Shown here: in pieces, positions 1 to 38,944 of the stretch
Layout: every line of letters begins with the position of its first letter
How positions within the stretch are numbered: position 1 is the first letter of the stretch
DNA from: a virus
Virus record (IMG/VR): IMGVR_UViG_3300020469_000102
Location: 1-38,944 of that record
Reading direction: 5' to 3' (one strand)
Length of the DNA: 38,944 bases
Translations under genes and position numbers: made by a program
Notes under the pieces: generated by a model
What the model was told of the DNA's origin: nothing
Database searches by the model: none
Seen by the model: the letters and a program-made list of their open reading frames with translations, nothing else

Positions 1-27
1 TACAGTGTTTTCTGCAAAAAACATGCA
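1..27 (-). repeat. 27-bp direct repeat, copy 1, carrying a truncated early promoter -35
   Basis: The first 27 bases match 22499-22525 exactly. In the second copy the repeat contains most of the -35 box (TGTACA on the minus strand) of an early promoter. Here the first four bases would be the remainder of the same box, with the -10 box beyond the left edge, so an early promoter probably drives genes to the left of the window. Bases 19-32 also form a perfect 14-bp palindrome centred on ATGCAT. Seen directly: the identity and palindrome. Inferred: the promoter. Confidence 0.7.
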
Positions 28-37
28 TGTTTCTGTA

Positions 38-496
38 CTAGTAGATATTAATTTTAAAGCCTTTTTTGATTCTTTCTCGAAGGGAAGTTGTGGAAAAGGA
101 GTGATCTCTAGTGTTATAAACTATACGTATATTGCGTTCTTCGCATATATCTTTGGCCGTAAAATCTTTATTTAAGTAATCTGAACCAATAATTCTAACA
201 TCTATAGGTAGTGATAAAAATACATCTTTTAAATCTTCTTCTGTGTTATAAACAATAACATCGTCAACATATCTTACAGCTGCTACTTGTAATTGTCTTT
301 CTACTAAAGATTGTATGGGTGTGTTTTTAGATGATCGATCTTTTGATGGATCGTTTTGCAATGCAACTACAAGGTAATCACATTCATTTTTAGCTTCAGC
401 TAACATTGTAATATGCCCAGCATGTAGTAAATCAAAGGCTCCACAGGTTATCCCAACAGAGCCTTTTGTTTCATGATTTTGTAGCCATTTAAGCAT
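38..496 (-). CDS. cytidylyltransferase-like nucleotidyltransferase (TagD/HldE C-terminal type)
   Basis: A 152-residue single-domain nucleotidyltransferase. The HxGH signature is in GAFDLLHAGHI near residues 19-29, and a C-terminal STTSLRERI matches the ISTTxxR motif that binds the nucleotide in glycerol-3-phosphate cytidylyltransferases and in the HldE C-terminal domain. The family joins CTP or ATP to a phosphorylated sugar or polyol to give an activated nucleotide sugar; the substrate cannot be read from the sequence. The start overlaps the previous stop as TAATG with no clear Shine-Dalgarno, so translation is probably coupled. It is the last gene of the unit starting at 2843. Confidence 0.8.
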   Translation of the reverse strand: MLKWLQNHETKGSVGITCGAFDLLHAGHITMLAEAKNECDYLVVALQNDPSKDRSSKNTPIQSLVERQLQVAAVRYVDDVIVYNTEEDLKDVFLSLPIDVRIIGSDYLNKDFTAKDICEERNIRIVYNTRDHSFSTTSLRERIKKGFKINIY

Positions 497-693
497 TATT
501 TAAAATGTCTGTTTATTGTTTCTATTTTATCTTCAGCATCCGCCATTTTAGCTACTTCAGCTTCTATGGTTTCTACTATATCAATATGTTCGCCTATTCC
601 AGCTGCATTCCTTTGATATACCATAATATTAGCTTTTGCTACTTCGATATCGCCTTCTAATTTTTTTATTAAAGCTTTTAATAAATAATTCAT
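496..693 (-). CDS. small hypothetical protein, helical
   Basis: About 65 residues, rich in Lys, Glu, Ala and Ile and probably helical or coiled coil; no motif recognised. I chose the ATG at 693 because GGGAGGT lies four bases upstream; a TTG twelve bases further up would be a poorer start. It follows the nuclease gene directly and its stop overlaps the next start as TAATG. Function unknown. Confidence 0.65.
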   Translation of the reverse strand: MNYLLKALIKKLEGDIEVAKANIMVYQRNAAGIGEHIDIVETIEAEVAKMADAEDKIETINRHFK

Positions 694-694
694 T

Positions 695-1372
695 TTACCT
701 CCCAAAAAGTTTTCTTCTTTTATACTCGTTAATAGTATCTATTAATTTTGATGTCCAATTATCCCTATCTTCTATAAAAATCTGAGGGCCTTGATCTCCA
801 GCAATACAAATAACTAATTGCTTTATTGGCCGACCAGTTCTTTCTTCCCACATAATAGCATATGCTGAAGCTTGAATAAAGTAATTTTCAATCCATTTTT
901 TCTTTTTCAATTTTGTAGATGTTTTCCAATCTATTATAGAATCTACTCCGTTCCATTGTCCAACTAAATCTACTCTACCAGCTAAACCTAAATGTTTAGA
1001 ATATAAACCAGCTTCTTGTGAATATACCTTAGTTACACATTCGTCTAAAATTGGCTGAACATCTTTAAATGTTTGTATGTTATTTGGCATTACGCCTTCT
1101 AAATAATTTTCATCATTAGCTAAATACTTTTCAATAACTGTATGAACTGTTGTACCTCTTCGAGATGCTCGATAAGATACCTTGTTTGCTTCTTCTTCTC
1201 CAACTCTAGCTCTCCAAGCTTGGATTGCTTCTTCTGATAGAATTTTTAATACTGTTGTCACAGATGGATATTCTTTTCCTTCAGGGTCTTTATATACTCT
1301 ACCCTTTGGACTTGTTTCAGCTACTAAATCGCCATATCCTAATTCTACTGGTTCATGTTTAAAGTTTTGCAT
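695..1372 (-). CDS. PD-(D/E)XK exonuclease, RecB/Cas4-like
   Basis: A 225-residue protein with the core of the RecB/Cas4 nuclease family: a His in TVHTVIEKYL (around residue 77), GRVDLVGQWNG followed by SIIDWKTSTK giving the D...DxK catalytic pair (around residues 132-155), and a QASAYAIMWEERTG box matching the QxxxY motif. The family cuts single-stranded or duplex ends using Mg2+. Similar proteins sit beside phoH in marine T4-like phages and are thought to act in recombination or host DNA breakdown. It overlaps the end of phoH by 14 bp. Confidence 0.8.
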   Translation of the reverse strand: MQNFKHEPVELGYGDLVAETSPKGRVYKDPEGKEYPSVTTVLKILSEEAIQAWRARVGEEEANKVSYRASRRGTTVHTVIEKYLANDENYLEGVMPNNIQTFKDVQPILDECVTKVYSQEAGLYSKHLGLAGRVDLVGQWNGVDSIIDWKTSTKLKKKKWIENYFIQASAYAIMWEERTGRPIKQLVICIAGDQGPQIFIEDRDNWTSKLIDTINEYKRRKLFGR

Positions 1373-2051
1373 TTTCCACCATTTCCTTGGTCATTAAGAA
1401 ATCTCTGACCATTCCACTTCTAACAATATCTTTCCATGAAAATTCTATTACATCAAAATCTTTCATGTGTTCTAAAATATGTACGAAATTAATGATACCG
1501 TTTTGTTCTGTTTGTTTTGTAAAATCTGATTGGTGATAATCACCACTAAAAATAATTTTAGAATTATTTCCCATACGTGTTATAATAGAACACAGCTCGT
1601 GATAATTACAATTCTGAGCTTCATCAACTATAATAATTGAATTGTTTATAGTTAAACCGCGTAAAAATGAAGTGGTTAAAAACTCTAGGTGTTTAAATGC
1701 ATTTAATTTTTGATATGCATCTTTATCATCAAATAAATCACCGATTAATGATTTATATATTGACTTATAAGCTTCTTCCTTTTCTTCTTGAGTACCTGGT
1801 AAAAATCCCATATCTCTAGTAGGTACAGCTGATCTAACAATTACTACCCTTTCATAATTATTATCTTTAGATAAAACTGATTCCAATGCAAGGTATAGAG
1901 CAATAAAGGTTTTACCTGTACCAGCTGAGCCAGTCATTACAATATTTTGCTTATCTTTCCAACCATCAAACACTTCAGACTGTGCGTGAGTCATTGGTTC
2001 TCTTTTGATTAAATGTTCTAGACGAATTCTAGATGGTTTTTTAGCATTCAT
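1359..2051 (-). CDS. phoH: PhoH-like P-loop ATPase
   Basis: A 230-residue PhoH-family ATPase. The Walker A motif is GSAGTGKT (around residues 41-48), followed by VRSAVPTRDMGFLPG and the Walker B IIIVDEAQN, both typical of PhoH. The GDYHQSD segment is sensor I-like. phoH is a common marine phage gene; cellular homologues often belong to the phosphate regulon and may act as RNA helicases, but the phage role is unproven. The start overlaps the previous stop (ATGA). Confidence 0.92.
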   Translation of the reverse strand: MNAKKPSRIRLEHLIKREPMTHAQSEVFDGWKDKQNIVMTGSAGTGKTFIALYLALESVLSKDNNYERVVIVRSAVPTRDMGFLPGTQEEKEEAYKSIYKSLIGDLFDDKDAYQKLNAFKHLEFLTTSFLRGLTINNSIIIVDEAQNCNYHELCSIITRMGNNSKIIFSGDYHQSDFTKQTEQNGIINFVHILEHMKDFDVIEFSWKDIVRSGMVRDFLMTKEMVENAKL

Positions 2052-2296
2052 TTTGTTTTAATATTATCCTTAAGTCTTGGTGGTAATCCAGATTTAATCC
2101 TGTCTTGTACTTCTTTCCATCCAGCTCCAGCTCTCTCTAAAACACCCTTTCCACCATCGTAATCAATACCTGGAGCTTTAAGAATTACTTGTTTTAAGTG
2201 TGGGTTATCATTTTTAAAATTATCTAGTTCTTTCCAACTCATAATATATTCTTTTACTTCACCAGTTTCTTTATTTTCAAAATCGTAACTAGGCAT
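2048..2296 (-). CDS. conserved small phage protein, FmdB-like N-terminus
   Basis: An 82-residue protein opening with MPSYDFENKETGE, which resembles the start of FmdB-type regulatory proteins but lacks their CxxC zinc ribbon. The rest is charged, with NPHLKQVILKAPGI in the middle and GLPPRLKDNIK at the end. Similar proteins occur in marine T4-like phages (recalled, not searched). It overlaps the upstream gene by 8 bp and PhoH by 4 bp, consistent with coupled translation. Function unknown. Confidence 0.7.
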   Translation of the reverse strand: MPSYDFENKETGEVKEYIMSWKELDNFKNDNPHLKQVILKAPGIDYDGGKGVLERAGAGWKEVQDRIKSGLPPRLKDNIKTK

Positions 2297-2843
2297 AATT
2301 AAACCATCCTGGGATATCTCGTTTTGTCCAAACCATATTAAACCTTTCTTGTTTAGTTTGATAGAATGCTCGATAAGATTTAACAGGATCTGATAAAAAG
2401 CATTCTGGATTTGATTTCATAGCAAGTTTAAATTGTGTCATACTTCCTTCTGGTATATTCTTAGGTAGTAATCCTAATTCCAATCCAAGTACATGTTCAG
2501 TTTTGTGTATCTTACCATATCTGTATGTATACTCTCTGCAAAGTGCAACAAAATGTTCATAATGCCATCTGTAATTTTGTGATGATTCTCTTGTCCATAC
2601 GGTACAAGGGTGATTGAAATGTACAGCTTTGTACAACAAATTCTCACGCCTTTCGTTATTTAGTTTGTAATAATTGACCATTCTCTTACCGGATTTAGAT
2701 GGTCTTTTTTCCAAGGTTCCATCTAACATTCTATGAGTTGTTGAGAGCATTTGGCCTGACTCAACAATCATTTTTGGTATGTGTTTATCGCACTGTTGCT
2801 GTGCTGCTTTCACTGGATCATTATCTAATATAAAAATGTTCAT
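2289..2843 (-). CDS. conserved phage protein, unknown function (NIFILDNDPxxAA family)
   Basis: A 184-residue protein of a family widespread in marine phages, with conserved NIFILDNDPVKAAQQQCDKH at the start, HFNHPCTVWTRES in the middle and a C-terminal WTKRDIPGWF. The many His, Cys and Arg residues suggest an enzyme or nucleic-acid binder; some phage annotations name such proteins pyrimidine-dimer glycosylase, which I cannot support. The ATG lies only eight bases downstream of a strong -10 box and has no Shine-Dalgarno, so the mRNA is probably leaderless. Confidence 0.75.
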   Translation of the reverse strand: MNIFILDNDPVKAAQQQCDKHIPKMIVESGQMLSTTHRMLDGTLEKRPSKSGKRMVNYYKLNNERRENLLYKAVHFNHPCTVWTRESSQNYRWHYEHFVALCREYTYRYGKIHKTEHVLGLELGLLPKNIPEGSMTQFKLAMKSNPECFLSDPVKSYRAFYQTKQERFNMVWTKRDIPGWFNYA

Positions 2844-2851
2844 AATATAGT

Positions 2852-2880
2852 ATTATACCACAGTTTAGTGGAAAAGTACA
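2852..2880 (-). promoter_or_regulatory. early promoter (sigma70-type) for the 2843-38 unit
   Basis: On the minus strand, -35 TGTACT (2875-2880), a 17-bp spacer ending in TGG, and -10 TATAAT (2852-2857). It is one of ten such sites; this copy has one change in the -35 box. The expected transcription start is about 2845, next to the ATG at 2843. The -35 box lies within the terminator-like hairpin 2871-2898. Confidence 0.85.
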
Positions 2881-2898
2881 GGTTTCCCTGTACTTTTC
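2871..2898 (-). terminator. terminator-like hairpin, 12-bp stem with GAAA loop
   Basis: A perfect 12-bp inverted repeat (2871-2882 and 2887-2898). On the minus strand the loop is GAAA, a stable GNRA tetraloop, and the 3' arm ends in CTTTTC. It lies 10 bp after the stop of the gene ending at 2908, so it probably ends the 4747-2908 transcript. The T-run is short and belongs to the stem, so a processing site is an alternative. Confidence 0.65.
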
Positions 2899-2907
2899 TT
2901 GTGAGTC

Positions 2908-3120
2908 CTATTTTCCTCCCATTTGTATAGCTTTCATTTCGGTTAGATGTTGATCTATATAAGATGCCTTTTTAAGCATCTTAGCAGCTAATACATCTTT
3001 ACCTCTTTTCAGTAATTTCTTTCGATAGTGTAGTGTCTCTTTTTTATCTCTTTTAAGACGTTCAATGGATTGACAATTCATAAGCATGTTCCTTAATGTT
3101 GTTAATATTGATACTATCAT
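2908..3120 (-). CDS. small basic hypothetical protein
   Basis: About 70 residues, strongly basic and helical, with a Lys/Arg-rich centre (RLKRDKKETLHYRKKLLKRG) and a C-terminal ASYIDQHLTEM. No family recognised. The start is uncertain: ATG at 3120 avoids overlap with the upstream gene but has no Shine-Dalgarno, whereas ATG at 3081 has AAGGA nine bases upstream and would shorten the protein to about 57 residues. Last gene before the hairpin at 2871-2898. Confidence 0.55.
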   Translation of the reverse strand: MIVSILTTLRNMLMNCQSIERLKRDKKETLHYRKKLLKRGKDVLAAKMLKKASYIDQHLTEMKAIQMGGK

Positions 3121-3134
3121 AATATAGCTTTTTA

Positions 3135-3566
3135 TTACTTTGCTATCAAACCAGGAAATGCATCCTGACAAAGTTTTCTAGTTATTCCCATTAGTTTTTT
3201 ATGCAAAATTTTATCTTTTGCTCTAATGAATAACTCAGCTTCGGTGTGATGAACACTTTCCAACAGCTGGATAAACTTGGTTTCTCTCCTTAAAGGCTTC
3301 ATCTTATCAGCGACTGGCCCTTTAAAGTAGAGATTAAATTCTCTAAATCTTTTATATAGTGAACTGGGTGCGTGTCCTTCGGGTGCATCGTCTGGTTTAT
3401 AAGGCGGTGCTCCTTCTGGCATGACACATACGACATCTTTGTCGAATGCGATTCGGATGATATCCCGTAATGCTGGGCTATCATGTTCTCTCAGAAAGGT
3501 GATTCTTTCTTCTCTGGTTGCTAATTTATTAGCTTCCTTAAATATTTCAGGCAATAATTTTTTCAT
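3135..3566 (-). CDS. conserved T4-like phage protein, unknown function
   Basis: A 143-residue protein beginning MKKLLPEIFKEAN, with a central HDSPALRDIIRIAFD and a Pro-rich PEGAPPYKPDDAPEGH segment, followed by LYKRFREFNLYFKG and a helical C-terminus. I recall the family as widespread in marine T4-like phages without known function. The ATG at 3566 is preferred because it matches the family N-terminus and has GGAGGAA upstream, though 12 bases away. It overlaps the RNase H gene by 20 bp. Confidence 0.75.
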   Translation of the reverse strand: MKKLLPEIFKEANKLATREERITFLREHDSPALRDIIRIAFDKDVVCVMPEGAPPYKPDDAPEGHAPSSLYKRFREFNLYFKGPVADKMKPLRRETKFIQLLESVHHTEAELFIRAKDKILHKKLMGITRKLCQDAFPGLIAK

Positions 3567-4416
3567 TGTTATAAAATTCCTCCACAACTTCAATCAATAG
3601 ATTGCATCTTTTTTTAATTAAATAATTTAAAACTCGCATTTTCATTGCTACTTTTTGCTCGTTATAACTATTTATAATGTTTTTCTGGATAGTTTCTGGG
3701 ACTTCTGTTAAATCAATTAATGTTCTATTCCTTTGATAATTACGATATATTTCATCGTCCATTACTGATCTTAAGTCATCTGAATTTTCTAACCATTCAG
3801 CTATCCTAGTTTTTCTTAATGGCGTTTGCTTTTTATCAGAAACAAATGTATCATCATCAGATAAAACATTTGGGATGCCATCCCCTGTATCACCTTTCAT
3901 TATATGATTAAAAAGATATGTTCTAGGATTTTCATCCTTCACAAATTTCTTTTGAATAGGTGAAAATTGTTTAACATTGTTAAACTTTTGTAATTGAATA
4001 AAATCCTTATCAGATGATATTATCATCATAGGTTCATTCATTCCAAACTCTTGTGATTGTAAAACTAGTGATGCTATTACATCATCAGCTTCTACACCTT
4101 CCATGTGTACTACTTTATATGGAAGATTTTCTTTAATTTCGTCACGCACTAAATGTAATATTCTAAAGATTTCATTCCAATCTTGGGAAGAAGCTTCTCT
4201 ATTCTTTTTGCGTTTTGCTTTGTAGTATGGATAGTAATCTTTACGCCAGGTATTCATACCGTCGGCACATATTACCATTTGTCCGTATTCGTCTCTATAA
4301 CGTTTGTTATACATTCTTATACTGTTTAGAATCATATGTCGAATCATAGATTCATCGTTTAATTTCTGCACTATAATATTCGAAAGTGCAATTTGGCTAT
4401 AATCAAGTAATATCAT
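3547..4416 (-). CDS. rnh: RNase H / 5'-3' exonuclease (T4 Rnh, FEN-1 family)
   Basis: A 289-residue member of the FEN-1/T4 RNase H family, which removes RNA primers and short flaps from lagging-strand fragments. Metal-binding acidic clusters are visible: MILLDYSQ at the N-terminus, EGVEADDVIA (around residue 108), ISSDKDFIQL (around residue 133) and KGDTGDGIPN (around residue 174), which is also the helix-hairpin-helix start. A basic arch, YYKAKRKKNREA, lies between the first two. Length is close to T4 Rnh (about 305). It overlaps the preceding gene by 14 bp. Confidence 0.92.
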   Translation of the reverse strand: MILLDYSQIALSNIIVQKLNDESMIRHMILNSIRMYNKRYRDEYGQMVICADGMNTWRKDYYPYYKAKRKKNREASSQDWNEIFRILHLVRDEIKENLPYKVVHMEGVEADDVIASLVLQSQEFGMNEPMMIISSDKDFIQLQKFNNVKQFSPIQKKFVKDENPRTYLFNHIMKGDTGDGIPNVLSDDDTFVSDKKQTPLRKTRIAEWLENSDDLRSVMDDEIYRNYQRNRTLIDLTEVPETIQKNIINSYNEQKVAMKMRVLNYLIKKRCNLLIEVVEEFYNNEKIIA

Positions 4417-4747
4417 TTTTTTTATTCATCGCTTTTATTTTAATATAGAGGCTATCAAGATCCTTATGAAGTGAATGTTCCATGCCCACATATCTGGATA
4501 ATAAGGCATATAGTAAATTTACTACTACGAAAGCATCACGACTTTCTCTATATGTTTCATCTCTGAGATCTATACCAACTAATAGATTAACATCATGTTT
4601 AGAAATCGCATCTATTTCATCATCAATTATATCAAATAAATGCTGTGATATTTCTACTAAGCTTTCCGAAATATCTCTAATGATTTCTTCTTCAGTCTTT
4701 TCCCTGGTGATTATTTCACCTGTAGGGAATTGTATTAATTCTCCCAT
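4403..4747 (-). CDS. conserved hypothetical protein, helical acidic
   Basis: A 114-residue, acidic, mostly helical protein: MGELIQFPTGEII, then EEEIIRDISESLVEISQHLFDIIDDE, then a hydrophobic DAFVVVNLLYALLSRYVGMEH helix. No domain recognised. It is first in the unit that carries rnh. The -10 box of its promoter ends seven bases before the ATG and there is no Shine-Dalgarno upstream, so the transcript should be leaderless. Confidence 0.7.
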   Translation of the reverse strand: MGELIQFPTGEIITREKTEEEIIRDISESLVEISQHLFDIIDDEIDAISKHDVNLLVGIDLRDETYRESRDAFVVVNLLYALLSRYVGMEHSLHKDLDSLYIKIKAMNKKNDIT

Positions 4748-4754
4748 TTTAGAT

Positions 4755-4783
4755 ATTATACCATAGTTTGAGTTAAATGTACA
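4755..4783 (-). promoter_or_regulatory. early promoter for the 4747-2908 unit
   Basis: Minus strand: -35 TGTACA (4778-4783), 17-bp spacer ending TATGG, -10 TATAAT (4755-4760). The expected transcription start is at or one base before the ATG of the next gene (4747). Confidence 0.9.
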
Positions 4784-4786
4784 GAG

Positions 4787-5209
4787 TTATTTTAATGTTT
4801 TTACGGTTTGTCCACCGATTTTACACGAAATAATTCCATTGTAATAATCTTCTGTTAATAGCACTTCTCTATCAAATTGTTCCTTTGCTTCCATATATGC
4901 ACATTCCCCTTTTGTTTTACATAAATGTAGTATTTCTCTATAGAACATTTCAGGTCCTTGAGATTCAACGTCGCTTTTAAGGTGTTTATTAGATCCGTAG
5001 TAATCTTTCCAATCGGATTCAACCAATAGTTTTTTTCTACGTTTTCTTGTTTTTGTAATTGGTAAGGTCTTTTTAAACCAAAAGAATTTTTTTCCGACAT
5101 ATTTTTTATTAGTTGCTCTATTAGTAATTAAATAAACAAACCCATAATACACATCTGAGCTAAACTCAGATGGTGGTTCCCAAAATCGACCATTATATTT
5201 CCATTCCAT
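4787..5209 (-). CDS. GIY-YIG-type endonuclease-like protein
   Basis: A 140-residue protein whose residues about 22-41 (YGFVYLITNRATNKKYVGKK) match the GIY-YIG fold signature, with VYLITN replacing GIY and KYVGKK replacing YIG. A basic stretch follows (TKTRKRRKKLL) and then WKDYYGSN and EILHLCKTKGECAYMEAKEQ, where the conserved Glu of the family would lie. Similar small proteins in T4-like phages resemble homing or segregation endonucleases; activity is untested. No Shine-Dalgarno precedes the ATG, but TATAAATA lies five bases upstream. Confidence 0.65.
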   Translation of the reverse strand: MEWKYNGRFWEPPSEFSSDVYYGFVYLITNRATNKKYVGKKFFWFKKTLPITKTRKRRKKLLVESDWKDYYGSNKHLKSDVESQGPEMFYREILHLCKTKGECAYMEAKEQFDREVLLTEDYYNGIISCKIGGQTVKTLK

Positions 5210-5222
5210 ATATGTATTTATA
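5210..5222 (-). promoter_or_regulatory. possible late promoter (TATAAATA) abutting a start codon
   Basis: TATAAATA occupies 5215-5222 on the minus strand and is followed by CATAT and the ATG at 5209. T4-type late transcription would start at about that ATG. The gene lacks a Shine-Dalgarno. The same arrangement precedes iscU (33295-33307). The 8-mer alone is expected several times by chance in DNA this AT-rich. Confidence 0.35.
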
Positions 5223-5361
5223 CATCAAAATCAAGATCGTTATCTTCCTCTACTACTGCGCTTCCGCATTTAGGACAATATATAGGTCCTTCATGTGCTT
5301 CTTCAAATTCAACATAACTACGATTAAAACAATATTCACAATCTATTGTGATTTCATTCAT
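5218..5361 (-). CDS. zinc-ribbon mini-protein
   Basis: A 47-residue protein with two cysteine pairs, CEYC at residues 8-11 and CPKC at 29-32, the classic four-Cys zinc ribbon, followed by an acidic tail (EEDNDLDFDV). GGAG lies six bases before the ATG. It follows glutaredoxin by 9 bp. Such ribbons bind nucleic acid or protein partners; the partner here is unknown. Its last codons overlap the TATAAATA element that precedes the next gene. Confidence 0.8.
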   Translation of the reverse strand: MNEITIDCEYCFNRSYVEFEEAHEGPIYCPKCGSAVVEEDNDLDFDV

Positions 5362-5370
5362 TTTAACTCC

Positions 5371-5589
5371 TTATCCTAGTTTTTCTTTTAATTGGTCGTA
5401 TCCGCCGATTTCATCGCCATCTATAATAATTTGTGGAAACGTCCTTGCAGTTGGAAACTTTTTAATCATATCTTCTCTACTGAAATCTTTTCCTAACTGA
5501 AAGTATTTCCATTCTTTTAATTTTTGAGTACATAACACTTTTGCCATATCGCAAAAAGGGCATTGTTCTTTACCATATATTTCTATCAT
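5371..5589 (-). CDS. grx: glutaredoxin
   Basis: A 72-residue glutaredoxin with the redox motif CPFC at residues 10-13, the cis-Pro in TFPQIIIDG (around residues 51-59) and the glutathione-site GGYDQL. In T4-like phages glutaredoxin re-reduces ribonucleotide reductase, and here it lies downstream of nrdA and nrdB in the same unit. It could equally serve the cytochrome c or another cysteine protein encoded next to it. Start and upstream stop overlap (ATGA). Confidence 0.92.
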   Translation of the reverse strand: MIEIYGKEQCPFCDMAKVLCTQKLKEWKYFQLGKDFSREDMIKKFPTARTFPQIIIDGDEIGGYDQLKEKLG

Positions 5590-5858
5590 TTTTCTAATCC
5601 TAATCCTATTATAAGAAATGACATCATCATTCCTCCAATTACTACCATTTGTATTATAGTAGGAATTACAACAAAAGCCTTTAAAGCATCAAACTTTCCT
5701 GTCATAAAAAAGTCTCCTCCGTTCTGCCACTGTTTAACTTCTTCAGGTGTAGCTTCAACTGTTTTATTTAATTGTAATTCCAACTGTGTTTCGTATCCAG
5801 ACATTACGTTTGCGGCATCATCTGCAGCACTAGGTCTTTTCCAAGCATCTGGGCTCAT
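5586..5858 (-). CDS. small membrane protein next to cytochrome c, unknown
   Basis: A 90-residue protein with a soluble N-terminal half (MSPDAWKRPSAADDAANVMS...) and one strongly hydrophobic C-terminal helix at about residues 61-86 (FVVIPTIIQMVVIGGMMMSF). No family recognised. It is coupled on both sides by ATGA overlaps, to the cytochrome c gene and to glutaredoxin. Its place suggests a membrane partner of the cytochrome, but nothing in the sequence proves this. Confidence 0.7.
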   Translation of the reverse strand: MSPDAWKRPSAADDAANVMSGYETQLELQLNKTVEATPEEVKQWQNGGDFFMTGKFDALKAFVVIPTIIQMVVIGGMMMSFLIIGLGLEK

Positions 5859-6298
5859 TTCATCGTCTCTTCGATAAATTTACCAATAGTTTCTATATCG
5901 CGATCGCTTAGTAAACTTGCTTGTGACCACATAGTAGAACTCATATTGCCAACTTCACCTCTGTTCTTATAAGTTGTTAATCTATCAATAATGTATTCAG
6001 CATCACGGCCTGCTAATTGTGGAAACATTCCCATTCCTTGACCTTCTTGACCATGACATGCTGCACAACCTCTCCAAACTCCTTTAATTTCAAAAAATGG
6101 ATCACCAGCTGATGCTGCTTTTTTCTTAGCTATTTGTTCAGCAATGGTTCCTTCTCTTTTAAGATATTCTTGATAGCATTCTCCAGTACAAGAACTAATA
6201 CTTGGATATCCTTTATATTCTAGGTTATTATATGTAAATGTCATTAGACCAACCATAGAAACTATGAATAAAAGCATGGCTAATCCAATATCCTTCAC
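5855..6298 (-). CDS. membrane-anchored class I cytochrome c
   Basis: A 147-residue protein. An uncleaved signal anchor spans residues about 4-22. The haem-binding CxxCH is C78-A-A-C81-H82, followed by PQLAGRD, typical of small cytochromes c5/c553, and a Met in GNMSSTMWS (119 or 123) as the likely sixth ligand. An extra CTGEC (37-41) could form a disulphide. The protein should sit in the periplasm, haem attached by host machinery, and carry electrons. GTG is the start, with AAAGGA upstream inside nrdB. A respiratory cytochrome in a phage is unusual. Confidence 0.88.
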   Translation of the reverse strand: MKDIGLAMLLFIVSMVGLMTFTYNNLEYKGYPSISSCTGECYQEYLKREGTIAEQIAKKKAASAGDPFFEIKGVWRGCAACHGQEGQGMGMFPQLAGRDAEYIIDRLTTYKNRGEVGNMSSTMWSQASLLSDRDIETIGKFIEETMK

Positions 6299-7368
6299 AA
6301 ACTCAATCCTTTAAGTGTTCCTTCGTCAACATCTTGTTTAACACCACCTGTAACATAAGATGTAATTTCTGTTTCTTGCGGTGCAACTTGAACACTGCTT
6401 CCAGCTATCCACTTTTCTGTCCAAGGTAATGGATTTAACTTTGGAACTGTATATGGACATGGTAAATTAAGAGCTCTCATTCTTTTACAGCCAATCCATT
6501 CAATATAATCTTTTAAAATCGTTTCGTTTAATCCTATCATGGATCCATCTTTAAATAAATAGTGTGCCCATTCTTTTTCTTGCTCTATTACTTTAGTAAA
6601 TAAATCTATTGCCTGTGGTTCCATTTCTTTAGATATTTTTTCAAAGTCTTTATCTTCTGCTATCATTTTTTTAAGTATAGTTGTTGTGCCAGCTAAATGT
6701 GTATTTTCATCTCTTGCGATAAACTTAATAATCTTAGCATTACCTTCCATCTTTTTAAGTTCCGCAAATGCCCAACTACATGCAAACGATACATAGAACC
6801 TTACACCTTCTAATGCATTTGCTGATAACATACACATCCATAATGCTCTTTTATGATCCATACGGTTAGTTGCAGAATTATTACAATCTATTAAATCGTC
6901 ATAGTATTTTGCAATATCGTTACCACAATCTAAAATTTCTTTTATATCCAACATATTATCGAATACAACCGATGGATCAGGATATACATTACGTATAATG
7001 TGAGTGTATGATCTACTATGGATTGTTTCAAAGAAAGACCAAGTTTCTACCCAGTTTTCTACTTCTGGTAAAGATGCTATAGGTAAAAAAGCCATGTTTG
7101 GAGCTCTTCCTTGAACTGAATCAAGTAAGATTTGTCTTTTTAAATTTGATGTAAAAATATGTTGTTCGTGTTCTGTAAGATTATCAAAGTCTTTTTTATC
7201 TTTTGAAATATCTACCTCTTCGGGCCTCCAAAAGAATCCTAATTGTTTTTCTGTTATTTTTTCTAGCTGTGGGTATTTAACTAAATCAAACCTTTGAATA
7301 TCTACGCCTTCATCTAAAAACATATTTTTGAGCAGATGAGATTTGTTAGATTTTTTCAGTATCGCCAT
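6295..7368 (-). CDS. nrdB: ribonucleotide reductase class Ia, small subunit
   Basis: A 357-residue R2 subunit that holds the di-iron/tyrosyl radical and passes the radical to NrdA. Visible R2 features are FWRPEEVD near the N-terminus, SFFETIHSRSYTHIIRN with iron-ligand Glu and His (around 112-128), FACSWAFAE, and ARDENTHLAGT with the second Glu/His pair (around 222-232). It ends 2 bp before the overlapping GTG start of cytochrome c and begins 12 bp after nrdA. It supplies deoxynucleotides during replication. Confidence 0.95.
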   Translation of the reverse strand: MAILKKSNKSHLLKNMFLDEGVDIQRFDLVKYPQLEKITEKQLGFFWRPEEVDISKDKKDFDNLTEHEQHIFTSNLKRQILLDSVQGRAPNMAFLPIASLPEVENWVETWSFFETIHSRSYTHIIRNVYPDPSVVFDNMLDIKEILDCGNDIAKYYDDLIDCNNSATNRMDHKRALWMCMLSANALEGVRFYVSFACSWAFAELKKMEGNAKIIKFIARDENTHLAGTTTILKKMIAEDKDFEKISKEMEPQAIDLFTKVIEQEKEWAHYLFKDGSMIGLNETILKDYIEWIGCKRMRALNLPCPYTVPKLNPLPWTEKWIAGSSVQVAPQETEITSYVTGGVKQDVDEGTLKGLSL

Positions 7369-7379
7369 TATTATTCCTT

Positions 7380-9683
7380 TTAAATTTTACAACTATCACA
7401 GTCTTCATCAATTTCAACTGTTACTGTTGCGGTTGTACCACTATCATATGTGTGGTGTTCGTCGTCTTGCATTTCTCCAGCACCATCGTAGGTATTAAAA
7501 TAGTATAACTGCTTTAATCCATATTTATATGCAGTTACTAAGTCCTGAATCATTACTGACATTGGAATCTTATTATCCTCAAACTTTTCTGGATTATAAG
7601 ATGTATTAACCGATATTCCTTGGTCAATGTATTTTTGCAATATAGCACAAATTTTTAAATAGCCGTCAGGTGATTCTTGATCCCATAATAAATCGTATTT
7701 ATTTTTGAGATGGTGATAGCCTGGTACGACTTGAGCTAAAACTCCGTCTTTGGATTGTTTGTATGATACTAAAGCTCTTGGAGGTTCAATACCATTTGTA
7801 CTATTACTAATCTGTGCACTTGTTTCAGCAGGCATTAATGCCATGAGGGTACTATTTCGGATGCCTGTGGCTTTGAGTTGAGTTCTCAGCTCGTCCCACG
7901 GTAATCTTTCAGTATTCCCTATTAGATTATCTATTGCACTTTTATATGTATCATTTGGCAGTTCCCCACGGGCATATTTTGTGTCATTATTTGCAGGTAT
8001 TTTGCCTTTTTCTTCAGCTAAATTTGCTGAAGCTTTAATTAAATAATATGACCACGCTTCAGCATATTCATCTATAACAGAGAATGATTCTTCGTTATAT
8101 TTTAAACCTCTTTTAGCGAGGAAATAAGCTAGATTAATAATACCTATTCCTAATGGTCTTCTATTTTTTGTTCCGCTTTCGGCAGCTGCAATAGGATAAT
8201 TTTGATAATCTAATAATTCGTCTAAAGCTCTAACTGATAGATCACAGTACTTTTCAAACTCATGAGTATCATTTATTAAACCCCAGTTGATTGCAGATAA
8301 TGTACAAAGAGATATCTCTCCAGTATGATCATCATATGATTCTAATGGAGTAGTTGGTAGATCAATCTCACAGCATAAATTGCTCATTCTGATTGGAGCT
8401 TTTTTCGGATCAAATGCACCATGATCATTTGCATGATCTACATTCATTATATAAATTCTGCCAGTATCTTTTCTTTCAGTTAATAGCATTTGAAATACTT
8501 CAAGTGCAGGTAAAGTTTTCTTACGAATAGAATAAGCTCTTTCGTATTTTTCATACAATGTTTTAAATTTATCTTGGTCATCAAAGAAAGATTCATATAA
8601 TCCTGGTACGTCATGTGGATCAAAGAATGTAATATTACCACCTTCTAATAATCGTTCATACATTACTTTATTTAATTGAAATGCATAATCCATATGACGA
8701 ACTCTTGTTTCTTCTGTACCTTTATTATTTTTAAGTACAATTAAATCTTCGAATTCGTAATGCCATACTGGAAGATAAACTGTTGCTGCACCGCCACGAA
8801 CTCCACCTTGAGAACATGACTTAACTGCTGATTGAAAATATTTTAAAAAGGGTATTAATCCTGTATGTACTACAGATCCATCTCCTACTTTTGCTCCTGC
8901 TGCTCTAATAGAACCAGCACCAATCCCTATTCCAGCCTTTTTACTTATATACTTAACAATGCTAGTAGCAGTAGCATTAATGGAATCAAGACTGTCTCCT
9001 GACTCAATAAGTACACAAGAACTAAATTGCCTAGTAGGAGTTCGAACTCCCGCCATAATTGGAGTGGGTAGTGAAATATAAAATTGAGAAATCGCATCGT
9101 AATAATCCTTAACAAATTTTAATCTATTTTCTTTTGGATAATTCATGAACAGTGTTGCTGAAACCATCATGTAAAGCATTTGAGGTGTTTCGTAGTGTGT
9201 TTTATCTCTACGGTCTTGTACTAAATACTTTCCTCTAAACTGTTCCATACCAGCATAGGTAAATGTATCATCCCTATCATGCTTTATATATGAATCCAGC
9301 TCATCGATTTCTTCACGAGAATAGTTTTCCATAATTGCACCATCATAAACTTCTCTACTAATATTTTCTATAATTAAGTGAGATAATGGCCATGGTTTAT
9401 AATCCCCATAGACTTCTTTTCTCAGCTTATATGATATAAGCCTTGCTGCAACAAATTGGTAATTGGGGGTATGCTCTGATATAAGCTCTGAGGCACTCTT
9501 AATAAGAAGTTCATGAATGTCATAAGCTGGTATCTTATCATAGAGTTGTATATTTGATCTGAGCTCTATCTCCGACATACTGACCCCAGTAATGCCTTCA
9601 ACGGCCCATTCGAGTACTTTATGTACTTTATCTAAATCAAATTCTTGAAGCGTTCCATCACGCTTTGTAACTTTAATCGACAT
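7380..9683 (-). CDS. nrdA: ribonucleotide reductase class Ia, large subunit
   Basis: A 767-residue R1 subunit. The N-terminus MSIKVTKRDGTLQEFDLDKV is an ATP-cone, giving allosteric control. QFSSCVLIESGDSLDS holds the first active-site Cys, MSNLCCEIDLPT the radical Cys, and the C-terminal CDSCKI the redox pair re-reduced by thioredoxin or glutaredoxin. I chose the ATG at 9683 over 9701 because the upstream ATG would have almost no leader after the promoter, whereas 9683 has GGAA upstream and matches NrdA N-termini. Confidence 0.95.
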   Translation of the reverse strand: MSIKVTKRDGTLQEFDLDKVHKVLEWAVEGITGVSMSEIELRSNIQLYDKIPAYDIHELLIKSASELISEHTPNYQFVAARLISYKLRKEVYGDYKPWPLSHLIIENISREVYDGAIMENYSREEIDELDSYIKHDRDDTFTYAGMEQFRGKYLVQDRRDKTHYETPQMLYMMVSATLFMNYPKENRLKFVKDYYDAISQFYISLPTPIMAGVRTPTRQFSSCVLIESGDSLDSINATATSIVKYISKKAGIGIGAGSIRAAGAKVGDGSVVHTGLIPFLKYFQSAVKSCSQGGVRGGAATVYLPVWHYEFEDLIVLKNNKGTEETRVRHMDYAFQLNKVMYERLLEGGNITFFDPHDVPGLYESFFDDQDKFKTLYEKYERAYSIRKKTLPALEVFQMLLTERKDTGRIYIMNVDHANDHGAFDPKKAPIRMSNLCCEIDLPTTPLESYDDHTGEISLCTLSAINWGLINDTHEFEKYCDLSVRALDELLDYQNYPIAAAESGTKNRRPLGIGIINLAYFLAKRGLKYNEESFSVIDEYAEAWSYYLIKASANLAEEKGKIPANNDTKYARGELPNDTYKSAIDNLIGNTERLPWDELRTQLKATGIRNSTLMALMPAETSAQISNSTNGIEPPRALVSYKQSKDGVLAQVVPGYHHLKNKYDLLWDQESPDGYLKICAILQKYIDQGISVNTSYNPEKFEDNKIPMSVMIQDLVTAYKYGLKQLYYFNTYDGAGEMQDDEHHTYDSGTTATVTVEIDEDCDSCKI

Positions 9684-9714
9684 TATATTGGTTCCGTTCA
9701 TTTTATTAGGTTAT

Positions 9715-9743
9715 ATTATACCATACTTTTGGCATAATGTACA
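9715..9743 (-). promoter_or_regulatory. early promoter for the nrdA-nrdB-cytochrome unit
   Basis: Minus strand: -35 TGTACA (9738-9743), 17-bp spacer ending TATGG, -10 TATAAT (9715-9720). It drives nrdA through the GIY-YIG gene, with no further copy until 4783. Confidence 0.9.
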
Positions 9744-9746
9744 ATG

Positions 9747-10076
9747 TTATTTTGCTTTTATTTTGAGCCTTCGCTCCATTTCTTCTATTCTCTTGATAAG
9801 ATCTGGGTAAGCATCAAATTCATGTAATTCTTTACATGGATGAGAATTGCCTTCTAGCTTATCTAGTCGCTCTGCGGCTAAAGGATACTGTTTTCTAAAT
9901 TTTGCATCCTTCTTAGCTAGTTCAAGATCGTATCGTTCAGCAAAATACTGCATAAACCTATCAACTTGTTTTTGGAACCAGATACCCATAGTTGTACCTT
10001 GGAACCATTGATAAAACGAACTACCAATTATCGATGATAATATAGATTTTAACGATAGTATGATTAGCCAATGCAT
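9747..10076 (-). CDS. small membrane-anchored hypothetical protein
   Basis: A 109-residue protein with an N-terminal hydrophobic helix (residues about 3-20) and a charged helical remainder that includes LDKLEGNSHPCKELHEFD and a terminal RRLKIKAK. No family recognised. It follows the lipase by one base and lies at the end of the lysis-like cluster; an accessory lysis or membrane role is a guess from position only. Confidence 0.65.
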   Translation of the reverse strand: MHWLIILSLKSILSSIIGSSFYQWFQGTTMGIWFQKQVDRFMQYFAERYDLELAKKDAKFRKQYPLAAERLDKLEGNSHPCKELHEFDAYPDLIKRIEEMERRLKIKAK

Positions 10077-10077
10077 A

Positions 10078-10839
10078 TTATTTCTCTTTTTTGGCTAATA
10101 CTTTAATTGCTTTTACGTAATTAGGCATACCATGATCTACAACTCCGTCAAAGAATTTAAATCTTTTCCATGAGTTAACAATACCATAAATTGTATCTGC
10201 CCATGTTGGCTTTAATGCCTTTTCGCCAAATCTATTAAAGTAAATCATTTCACCGTGATGTCTAAACCCTAACCATGCTGGCGGGATTCTACATACGATA
10301 TCATTGTTATTCATAAATCTGTAATGATCACAATGAATGTTCTTGATAAATTTAGGTCCACCAACTCTTGGTGATCCAAATGTAAATAATTCTTCTGGCT
10401 TATATCTTGTAGCACTAATAGTTGCCATTGCTGCACCTAAACTATGACCTGTAAAGTATACATCTTTTCTTACTTTTAATTGATCATTATGCTCTAATTC
10501 TTTTAAGATATCCATCCATAAATCGTTTACTTCCTCTTGGAATCCACCATGGACTTTACCGCCAGCTACTGCTGCTTGTTTAACTAATTTTAAATCAGCT
10601 AAAACATCATTTAATTTTGAAGGTTCCGTTCCTCTAAAAGCAAACCATAAATCATTTCTATCTTTTGCTATTAGAACTTCTGCTCCACCTTTACTAATTA
10701 ATTTTACTTGTGCAAATCCTAATTTCTTACCAGCAGTCTCTGCAGGTTTAGGATTCATATACGCAATTGCTGAGAGTTTAGCTGCTACTACGCCTCTTTC
10801 CCATACAGTCAATTGTTCTTTCATTCTAGTTGTTGCCAT
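10078..10839 (-). CDS. class 3 lipase (alpha/beta hydrolase)
   Basis: A 253-residue lipase of the fungal/class 3 type. The nucleophile elbow GHSLG gives Ser133; the acid is probably Asp180 in NNNDIVCRIPP and the base His236 in DHGMPNYVKAI; FAFRGTE (67-72) provides the oxyanion hole. The family cleaves acyl esters of lipids. No signal peptide is visible. Start at 10839 is chosen because GGAGAAAG lies just upstream; a start 45 bases earlier lacks this. It follows the spanin-like pair, so attack on membrane lipids at lysis is plausible, but virion or metabolic roles are possible. Confidence 0.85.
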   Translation of the reverse strand: MATTRMKEQLTVWERGVVAAKLSAIAYMNPKPAETAGKKLGFAQVKLISKGGAEVLIAKDRNDLWFAFRGTEPSKLNDVLADLKLVKQAAVAGGKVHGGFQEEVNDLWMDILKELEHNDQLKVRKDVYFTGHSLGAAMATISATRYKPEELFTFGSPRVGGPKFIKNIHCDHYRFMNNNDIVCRIPPAWLGFRHHGEMIYFNRFGEKALKPTWADTIYGIVNSWKRFKFFDGVVDHGMPNYVKAIKVLAKKEK

Positions 10840-11326
10840 TTTCTTTCTCCACTTTAATTTCAACTGCTCCAGCATCTTCATCATTAATTGTCACATCCCT
10901 ATAATAAACTATCACCTCGCCGAGCTGATTTATATATCTTTTAATTTCTTGAGTATTATAAGACATTAACTCATAATCATCAACCGTCATAGCTACAAAT
11001 ACAATATCTCCGCCATGTTTTTTCTTTATATCATCTATAAATTTATCAAGATATGTGTATCCTTCTGGATATAAATCTTCTCTACCTAATTTACAGTTTG
11101 ATTTTTTAGTTTCAGGATCTTTTAAACAATTTTCAATTATTTTTGTATCTGAAACTACATACCATTTAGGTTCTTTTAAATCTATTGCTCTAGGCATTAC
11201 TGGCTGAACAATATCAATTTTAACTGGTTTAGTTATTATTTCAACTTCTCTAGGAGCCTGTTGAAGTAGTGAACAACCACTAATCGTTAAGAGAACTAAT
11301 ACGTTTACTATCTGCTTCAATCGCAT
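10826..11326 (-). CDS. outer-membrane lipoprotein, o-spanin (Rz1)-like
   Basis: A 166-residue protein whose first residues (MRLKQIVNVLVLLTISGC) form a lipoprotein signal peptide with lipobox LTISGC, so the mature protein starts at Cys18 and is lipid-anchored. A Pro-rich stretch (KPVKIDIVQPVMPRAIDLKEP) follows. AAAGGAGG six bases before the ATG at 11326 fixes the start, which lies inside the end of the upstream gene in another frame. Nested TM-coiled-coil plus Pro-rich lipoprotein genes are the Rz/Rz1 spanin arrangement. The protein is longer than typical Rz1, so it may have an added domain. Confidence 0.7.
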   Translation of the reverse strand: MRLKQIVNVLVLLTISGCSLLQQAPREVEIITKPVKIDIVQPVMPRAIDLKEPKWYVVSDTKIIENCLKDPETKKSNCKLGREDLYPEGYTYLDKFIDDIKKKHGGDIVFVAMTVDDYELMSYNTQEIKRYINQLGEVIVYYRDVTINDEDAGAVEIKVEKENGNN

Positions 11327-11672
11327 CGAATGCCTCCTTTGTTCTAGCGTTTGCTCTTGTTTCAATCATACCAGGTTTAGCACTTGCTAATTTAGATAAG
11401 TTATGGCGTCTAAATATATCCATATATTCAGCCATCTCTGCCTCGTATGCTTGATTTCTGACTTGTAGCCCTGAAAGAGCTTGAGTGGTTTTTTGAAGAT
11501 TTCCTTGAATAGCCTCGATTGTGGCTTTTTGTTCTTGATCTCTTAAATCTTGAGCCAATATTACTTTGGCTTGTTCTTCTAACTTATTTTTCATTGGTAC
11601 AACAGCTAGGTTATAATATAAAAATCCCGATATGGCTAAAGAGCCTATAATTCCAATCAATATTTTATTCAT
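11280..11672 (-). CDS. inner-membrane coiled-coil protein, i-spanin (Rz)-like
   Basis: A 130-residue type II membrane protein: one N-terminal helix (residues about 4-24), then a long Gln/Glu/Ala-rich coiled coil (about 30-90), then FRRHNLSKLASAKPGMIETR. Topology and size match inner-membrane spanins, which join with an outer-membrane lipoprotein to fuse the two membranes at lysis. The lipoprotein gene begins 47 bp inside its 3' end in another frame. Function inferred from topology and arrangement. Confidence 0.7.
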   Translation of the reverse strand: MNKILIGIIGSLAISGFLYYNLAVVPMKNKLEEQAKVILAQDLRDQEQKATIEAIQGNLQKTTQALSGLQVRNQAYEAEMAEYMDIFRRHNLSKLASAKPGMIETRANARTKEAFDAIEADSKRISSLND

Positions 11673-11674
11673 AA

Positions 11675-11914
11675 TTATTCTTTATTTGCTGTTATAGTTT
11701 CTTGGTTCCTTTTGGCTTCAAGTTTTTTGGCTTTTTCTAATCTAGCAGATCTTTTGGCCATCATTCTTTCTACGAATTTTTTACCTTCTTTTGTTCTGCC
11801 GTCATAACGCCTTTGTACGTCTTTCTTCTTTTTTACTGCATCTGCAGGTAGAGAAACACCAGAGCCAGCTACTGAATTAGCTGCAACTTCCCAAATGTCT
11901 TTAAATGATTTCAT
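11675..11914 (-). CDS. small basic protein with capsid-targeting-like N-terminus
   Basis: A 79-residue protein starting MKSFKDIWEVAANSVAGSG. The first ten residues match the pattern of the other late-block proteins, and I-W-E fits the (L/I)xE site cut by the T4 prohead protease. After it come GVSLPADAVKKKK, then YDGRTKEGKKFVERMMAKR and a Lys/Arg-rich helix that could bind DNA inside the head. The family recurs in marine T4-like phages (recalled). Packaging is inferred. Confidence 0.7.
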   Translation of the reverse strand: MKSFKDIWEVAANSVAGSGVSLPADAVKKKKDVQRRYDGRTKEGKKFVERMMAKRSARLEKAKKLEAKRNQETITANKE

Positions 11915-12498
11915 CTTTTTATCTCTCTATTAGTTATATATAATTCTTGGTTAGTTAAAGGATGATTAACCTTATAGATATTCTGATTAAATAATCTATC
12001 TATAGGTTCTAAGTATTCTTCAATCTTAACCTTAGATTTTTCTAATGCTATAACTTCTCCAGTAACAGGTGAACATATATCTTCTGTTAATGAATATGTT
12101 CCAGGTCTTAGTTTATCATCTTCCTGGAACCAAGCTGACTCTTCAAGTTCTTCCATTTCATCAGCTGTTAAAATATCGGACATAACTTTTTGTATTTCTT
12201 TTTCAGTTAGTCCAGTATGTTCTTTTATTAAAAATAAGGCCGCGGCATAAGTTGCTAATTTTGAACCTCCGCCAGGAGCCTTTTGTAATAGTCTTTTAAT
12301 ATTAAAAACTAATCTATGAAAAACAGTATAAGCAGATTTTTCAGCTGGTGTTGATAAAGTTTTAGCTTTCTTTAATACTTTACCTTTATCATCAATTATC
12401 CCATACTGAAAAGCTTTCGTATTATCCCAAGAAGTTGTTAACATTCTTAGAAAACGAAATGCGTAAAATAAATCTCCTGCTCTTGATACTATTCCCAC
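11911..12498 (-). CDS. conserved marine T4-like phage protein, unknown function
   Basis: A 195-residue protein starting at GTG 12498, which overlaps the previous stop (TAGTG) and has AAGGA upstream; an open frame extends further up but would overlap the previous gene by more than 100 bp. Sequence landmarks are MGIVSRAGDLFYAFRFLRML, VFHRLVFNIKRLLQKAPGGG, KLATYAAALFLIKEH and a C-terminal HPLTNQELYITN. I recall it as conserved in marine T4-like phages; a structural role is plausible but not shown. Confidence 0.75.
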   Translation of the reverse strand: MGIVSRAGDLFYAFRFLRMLTTSWDNTKAFQYGIIDDKGKVLKKAKTLSTPAEKSAYTVFHRLVFNIKRLLQKAPGGGSKLATYAAALFLIKEHTGLTEKEIQKVMSDILTADEMEELEESAWFQEDDKLRPGTYSLTEDICSPVTGEVIALEKSKVKIEEYLEPIDRLFNQNIYKVNHPLTNQELYITNREIKR

Positions 12499-12869
12499 TA
12501 TAAATTCCTTAAAACTCCTACAATATATGGATCCATTGGTACATCTAATTTTTCCTTTTCTGGCAAATAATGTAAAAATATTAAGAATGGCTTTATATAG
12601 TGCCAATGATTCTCATCTATTTTGTACCAAAGCATCCTATTTGCAGCTTCTATTCCAAAGCAATTATAAATTACAATTAGATGATTTAAAATCAATCTTT
12701 CTTGTAAATCATTATGTGCTTCGTATCGGCTTAAGAGTCTTTTGACATACTTAAACCTATTAACATCTTCTTTAAATTCATTAACATCTATGCACTCAGG
12801 ATTATCATAATGTTGAGATGCATAAAGCTTAAAATTCTTTCTATTCAACTTATCAAATACTTTCATCAT
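12498..12869 (-). CDS. conserved marine T4-like phage protein, unknown function
   Basis: A 123-residue, His- and aromatic-rich protein: FDKLNRKNFKLYASQHYDNP at the start, RFKYVKRLLSRYEAHNDLQE in the middle, then LNHLIVIYNCFGIEAANRML and HWHYIKPFLIFLHYLPE. It resembles a conserved family next to the same partner gene in cyanophage myoviruses (recalled). Its stop overlaps the GTG start of the next gene, indicating coupling. No catalytic motif seen. Confidence 0.75.
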   Translation of the reverse strand: MMKVFDKLNRKNFKLYASQHYDNPECIDVNEFKEDVNRFKYVKRLLSRYEAHNDLQERLILNHLIVIYNCFGIEAANRMLWYKIDENHWHYIKPFLIFLHYLPEKEKLDVPMDPYIVGVLRNL

Positions 12870-12902
12870 ATATTATATATGTAACCTTAAAGGTTGATAT
12901 TT

Positions 12903-13349
12903 TTACTTCTTGCCAGGTTCGCCGTAGTTAACACTCCAATCACTTCTTGGAAAATTAACAAATGATTTAAGATTACCTAATTCTTTTACCATATCATCAA
13001 AGTTAACATCACCCTCTACTTGACCTCTTGGTAAGTCTGGGTTTTTACCAGGAAAGCCTGGATAGATATCTAATTCAAAATCGCTTGATCCTTTACCAAC
13101 CTTGAAACCTTTTACAGTCTTAGGGCCGTTAAGAACTTCATCTTCTTTGTATCTTAAACCTAATTTTTTAAAATGCTTTTGCACTATTTTTAAAGCTGCT
13201 TTAACATCGTTAATAACCTGTGTTCCAGTGTTATCTTCATCTCCAGCTGTTTGATTCATTTTTAACTTACCACTGAATCCAGTAATATGCATAGTTTTAA
13301 ATGGTGGTTTAGGTACCCTAAACGCTTCTCTAAATTCAAAAAAGTTCAT
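12903..13349 (-). CDS. late-block protein with capsid-targeting-like N-terminus
   Basis: A 148-residue protein starting MNFFEFREAFRVPKPP. The FEFREAF start resembles the shared MKSFKELRE leader of its neighbours, with F-R-E as a possible cleavage site. The body has VINDVKAALKIVQKHFKKLG and a repeated Gly/Pro-rich part (YPGFPGKNPDLPRGQVEGD). No known domain. It overlaps the preceding stop as TAATG. Confidence 0.65.
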   Translation of the reverse strand: MNFFEFREAFRVPKPPFKTMHITGFSGKLKMNQTAGDEDNTGTQVINDVKAALKIVQKHFKKLGLRYKEDEVLNGPKTVKGFKVGKGSSDFELDIYPGFPGKNPDLPRGQVEGDVNFDDMVKELGNLKSFVNFPRSDWSVNYGEPGKK

Positions 13350-14089
13350 TAGTCTGATTCTCCTTCACCTGCATCATAGTTTTTATCGACATAGTTAAAG
13401 AATTCTTTTCTTTTCTCTTTGTCTAACTCTTGAGGTGATTTAACTCCAAATTTCTTTAATGCGCTTTGAAAGAAAGCTTGATATTTCTTCTGCTTATCAG
13501 TCTCTTCACTCTTAGGTTTTTCATGAGTGTATCCAAGCTTTTTCATTCTTACATGATCTTCAGGCTTTTCAGCTTTATACTCTTTGCCTGTTTTAGGATC
13601 ATACATCATATGAGGTTCAAAGGCTTCTTCTAAATCTTCTTCCTCTTTAATGTCTTCGAAAAGCTCTGGATATAGATCTTCTAGATCTTCTGCATCCATT
13701 CCCATAATATCAGGGTCCATCATCATATTAACAATAGCCTGTTTATCGCCAGAAATGTCAGCCATACCTCTACCTTTAGCTTTAATCTTTACTTTATGTT
13801 TTTTTTGGGCATCAGTAGTAACTTTTCTATCTCCGACATAATCGACATCAATAGTAGTTTTACCTTTACCCGCTTTCAGCTTCTTTTCTTTAATGTTGCT
13901 ACCATCAGCTTTCATTCCTGATTTTTTAACAACATGCTTCTTTTTAAAATCCTTTTCGCCAGTTTGTGGACCATTTTTACCAGATGGTGATTTTGGTTCA
14001 TCAACTTCCTTAACGGATTTTTTACCCTCAAGAACATCGCTAACTGATGCAGCAATGCTTTGAGTTTCTTTATCATGCAATTTTGCCAT
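13349..14089 (-). CDS. large charged late-block protein, possible prohead-core or internal protein
   Basis: A 246-residue protein of alternating basic and acidic stretches: a Lys-rich first half (GPQTGEKDFKKKHVVKKSG), a Met/Asp-rich centre (MMMDPDIMGMDAEDLEDLYP), an acidic EDIKEEEDLEEAF, and a C-terminal module YQAFFQSALKKFGVKSPQEL that I have seen at the ends of several marine T4-like head-associated proteins (recalled). The N-terminus (MAKLHDKETQSIAAS) differs from the MKSFKE type. AGAGGAA precedes the start. Scaffold or internal head protein is an inference from composition and neighbours. Confidence 0.65.
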   Translation of the reverse strand: MAKLHDKETQSIAASVSDVLEGKKSVKEVDEPKSPSGKNGPQTGEKDFKKKHVVKKSGMKADGSNIKEKKLKAGKGKTTIDVDYVGDRKVTTDAQKKHKVKIKAKGRGMADISGDKQAIVNMMMDPDIMGMDAEDLEDLYPELFEDIKEEEDLEEAFEPHMMYDPKTGKEYKAEKPEDHVRMKKLGYTHEKPKSEETDKQKKYQAFFQSALKKFGVKSPQELDKEKRKEFFNYVDKNYDAGEGESD

Positions 14090-14103
14090 TTTATTTTCCT
14101 CTC

Positions 14104-14403
14104 TTATTGTATGAAAAGCATTCCTGTAATCCCAGTGGCTGCTGCCGCGATGACTACCCAGAATATTTTATTTATTACACTTACTGTAGAAGCATTAGAC
14201 CTAACTAATCCTTCTAGCCTATCAACTCTATTTATAAGAGTTAAGATTTGTTCTCCTTGTTGTTTACCAAATTCGGTTAGAGTAACAATCTTTTCTTCAG
14301 CGCGTGCCAAAGCTATAATAGCTTCAGACATACGATCTATTTTTTCTTCTATACGGTCAAGCCTTTGGGCTTGTTCAGCTCTTTGTTCCGCTGCTGTACT
14401 CAT
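14104..14403 (-). CDS. coiled-coil protein with C-terminal membrane helix (holin-accessory-like)
   Basis: A 99-residue protein with a heptad-rich coiled coil (RLDRIEEKIDRMSEAIIALA, then TLINRVDRLEGLV) and a C-terminal hydrophobic helix at about residues 78-98. This layout resembles XhlA-type haemolysin or holin-accessory proteins, a weak resemblance. AGGA lies before the ATG inside the end of the upstream gene, which overlaps by 29 bp. TATAAATA runs directly into the start codon (14403-14410), probably by chance. Confidence 0.6.
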   Translation of the reverse strand: MSTAAEQRAEQAQRLDRIEEKIDRMSEAIIALARAEEKIVTLTEFGKQQGEQILTLINRVDRLEGLVRSNASTVSVINKIFWVVIAAAATGITGMLFIQ

Positions 14404-14668
14404 ATTTATATATCCTACATCGTAATGGCGTTACGCCTTTTATTAATCTATGGTATTCTCCTTTTTTAATATCAAATACCATACCCTTTTTTAATAGCCA
14501 GGGTAAGCAATTTTGTAATTGGAATTGCCATCCTTCGCCATCTAAAATTTCTACTTCCCTGTCTTCCATATCACGGTGCCAAACGTATTCTGCGTCTGTC
14601 TTTTCTGGTAAGAATTCTCTTATAGATCCTTCTTCCCAGTATGGTTTACCAAAAGTAATTTCCACCAC
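14375..14668 (-). CDS. small cupin-like conserved protein
   Basis: A 97-residue protein with short beta-strand-like blocks: EYVWHRDMEDREVEILDGEG, WQFQLQNCLPWLLKKGM and IKKGEYHRLIKGVTPLRCRI. The spaced His residues and the YHRLIKG strand fit a single cupin barrel, a fold that often binds a metal or sugar; this is tentative. Translation starts at GTG 14668 with AGGA seven bases upstream, inside the end of the preceding gene (23-bp overlap). There is no MKSFKE leader. Confidence 0.65.
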   Translation of the reverse strand: MVEITFGKPYWEEGSIREFLPEKTDAEYVWHRDMEDREVEILDGEGWQFQLQNCLPWLLKKGMVFDIKKGEYHRLIKGVTPLRCRIYKYEYSSGTKS

Positions 14669-15014
14669 CTTTTAATCCTAGGTCTTTTGCGTACTTTGGT
14701 AATCTACAAGACCAGTAACCTGGAGTGAGTTTATCTGTTTTAGTATCGCAGTTGTGTCGTGATGCAAAATTCCTAGCTGCATCGCGATCATTGATTTTAG
14801 AAGTAAGACCACCTTTTTCGTCTCCAAAATTTATTTTCTTTATGTTTCCAGTTTTAGGGTTTTTAACATATACAACATATTTTTTAGGTCCTGAACTTCT
14901 ACTTGGTTTATTAAGTTCTGGATCAGGGCCTTCAATCAATGGTTGCTCTAAAGGAACATATGTACCTTCGTATAAACCAAATCTATCTTGAATATGTTCT
15001 AAAAAATTATTCAT
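14646..15014 (-). CDS. conserved phage protein (DUF5872-like) with targeting-like N-terminus
   Basis: A 122-residue protein. The N-terminus MNNFLEHIQDRFGLYEG resembles the leader of its neighbours, and L-Y-E fits the prohead protease site. The C-terminal two thirds (KKYVVYVKNPKTGNIKKINF ... NDRDAARNFASRHNC ... PGYWSCRLPKYAKDLGL) match a conserved phage module usually labelled DUF5872 and common in head-associated proteins (recalled). Two Cys lie at conserved places. Mechanism unknown. Confidence 0.75.
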   Translation of the reverse strand: MNNFLEHIQDRFGLYEGTYVPLEQPLIEGPDPELNKPSRSSGPKKYVVYVKNPKTGNIKKINFGDEKGGLTSKINDRDAARNFASRHNCDTKTDKLTPGYWSCRLPKYAKDLGLKGGGNYFW

Positions 15015-15024
15015 ATTTTTTTAT

Positions 15025-15696
15025 TTAGCCGCCAAATTCGTGGCCAGCAACTCTTTTCATTTGTTTTACAAACTCTTTATAGTCTGGCTTATTTTTATAA
15101 AGTTTAATTGTAACCTCAGGTCTATCTTTTCCTTTGATTCTCCAGCCGTAACCATCTTCTTTATGTTCTGGTTTAGTTGTTTTTACAACTCTTCTTTTAA
15201 ATCCAGCTTCCCAAGATTCACCTTTGTTCTTACCTTCATCGACATCTTCTTTGATTTTACCTTTAATTAAATCGTCAAGGTTGTTATCTAACCATTCAAT
15301 GAATTCGTCTTCATCGTCTCCACGAATCTCACCATTGGAACTTGCCCAATTACTAAGTTCGTCTTCAGCTTTCCTGGATAGTTCTAGGTTACCACTTCTT
15401 TGTACTTTCTGAAGTTCTCTTTTGTGTTTACGAACTATATCTTGAATCTTCTTACTTTCTGCTACGGTTTCTTTTGCTACTAACTTCCAACCTTGCCTTT
15501 TCATTTTGTCTGCTGTCTTACCATCAACCTTTCTGGTGTATCTACCTTTTTTGACAGTATATTTTTCTGCGCCTTCTTCTACTTCTTCTGGTACACAGTT
15601 TGGAACTTCTTTACCATTCTTGGTTTTAGTTCCTACTTGTTTATATCCTGGCCAGCATGGACCTTTGTTTTCATAAAAATCTTTAAAATTTTTCAT
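15025..15696 (-). CDS. late-block protein with capsid-targeting-like N-terminus and VPNCVPE module
   Basis: A 223-residue basic protein. It begins MKNFKDFYENKG, the shared leader with F-Y-E as a possible cleavage site. Next comes CWPGYKQVGTKTKNGKEVPN followed by CVPE, a module repeated in many phage head-associated proteins. A helical centre (KKIQDIVRKHKRELQKVQRS), an acidic EDEFIEWLDNNLDDLI and a basic end with VTIKLYKNKPDYKEFVKQMK follow. Probably packaged or scaffold-associated; this is an inference. Confidence 0.7.
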   Translation of the reverse strand: MKNFKDFYENKGPCWPGYKQVGTKTKNGKEVPNCVPEEVEEGAEKYTVKKGRYTRKVDGKTADKMKRQGWKLVAKETVAESKKIQDIVRKHKRELQKVQRSGNLELSRKAEDELSNWASSNGEIRGDDEDEFIEWLDNNLDDLIKGKIKEDVDEGKNKGESWEAGFKRRVVKTTKPEHKEDGYGWRIKGKDRPEVTIKLYKNKPDYKEFVKQMKRVAGHEFGG

Positions 15697-15941
15697 TATT
15701 TGCGTACTCCTTTTTCTAAATCATATAGAAAAGCTTTGTTTTTTGCTTGGCCTTTTGTAGTAATTTTTAATCCTACTAATCTACCGACGTTATTGACTAA
15801 TTCGGTATTACCTTTTCTTAAATCTTTTTCTAATTTAGTTTGAACGTCTTTAAGCACAACTTTAATAATGTTTGGTATATCCATTACTAATGGTGCTCTT
15901 TCGTCAACATTCAGTTTTCTAAATTCTTGAAAAGATTTCAT
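15696..15941 (-). CDS. small protein with capsid-targeting-like N-terminus
   Basis: An 81-residue protein that opens MKSFQEFRKLNVDE, very close to T4 internal-protein leaders (MKTYQEFI...). The remainder is a single alpha/beta stretch: PNIIKVVLKDVQTKLEKDLR then LVNNVGRLVGLKITTKGQA. No known domain. Stop and start overlap on both sides, so it is coupled to its neighbours. Confidence 0.7.
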   Translation of the reverse strand: MKSFQEFRKLNVDERAPLVMDIPNIIKVVLKDVQTKLEKDLRKGNTELVNNVGRLVGLKITTKGQAKNKAFLYDLEKGVRK

Positions 15942-16414
15942 TTTAGGCTATCTATTTCCTTTTTAATTTTTTTATATTCTGGGCCGCCATGCTTAACGTC
16001 CATTAATTTATTATATAGATCTACTACTTTTTCCATATCTTTAGCTTTAACTTCATTAACTTCTTCATCAAACATTCCAGAATCTTTCATCATTCTAAGA
16101 GCATCTTTTTTTGCTTTTTCTGCATTTGATTTTGAAATCTTTTCAACTGCCTTTTTAATCATAGCTAAACGCTTCTTTTTATCCGCATCTGATAAAGCTT
16201 CAAAAGTTAATTCTTCCTTTTGAACATCTTCGTTAGCTAACCTTAAAGCATCTTTAACCATAGGATCATTACCCAATCCTTTTTTCATATTTTCTATTTT
16301 TTTATAAGCACCTGTCATATTACCACCCATATCTAATGCTATTTTTACAGCAGCAGATACTAAAGCAGACGGAAATTTACCTCTATACTTTTCTCTTAAT
16401 TCTTTGAATTTCAT
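15938..16414 (-). CDS. helical protein with capsid-targeting-like N-terminus
   Basis: A 158-residue, almost wholly helical protein. It starts MKFKELREKYRGKFP, where L-R-E fits the cleavage rule. The next module (LDMGGNMTGAYKKIENMKKG, then PMVKDALRLANE) is one I recall in several marine T4-like phage proteins of this kind. The C-terminal half is Lys/Glu-rich. It has the composition of T4 internal head proteins or a prohead-core protein; exact role unknown. Confidence 0.7.
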   Translation of the reverse strand: MKFKELREKYRGKFPSALVSAAVKIALDMGGNMTGAYKKIENMKKGLGNDPMVKDALRLANEDVQKEELTFEALSDADKKKRLAMIKKAVEKISKSNAEKAKKDALRMMKDSGMFDEEVNEVKAKDMEKVVDLYNKLMDVKHGGPEYKKIKKEIDSLK

Positions 16415-16662
16415 TTAACCATTCCTCTTATATCTCTTTTTGCTAGTCCGTATACATCTACCAACCATTTTTCTAAACCTCTTTTATCTCTACTCATGAC
16501 GACTAATTCCATTTCTCTCTTATCCCAAGTATCGATATACACTCCATCCTCTTCCCATTCATCAGCGTATTCTCTTGGATCGCCCATATCAAAATCTAAT
16601 GTAGCTTTATAATTTCTTTCAGAAATCATTTGGCTTTCTCTTAATTCTTTAAAACTTTTCAT
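16411..16662 (-). CDS. small protein with capsid-targeting-like N-terminus
   Basis: An 83-residue protein starting MKSFKELRESQMISERN, the clearest example of the shared leader, with L-R-E at residues 7-9. The body holds acidic YADEWEEDGVYIDTWD and then a basic SRDKRGLEKWLVDVYGLAKR helix. It overlaps the next gene by an ATGA. No domain recognised. Confidence 0.7.
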   Translation of the reverse strand: MKSFKELRESQMISERNYKATLDFDMGDPREYADEWEEDGVYIDTWDKREMELVVMSRDKRGLEKWLVDVYGLAKRDIRGMVK

Positions 16663-16667
16663 TTTTT

Positions 16668-17993
16668 TTATCCTTTTACCTTAGCGGCTAAATCTTTGTC
16701 AGCTTTACCCCATGTTCCGCTTGACTTAGTAACAAATGAATTAACTCTTGCTAATCCCCATTGAATTGGTGTAGTGCCTGGTCTGTGTCCAGTTCTCCAT
16801 GCAGCTACTCCTCTATCAAAAACTTTCTTTAATATACCATAAGGCATTCCACTTTTATCAGCTTTCTTTTGAATAGCTTTTTTAGCTCCGCCTTTATCTT
16901 CTACTATATAATCTTCAAATGTAAAGCTTTCACCGTACATTTGCTTATACTTTTTAGTATGCTTAGATGTTTTAGTTTTTGCTGTTGCATCACCAGGAGC
17001 TGGTTTGTAAGCTGCTGGGTTATCGTCATCCATCTTTGATTGTTTCTTAAATTGTGCTGCTCTTTTATCTTGCGTTGATTTACCTAAACCTTTATGATAT
17101 TTTTTAGGTCTCTTCTTTTTCTCTTCGTTTTGGCCTGGTGTATCTTTTTTATATTTTTTAGTTAATTCATCAGTTCCATCACAACCTGCCATTGATTCTA
17201 CAGATTCCAACCAAACTCTTTTTCTAAAATCGCCAAAATTAACTAATAGATAGTTACTACCTCTATGTTGTATAGTTCCAACATTTCCGCTTTCTTTTAA
17301 TCTGACTTCTTCGCCTTCGTTAAATAGATTTCCTTCAATATATTCTTCTCTTGTTTCTGAAAGCTTTGGTAATTCGACATGTGGTCTTACTGATTCTTTC
17401 TTTAAACCCATTCCTTTACGAACAGCATAATATAATTCAGTTCCATCCCCTGGAACGCCAGATGAGAATCCTCTTAAGTCTCCGGCCGCGGCAGCTGCTC
17501 TCATTTTAGATGCAGACATTCCTGATATTCCTTCAGCATCTGGATCTCTTTCGCCAGCTGAAACAACTTTTATTGCACCTTCAAATTGATAAAAGCCATG
17601 TTTTGCTTCTACTCCATTATACTTATTTAATAGTATATCAAATTCTTTGATCCTATCAGATCCTGCAACCATTGTTACTTTTGTGAATCCTTGGTTATAT
17701 AATTTAGTACCAATATCCATAACATGACGAACATCGCTGTCAGCCATTATGTTTCTTGCGTGTTTTGGGAATATTTTACGTAGGAATTTTATTTTATCTT
17801 TAAATTGTAATGGATTCTTTTTAGCATCTTGTGATTTAGATGCATAAATTCTATACGCACCGCCACGAGCTATTTTCTTAAGAGTAGTAAATAACTTTTC
17901 ATGGCCTGTTGTTGGAGGATTAAACCTGCCAAAAACAAATGTTATTTCTTTGGTTTCCTCGACTAAATAGTCGGAAAAGCTTTTAATTTCCAT
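16668..17993 (-). CDS. NMN-adenylyltransferase-like protein fused to a conserved C-terminal module, with two targeting-like motifs
   Basis: A 441-residue protein. After a leader MEIKSFSDYLVEE comes a nucleotidyltransferase domain with FGRFNPPTTGHEKL (around residues 20-33; TTGH stands for the HxGH motif) and GISGMSASKMRAAAAAGD, the ISxTxxR-like site; the family transfers AMP to NMN or phosphopantetheine-type substrates. The last 76 residues (KSGMPYGILKKVFDRG, AAWRTGHRPGTTPIQWGLAR) match a phage module I recall as DUF5824. Residues 356-366 repeat the leader motif. Packaging in the head is inferred from the leader. Confidence 0.75.
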   Translation of the reverse strand: MEIKSFSDYLVEETKEITFVFGRFNPPTTGHEKLFTTLKKIARGGAYRIYASKSQDAKKNPLQFKDKIKFLRKIFPKHARNIMADSDVRHVMDIGTKLYNQGFTKVTMVAGSDRIKEFDILLNKYNGVEAKHGFYQFEGAIKVVSAGERDPDAEGISGMSASKMRAAAAAGDLRGFSSGVPGDGTELYYAVRKGMGLKKESVRPHVELPKLSETREEYIEGNLFNEGEEVRLKESGNVGTIQHRGSNYLLVNFGDFRKRVWLESVESMAGCDGTDELTKKYKKDTPGQNEEKKKRPKKYHKGLGKSTQDKRAAQFKKQSKMDDDNPAAYKPAPGDATAKTKTSKHTKKYKQMYGESFTFEDYIVEDKGGAKKAIQKKADKSGMPYGILKKVFDRGVAAWRTGHRPGTTPIQWGLARVNSFVTKSSGTWGKADKDLAAKVKG

Positions 17994-18008
17994 TATCCTC
18001 GGTTCCCA

Positions 18009-19244
18009 TTAGTTAGGATTATCCCAACCTTTTATAATATCTTTGCTGAAATTATTAGTAGAAAATTCTAATCGGTCTACTAACTTAACAGCTCCACCTT
18101 CCATACGATCTATAGCAACAAAACCTTCAGGGTTGGTTACTCTAAATCCGGATGTTGTTTTTACAAACGTCCCAATCTTTGATAGTTTGTTTAGTTTATT
18201 TATAAGAATTAATTTACTATCAATCACTAAATTTTGTAAATCAAATATCATTTGTAGATTTTTTAAATTGCTTTTACTGAAAAATTTTAATAGTTCATCT
18301 CTTTTTGTTATTTGTACATCTTTACCAGCTTGTGATGATCTTTTATCTATTTCTTTAGCATATCTGTCATTAACAAACATGATTAATCCAGTAGCATGTT
18401 TTTTGGTATTTTTAATTCTTTGTCCTTGCCTTACCATTCTATTATTGTAAATGTTAACAATAAGGTTTAATTCTTTATTAGACTCTAGCTCTTTTAATGT
18501 ACTAGTTTGTATAGTTCTAAATATTTTACCAGCTGATGATAACTTTTGTGATAATAGTAAAGTTTCTTTAGCGGTAAGCGTAGCCGTTCCTGATAAGTCT
18601 GGCAATGTAGCATCAACCATCCATACATCCTTTGTTTTTCTTAGTTTTGGTACTATTTCTTTACCAAACTCTGCTGTCATTGTTTCAAATGATCCGCCAG
18701 AATATGCAGTATGCCAAACAATACCTATTTTAGCTTGTGCTATTTCTTTAGCTAAAGCGTTATCTGATGGTATAGCATATACGATTGTATTTGGATGGAA
18801 GGTTAAATGATTAATTCCATTAATTTTTTGTGTTTTTAAATCTGATTGTTCAAACATAAAATCACCTTGTATAACATCTGTAATGCCTAAATCTTTTAAA
18901 TTATCGAAAGCTAGTTTTAATTTTCTGTTAAGATCTCCAGAGGTATCTGCATCAATATCTTCATAATTTTTATACACTTTAGGATTTTTTGCAAATATTC
19001 CCTTTTTAGCAACAAAGAATTTTCCATCCGTAGGATCTAATCCTGCGAATACAGCGGGGGCCCCGTCCCATTTAACGGTAATGTCCACAGGTGCTTTTGC
19101 ACTACCAGATAACATATCCCTCAAAGATCTAAGCGCTAGGATAGCTTGGCGGGCCCCCTTGACTCCTCCATCAAGGATTAAATCCTCTATGTGTGTCATG
19201 TGAGTGTTTTTAGATTCGGATAAGTATGTTGTTAATTTTTTCAT
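18009..19244 (-). CDS. DNA/RNA-ligase-like nucleotidyltransferase (DUF6267-like) with targeting-like N-terminus
   Basis: A 411-residue protein. After MKKLTTYLSESKNTHMTHIE (L-S-E fits the prohead protease site), residues about 57-69 read TVKWDGAPAVFAG, a KxDG motif I as in ATP-dependent ligases and capping enzymes, where Lys takes the AMP. FFVAKKGIF, VIQGDFMFEQSDL and GIVWHTAYSG resemble motifs III-IV. I recall this family in cyanophages as DUF6267. The sealing reaction is not shown; a protein or RNA AMPylase is possible. Confidence 0.65.
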   Translation of the reverse strand: MKKLTTYLSESKNTHMTHIEDLILDGGVKGARQAILALRSLRDMLSGSAKAPVDITVKWDGAPAVFAGLDPTDGKFFVAKKGIFAKNPKVYKNYEDIDADTSGDLNRKLKLAFDNLKDLGITDVIQGDFMFEQSDLKTQKINGINHLTFHPNTIVYAIPSDNALAKEIAQAKIGIVWHTAYSGGSFETMTAEFGKEIVPKLRKTKDVWMVDATLPDLSGTATLTAKETLLLSQKLSSAGKIFRTIQTSTLKELESNKELNLIVNIYNNRMVRQGQRIKNTKKHATGLIMFVNDRYAKEIDKRSSQAGKDVQITKRDELLKFFSKSNLKNLQMIFDLQNLVIDSKLILINKLNKLSKIGTFVKTTSGFRVTNPEGFVAIDRMEGGAVKLVDRLEFSTNNFSKDIIKGWDNPN

Positions 19245-20632
19245 TATTTTCCTGCCTTTACATAAACTGCTGATTCACTACCTTTAGATCCAGCATAATT
19301 TACAAAATGAGTTACAAGAGCATTAGCTACAGTACCACCAGCTTTATCTATATAATAAGCAACATAGGTAATAGCTAATTTGGCTGATATCCATTGCCAA
19401 TCCTTTTTAGAAAGTTCTTCTTTAAATTCGTCGTATGAAACGTTTTTATAGAAATGATTAAACATCATATAATAAGCTTTAATTTCTCTTTCCTTTCCAG
19501 CAGCTATGTTTTTAGCTAATTTTACAATCCCAGCTTTATGTTCTGGTAATTTTTTTCTAGTTTCTCTTTGTACATAATCTTTCATCGGGCCCCAAGATAT
19601 GCCACCGCCTCTGGCATTCTTACCTTTTATCTCAGCTTTAATACTTCCACCTGGTGTTCCATCCTTTAACATCATTGAACCAATATCGTATACAAGCTCT
19701 GCAGATTTAGATGACCAATAAGTAGCTGAGCCTCTGTCGGCTTCTAGTTTAAATCCGTTATATTTGTGCATGTCAACGTCAGGTGGAACCTGATTATTGA
19801 ATTCTTTTATTGGTGGTGGGAATTTTACTTCTGGCCCTTTAAGAGATATTCCAACCAATCTACGATTGTTAAAATGTTCTAATAAAGATTTGTTATACGA
19901 GGTAATATTTGCTGTTTTTAGTTCTTTTAATGAGAATGAATTATCTATTGCCCATATGTCTCCTGGATTCCATTTATCGTCTTTAAGAGGTTTAAATCCA
20001 GTATTTTTAAATGCTATATCTTTACCAGCATATATATCGATCATTCCCTTAGTGCCACGATATAACTTCATTCCCTTTTTTACATATCCTTTTTGAATTA
20101 ACAATTTACTAATATTATATGATGATGTAAACCATGGGCCTTCTAGTTTTAACATATTGTCTAAACTTTCATCAACATCAATTCCTTTGGCCGCGCCTTT
20201 TAGAATATCAGGTGTAAAAAAGCTTTCATCATGATTATAGCCATGTAAAAGCATAGCTGATATCATTAAACAATTGTGAGATTCGGTTAATTTAGTATTA
20301 GCAGTTCCTCCACCAGCTCCTCCGCCAGCTCCTCCAAATACTTCTGCTTTGCCTATTTGAGTGTTTTTATAGGTTTTACCGTCAGTACCATTTAAGAAAA
20401 ATCCAACTTTATAACCAGCTTTAACATATGCATCAATTACTCTAATAGCTTCTTCAGGATCGGCAACTTTAAATGAACCACCTTTTGCAAGTTCTATAGG
20501 TTTACCATCTTGAATTAATCTTTTTAATATGTCTGTTCTAACAACACCAGTTTTTCCATTAGGCTTTTCCCATTCGGGATTTCCCATAGGAACTAGTTTT
20601 TCATTTATTTCATGAGATTTAAAATTAAGCAT
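19244..20632 (-). CDS. large late-block protein, possible PD-(D/E)XK-like nuclease
   Basis: A 462-residue protein, first after the late promoter, with GAGGAGGG before the ATG. The leader MLNFKSHEINEKLVP has I-N-E, a possible cleavage site. A Gly-rich linker (GGAGGGAGGG, around residues 100-109) separates an N-terminal part from the main domain, which includes KWNPGDIWAID and RRLVGISLKGPEVKFPPP. The DIW...GISLK pair resembles a divergent restriction-endonuclease fold, a tentative reading; YRGTKG could instead suggest an ADP-ribosyltransferase. Confidence 0.6.
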   Translation of the reverse strand: MLNFKSHEINEKLVPMGNPEWEKPNGKTGVVRTDILKRLIQDGKPIELAKGGSFKVADPEEAIRVIDAYVKAGYKVGFFLNGTDGKTYKNTQIGKAEVFGGAGGGAGGGTANTKLTESHNCLMISAMLLHGYNHDESFFTPDILKGAAKGIDVDESLDNMLKLEGPWFTSSYNISKLLIQKGYVKKGMKLYRGTKGMIDIYAGKDIAFKNTGFKPLKDDKWNPGDIWAIDNSFSLKELKTANITSYNKSLLEHFNNRRLVGISLKGPEVKFPPPIKEFNNQVPPDVDMHKYNGFKLEADRGSATYWSSKSAELVYDIGSMMLKDGTPGGSIKAEIKGKNARGGGISWGPMKDYVQRETRKKLPEHKAGIVKLAKNIAAGKEREIKAYYMMFNHFYKNVSYDEFKEELSKKDWQWISAKLAITYVAYYIDKAGGTVANALVTHFVNYAGSKGSESAVYVKAGK

Positions 20633-20651
20633 ATGCCCTCCTCGTTATATC

Positions 20652-20659
20652 TATTTATA
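20652..20659 (-). promoter_or_regulatory. late promoter (TATAAATA) heading the late block
   Basis: TATAAATA on the minus strand, 19 bp upstream of the ATG at 20632, with GAGGAGGG between. This is the T4-type late promoter, recognised by the phage sigma gp55. No early-type promoter occurs between here and 9743, so it may drive the whole 20.6-9.7 kb block. Confidence 0.6.
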
Positions 20660-20664
20660 AAGAT

Positions 20665-20838
20665 TTAAGCATCAAAAAAGGGATTTGGTAAAATATTTCC
20701 TTCGTCATCGAACCTTATAATTTTTTGTTCGTGCAAGATGCTCAACATTTTTTCAGTTCCAACTCTTAACCCTGTATGATAAGCAGTATATGAACTACCT
20801 GCTATACAAATAGCTGTTATGATTATCATTTCAATCAT
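20665..20838 (-). CDS. small membrane-anchored protein
   Basis: A 57-residue protein: an N-terminal hydrophobic helix (MIEMIIITAICIAGSSYTAY) followed by a polar tail with HEQKIIRFDDEGNILPNPFF. The ATG at 20838 overlaps the preceding stop; a second in-frame ATG three codons later is possible. Last gene before the late promoter. Function unknown. Confidence 0.65.
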   Translation of the reverse strand: MIEMIIITAICIAGSSYTAYHTGLRVGTEKMLSILHEQKIIRFDDEGNILPNPFFDA

Positions 20839-20986
20839 CTAGTACTACTCGATGCATTTCTGAATGATAACCTTTTGCAGTCATTTGTGAATGAAATTTT
20901 ATAGCTTCTTTCATTGATTCAAATAAGTATTCTGCTACTAAAACTTCTTTATCCTCGTCCGTGACGATAACTCTCCAACTTTCCAT
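20831..20986 (-). CDS. small hypothetical protein
   Basis: A 51-residue protein (MESWRVIVTDEDKEVLVAEY...). Predicted as beta-beta-alpha: a short strand pair, then the helix ESMKEAIKFHSQMTAKG, then EMHRVVLDD. It starts at a TAATG overlap with the previous gene and overlaps the next by 8 bp, a sign of a genuine coupled gene. No family recognised. Confidence 0.65.
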   Translation of the reverse strand: MESWRVIVTDEDKEVLVAEYLFESMKEAIKFHSQMTAKGYHSEMHRVVLDD

Positions 20987-21222
20987 TATCCAGTCCTCAT
21001 ATATTTTTCTACTGGTTTGAGCTCAATAAATTTTCTACGAGATTTTGAAAATTGTTTCATAGGAGATTTAAATTGAGTATACTTTTTAGTACCAGTAGTT
21101 TTATAGCCAACACAATGGCCTTGACCATTTATAATATAAGTATGATTAGGAACTTTATATCCTACATCATCCCAATTAGTTATTTCTTTTAGGGCTTTAA
21201 GATCTTTCGTGTATGTAGACAT
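20986..21222 (-). CDS. small basic hypothetical protein
   Basis: A 78-residue basic protein: NWDDVGYKVPNHTYIINGQG then HCVGYKTTGTKKYTQFKSPM and a basic SKSRRKFIELKPVEKYMR tail. GGAGAG lies before the ATG inside the end of the upstream gene (26-bp overlap). Small, basic and early, it could bind nucleic acid or a host factor; nothing more can be said. Confidence 0.65.
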   Translation of the reverse strand: MSTYTKDLKALKEITNWDDVGYKVPNHTYIINGQGHCVGYKTTGTKKYTQFKSPMKQFSKSRRKFIELKPVEKYMRTG

Positions 21223-21514
21223 CTATTCTCTCCGCATGTTTTAAAGGCAATTCTCTATCGTATCCTCTAAATCCTTTTCCATCTAAAATGGATTGTCTTG
21301 TTCTAGGTCCTCTGCCATGTAGAGTAACTCTATATCTTGGTAGCTTTTGAGGTGCTGTTTTACTGTAACCATGCTCAAATCTATATTGATTCGTTTTTTC
21401 TTTTCGTTTATTGATTTTATTAATAGAGATTACTGACTTTCTAATTGTTTCTATCTCTAACATATCACCTGCACATTTAGTATGTGCAGTCATTACATAA
21501 GCATCTGTTCTCAT
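21197..21514 (-). CDS. hypothetical basic protein
   Basis: A 105-residue basic protein: MRTDAYVMTAHTKCAGDMLE, IRKSVISINKINKRKEKTNQ, PQKLPRYRVTLHGRGPRTRQ and a C-terminal HAERIDVYIHERS. GGAG lies just upstream of the ATG. The His and Cys spacing does not match a standard zinc finger. The small protein gene upstream ends one base before it. Function unknown. Confidence 0.65.
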   Translation of the reverse strand: MRTDAYVMTAHTKCAGDMLEIETIRKSVISINKINKRKEKTNQYRFEHGYSKTAPQKLPRYRVTLHGRGPRTRQSILDGKGFRGYDRELPLKHAERIDVYIHERS

Positions 21515-21515
21515 A

Positions 21516-21680
21516 TTATACTCCTTGTGTCATATGTGTGTATGAATCACCACATGAATCTATTTCTTTACCGCATAGGCAAATATTTTCTTCTTCTGTA
21601 GAAGGTGCACCGACAGCATCTCTAATTTGATCTTCTGTCGCATCTTTGGTTAGACCAAACTCTTTATAATAATCAACCAT
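21516..21680 (-). CDS. mini-protein with J-domain-like start and Cys-rich end
   Basis: A 54-residue protein. The first 21 residues (MVDYYKEFGLTKDATEDQIR...) closely resemble helix I and the start of helix II of DnaJ domains (DYYxxLGLxxxATxxEI), but there is no room for an HPD loop, so it cannot stimulate DnaK in the usual way. A Cys cluster follows (CLCGKEIDSC). GGAGGG precedes the ATG, which overlaps the upstream stop by 8 bp. Resemblance may be accidental in so short a protein. Confidence 0.65.
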   Translation of the reverse strand: MVDYYKEFGLTKDATEDQIRDAVGAPSTEEENICLCGKEIDSCGDSYTHMTQGV

Positions 21681-21894
21681 GTGGCCCTCCCATTTCTAGC
21701 ATTTGTGTAAAAACAAGACCTTTTAATTCATCTCGCTTTTTATCCATAAAGGTTTCAGCACGAAATCCGTCACCGTTTATTGGTGATGCAATTCCATGAT
21801 TATTCCATAAAGTCGATAAAACTTCATGATCACTTAGTTTTTCTACCGCATCAGACGCTGAGTCTGCGATTTGGTCGTTAAATATATTACTCAT
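21673..21894 (-). CDS. small hypothetical protein
   Basis: A 73-residue protein (MSNIFNDQIADSASDAVEKL, then NHGIASPINGDGFRAETFMD). AGGAGTG precedes the ATG, and the gene is first behind the early promoter 21926-21954. It heads a run of five further short unknown genes typical of early phage accessory regions. Confidence 0.65.
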   Translation of the reverse strand: MSNIFNDQIADSASDAVEKLSDHEVLSTLWNNHGIASPINGDGFRAETFMDKKRDELKGLVFTQMLEMGGPHG

Positions 21895-21925
21895 TTTTCA
21901 CTCCTAATTTAATTTTATATTGTAT

Positions 21926-21954
21926 ATTATACCACGTTTGATTGAATATGTACA
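21926..21954 (-). promoter_or_regulatory. early promoter for the 21894-20665 run of small genes
   Basis: Minus strand: -35 TGTACA (21949-21954), 17-bp spacer ending CGTGG, -10 TATAAT (21926-21931), followed by a leader of about 25 bases with AGGAGTG before the first ATG. Confidence 0.9.
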
Positions 21955-21958
21955 GTGT

Positions 21959-22102
21959 TTATTGAACTCTATTATCAAGACTATCTACTTGACCTCTAAT
22001 CATATCAATTTCTGTTTCCATTAGTTCAACTTTTTCTAATAGAGCATCAACCTTTTTGTTCATTTCTTCTATTAAAGCAATTGCTTTTTCAATCCTTGCC
22101 AT
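21959..22102 (-). CDS. 47-residue coiled-coil protein
   Basis: A 47-residue protein that is one continuous coiled coil (MARIEKAIALIEEMNKKVDA, LLEKVELMETEIDMIRGQVD...). It starts at a TAATG overlap with the upstream stop, with AGGAG upstream. Such short coiled coils often dimerise or attach to a larger partner. It ends 5 bp before the next early promoter. Confidence 0.7.
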   Translation of the reverse strand: MARIEKAIALIEEMNKKVDALLEKVELMETEIDMIRGQVDSLDNRVQ

Positions 22103-22443
22103 TATAGTACTCCTGTCCATCTTACGTTATCCTGCCATCCATCTTTAAAGATGTTTCCTCTAGCAAAGTTTTTAGCTGGAGCTTTCCAGGATTTAGCCAT
22201 TAGTAAATCACCAGGTTGAAATGCTTCACCTGTTTTATTGTCTGTTCCCTTTGGTGGGTTTAAAACGATAAATCCATTGCAGCTTCCTTCTCTAACAAAT
22301 CTAATAAAGTTTCTATTAACTTCTACTTCGACCTTTGGTCCTTCTACATGTTCAGCATTAGATCTGATTCTCCAAGCTTTGAAGTCATTCTCCATCTGCT
22401 TAGCTACTGATTCTGCCTGTTTGATTATTTTTGCCTTATCCAT
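22102..22443 (-). CDS. hypothetical protein
   Basis: A 113-residue protein: a helical start (MDKAKIIKQAESVAKQMEND), then a mixed part with EGPKVEVEVNRNFIRFVREG and an end with AKSWKAPAKNFARGNIFKDG. The ATG at 22443 is preferred over one 72 bases upstream because AGGAGTG lies just before it and the upstream start would precede the transcription start. No family recognised. Confidence 0.7.
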   Translation of the reverse strand: MDKAKIIKQAESVAKQMENDFKAWRIRSNAEHVEGPKVEVEVNRNFIRFVREGSCNGFIVLNPPKGTDNKTGEAFQPGDLLMAKSWKAPAKNFARGNIFKDGWQDNVRWTGVL

Positions 22444-22473
22444 AAATTCACTCCTTTTTTGATTTATATAGTT

Positions 22474-22502
22474 ATTATAACAAGTATTGAGGCAAATGTA
22501 CA
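22474..22502 (-). promoter_or_regulatory. early promoter for the 22443-21959 unit
   Basis: Minus strand: -35 TGTACA (22497-22502), 17-bp spacer ending TTGT, -10 TATAAT (22474-22479). The extended -10 TG is kept. The 27-bp repeat 22499-22525 covers most of its -35 box and the DNA upstream. Confidence 0.88.
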
Positions 22503-22525
22503 GTGTTTTCTGCAAAAAACATGCA
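22499..22525 (-). repeat. 27-bp direct repeat, copy 2, with upstream hairpin
   Basis: Exact copy of bases 1-27. Overlapping it, 22507-22513 and 22523-22529 form a 7-bp inverted repeat (TTTCTGC / GCAGAAA) with a nine-base loop, just upstream of the -35 box. Confidence 0.8.
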
Positions 22526-22552
22526 GAAAGTTAGCCTATATATCACTCTGAC

Positions 22553-22629
<77 letters not shown>

Positions 22630-22633
22630 ATTG

Positions 22634-23293
22634 TCAGACAACATCGTCTAGTGGAAAAATGTTATATATAACATCCCCCACAGCTTTTGCTATTTCGATA
22701 TGCTCCTTTTGAGTTCCGTTTTCAGACCGTAATTGTATGTAATGAATCCAAGATCTTAGAGTACCATTTACATACATTCTTGACATTGTTAATCCTTCGG
22801 GTAATACAGCTCTTGCTTGTTCTTTAGCTATACCAGCTTTTACAGCCCATTCATAAGCTTGCTTACACCTTTCGATTACAACTTCTTGATAAGATTCCCA
22901 TACGTAATTTATGGAATCTTCTAATGGTAAATCAATACTATTCTGTCTGTTCTTATTATCTTGTAATCTAGCTTCTCGTGTAGTGAATGACATATCCTGA
23001 GTTGGATCTGCATACCTTTGTGAGAATTCTTGAAAAGAAAAAGATCTGTGTCTTAGTATTTGTCTACCGATATCTCTTGTAGTTTCTATTTCTAAACATG
23101 CACTTACCATTTCCAATGGAGACCAGTGTTTATGTTTAATTAGATATTGTACTAGCTTCTCAGCTGTTTTCTCATTGTTTTGATTGCCAGGATTTGATAC
23201 CCTTGCACAATAAGCGACCAGTTGGAGGAGGTCGTCGCTTAACTCTGTCTCCTCCGCTGGTCGACTATATGATATAAGTTTCACATTAAACAT
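22634..23293 (-). CDS. thyX: FAD-dependent thymidylate synthase ThyX
   Basis: A 219-residue ThyX, which methylates dUMP to dTMP using methylene-THF and FAD. The signature RHRSFSFQEFSQR is at residues 81-93. HWSPLEMV (56-63), a typical ThyX folate/FAD helix, and the C-terminal LRSWIHYIQLR, where a conserved Arg contacts dUMP, are also present. Its presence makes a thymidylate role for the second synthase-family gene at 31384-32070 less likely. No strong Shine-Dalgarno before the ATG. Confidence 0.95.
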   Translation of the reverse strand: MFNVKLISYSRPAEETELSDDLLQLVAYCARVSNPGNQNNEKTAEKLVQYLIKHKHWSPLEMVSACLEIETTRDIGRQILRHRSFSFQEFSQRYADPTQDMSFTTREARLQDNKNRQNSIDLPLEDSINYVWESYQEVVIERCKQAYEWAVKAGIAKEQARAVLPEGLTMSRMYVNGTLRSWIHYIQLRSENGTQKEHIEIAKAVGDVIYNIFPLDDVV

Positions 23294-23296
23294 ATA

Positions 23297-23476
23297 TTAG
23301 TCACTTTTTACCAAAGTGTAAACACCCCATGCGAGGCCTACCCATGCGAGTAGTTTGGCAATACCGCCAAATAAAACTACTGAACCACAGACAACAATTA
23401 GTGAAATTCCATCCCAAGATGTTCTTTCTCCTAATCTATCCATAACCCAGTTTTTTGCGTTTAGTAACATATTCAT
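23297..23476 (-). CDS. 59-residue membrane protein conserved in T4-like marine phages
   Basis: A short protein: an amphipathic start (MNMLLNAKNWVMDRLGERTS) followed by WDGISLIVVCGSVVLFGG and a second hydrophobic stretch ending in a polar tail (VYTLVKSD). It has one or two membrane helices. AAAGGAG precedes the ATG. I recall similar small proteins in many marine T4-like phages; a holin-like role has been suggested for such sizes but cannot be shown here. Confidence 0.75.
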   Translation of the reverse strand: MNMLLNAKNWVMDRLGERTSWDGISLIVVCGSVVLFGGIAKLLAWVGLAWGVYTLVKSD

Positions 23477-23488
23477 ATATTTTCTCCT

Positions 23489-24868
23489 TTATACTTTAAA
23501 GTCTGCATATCGATCAGGACCTTCCCGATCGCCAAACTTATTTATTGGTTTGTCGGGTATCATATCAGACATTATATCTGACTGAGCCGACTCTTCTACA
23601 TCATATAATTTCATGCGGGAACGATCGATACCAATAACAAATCGTTTAAATTTGGTAGGATCGTTATAACGATTTTTCAATTGTTTTACCATTATTTGAC
23701 CTAACTCATCAAGTTCCTCTGTTGATATTAAAGCAAACATTAAATCAGCCGTCGCTGGTAAACCAAATGATTCCGAAGTGTCCTCCAATCCAACATCAGT
23801 ATTACTGAAGCCAGACCTAGTCGTTTGCGTTGCCGAAACGATAGGGACGTTAAATTCGACAGCAAGGCCACGAAGTTCTTCCGCGATTGCTTTGATGTAC
23901 GAATAACTATTTATACTACCACCCATACCTTTCATACGGCTAGATGCACAAATATTTAAATAATCCACATAGATTATATCAGGCAAGAAGTTCTTTTTAA
24001 GCTTTAATTCGTTTAATAAAGCTCTAAAATGGCCAGTATGGGCAGCACCCGTTGGGTACTCTTTAACAATAAGTTTTCCGATTGTGCCTGTAGCAATCTT
24101 TTGAATCTTATTATCAAATACATTTTTAGGTAATGTCTCTAATTGCTGTATCGGTAAATCCATAAGATTAGCATCGATACGTTCAGCAATTCTTTCTTCA
24201 GCCATTTCCATAGTAATATATAAAACATTTTTTCCTTGCTCTAGAATTGATGCAGCACAGTGACACATAAATAAAGATTTACCTACACCAGTACCTGCAA
24301 GAGCAATGTTTAATGTTTTATTTGGCAGTCCGCCTTTTGTAATTTTGTTAAAATAATCTAGATCAAATGGTATACGGTTTTCTTTCCTATTGTAAAAGTC
24401 AAAACGATCTTCTGAATTATCAATGTAATCATGCCCTACAGCTTGATCAAATGAAACTCCTAGGGCAGAAGATAATATTTCAGGTATTGCACCTTCAGTT
24501 TTTTCTTTATCTTTGCCATCAATGATTTGAATTGATTCCATAATAGCATTATATACTGCACGATCTCTACACCATTTTTCTGATTCTTTAATTAGGTAAT
24601 CAGTATCAACATCAGACTTAGATTTAATTTCATTAATAAGATTTGTTGCATTAAGCATGACCTCATCTGGTGCTGATATTTTTCCTAATTCTAACTCTAA
24701 TACTTTACCCGTTGGAAGTTTATTGTGTCTAGCAACAAATTGAGTTACTAGGTCAAAGATAACCTTATGTGTTCCTTCAAAATAATCTTTTCTTAAATAA
24801 GGTACTACTCTTCGGCAGTATTCTTCATTGTGTATTAGATGGTTGAGTATGTGTGTTTGCAGTTCCAA
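23489..24868 (-). CDS. 41: replicative DNA helicase gp41 (DnaB family)
   Basis: A 459-residue DnaB-type helicase that unwinds DNA ahead of the fork. Walker A is in ALAGTGVGKS (around residues 189-198); LYITMEMAEERIAERIDANL is the H1a/arginine region, PDIIYVDYLNI the Walker B, and VPIVSATQTTRSG the H3/sensor. The acidic N-terminus matches gp41. The start is TTG at 24868, supported by GAGGC six bases upstream inside the previous gene (44-bp overlap). Confidence 0.93.
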   Translation of the reverse strand: MELQTHILNHLIHNEEYCRRVVPYLRKDYFEGTHKVIFDLVTQFVARHNKLPTGKVLELELGKISAPDEVMLNATNLINEIKSKSDVDTDYLIKESEKWCRDRAVYNAIMESIQIIDGKDKEKTEGAIPEILSSALGVSFDQAVGHDYIDNSEDRFDFYNRKENRIPFDLDYFNKITKGGLPNKTLNIALAGTGVGKSLFMCHCAASILEQGKNVLYITMEMAEERIAERIDANLMDLPIQQLETLPKNVFDNKIQKIATGTIGKLIVKEYPTGAAHTGHFRALLNELKLKKNFLPDIIYVDYLNICASSRMKGMGGSINSYSYIKAIAEELRGLAVEFNVPIVSATQTTRSGFSNTDVGLEDTSESFGLPATADLMFALISTEELDELGQIMVKQLKNRYNDPTKFKRFVIGIDRSRMKLYDVEESAQSDIMSDMIPDKPINKFGDREGPDRYADFKV

Positions 24869-25175
24869 TCTTTGCCTCTTTGTTTTCTAGTGATTCAGAT
24901 ATTATAAATTGTAATAGTGCACCAATATAATTTTGGAATTTTTCGTTGTTCGTTAATTCCTCTGGTTCACAATTACCAGAGTCGTTTAGATTCCAGTTAA
25001 ATGATAAAGTCGCATTATCGTTTACCACATCTTCTGAAATTGAAACGGCTCCGTATGTAAATATAACATCTTTCCATTTGCCTTTTAATAATTTTATTGC
25101 GTAAAATTCACTTGCAGTGTTTTCTAGCATTTTATAATCATCATTAGATATATTATACATGGTTTCTTTACTCAT
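24825..25175 (-). CDS. conserved protein between UvsX and gp41, unknown function
   Basis: A 116-residue protein: LLKGKWKDVIFTYGAVSISE, LSFNWNLNDSGNCEPEELTN, then FQNYIGALLQFIISESLEN and a polar tail. Small acidic beta/alpha proteins at this place occur in marine T4-like phages (recalled). The ATG at 25175 overlaps the uvsX stop (ATGAGTAA) without a Shine-Dalgarno. A perfect early promoter spans its first codons, so transcripts from that promoter cannot use this start. Confidence 0.7.
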   Translation of the reverse strand: MSKETMYNISNDDYKMLENTASEFYAIKLLKGKWKDVIFTYGAVSISEDVVNDNATLSFNWNLNDSGNCEPEELTNNEKFQNYIGALLQFIISESLENKEAKIGTANTHTQPSNTQ

Positions 25176-25180
25176 GTACA
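25152..25180 (-). promoter_or_regulatory. early promoter embedded in the uvsX / 24825-25175 gene junction
   Basis: Minus strand: -35 TGTACA (25175-25180), 17-bp spacer ending CCATG, -10 TATAAT (25152-25157). The -35 lies in the last codons of uvsX and the -10 encodes Tyr7-Asn8 of the next gene. It would give gp41 and thyX a promoter independent of peroxiredoxin, bS21 and uvsX. Confidence 0.75.
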
Positions 25181-26226
25181 GTGTTATCTGGGTCTATTTC
25201 AACATCTAGCAATGGCTTATGTCCGATTGAATAATAGCTTTTAACAAATTTCTTAAAGTCTGTTTCTTTAAAAATTGGATCCCAAAATTCTTTTGTAAGT
25301 GTATCTTTTTCTCTTACTTTAGGTTCCATGACTTCTCCAGTAGCATGATCCACTCTTGCATACCAACCAACATTTGGTTTAGCAACATAACCTCCAGCAA
25401 GTCCTACATCTAGCAATCCGCCATAAGGTGCAATTCCGCCTTCCCATGTAACTGCAACTGGAATCTTAGATTTTTCTTTAACAAACCTAGATTTTTCTAC
25501 ATTAATAATAAAGTTATAGCCTTTAACTTCTCCGCCTTTTTTCTGTTGCTGTCTTCCAACAATCCAGATATTATCTGCAGAGTAGTAAATGCCAGTTCCG
25601 CCTGAAACAATTGCTTTAGGGAACAAACCAATTTCTTGGTATGTATGATTAACAGCAAGTAAAGGAATGTTCTTCATGGTTAGATAAGGAGTGACCATTC
25701 TAAACAATCCCTTTAATGCTTTAGCTCTTGACATATCTGCTACTGACTTTTCGTTTAATGCATCTTCTAATTCTTTCTTAGATGCTAAGTTACCAATTGA
25801 ATCAATAACAACTATTACTTTATCGTTTCTTTCAATGGTATCTAATTGATTAACTAAATCAAATTTTAATTGCTCAACATCTGTAATTGGTGTGTGTAAT
25901 ACTCTAGATGTATCAATACCAAATGCTTCAAAATATGATTGTGGTGAACCAAATTCTGAATCATAAAACATTAATACTGCATCATCGTGTTCTTTTAAAT
26001 AAGCACTAGCCATTAGTAAAGCAAATGATGTTTTAAAGTGTTTACTTGGACCAGCTAAAACTGTAAGACCAGAAGTCAATCCTCCATCAATATCACCTGA
26101 TAGTGCAACATTCACCATTGGTACATCTGTTGTTACCATTTCTTTTTCGCCAAAATAAATAGATTTATCTAGTACTTCAGTACCTTTAATTCTACTATTC
26201 TTTTTTAATTTATCCATTATTGACAT
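25168..26226 (-). CDS. uvsX: UvsX recombinase (RecA family)
   Basis: A 352-residue RecA-like recombinase that coats single-stranded DNA and drives strand exchange in recombination-dependent replication. Walker A is GPSKHFKTS (around residues 59-67, the T4 UvsX variant of GPESSGKT), Walker B VIVVIDSIGNL, and PLLAVNHTYQEIG and VSGGTGIYYSAD are the conserved DNA-binding loops. GGAG lies eight bases before the ATG, within the end of bS21. Confidence 0.95.
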   Translation of the reverse strand: MSIMDKLKKNSRIKGTEVLDKSIYFGEKEMVTTDVPMVNVALSGDIDGGLTSGLTVLAGPSKHFKTSFALLMASAYLKEHDDAVLMFYDSEFGSPQSYFEAFGIDTSRVLHTPITDVEQLKFDLVNQLDTIERNDKVIVVIDSIGNLASKKELEDALNEKSVADMSRAKALKGLFRMVTPYLTMKNIPLLAVNHTYQEIGLFPKAIVSGGTGIYYSADNIWIVGRQQQKKGGEVKGYNFIINVEKSRFVKEKSKIPVAVTWEGGIAPYGGLLDVGLAGGYVAKPNVGWYARVDHATGEVMEPKVREKDTLTKEFWDPIFKETDFKKFVKSYYSIGHKPLLDVEIDPDNTVHE

Positions 26227-26227
26227 A

Positions 26228-26479
26228 TTATTTTCTCCTATATGCTCCTAGCTGTTGTGATCTTTCGTATTTACGAGTTCTTGCAATAGCTTCTTTTTTC
26301 TTTCTTCTACGTTTTTGTGCTGGCTTTTCAAAGAATTCTCTTTTACGAACCTCTTGCACGATACCAGCTCTATCACATTGCTTTTTAAACTTTCTTAACG
26401 CTATTTCAAAAGGCATTGGTTTAGATGGTCTTTTATCTCTAGGATTTCTATTCCTAGCTTTTAAATCTACACTAGGCAA
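26228..26479 (-). CDS. rpsU: ribosomal protein bS21 homologue
   Basis: An 83-residue protein whose centre ([20 protein letters not shown], then [20 protein letters not shown]) matches bS21 of the small ribosomal subunit. It adds about 15 residues at the N-terminus. bS21 lies at the anti-Shine-Dalgarno region and affects initiation; phage copies may favour phage mRNAs, as proposed for aquatic phages. It starts at TTG 26479 behind GGAGGAG, inside the end of the peroxiredoxin gene. Confidence 0.9.
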
Positions 26480-26975
26480 CGAACTCCTCCCCTGGCTCCC
26501 AACTGCATCCAGTTAAGCCTCCAGCTTTGAGTGCCTTTAATGTTCTTAATACTTCTTGTGCATTTCTGCCAGTATCAAGTGCATTTACAGACACATGTTG
26601 AATAACTTGGTAAGGGTCAACAATAAAGGTTGCTCTATAACAAACTCCATCGTCTTCATTTACAATACCAAGTGAGTGACTTAATCCTAAGCCACAATCT
26701 GCAGCAAGTGAATGTTGAATATTGCCGATTAGTGTATTTTCTTGTTTCCAAGCTAATTTACAAAACTCGTTATCTCCACTTAGCCCAATTACATTTGCTT
26801 CATCTACTAAAATATCCATTGCAGATATCTCGGTTGGACAAATAAATGTAAAATCTTTTGGATAAAAATAAATAACATTCCAATAGTGTTTAACTAACTC
26901 ACATGGACCCATGTTATTTTCTTTATCGATTCCCATTAAATTAAATTCTGGGAATTGTTTACCTACTGTTAACAT
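26472..26975 (-). CDS. 2-Cys peroxiredoxin (AhpC/Prx type)
   Basis: A 167-residue peroxiredoxin that reduces hydrogen and organic peroxides. The peroxidatic Cys46 lies in [12 protein letters not shown], with Thr and Arg of the active site ([16 protein letters not shown]), and the resolving Cys157 in [11 protein letters not shown] reductant (host thioredoxin or phage glutaredoxin) is needed. It is first in the unit with bS21, uvsX, gp41 and thyX, driven by its own early promoter. AGGAG precedes the ATG. Protection during infection is an inference. Confidence 0.93.
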
Positions 26976-26999
26976 ATTTTCTCCTAATTAATATATACT

Positions 27000-27028
27000 A
27001 TTATACCATACTTTAGTCGGTTTGTACA
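27000..27028 (-). promoter_or_regulatory. early promoter for the peroxiredoxin-bS21-uvsX unit
   Basis: Minus strand: -35 TGTACA (27023-27028), 17-bp spacer ending TATGG, -10 TATAAT (27000-27005). The -35 box lies inside the last codons of the UDP-glucose dehydrogenase gene (stop 27013-27015). Confidence 0.9.
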
Positions 27029-27885
27029 TGGTTAAATTGAATATTTTGTTCCTTTTCTCTATCATCTCTTTCGTATTGAGATCTATAATTATTATTTATC
27101 TCAATTGCTTTATTTAAAAGAGTTAATTCTTTAGAATACTTTGAAAAAGCCAATGTATCTTTAGGGAAACATGCTCCTCCGTATCCTTGCTTTCCATCAA
27201 ATCCTGGAACCTTAGTATGTGATGGTGCAATCCTTTCATCAGCTCCAACTGCTTTAATAATTTTATTAAAGTTTACATTACCATGTGATTTACACACATC
27301 GTATAGCTGATTAAAGAAAGTAACTTTTGTAGCTAAAAACGAGTTAATTGTATATTTAACAAATGATGCTTCTTCTAAAGTCATATGATATGATGGGCAC
27401 CAATTACATAAGCTATATTTATCATAATAACTTTCTAGCAATTCCGTTTGATCTTCGTTGCCACCAAAGATGTGAAACTCTGGATTTACAAATTGTTCAC
27501 ATGCTGATTTTTCTGTCAGAAATTCTGGATTATATACTACATTACACATTCCAGTATACATTTCTATAACGCTTGGTGTTACTGTAGATTTTATGACAAT
27601 TAAAGTTTCTTTACTGCAGTTAGATAACATGCTCATTACTGAATCTAATATGCTAGTATCAATGTCTCCATCATCTCCCATTGGAGTAGGAACACATACG
27701 AATATTAAATCAGCATTGGAATTAACTAGCTTTTCAGTATCTAGTGGTGTATTACCATATTTTGGATCTATAATTTTTTTGTGAACTTTAGTATTTGAAA
27801 ATCCATAATCAACTGCTTTACCTACAAAGCCATGACCTATAATTCCTAATCTTAATCTTCCTTCTAGTAATTCTGCTATTTTCAT
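27013..27885 (-). CDS. UDP-glucose/GDP-mannose 6-dehydrogenase family
   Basis: A 290-residue NAD-dependent sugar-nucleotide dehydrogenase. The Rossmann start is RLGIIGHGFVGKAVDYGF, followed by LIFVCVPTPMGDDGDID, YNPEFLTEKSA, and the catalytic Cys in GYGGACFPKD. The family oxidises UDP-glucose to UDP-glucuronate. It is shorter than bacterial Ugd (about 390-440) and appears to lack most of the C-terminal domain. The ATG at 27885 has GGAGG upstream and overlaps the previous stop (ATGA). Last gene of the hypermodification-like operon. Confidence 0.88.
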   Translation of the reverse strand: MKIAELLEGRLRLGIIGHGFVGKAVDYGFSNTKVHKKIIDPKYGNTPLDTEKLVNSNADLIFVCVPTPMGDDGDIDTSILDSVMSMLSNCSKETLIVIKSTVTPSVIEMYTGMCNVVYNPEFLTEKSACEQFVNPEFHIFGGNEDQTELLESYYDKYSLCNWCPSYHMTLEEASFVKYTINSFLATKVTFFNQLYDVCKSHGNVNFNKIIKAVGADERIAPSHTKVPGFDGKQGYGGACFPKDTLAFSKYSKELTLLNKAIEINNNYRSQYERDDREKEQNIQFNHVQTD

Positions 27886-28625
27886 AGATCCTCCAAAATG
27901 TGAAATTGCGGATTCCAACCATAAATTTTTAATATTGTTGGATCAGCACATGTGTGTTCTCTTTCGCCAGTTACTTCTTTTATTGGTAAGTTATTACCTG
28001 GCCATATTTTATTTGCCATATCTGCTACGTTTACTGGTTTTCCATTACCTACATCAATTGCTTTAAACTTATTTGACATATCCCAAAAGTTTTCAATGCA
28101 GATATGTATTGCTGAGCAAACATCTGCTACATGTGTCCAATCTCTAGTATGATTAGTTAAATAAGTTAGTGATGGATCTTTTCTTAATAAAGCGTCATAT
28201 AACATATCTTTTCTACTATCAGGTCCATAAACAGTATGGAATCTTAATCCAATAGAGTTTACATCTTTTGCAATATGTTCCATAGCCCATTTAGTAGTTG
28301 CGTATGGTGATTGCCACCATTCATATACTGATGATGAAGATGCATATATAATTGGAACATCTTGTTCTTTACATGCATCAAAAAGATATTGTGATGCAAT
28401 AACATTTGTATGCCAATATTCTTCTGGTTCTTCGTGTGATTTACGTACTCCAGCTAATGCTGCTAAATGTATAACCATATCAAATAAAGATACATCTATA
28501 TTTTTTGCGTCTCTAATATCGCCAGTATATTCTGTGATATCGTATTTGTTATAATAGGTATCTAGGAAATGATTTGCTATAAACCCTTTTCTGTGTCCTT
28601 GAGTACCTGTTAATAAAATTTTCAT
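27882..28625 (-). CDS. NAD-dependent sugar-nucleotide epimerase/dehydratase (extended SDR)
   Basis: A 247-residue extended short-chain dehydrogenase. The nucleotide site is LLTGTQGHRKGFIA; VIHLAALAGVRKS and ASSSSVYEWW follow, and the catalytic Tyr/Lys pair is in YATTK. These enzymes epimerise, dehydrate or decarboxylate UDP- or GDP-sugars. Coupled to a UDP-glucose dehydrogenase, it could convert UDP-glucuronate to another uronate or a pentose. GGAGG precedes the ATG. Exact substrate unknown. Confidence 0.88.
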   Translation of the reverse strand: MKILLTGTQGHRKGFIANHFLDTYYNKYDITEYTGDIRDAKNIDVSLFDMVIHLAALAGVRKSHEEPEEYWHTNVIASQYLFDACKEQDVPIIYASSSSVYEWWQSPYATTKWAMEHIAKDVNSIGLRFHTVYGPDSRKDMLYDALLRKDPSLTYLTNHTRDWTHVADVCSAIHICIENFWDMSNKFKAIDVGNGKPVNVADMANKIWPGNNLPIKEVTGEREHTCADPTILKIYGWNPQFHILEDL

Positions 28626-29836
28626 AAAAATGCCTCCAAGCTATTTTCATCTCTATCATAATCATATTTTTTAGCTAAATTATTTTGAAATAAGTATTTA
28701 GTTTCAACTAAATCTCTTCTATTTTCTAACACTGCTTTTACTTCAGTTGCCATATCTTTAGCTGTTGCAAATGGAACATTTTGACATATATGATTATAGT
28801 TTTTCATAGGATCAATAACTTCTAAATCAGTTGGTAATCCCATAATAGCTTTAGCTTCATCAATGTTTAAGTATCTATCTTCAATTGGATGAGCTACTAC
28901 TTTAGGTAAATGAACTACAAATGCTCCAATATAATTAACTGGAATAATTGTACCTCTTAACATAATATTTCCGCCTGCTTCTAATTTTGCATGTTTACGT
29001 CTAGCTTTTGCAGCTTCTCTTTCAAACTCTGGATATTCATCCATCCATTCAGCAATTGTTCCATGTTTAATTCCCATTTTCATTAACCTAGATTCAATGG
29101 TTACAGATTTTTCTTCGTCCTTTACTGATTGCGAATACTCATAATGGGACATTCCACCTTTTACAACTTCTAGCATATATCTGTAATAAGGATCATCTTT
29201 ACTTGGTGTCTTTTTGTTTAGTACTTCCGTTTGAAAGTTACTTTTTACACTAAGTATTAACTCTTGAATTGTTGGTCTTTCTTTATCAAAATAATTTAGT
29301 ACTGGAATTTGATCTCCAAAATGCTTTTTGTCCCAGAAAAAGAAGAATGTCCTTTTTCGATATTGAGGACTGCCATGATTTAAACTCTTTGTTAAATAAA
29401 TCGAGAAGTTGTACCCATTTTCTTGGCCAAGTTGATACAACTTCTCTCTCATGAATGCACCTATCTTTCCGGCTAGACCTGGTGCATTCTCTCCCCACAG
29501 TACTTTTGGTCTAACCTCTTGTAAAACAAACTCGGATGATTTTTCCATCCATTGATTATTTTCGTTTTGTTCACCGTGTGAATTATGATATGTGCTTAAA
29601 CCAGCACATGGACATACAGATGACACAACATCAACCTGTTCTAATTTTACGTTAGGTTCTTCATCTAAAACATGATATGGAATACTTAACCCTTGTTCAT
29701 AATAATGCTTAATTAAGTGTTCTTCATTTCCCATAAATCCAGAATATGTCATTAGATATTCTGGCTTTTTTCCATAAGCTTCGTCTGAAGCTAAAATTTC
29801 ACCACCAATTAGTGGTACTATACCTGCGTGTTTCAT
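28622..29836 (-). CDS. DNA cytosine-C5 methyltransferase-like protein
   Basis: A 404-residue protein with C5-methyltransferase landmarks: VCPCAGLSTY (around residues 74-83, motif IV, Cys77 the likely nucleophile, but A replaces the usual Q of PCQ), GENAPGL (motif VI-like), QYRKRTFFFF (motif VIII, QxRxR) and NHICQNVPFATA (motif X). The N-terminal SAM motif is divergent (GIVPLIGGEILASDEAYG). It may methylate cytosine in phage DNA or have been adapted for hypermodification. It overlaps both neighbours by ATGA. Confidence 0.8.
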   Translation of the reverse strand: MKHAGIVPLIGGEILASDEAYGKKPEYLMTYSGFMGNEEHLIKHYYEQGLSIPYHVLDEEPNVKLEQVDVVSSVCPCAGLSTYHNSHGEQNENNQWMEKSSEFVLQEVRPKVLWGENAPGLAGKIGAFMREKLYQLGQENGYNFSIYLTKSLNHGSPQYRKRTFFFFWDKKHFGDQIPVLNYFDKERPTIQELILSVKSNFQTEVLNKKTPSKDDPYYRYMLEVVKGGMSHYEYSQSVKDEEKSVTIESRLMKMGIKHGTIAEWMDEYPEFEREAAKARRKHAKLEAGGNIMLRGTIIPVNYIGAFVVHLPKVVAHPIEDRYLNIDEAKAIMGLPTDLEVIDPMKNYNHICQNVPFATAKDMATEVKAVLENRRDLVETKYLFQNNLAKKYDYDRDENSLEAFL

Positions 29837-30666
29837 CCTAAAAAATTCTCCAATGATGATGCGTTTTTAGCTTTAATTGCATCTTTATAAGCTTTTGACC
29901 ATTGAATAAAACAAGTAACTCGTTCTTCTCCTTTCCATGGTCCATTTGCTAATACTTTAGTTTTTAATGCTACGTAATCTGGGTACATTTCAGCTAATTG
30001 TCTGTGTACTTGATTACTTAATTCAACTGTTCTATATTCTGAACAACCTCCTTTTGCATTAGTGGCCGATATAGAAACCCTATATCTTGTTGTAATTCTA
30101 TTAGCAAATCCTTGTGTTAACAGCTGTAGATTAGCATGGAAATCTTGAGAAGTTTGTAACTTATCCCATACAATATTTCTTGGTAGATTTTTTGAATCAA
30201 AGTAACAATTAGTCATAATCCTTACATTGTTTTGATGAGGCCAATATTTTAAATCTGGTACTACCCATGATGTTGAGAATCCGCCATGATAGATTTGTTC
30301 CTCGTCGCACCATTTATCAAATGTGTCAAATGCATCGTCATATTCTTCATCAGTCATATCACGAGTTTCCCATTTGGTATCTATATGCTCTGGTGCTGGA
30401 CCTTTATATTTAAAGTATTCCATATCATCATCGAGTACCATATGTCTCGTACTATAAAACTCATCCCAAATCCATTGTCTCGTAGGTGATAACCCTTTAA
30501 TAGATGCTGGTAATTCGAGAACTTTGTCCCCATATATATCGCGCATTTCATCAACCTCGTGAGGTTGTACTGTAAATTTAACTTTTTGTTTCCATTTTTC
30601 AGGTAGATTATCATAAGTTTTTTGTTTATGAATTCTTCCTAATGTTGGTATAATCAAATGTTCCAT
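29833..30666 (-). CDS. glycosyltransferase, TET-associated (TAGT/GREB1-like) type
   Basis: A 277-residue protein resembling the glycosyltransferases found with TET/JBP and base-modification genes in phages. It starts HLIIPTLGRIHKQKTYDNLP, has LPASIKGLSPTRQWIWDEFY, and a DxD-like metal site LDDDMEYF at residues 78-85. SISATNAKGGCSEYRTVEL lies in the C-terminal part. The family is thought to add sugar to hydroxymethylated bases in DNA. The donor may come from the two sugar-nucleotide enzymes downstream. Family call from pattern memory; GGAG precedes the ATG. Confidence 0.7.
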   Translation of the reverse strand: MEHLIIPTLGRIHKQKTYDNLPEKWKQKVKFTVQPHEVDEMRDIYGDKVLELPASIKGLSPTRQWIWDEFYSTRHMVLDDDMEYFKYKGPAPEHIDTKWETRDMTDEEYDDAFDTFDKWCDEEQIYHGGFSTSWVVPDLKYWPHQNNVRIMTNCYFDSKNLPRNIVWDKLQTSQDFHANLQLLTQGFANRITTRYRVSISATNAKGGCSEYRTVELSNQVHRQLAEMYPDYVALKTKVLANGPWKGEERVTCFIQWSKAYKDAIKAKNASSLENFLG

Positions 30667-30667
30667 T

Positions 30668-30964
30668 TTATACTCCTGCTAGTGTTCTAACTAGATTATT
30701 AATTAAAAACATTAGCCCTACTCCGTTTAGTAGAATTAATGCTCTATCTTTCCACATTATAGCAACTATAAGCCATAACGATATTCCAACCAATGAAAAA
30801 TATAGATCATATATTTGCATACCTTCTACACCTCTTATTGACATTGCAAATAATACAAATATTGATGCTACCCATTTTATATACCAATCTTGTGTATACT
30901 TAGGTGTGGCTGATTTAAATATTCTTTTGCTGTTCTTTATTTCTTTTGGATCAAATTCTGTCAT
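30668..30964 (-). CDS. small multi-pass membrane protein
   Basis: A 98-residue protein with a polar N-terminus (MTEFDPKEIKNSKRIFK) and about three hydrophobic helices: WVASIFVLFAMSIRG, YFSLVGISLWLIVAIMW and ALILLNGVGLMFLINNL. No family recognised. AGGAG lies before the ATG within the end of the dCMP deaminase gene. Why a membrane protein lies inside a nucleotide and DNA modification operon is unclear. Confidence 0.7.
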   Translation of the reverse strand: MTEFDPKEIKNSKRIFKSATPKYTQDWYIKWVASIFVLFAMSIRGVEGMQIYDLYFSLVGISLWLIVAIMWKDRALILLNGVGLMFLINNLVRTLAGV

Positions 30965-31412
30965 ATGTTACTCCTGCTTCGTCAAAAAGTTTAATTGTGT
31001 CATCATTACTTTCAATCCATTTTTTAGGTATGATATCTAAACCAGTATGATAAACTACTCTTTTTATACCTACCTGAATTAATCCTTTTGCACATTCACT
31101 ACAAACCGGAAGCCCTGAAATATATATAGTAGCTCCTTGTAGTGATACTCCATTATACGTAGCATTATAAATACAATTCATTTCTGCATGAACTACGTAT
31201 TTGTATTTTTGTTCTTTATTGTAATATCTGTCATCATTGTCATCAATGCCTCGAGGAAATCCATTATATCCTTGTGCTAATACTTGGCCTTTTTCACCGA
31301 TTGCAACTGCACCAATTTTTGTGCTTGGATCTTTTGACCAAGTAGATACTTCCTGTGCTAAGGAAATATATCTGCTATCCCATTTACTTGACAAGATTAA
31401 AGTGCCTCTCAT
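30951..31412 (-). CDS. cd: deoxycytidylate deaminase
   Basis: A zinc deaminase of about 153 residues that converts dCMP to dUMP. The active site HAEMNCIYNA holds His and the general-acid Glu; PVCSECAKGLIQ holds the two zinc Cys. SKDPSTKIGAVAIG and the GYNGFPRGID loop are typical of dCMP deaminase. T4 has this gene (cd). The start is uncertain: ATG 31412 has no Shine-Dalgarno, and TTG 31394 with GAGG upstream is a good alternative. Overlaps the preceding gene. Confidence 0.9.
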   Translation of the reverse strand: MRGTLILSSKWDSRYISLAQEVSTWSKDPSTKIGAVAIGEKGQVLAQGYNGFPRGIDDNDDRYYNKEQKYKYVVHAEMNCIYNATYNGVSLQGATIYISGLPVCSECAKGLIQVGIKRVVYHTGLDIIPKKWIESNDDTIKLFDEAGVTYDRI

Positions 31413-32070
31413 ACACGTGTAAGTTTTGTACTTGCCAATGGATATCACCATGTTCTAATGGTACTCCTTGATAATATAAATCATCTCTTAGCATATCAAG
31501 CACATGTTTCTGCCAAGCGTAATCATTACGATAGCCAAAAATTACATCGTTAGAACGCATCTGTACTACACAATGTAGTGCATTATCTCTTATATAATAG
31601 GTAACTGCATTAGTACAAATAAAGTCGTTTTTACCTTGTTCTTTATACTCTAACCAAATGCTTGGTCTTTGATAGATCATTGATGCTCTACGTGAATCAG
31701 GATTTTCCAATAATTCTTTAAGTACTTTATCATATTGTTTATAATACTTTTTAGACCAAATTAAATAGCCATAGTTTGAATTAATTTCACCATGAATATT
31801 TGCTGTATATTGCCAAGCTTGTGGTGGTTGTTTATCACCTTCAGGGTAAATGTCAGTAATGTTAGTTGATTGGCTATCGTACCAGCGTAACTCATCTTCG
31901 ATATATTCTTGATTAGGTTTACCAAAGATAGCTGGGTCATCAGCATAAAAGTTAGCACCAATCATTTCGATTGTTTTAGCACCAGTTTTATCAGTAGTAA
32001 ATCTTTTTTCACGAAGTTCGTTTTTAAAGTAATGTCTTACTTGGCTAAGTTCCATTGCAATACTAGTCAT
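31384..32070 (-). CDS. 42: dCMP hydroxymethylase-like enzyme (thymidylate synthase superfamily)
   Basis: A 228-residue member of the class I thymidylate synthase fold. Arg127-128 (DSRRASMIYQ) bind phosphate, Cys152 (FICTNA) is the nucleophile, and MRSNDVIFGYRNDYAW (171-186) corresponds to QRSxDxFLGxPFNIA of thymidylate synthase. The Asn that recognises dUMP is Asp183 here, the change that marks dCMP hydroxymethylases such as T4 gp42. The usual PCH is CTN. Start 32070 has AGGA upstream and overlaps the previous stop. ThyX elsewhere supplies dTMP. Confidence 0.75.
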   Translation of the reverse strand: MTSIAMELSQVRHYFKNELREKRFTTDKTGAKTIEMIGANFYADDPAIFGKPNQEYIEDELRWYDSQSTNITDIYPEGDKQPPQAWQYTANIHGEINSNYGYLIWSKKYYKQYDKVLKELLENPDSRRASMIYQRPSIWLEYKEQGKNDFICTNAVTYYIRDNALHCVVQMRSNDVIFGYRNDYAWQKHVLDMLRDDLYYQGVPLEHGDIHWQVQNLHVYERHFNLVK

Positions 32071-32395
32071 TTTTATTCCTGTTAAATGCATCTTTACTTG
32101 TGTCTTGGCCAGGGATTCCACCTCTGCAATAAGCAACAAAGAATGATGCATAGTTAATTAAATCTTTACCTGAGTCTTCGAGTGATTCAAAGTTTGGTAC
32201 GTAATCTTCTGATTGCATTGCTTCCATAACAGACATCATACGCAACATCTTTGCATGCATAATGTCATGAATAGTTGTAATGCCATTGGGGTAGTAATCA
32301 GCTTGAGTTATCTTGGAATTTGGATTCTGATAATCGTTTGATTTTTTAGTTTGTAATTCAGCACACTCTTGTAGTACTTTTAGCGATTCTTTCAT
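32063..32395 (-). CDS. Nmad1-like protein (DUF1599 type)
   Basis: A 110-residue all-helical protein: CAELQTKKSNDYQNPNSK, then ADYYPNGITTIHDIMHAKML, and ESLEDSGKDLINYASFFVAY. The KKxxDY, HAKMLR and ED.GKDLINY blocks are those of the nucleotide-modification-associated domain 1, often encoded with hydroxymethylases in phages; its biochemistry is not known. First gene of the operon, with GGAG before the ATG and an early promoter 25 bp upstream. Confidence 0.75.
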   Translation of the reverse strand: MKESLKVLQECAELQTKKSNDYQNPNSKITQADYYPNGITTIHDIMHAKMLRMMSVMEAMQSEDYVPNFESLEDSGKDLINYASFFVAYCRGGIPGQDTSKDAFNRNKND

Positions 32396-32419
32396 GTCAA
32401 TGCTCCATAATTTAGTAAT

Positions 32420-32448
32420 ATTATACCATACTTTTCAACAAATGTACA
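32420..32448 (-). promoter_or_regulatory. early promoter for the DNA-hypermodification-like operon
   Basis: Minus strand: -35 TGTACA (32443-32448), 17-bp spacer ending TATGG, -10 TATAAT (32420-32425). Transcription from here covers eight overlapping genes to 27013 with no other promoter of the type. Confidence 0.9.
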
Positions 32449-32456
32449 GGGTTTTT

Positions 32457-32879
32457 TTAGTCTTCTGGAGAATAAATTATACCTTGTTCATTTAAAACTT
32501 GCTTATTCCAAAGATGACCTTTTTCAGTGTCGTCTTTACTTTGTCCAAAATAAGGAACTGCATGGCAATCATCTATCATAGTTTGATTTATACTATGAGT
32601 TGAATCTCCCAAGAATAACTCTCCTAATATTCTGCCAAATTTTCCTTTATCGTGAGACAAAAGTTGTATCTCTTGATCTTTCAATAAGCCTTCAAGATGA
32701 TACTTTGATTGTTTACCATAAAACTTTTCTTCTAGGTCTCGAGTTCTAGATTCTGGAGTATCGATACCCATCATTCTTACTCTTTGTTTTTTGTAAACCA
32801 TTCCAAACCCTAGATCTATATCTACGTCTACAGTGTCGCCATCTACGACTCTTGTAACTTCTACTTTATATCTATACAT
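32457..32879 (-). CDS. staphylococcal nuclease-like (thermonuclease) protein
   Basis: A 140-residue SNase-fold protein. VVDGDTVDVDIDLGFG (11-26) gives the Ca2+-binding Asp residues, RVRMMGIDTPESRT (33-46) the catalytic Arg and Asp, and DKGKFGRILGELFL the second Arg. The family hydrolyses DNA and RNA. No signal peptide, so it would act in the cytoplasm or virion. The ATG at 32879 has AGGA nine bases upstream and overlaps the iscU stop by 8 bp. Confidence 0.88.
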   Translation of the reverse strand: MYRYKVEVTRVVDGDTVDVDIDLGFGMVYKKQRVRMMGIDTPESRTRDLEEKFYGKQSKYHLEGLLKDQEIQLLSHDKGKFGRILGELFLGDSTHSINQTMIDDCHAVPYFGQSKDDTEKGHLWNKQVLNEQGIIYSPED

Positions 32880-33294
32880 AATTGTGTTTCCTATGTGCTT
32901 TCTTTTCTTCCCAATCTCTAATAGCTTGTCTAATAGAATCTTCTGCAAGAACTGAGCAATGTATTTTAATTGGTGGTAATTCAAGAGCCTCTGCAATATC
33001 TTTATCTTTCACGAGCTTTGCTTCTTCTATAGTTTTACCTTTTAACATTTCAACAAACATAGTAGAAGATGCAATTGCTGAACCGCAACCGTATGTTTTA
33101 AATTTAACATCTAAAATTTCTTCAGTATCTGGATCTAATTTTAAGTCTAGTTTCATAACATCTCCACATGCTGGTGCACCTGATAGACCTGTTACTACGT
33201 TAGGGTCATTGGGGTCAAATCTTCCGACACCATGCTTTGCTGGGTTATTTAAAACATCCTCGAATCTGTCTACTACTTTTTTTGAATATGCCAT
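32872..33294 (-). CDS. iscU: IscU-type iron-sulphur cluster scaffold
   Basis: A 140-residue IscU homologue on which [2Fe-2S] clusters are built before transfer. All three cluster Cys are present: Cys43 in GAPACGD with Asp45, Cys70 in YGCGSA and Cys113 in IHCSVLAED with His112. LPPIK (106-110) matches the LPPVK motif bound by the chaperone HscA, so it could dock on host machinery. There is no Shine-Dalgarno, but TATAAATA lies five bases before the ATG. Confidence 0.92.
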   Translation of the reverse strand: MAYSKKVVDRFEDVLNNPAKHGVGRFDPNDPNVVTGLSGAPACGDVMKLDLKLDPDTEEILDVKFKTYGCGSAIASSTMFVEMLKGKTIEEAKLVKDKDIAEALELPPIKIHCSVLAEDSIRQAIRDWEEKKAHRKHNYV

Positions 33295-33307
33295 ATATCT
33301 ATTTATA
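33295..33307 (-). promoter_or_regulatory. possible late promoter (TATAAATA) abutting the iscU start
   Basis: TATAAATA (33300-33307) overlaps the stop of the hydrolase gene and is followed by GATAT and the iscU ATG. Order and spacing equal those at 5210-5222. Confidence 0.35.
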
Positions 33308-33853
33308 AAAGATGTGGTTGTCTATGTGCACAGTTTTGTTTAATGAATCGGCCCAATATGGATAAACACTATCAGCATGATAGTGTGTAGCATCTTCAGT
33401 TATATCACCAAAATCTCCTTGTATAACTCTTTCAGCTGTGATTAAGCTAAAAATCCATGTTGCACTATCAACTGGTTCATCAGACTTTCCATCACAATAC
33501 CAGCTAAATTGACACATATGACGAATAGGTACTAAGTTTCCTTTCCAATTTTCTTTCCATCTAGCTTGATATACAACATCACAAATATTATTTGGATAGT
33601 CTGGATGCTCTACTCTATTTTGCACTACTTGTGCGACTGCAACTTTACCAGCAAGTGGTTGATTTCCAGCTTCAAAATATATATTTTTTGCTAAACAAAC
33701 TTGTTCTTTTTGGTATTCTTTAAATTCAACGATGTGGCCATGAAAGCTAATATTATCTTGTGCATGTATTTTAGAAGAAACGAATGCTACCCATAGAGGT
33801 AGTGTAACTACTATTGTAATTTTAATTATATTTTTATGAAACCATTTTTCCAT
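33299..33853 (-). CDS. SleB-type cell-wall hydrolase with signal anchor
   Basis: A 184-residue protein. Residues about 9-32 (IIKITIVVTLPLWVAFVSSK) form a signal peptide or anchor followed by AQDN. The hydrolase_2/SleB domain shows AKNIYFEAGNQPLAGKVAVA with the catalytic Glu, VVQNRVEHPDYPNNICDVVY, QFSWYCDG and ATHYHAD. The family cleaves peptidoglycan glycan strands. With export by the host Sec system it could be the endolysin, or a virion or superinfection-related hydrolase. AGAGGC precedes the ATG. Confidence 0.85.
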   Translation of the reverse strand: MEKWFHKNIIKITIVVTLPLWVAFVSSKIHAQDNISFHGHIVEFKEYQKEQVCLAKNIYFEAGNQPLAGKVAVAQVVQNRVEHPDYPNNICDVVYQARWKENWKGNLVPIRHMCQFSWYCDGKSDEPVDSATWIFSLITAERVIQGDFGDITEDATHYHADSVYPYWADSLNKTVHIDNHIFYK

Positions 33854-33854
33854 C

Positions 33855-34250
33855 TTATGCCTCTCTATCTAAATCCCAAAGTATTCTAACACCTTTTTTA
33901 GTTCTGTTTATGAACAATTTATATTTGGATTGTTCTTCTCTCCACTCTCTTACCCATGATTGACCATCTCTCTCCGCATCTGCAAAAACAGCATTAGTAA
34001 CTACAATCGGTATTAATACTAAAGCATGTATAATAATGCTTGTAACTATGTCATAATTAATAAATCCCATCCAGTATATTGCAATTAAGCCAAAGAATGC
34101 ACTCCACATACAAAATAAAACTAACATAAAATATGCTTGTAAACTAGGTTCTGGTACATATTTTAATGGGTTATATCTAACATCCATTACAACTCTCCAT
34201 GAATCTACGATCCACATAAAAAATCTTCTATTAAAATTTGGTTTTCTCAT
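33855..34250 (-). CDS. membrane protein, unknown
   Basis: A 131-residue protein with a basic N-terminus (MRKPNFNRRFFMW), two hydrophobic helices at about residues 39-62 and 68-90, and a basic cytoplasmic-type end (WREEQSKYKLFINRTKKG). AGGAG precedes the ATG. It lies directly before the SleB-type hydrolase, so a holin-like role is conceivable from order alone; no family was recognised. Confidence 0.65.
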   Translation of the reverse strand: MRKPNFNRRFFMWIVDSWRVVMDVRYNPLKYVPEPSLQAYFMLVLFCMWSAFFGLIAIYWMGFINYDIVTSIIIHALVLIPIVVTNAVFADAERDGQSWVREWREEQSKYKLFINRTKKGVRILWDLDREA

Positions 34251-34259
34251 AATATTCTC

Positions 34260-35177
34260 CTATAAATTATTTCTAAATACGAATTCAATTGCTCTTTCAG
34301 CTTCTCTTCCTATATCTCTTTTCTGATACCAACCACCAGTATCATTATCAAGGTCTCTGCATAAGTACTCTATTTCTTTTGATGTAATTGGATATCCTCT
34401 AGACATTGCATTACCTGCAGTTGATACCATAATCTGATACATTTTAGCATACCAGCCTGATCCTTGAATTCCTTTGTAATCTTCTACTTGGTTTTTATTT
34501 ACAAAAGGGCAGTCTGCATATCCTGTCCATGTAAAGTTAGTGTTATTGAGTGTTCCTTTTCTGTGTTCGATGAGTCCTTTTTTAATTGCATCTGGTAACT
34601 TATCGAAAAACGATTCATTTGGTACGACATACTTATGCTTTTCCATGAGTGGCCCTGGGTCCATAATTTGTCCATCGTGTGAGAATATAAAGTTGTAAGC
34701 TGATTTGTATTTGCTTGGTACGTAATACATTCTTGATAAATCTTTTGTTTGTGCATCTGCGATATCTCCTATCTCTTTGTTTAATGCAAACCAAAAATGT
34801 TTAATGTCGCCAACTTCTACTTCTCTAGTCAGTGGAAATATTAAACGAAATTTTGGTTGTTCTTTTGTTGATGATGCAGTTGAATAACAAACATAGCGAT
34901 ATTGAGAATACTTAGTTTCAATATCTTTAATGTCACCTTCGTAATCATCAACATCAACAGCTGCCCAACCTGCCCAATTCACTACATGAGCATTAGCTCT
35001 AGTTGTATCAGCTACATAAGTTGCTGGACTAATTAGAGGAGCATCTTTTTTCTTTTTGTATTTATTTGATTTTGATAAACTATATAGTACTTGCTCAAAC
35101 TGATCAAAGGATTCATAATCCATTCTTTTTTCAGTTTTGTTATCGTATATAGAATCAAATATCGTTAAACTTACCAT
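34260..35177 (-). CDS. primase-polymerase-like (AEP fold) replication protein, putative
   Basis: A 305-residue protein. Residues about 66-80 (WAGWAAVDVDDYEGD) give a DxD metal pair; VCYSTASSTKEQPKFRLIFP and LSRMYYVPSK correspond to later blocks of archaeo-eukaryotic primase domains of the kind found in phage and plasmid replication genes. The C-terminal part is helical with CRDLDNDTGGWYQKRDIGRE. No toprim or zinc-finger of the T4 gp61 type is visible. It may replace or accompany gp61. Start has GAAGG upstream. Confidence 0.6.
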   Translation of the reverse strand: MVSLTIFDSIYDNKTEKRMDYESFDQFEQVLYSLSKSNKYKKKKDAPLISPATYVADTTRANAHVVNWAGWAAVDVDDYEGDIKDIETKYSQYRYVCYSTASSTKEQPKFRLIFPLTREVEVGDIKHFWFALNKEIGDIADAQTKDLSRMYYVPSKYKSAYNFIFSHDGQIMDPGPLMEKHKYVVPNESFFDKLPDAIKKGLIEHRKGTLNNTNFTWTGYADCPFVNKNQVEDYKGIQGSGWYAKMYQIMVSTAGNAMSRGYPITSKEIEYLCRDLDNDTGGWYQKRDIGREAERAIEFVFRNNL

Positions 35178-35556
35178 GATTACCTTCGTGTGATGGAGCT
35201 TCCCAATCGTCTGGTTTTACCAAGTCGGGCACTCCTAATGGGTTTGGCCTTGTTGGTTTCTTTCCAACATTTTTTCTCATGTTTGCATAAAGTACTTCGT
35301 CCCATGCTTTATATGGATCAACACCATATGCATCAAGTGTACCAATTGCTACTACACATAAGTCGATAAGACCATCCACAATTTCTTCTGCATCCATATT
35401 TACTAGAGCAGCACTAGTTTCATCTAGCTCTTCTTGTAAGAAGTCTATTCTAAATTCTAGGAAATCTCTTAGTTTGTCTGGATTGTTTTCGACCCATTCC
35501 CTTGTTCGGTATTTGCCTTGCATATCATATATGTCTTTTACCCAGTCTTTGCTCAT
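35155..35556 (-). CDS. mazG: MazG-like nucleotide pyrophosphohydrolase
   Basis: A 133-residue all-alpha NTP pyrophosphatase. The metal site EEx2E...ExxD is visible as FLQEELDETSAALV and EEIVDGLIDLCVVAIGTLDA, followed by AWDEVLYANMRK. The family hydrolyses (d)NTPs or related alarmones to monophosphates. MazG-like genes are common in marine T4-like phages. It overlaps the Sm-like gene by 4 bp and the primase-like gene by 23 bp. Confidence 0.85.
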   Translation of the reverse strand: MSKDWVKDIYDMQGKYRTREWVENNPDKLRDFLEFRIDFLQEELDETSAALVNMDAEEIVDGLIDLCVVAIGTLDAYGVDPYKAWDEVLYANMRKNVGKKPTRPNPLGVPDLVKPDDWEAPSHEGNHGKFNDI

Positions 35557-35852
35557 GACGGCATTACTATATCTTGTTTAGGTGTTACTATTCTGCTTTT
35601 TCCGCTCATTTGATTTATTTGTTCTTTTAATTGATCAATAGGTGCAACAGTAAATAATACATGTTTATTTGATATTGTTACTCCTTCATGAGCATTTGTA
35701 TAAGCCATAAAAGGTATAAATGTTATTTTACCTTCGCCTCCTGGCAATAAATTAAATCCATTTGAAATAGTTACACTATCTTCGTTTTTAGTTACATCTC
35801 CGATTATTTCTTCACCGGAAACAAGTCTTATTAATAATTGTTCTGTTTTCAT
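35553..35852 (-). CDS. Sm-like small protein, conserved in marine T4-like phages
   Basis: A 99-residue protein with the strand pattern of an Sm/Hfq barrel: LLIRLVSGEEIIGDVTKNED, then VTISNGFNLLPGGEGKITFI and PFMAYTN, and a second set of strands at HVLFTVAPI. The RLVSGEEIIGDV opening is typical of Sm-fold strand 1-2. RNA binding would follow from the fold but is not shown. GGAG lies before the ATG; the early promoter is 25 bp upstream. Confidence 0.6.
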   Translation of the reverse strand: MKTEQLLIRLVSGEEIIGDVTKNEDSVTISNGFNLLPGGEGKITFIPFMAYTNAHEGVTISNKHVLFTVAPIDQLKEQINQMSGKSRIVTPKQDIVMPS

Positions 35853-35876
35853 TTAAACATTTCTCCATTTTGGTAT

Positions 35877-35905
35877 ATTATAACACATCTTATGCATAAT
35901 GTACA
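35877..35905 (-). promoter_or_regulatory. early promoter for the 35852-32457 unit
   Basis: Minus strand: -35 TGTACA (35900-35905), 17-bp spacer ending TGTGT, -10 TATAAT (35877-35882). It lies 5 bp beyond the DNA polymerase stop. Confidence 0.9.
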
Positions 35906-35909
35906 GTGT

Positions 35910-38435
35910 TTATCCAAAAAAATCTTCAAGGGTAGATATCTCTTCTGATGACCAGCCTACAGCTGATAGTATTGGATCAATCGGATCCAGGAAGGTTTTT
36001 TGAAATTGTAAATCGTAGTCTATATACTTATGCAATCCAAATTCTTCTGGTAAGAAGTCCATGAATGCAATTACATTTTCATGTAAACGATTAGGTTGTT
36101 TCAAATATACGAATTTAATCTTTTCGCCATTTTGAACTTTTGTATACTTTTTAGATAATGAAAGATCATCTATTTGGCTATTGTACAATAATGCACCACG
36201 AACGTGAATTGGTGTACCTTTTCTATAGATGTTTCCGCCAGTACCTCTAAAGTCATTTACTTTTGATATTCCTCTAGGGAATGCAATCTGATGTGCGGAT
36301 AAAGTATTAAAGTATCCTTTAAACTGCTCAATTGCTTTTTGGGTTTCTGCTTCTGAACCAGACATAATAACTTTAAATATTTGTTTTAATGCATCTCGAC
36401 ATGGCTCTGGAGTTGAAGATTTAATAGCTTCAATACCCATAATTTTTAGTTTAGGTGTTTTGTATCTTACACCTTCGTTATCATGAACATTTAAAATGTA
36501 TCGTTTTTTAGCTGTCCATAATCCACGATCTGCAATGGCCTCTCGTTTCATTACCATACGATTTGATACACCGCCTAAAATGCCATATAGTTTATCGTAC
36601 GATTTTTCTAGTACTGGCTCTAGATCTTTTTCGCAAACTTTATCCAAGAAATCAATAGGATTTGGTGGATTAATTACTTTAACTAAATCATCTAGGCATA
36701 CATACAAACTGTCTGTGTCGATTGCAAGTACATAATCTTTATAGGTCTTCCCGTTTCGCAAGATACGATTAAGGTGTCGATTGATGGCATATTCAGCCCA
36801 TCGTATAGTAAGCTGGCCGGTAAGTGTGATAGCTTCTGCGATTCTTTGGTCGAAGAATCTGAAGTATCTGTTACCCATAGCACCATAGAGAGAATTAAGA
36901 AGGATTTTAATAGCCATCTGCCGGTTTTCGCTGATGGATATATCCCTTTCAATCTGGTATAGTTTTTGTTTATCTTCTTTGTCGACATTTTGTAATTCCT
37001 TTTGTGCGTTAATCATTTGTTTCTTAATACCAACTCTTTCATTGTACATTTCATCAATGATCATTGGAACTATACCTGGACGATTAGTATTAAAATATTG
37101 GCCACTAGCTGATAAAGCTTTGCCATTGTTATTTAAAGTCTGTGAATCTGTAAGCACTTCTTCAATATCAACTTTTGTAACCTCTCCATCTGCAATAGTT
37201 TCAGGTGACATGTTATATTGCATAATGATTGAAGGATACAGTGAGTTGAGATCAAAGCTTACTACGTTATCGTGAATTCCTACATGTGGATCTTTAACGT
37301 ATCCGCCAGGATAATTTGATTTAGTTTTATCTTCTGAAAAGGGTACTACAATTTTGTTTTCATGCAACTTGCGGTATATAATAGTATCCCATATAGCAGT
37401 TGTACCAAAAGTGTCTTGATAATTTACACCACCTTTATAAGCAATAGTCATCGCCAGAGTGATTAATCCCATTTTGTCTTCTAATCTATCTACCAACTCT
37501 ACGTCTTTAATATTATAATCAATAAACTTTTGATGATCATTCATATATAAAGAGAATAGTGAACCATGTTCTTCGTAACTTAATTTGTTTTCTCCAAGTA
37601 CTACATGAGCAATATGATCAAGACGATACGATTCTTGTGCACCGTAAGTGTAACCAAATTTTATAAAGAGTTCCATATAATCCAGCATTGAAATGCCTTT
37701 AATTTCGTATGCTGTTTGAGAACGACCTTGTTTAGTAATTTCTCTACGTTCAATCATTCCCCACGGACTTAGCCTTTTAACATATGCATCACCAAGTAAA
37801 CGATGTATTCGATTAACTAGATATGGCATATCAAAGAATCTTGTATTCCATCCAGTAATAACATCAGGACAATGCGAAGGTAATGACCAATGAGTTACAA
37901 AGTCAATAAGTAAATCAGCTTCTGTAGCACACTTTTTGTAAATAACTCGATTTGTTTTCATTAGAGAGTTTTCTACGTTGTAATCGCCTAAACCCCAAAC
38001 ATAATATGTGTTATCAATATTGTTTTTAATTGTAATAGCTGTAACTACATTATCAGCACGATCAGGCTCTGGGAAACCATCATCTGATTGAACCTCGATG
38101 TCGATAGTAGTAACATTAATTAGATTACGATTAAACTCAATGTGTCCAGGATATTCATCATTAATAAAGGCAGATATGTAACGAGTGTTACCATAGATAT
38201 CTCTACCTGCTACGTGTTTGTTTTGATTTACCCATTCATTAGCATCTCTCATAGAATCAAAATGTACTTCTCCAACTGGAGTATCATCTAGTGCTTTCCA
38301 ATTGGTAGGTCGATTTGTTGAAACGTAAAGAGTGGGTTTGTATTTAATTTTTTGTTGGATTCTTTTACCATTGTCGTAACCACGATATAATAGCATATTG
38401 CCATATCGCGAAACGTTAGTGTAGAATTTCATCAT
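35910..38435 (-). CDS. 43: DNA polymerase gp43 (family B)
   Basis: An 841-residue family B replicative polymerase with proofreading. Exonuclease motif I is TTIDIEVQSDDGF and motif II GWNTRFFDMPYLV; polymerase motif A is SFDLNSLYPSII, motif B IKILLNSLYGAMGN, and motif C LAIDTDSLYV with the catalytic Asp pair. The N-terminus (MMKFYTNVSRYGN) and length match marine T4-like gp43. Two adjacent ATG codons are possible starts; AAAAGG lies upstream. It has its own early promoter. Confidence 0.97.
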   Translation of the reverse strand: MMKFYTNVSRYGNMLLYRGYDNGKRIQQKIKYKPTLYVSTNRPTNWKALDDTPVGEVHFDSMRDANEWVNQNKHVAGRDIYGNTRYISAFINDEYPGHIEFNRNLINVTTIDIEVQSDDGFPEPDRADNVVTAITIKNNIDNTYYVWGLGDYNVENSLMKTNRVIYKKCATEADLLIDFVTHWSLPSHCPDVITGWNTRFFDMPYLVNRIHRLLGDAYVKRLSPWGMIERREITKQGRSQTAYEIKGISMLDYMELFIKFGYTYGAQESYRLDHIAHVVLGENKLSYEEHGSLFSLYMNDHQKFIDYNIKDVELVDRLEDKMGLITLAMTIAYKGGVNYQDTFGTTAIWDTIIYRKLHENKIVVPFSEDKTKSNYPGGYVKDPHVGIHDNVVSFDLNSLYPSIIMQYNMSPETIADGEVTKVDIEEVLTDSQTLNNNGKALSASGQYFNTNRPGIVPMIIDEMYNERVGIKKQMINAQKELQNVDKEDKQKLYQIERDISISENRQMAIKILLNSLYGAMGNRYFRFFDQRIAEAITLTGQLTIRWAEYAINRHLNRILRNGKTYKDYVLAIDTDSLYVCLDDLVKVINPPNPIDFLDKVCEKDLEPVLEKSYDKLYGILGGVSNRMVMKREAIADRGLWTAKKRYILNVHDNEGVRYKTPKLKIMGIEAIKSSTPEPCRDALKQIFKVIMSGSEAETQKAIEQFKGYFNTLSAHQIAFPRGISKVNDFRGTGGNIYRKGTPIHVRGALLYNSQIDDLSLSKKYTKVQNGEKIKFVYLKQPNRLHENVIAFMDFLPEEFGLHKYIDYDLQFQKTFLDPIDPILSAVGWSSEEISTLEDFFG

Positions 38436-38460
38436 ATAAGTATCACCTTTTAATAGTAGT

Positions 38461-38489
38461 ATTATACCATAGTTTTATCATAATGTACA
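38461..38489 (-). promoter_or_regulatory. early promoter for DNA polymerase
   Basis: Minus strand: -35 TGTACA (38484-38489), 17-bp spacer ending TATGG, -10 TATAAT (38461-38466). The leader is about 20 bases and carries AAAAGG before the polymerase ATG. Confidence 0.92.
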
Positions 38490-38507
38490 GTGTTTTTCAT
38501 AAGGTTT

Positions 38508-38527
38508 GGGGGAAGTTTCCCTCCCCC
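38508..38527 (-). other. G-run stem-loop between the 46-residue gene and the polymerase promoter
   Basis: GGGGGA (38508-38513) pairs with TCCCCC (38522-38527) around an eight-base loop. It stands out as GC-rich in AT-rich DNA. No T-run follows on the minus strand, so it is not a standard intrinsic terminator; it may be an RNA processing or stability element. The rest of 38490-38548 shows no gene. Confidence 0.5.
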
Positions 38528-38548
38528 GCATGATTTGTCAATTTGGTC

Positions 38549-38689
38549 TTAAAAATTATTTAATTGCATCCACATGATTAAAGGTGCTAATCCTAAAATT
38601 AGTCCAGTAATAGTTAATGCAAACAAAGTAGTTCTTAAGGCCTCGGCAACGTCTTCATACTTATCCATAAAATGGACTATATGTTTCAT
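38549..38689 (-). CDS. 46-residue membrane protein
   Basis: A 46-residue protein: a polar start (MKHIVHFMDKYEDVAEALRT) and one hydrophobic helix at about residues 21-41 (LFALTITGLILGLAPLIMWM), ending QLNNF. GGAGAAAC precedes the ATG. It lies between hsp20 and DNA polymerase. No family recognised. Confidence 0.75.
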   Translation of the reverse strand: MKHIVHFMDKYEDVAEALRTTLFALTITGLILGLAPLIMWMQLNNF

Positions 38690-38746
38690 GTTGTTTCTCC
38701 AGTAAATATTTAACTTATACCTACTGAGTTTCGCTGCTCACCGGAT

Positions 38747-38944
38747 TTATTCTTGAATAAATTCCTTCTTCTTTGATGCCCCAGCAGACCCTAATTTGAT
38801 CTTCCTAGGACGCCTCTCTTCTGGAACTTCAACTCTGGCGTTAACCACGAGTATTCCGTTCACTAGATTGGCACCGTCAATTACAACAAATTCAGAGAGT
38901 CGGAAGGACTTCTCAAACTTGCGGGACGATATACCTTTATGTGC
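38747..38944 (-). CDS. hsp20: small heat-shock protein Hsp20, partial (C-terminal 65 residues)
   Basis: The gene runs off the right edge; only the last 65 residues are seen. They carry the end of the alpha-crystallin domain: RKFEKSFRLSEFVVIDGANL, then GILVVNARVEVPEERRPRKI, the conserved strands and A-x-x-x-G-x-L-like NGIL turn, followed by a basic KKKEFIQE tail. Hsp20 proteins hold unfolded proteins and are near-universal in marine T4-like phages. Third codon positions carry more G and C than neighbours. Stop at 38747. Confidence 0.88.
   Translation of the reverse strand, partial: AHKGISSRKFEKSFRLSEFVVIDGANLVNGILVVNARVEVPEERRPRKIKLGSAGASKKKEFIQE

Follow-up and report, generated by a model that had tools for sequence, protein, structure and literature searches.

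A marine T4-like virus operon predicted to make uronosyl-5-hydroxymethylcytosine from its own sugar donor

Between its DNA polymerase gene and uvsX, a marine T4-like bacterial virus has candidate base-modification genes gathered in one compact operon, which raises the question of what base these genes make and which sugar they would place on it. The window analysed here is the whole 38,944-nucleotide stretch of the IMG/VR record IMGVR_UViG_3300020469_000102. In a gene-order comparison, the same polymerase-uvsX interval houses base-modification genes in T4 (43-42-b-gt-uvsX), T6 (43-imm-42-ggt(TAGT)-uvsX) and RB69. On the sequence evidence, we think it probable that the operon makes 5-hydroxymethylcytosine (hmC) and decorates it as uronosyl-5-hydroxymethylcytosine.

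An ORF check of the window found eight minus-strand ORFs, overlapping or abutting (Table 1). The minus strand of the window holds all seven copies of the promoter motif TGTACA-N9-AAGTATGGTATAAT (at most 3 mismatches), against 0 expected by chance from 100 shuffles, and since two exact copies bracket exactly these eight genes, the eight form one unit. The eight-gene operon behind a single early promoter is real, as the original prediction had it, with ORFs, overlaps and promoter motif in agreement. The peroxiredoxin and S21 genes lie beyond the second promoter, and both were dropped as operon parts for that reason. A nucleotide search of phage records with the operon matched only fragments of the hydroxymethylase (HMase) region. 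Gene order is kept in dozens of IMG/VR loci, and distant relatives retain the order HMase-deaminase-TAGT-SDR-Ugd. The DUF6552 and Nmad1-like genes are variable, the core being HMase, deaminase, glycosyltransferase, SDR and Ugd; the variable DUF6552 was set aside as a part of the system. Seven of the eight proteins have family matches above Pfam cut-offs. The Nmad1 call is weak: a profile search gave no Pfam match for the window protein, and with a homologue in locus L119 the match to DUF1599 ("Nucleotide modification associated domain 1") has E = 0.0013 and does not reach the cut-off. The gene lies directly upstream of the HMase in three relatives (L119, L121, L124).

Table 1. Operon genes, promoters and related genes in the window
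Feature	Position	Strand	Evidence or remark
Promoter, early-type, TGTACATTTGTTGAAAAGTATGGTATAAT	32420..32448	-	Exact motif match; ends 25 bp before first ATG
Nmad1/DUF1599-like small protein (weak assignment)	32063..32395	-	PHROG 18404 and 1485
dCMP hydroxymethylase (HMase), T4 gp42 type	31384..32070	-	54% identity to T4 gp42; C146, T147, D177
dCMP deaminase	30951..31409	-	PF00383 (dCMP_cyt_deam_1, 74 bits), PHROG 174
Small membrane protein, DUF6552	30668..30964	-	PF20189, 70 bits; absent in L015-L019
TAGT-family DNA glycosyltransferase, predicted sugar attachment to hmC	29833..30666	-	PF20691, PHROG 842
C5-methyltransferase-like protein, HMase-linked family	28622..29836	-	PF00145 (C-5 cytosine DNA methylase), 60 bits
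SDR, predicted UDP-glucuronate 4-epimerase-like	27882..28625	-	Epimerase/SDR 84 bits; best PDB 5u4q, 6kv9 (MoeE5), 6zl6
UDP-glucose 6-dehydrogenase (Ugd), short form	27013..27885	-	PF03721, PF00984
Promoter, second copy	27000..27028	-	Exact match; precedes next gene, peroxiredoxin; marks unit's end
ThyX (Thy1), separate thymidylate synthase	22634..23293	-	PF02511, 142 bits
PRA-PH/MazG-like pyrophosphohydrolase, candidate dCTPase, outside operon	35155..35556	-	PF01503

Synthesis of hm-dCMP by a T4 gp42-type dCMP hydroxymethylase is strongly supported by sequence comparison. The enzyme, originally called dCMP-hydroxymethylase-like, matches the thymidylate synthase (TS) superfamily with 58 bits, over the Pfam cut-off, and the PDB 1b49/1b5e group with E = 4e-73; its start is best set at 32070, where it aligns with T4 gp42. 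A separate ThyX elsewhere in the window means that a TS-like operon gene is unneeded for dTMP. The HMase carries the catalytic Cys, T147 and, in the numbering of E. coli ThyA, the Asp at position 177 that serves as a criterion for cytosine specificity (PMC8670742). Its identity to T4 gp42 is 54%, against 26% to the RB69 TS homologue, which is of the 5-hydroxy-dCMP synthase type (PMC13390438), and an RB69-like 5-hydroxycytosine route is ruled out on this account. The deaminase, whose start is probably near 31409, adjoins the HMase in nearly all relatives, and in the MetaGPA study (PMC8670742) the PRA-PH/MazG family is found alongside HMase and deaminase on modified contigs. The HMase would convert dCMP to hm-dCMP, dCMP and dCTP would be drained by the deaminase, perhaps together with the MazG-like enzyme, and the phage polymerase would then use the hm-dC triphosphate.

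The candidate for sugar attachment scores 57.4 bits against PF20691 (curated cut-off 27.5), and a motif alignment finds its DDD and GGCS..R motifs also in T6 ggt. By these matches it belongs to the T-even-type DNA glycosyltransferase family, that of T6 ggt. Profiles thus place this protein and the HMase in the TAGT and T4 gp42-type families that the original prediction had named; it had also seen no alpha- or beta-glucosyltransferase of the T4 kind, but the TAGT is itself a T-even-type DNA glycosyltransferase. Its AF2 model is poor (pLDDT 60), and a solid PDB match was not found with it. No PF12851 (TET/JBP dioxygenase) match was found in 10 relatives, in a search run without a positive control. 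Beside the TAGT, the HMase would stand in for a TET enzyme. AGT or BGT was not found in TAGT-type relatives, and in one 137-kb relative (G002) the TAGT is the only DNA glycosyltransferase found. Elsewhere an AGT-like gene lies directly ahead of SDR-Ugd-MTase-uvsX (L133, L135, L137, L140, L141, L152, L154), its identity checked against the T4 alpha-glucosyltransferase family for L140 (111 bits) and the contigs of L133 and L154. The epimerase, dehydrogenase and methylase-like genes thus stay when a T4-type DNA alpha-glucosyltransferase fills the TAGT slot, an exchange from which the proposal of DNA glycosylation gains.

It is the two sugar-nucleotide genes that suggest which sugar is used. The Ugd, whose start is probably 27885, has UDPG_MGDP_dh matches of 68 and 58 bits, above Pfam cut-offs, and keeps the catalytic Cys, Lys and Asn, with K172, N176, C234 and D238 invariant among relatives. 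Because the C-terminal UDP-binding domain is absent in the window protein and all relatives, we call the product Ugd-like and infer its function. At 247 aa the SDR is short, and it is also divergent; it has the triad residues Y108 and K112, and SSS where decarboxylases carry Glu (Ser, not Thr, at position 126, and no Glu at 128). Two of its best PDB matches, 5u4q and 6zl6, are UDP-glucuronate 4-epimerases. A third, MoeE5, is a known UDP-glucuronate 4-epimerase (PMC7984243), and decarboxylases are absent among the 60 best. In L058-L064 the same cassette holds a different, full-length SDR (signature TVYGPWGRPDM) that better matches UDP-glucuronate 4-epimerases. This favours the SDR being closest to those epimerases, not to decarboxylases, so that we predict UDP-galacturonate (or UDP-glucuronate) as the donor rather than a pentose; of the "uronic or pentose" sugar first suggested, only the uronic half is favoured. 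As judged from families and active-site residues, the short Ugd would oxidise UDP-glucose to UDP-glucuronate and the SDR would epimerise it at C4 to UDP-galacturonate; family, T6 ggt synteny and the AGT exchange suggest that the TAGT would then link the uronic acid to hmC of the phage DNA, at the hydroxymethyl group. The product would be a negatively charged uronosyl-hmC, shielding the DNA from host nucleases. A precedent is Bacillus phage SP-15, which has glucuronate on its DNA and a Ugd of its own (PMC5977210), but its modified base is a uracil (glucuronosylated dihydroxypentyluracil), its gene cluster is of teichuronic type and its Ugd gene is longer.

The closest known systems are those of the T-even phages, which share HMase, deaminase, DNA glycosyltransferase and gene order (gp42 with AGT/BGT in T4, with ggt/TAGT in T6). 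They use host UDP-glucose, whereas here Ugd and an epimerase-type SDR lie within the operon, together with an extra C5-methyltransferase-like protein. It is possible, and in our view unlikely, that the TAGT likewise glucosylates hmC from host UDP-glucose while Ugd and SDR serve another role, such as host surface sugars. The T6 TAGT does transfer glucose (PMC13390438), and four loci (L241, L242, L258, L283) have TAGT and AGT without Ugd or SDR. HMase went undetected in some Ugd-bearing T4-like phages with or without SDR (C48C1, several long contigs), and one long contig (L149) has TAGT, SDR and Ugd without a detectable HMase, which counts against a strict link between sugar genes and HMase. Only 9 of 47 HMase loci have Ugd, which makes the sugar cassette optional and leaves position as its only tie to DNA. 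Against the use of glucose, however, Ugd and SDR share the TAGT's transcription unit and remain adjacent to a DNA glycosyltransferase after the TAGT is exchanged for AGT. Transfer of glucuronic acid itself, with the SDR yielding a minor or different donor, is a less probable reading: UDP-glucuronate needs Ugd alone and the window SDR is divergent, but an epimerase-type SDR is kept beside Ugd in two divergent versions. A xylose or arabinose made by UDP-glucuronate decarboxylation, by analogy with RB69 and Thanatos, where the sugar donor is also phage-made and pentose-type cytosine modifications are known (PMC12838424, PMC6024577), is very improbable and was rejected on SDR family and residues; moreover, the RB69 module in the same interval consists of NTP-transferase, kinase and isomerase genes, with no Ugd or 4-epimerase annotated there, beside the distant TS homologue. 

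The remaining operon gene was correctly recognised as C5-methyltransferase-like, but it is no stray passenger in the set: an HMase lies within 7 kb of it in 22 of 25 non-redundant loci (from the best 80 loci). The protein has a fold match to M.HaeIII/M.HhaI, and catalytic motifs IV (PC), VI (EN) and VIII (QxRxR) are intact, with Cys77, Glu116, Arg160 and Arg162 in 83/83 members. The cofactor motifs, placed by HMM alignment, are altered, with [VI]PLIGG replacing FxGxGG in SAM motif I, Ser/Thr replacing the motif II Glu in 82/83, and Gln (Gln352) replacing the motif X Asn in all 83. Judged by these residues and the link to HMase, the proteins form a new family. Ordinary C5 methylation makes little sense where the cytosine C5 is already substituted, as it is in hmC, so that the protein may act on hydroxymethylcytosine itself. 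It would bind and flip cytosines in the modified DNA, and the changes at the cofactor site point away from ordinary methylation, towards either a reaction on hmC or the use of an unusual cofactor; the hydroxymethyl group might, for example, be replaced or removed, or a group added from an unusual donor. More tentatively, the family could be a new enzyme on hmC that combines Cys/Glu base flipping with a rebuilt cofactor site and, beside a uronosyltransferase, yields a doubly novel base. CmoX of Synechococcus phage S-B43 is likewise a phage C5-methyltransferase homologue with a changed cofactor site, and the family profile matches 8yf3. CmoX, however, acts on C, whereas this family travels with HMase; CmoX has Arg350 where the family has Gln352 (HhaI Asn304 position), and no CmoA match was found in nine relatives, which leaves CmoX-type carboxymethylation unsupported.

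To our knowledge, phages of the hmC type carry glucose on their DNA or, attached differently, pentoses, and we know of no description of a uronic acid on hmC. If our hypothesis is true, the phage would itself supply the donor for a DNA sugar that bears a charge, the set of host nucleases that the DNA resists would be expected to differ, and the glycosyltransferase would have a new specificity that could serve to label hmC. Since TAGT and AGT are exchanged ahead of the same SDR-Ugd pair, the question can be tested directly, and the HMase-linked C5-methyltransferase-like family, with candidates on more than 590 stretches in one viral collection, would be an enzyme widespread among hmC phages and still uncharacterised.

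All eight genes of the predicted minus-strand run are present between 27013 and 32395 as overlapping or abutting open reading frames and, judged from sequence, are one unit. In a profile search, family matches exceeded the Pfam cut-offs in seven of the eight, and the family calls stand with a weak assignment for the Nmad1-like protein. A single early promoter, as the original prediction had it, is reasonable, since the window, a 38.9-kb virus record, has seven copies of the strongly conserved 29-base motif TGTACA-N9-AAGTATGGTATAAT, on the minus strand only (none expected by chance), with exact matches at both operon boundaries: one lies 25 bp ahead of the first gene, the other immediately ahead of the peroxiredoxin gene, the next one after that for UDP-glucose dehydrogenase (Ugd). 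The operon lies between the DNA polymerase and UvsX/helicase genes. T4 has gene 42 and b-gt in this interval, T6 has gene 42 and ggt, which encodes a TAGT protein, and RB69 has an arabinose module (PMC6024577); we therefore regard it as the classical site of base-modification genes in T4-like phages.

Features of the window and of related viral loci
Feature	Record	Position	Strand	Remark
Promoter motif copies	window	2852-2880, 4755-4783, 9715-9743, 21926-21954, 27000-27028, 32420-32448, 38461-38489	minus	
ThyX	window	22634-23293		separate dTMP maker
Ribosomal protein S21 homologue	window	26228-26479		beside uvsX; PF01165
Peroxiredoxin	window	26472-26975		operon flank
NifU-like Fe-S scaffold	window	32872-33294		operon flank; 53% match to a locus so annotated in C48C1, a T4-like phage
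PF01503 protein	window	35155-35556		profile match
DNA polymerase	window	35910-38435		
S-TIM54 'ThyA'	L003	4114-4956		
Radical-SAM-like genes and small partners	L140; L133	3979-6133; 4218-6404		between deaminase and AGT
Uracil-DNA-glycosylase-superfamily-like small protein	L140; L133; L152	6169-6546; 6440-6811; 6437-6844		just before AGT
HMase-deaminase-TAGT-AGT	L241, L242, L258, L283			no Ugd/SDR; MTase in three of four

The phage almost certainly hydroxymethylates cytosine, as first proposed. Its thymidylate synthase (TS)-like protein is 54% identical to T4 gp42, the dCMP hydroxymethylase (HMase), versus 26% to the RB69 TS homologue, and carries C146, T147 and D177 (E. coli TS numbering); residues 147 and 177 separate cytosine-modifying from normal enzymes (PMC8670742). 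In modified contigs, the PF01503 family is found together with HMase and deaminase (PMC8670742). The window HMase has tblastn matches in 1,261 of 50,697 phage records. We also note that the 'ThyA' of cyanophage S-TIM54 has Asp at position 177, and hence may use dCMP rather than dUMP.

It is highly probable that the operon also glycosylates phage DNA, in keeping with the original prediction. The window TAGT (PF20691, PHROG 842) has the DDD, HG and GGCS..R motifs in common with T6 ggt. TAGT is the enzyme by which T6-like phages presumably add the second glucose (PMC13390438). The 136.8-kb relative G002 yielded no homologue of the T4-type DNA alpha- and beta-glucosyltransferases (AGT, BGT) or of gp56; TAGT would therefore need to act directly on 5-hydroxymethylcytosine (hmC). 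In loci L133, L135, L137, L140, L141, L152 and L154 a different protein occupies the place between deaminase and SDR; that of L140 is an AGT (PF11440, 111 bits; PHROG 2888), and the PF11440 cut-off is exceeded in the contigs of L133, L140, L154 and also L124. That two DNA glycosyltransferase families replace each other ahead of the same SDR, Ugd and C5-methyltransferase-like (MTase) genes argues most strongly for a role of SDR and Ugd in supplying DNA glycosylation. Some relatives with AGT carry further genes beside it, with radical-SAM-like (PF04055, E 0.003) and uracil-DNA-glycosylase-like (PF03167, E 0.002, tested in L140) matches, both below cut-off.

The sugar had been predicted to be uronic or pentose, and we consider it probably uronic rather than neutral, with about an even chance that it is specifically galacturonic. 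The best solved relatives of the window SDR profile are 5u4q, 6kv9 (MoeE5) and 6zl6, and the full-length SDR of the same cassette in locus L059 best matches the same enzymes. UDP-GlcA 4-epimerases hold the carboxylate by Thr126, Ser127 and Ser128, with Glu at the third position in decarboxylases (PMC7984243). Because the SDR has epimerase relatives and its family shows Ser-Ser-Ser at this site, with the decarboxylase Glu absent, which speaks against the pentose, UDP-galacturonate is our best guess for the donor. A literature search limited to open-licence papers found no report of uronosyl-hmC. Ugd keeps its catalytic residues, but the C-terminal domain is missing from it in all relatives. Such short Ugd genes beside uvsX are very common in viral contigs (at least 600 matches), often without HMase (L078-L157; e.g. 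L098, L104, L108).

The methyltransferase-like call held up as well: the protein is predicted to fold like M.HaeIII/M.HhaI, and 83 of 83 sequences have the catalytic Cys, the Glu and two Arg residues unchanged. By HMM alignment, SAM motif I reads [VI]PLIGG, the motif II Glu is Ser/Thr, and the motif X Asn is Gln in all 83; at this position, which sets cofactor choice, CmoX instead has Arg350 (PMC12783734). Searching with this family alone (best 80 among the matches listed) gave 25 non-redundant loci of at least 10 kb, of which 22 have HMase 1.3-6.6 kb upstream; two of the other three end about 1-2 kb upstream of the MTase gene. Against the 1,261 phage records that match HMase, this family has eight matches in such records, in S-TIM phages, phage G and XG4. 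A TS homologue with D177 is present in all three genomes checked (read by alignment in S-TIM54 and XG4, and by visual inspection for the phage G paralogue). In XG4 the gene comes last in a series with HMase, NTP-transferase/kinase and two glycosyltransferase-like proteins. As hmC offers a methylase no free C5, the protein would treat the remaining cytosines or act on hmC. Without SAM, M.HhaI-like enzymes are able to react with hmC.

Searches with TAGT and with MTase recovered the same conserved operon. Among the matches listed, 46 Ugd loci of at least 10 kb included SDR in 30 and HMase in 23, and 13 had neither SDR, HMase nor TAGT nearby. The HMase search (47 non-redundant loci) found MTase in 27, TAGT in 10, Ugd in 9 and AGT in 6; four combine TAGT and AGT without Ugd/SDR and are candidate marine T6-like diglycosylation loci. 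Counter-examples without HMase are C48C1 and L149 (TAGT, SDR and Ugd on an 82-kb contig); the records compared may be incomplete. On these co-occurrence counts, hydroxymethylation plus a DNA glycosyltransferase is the base system, and SDR-Ugd an optional sugar cassette.
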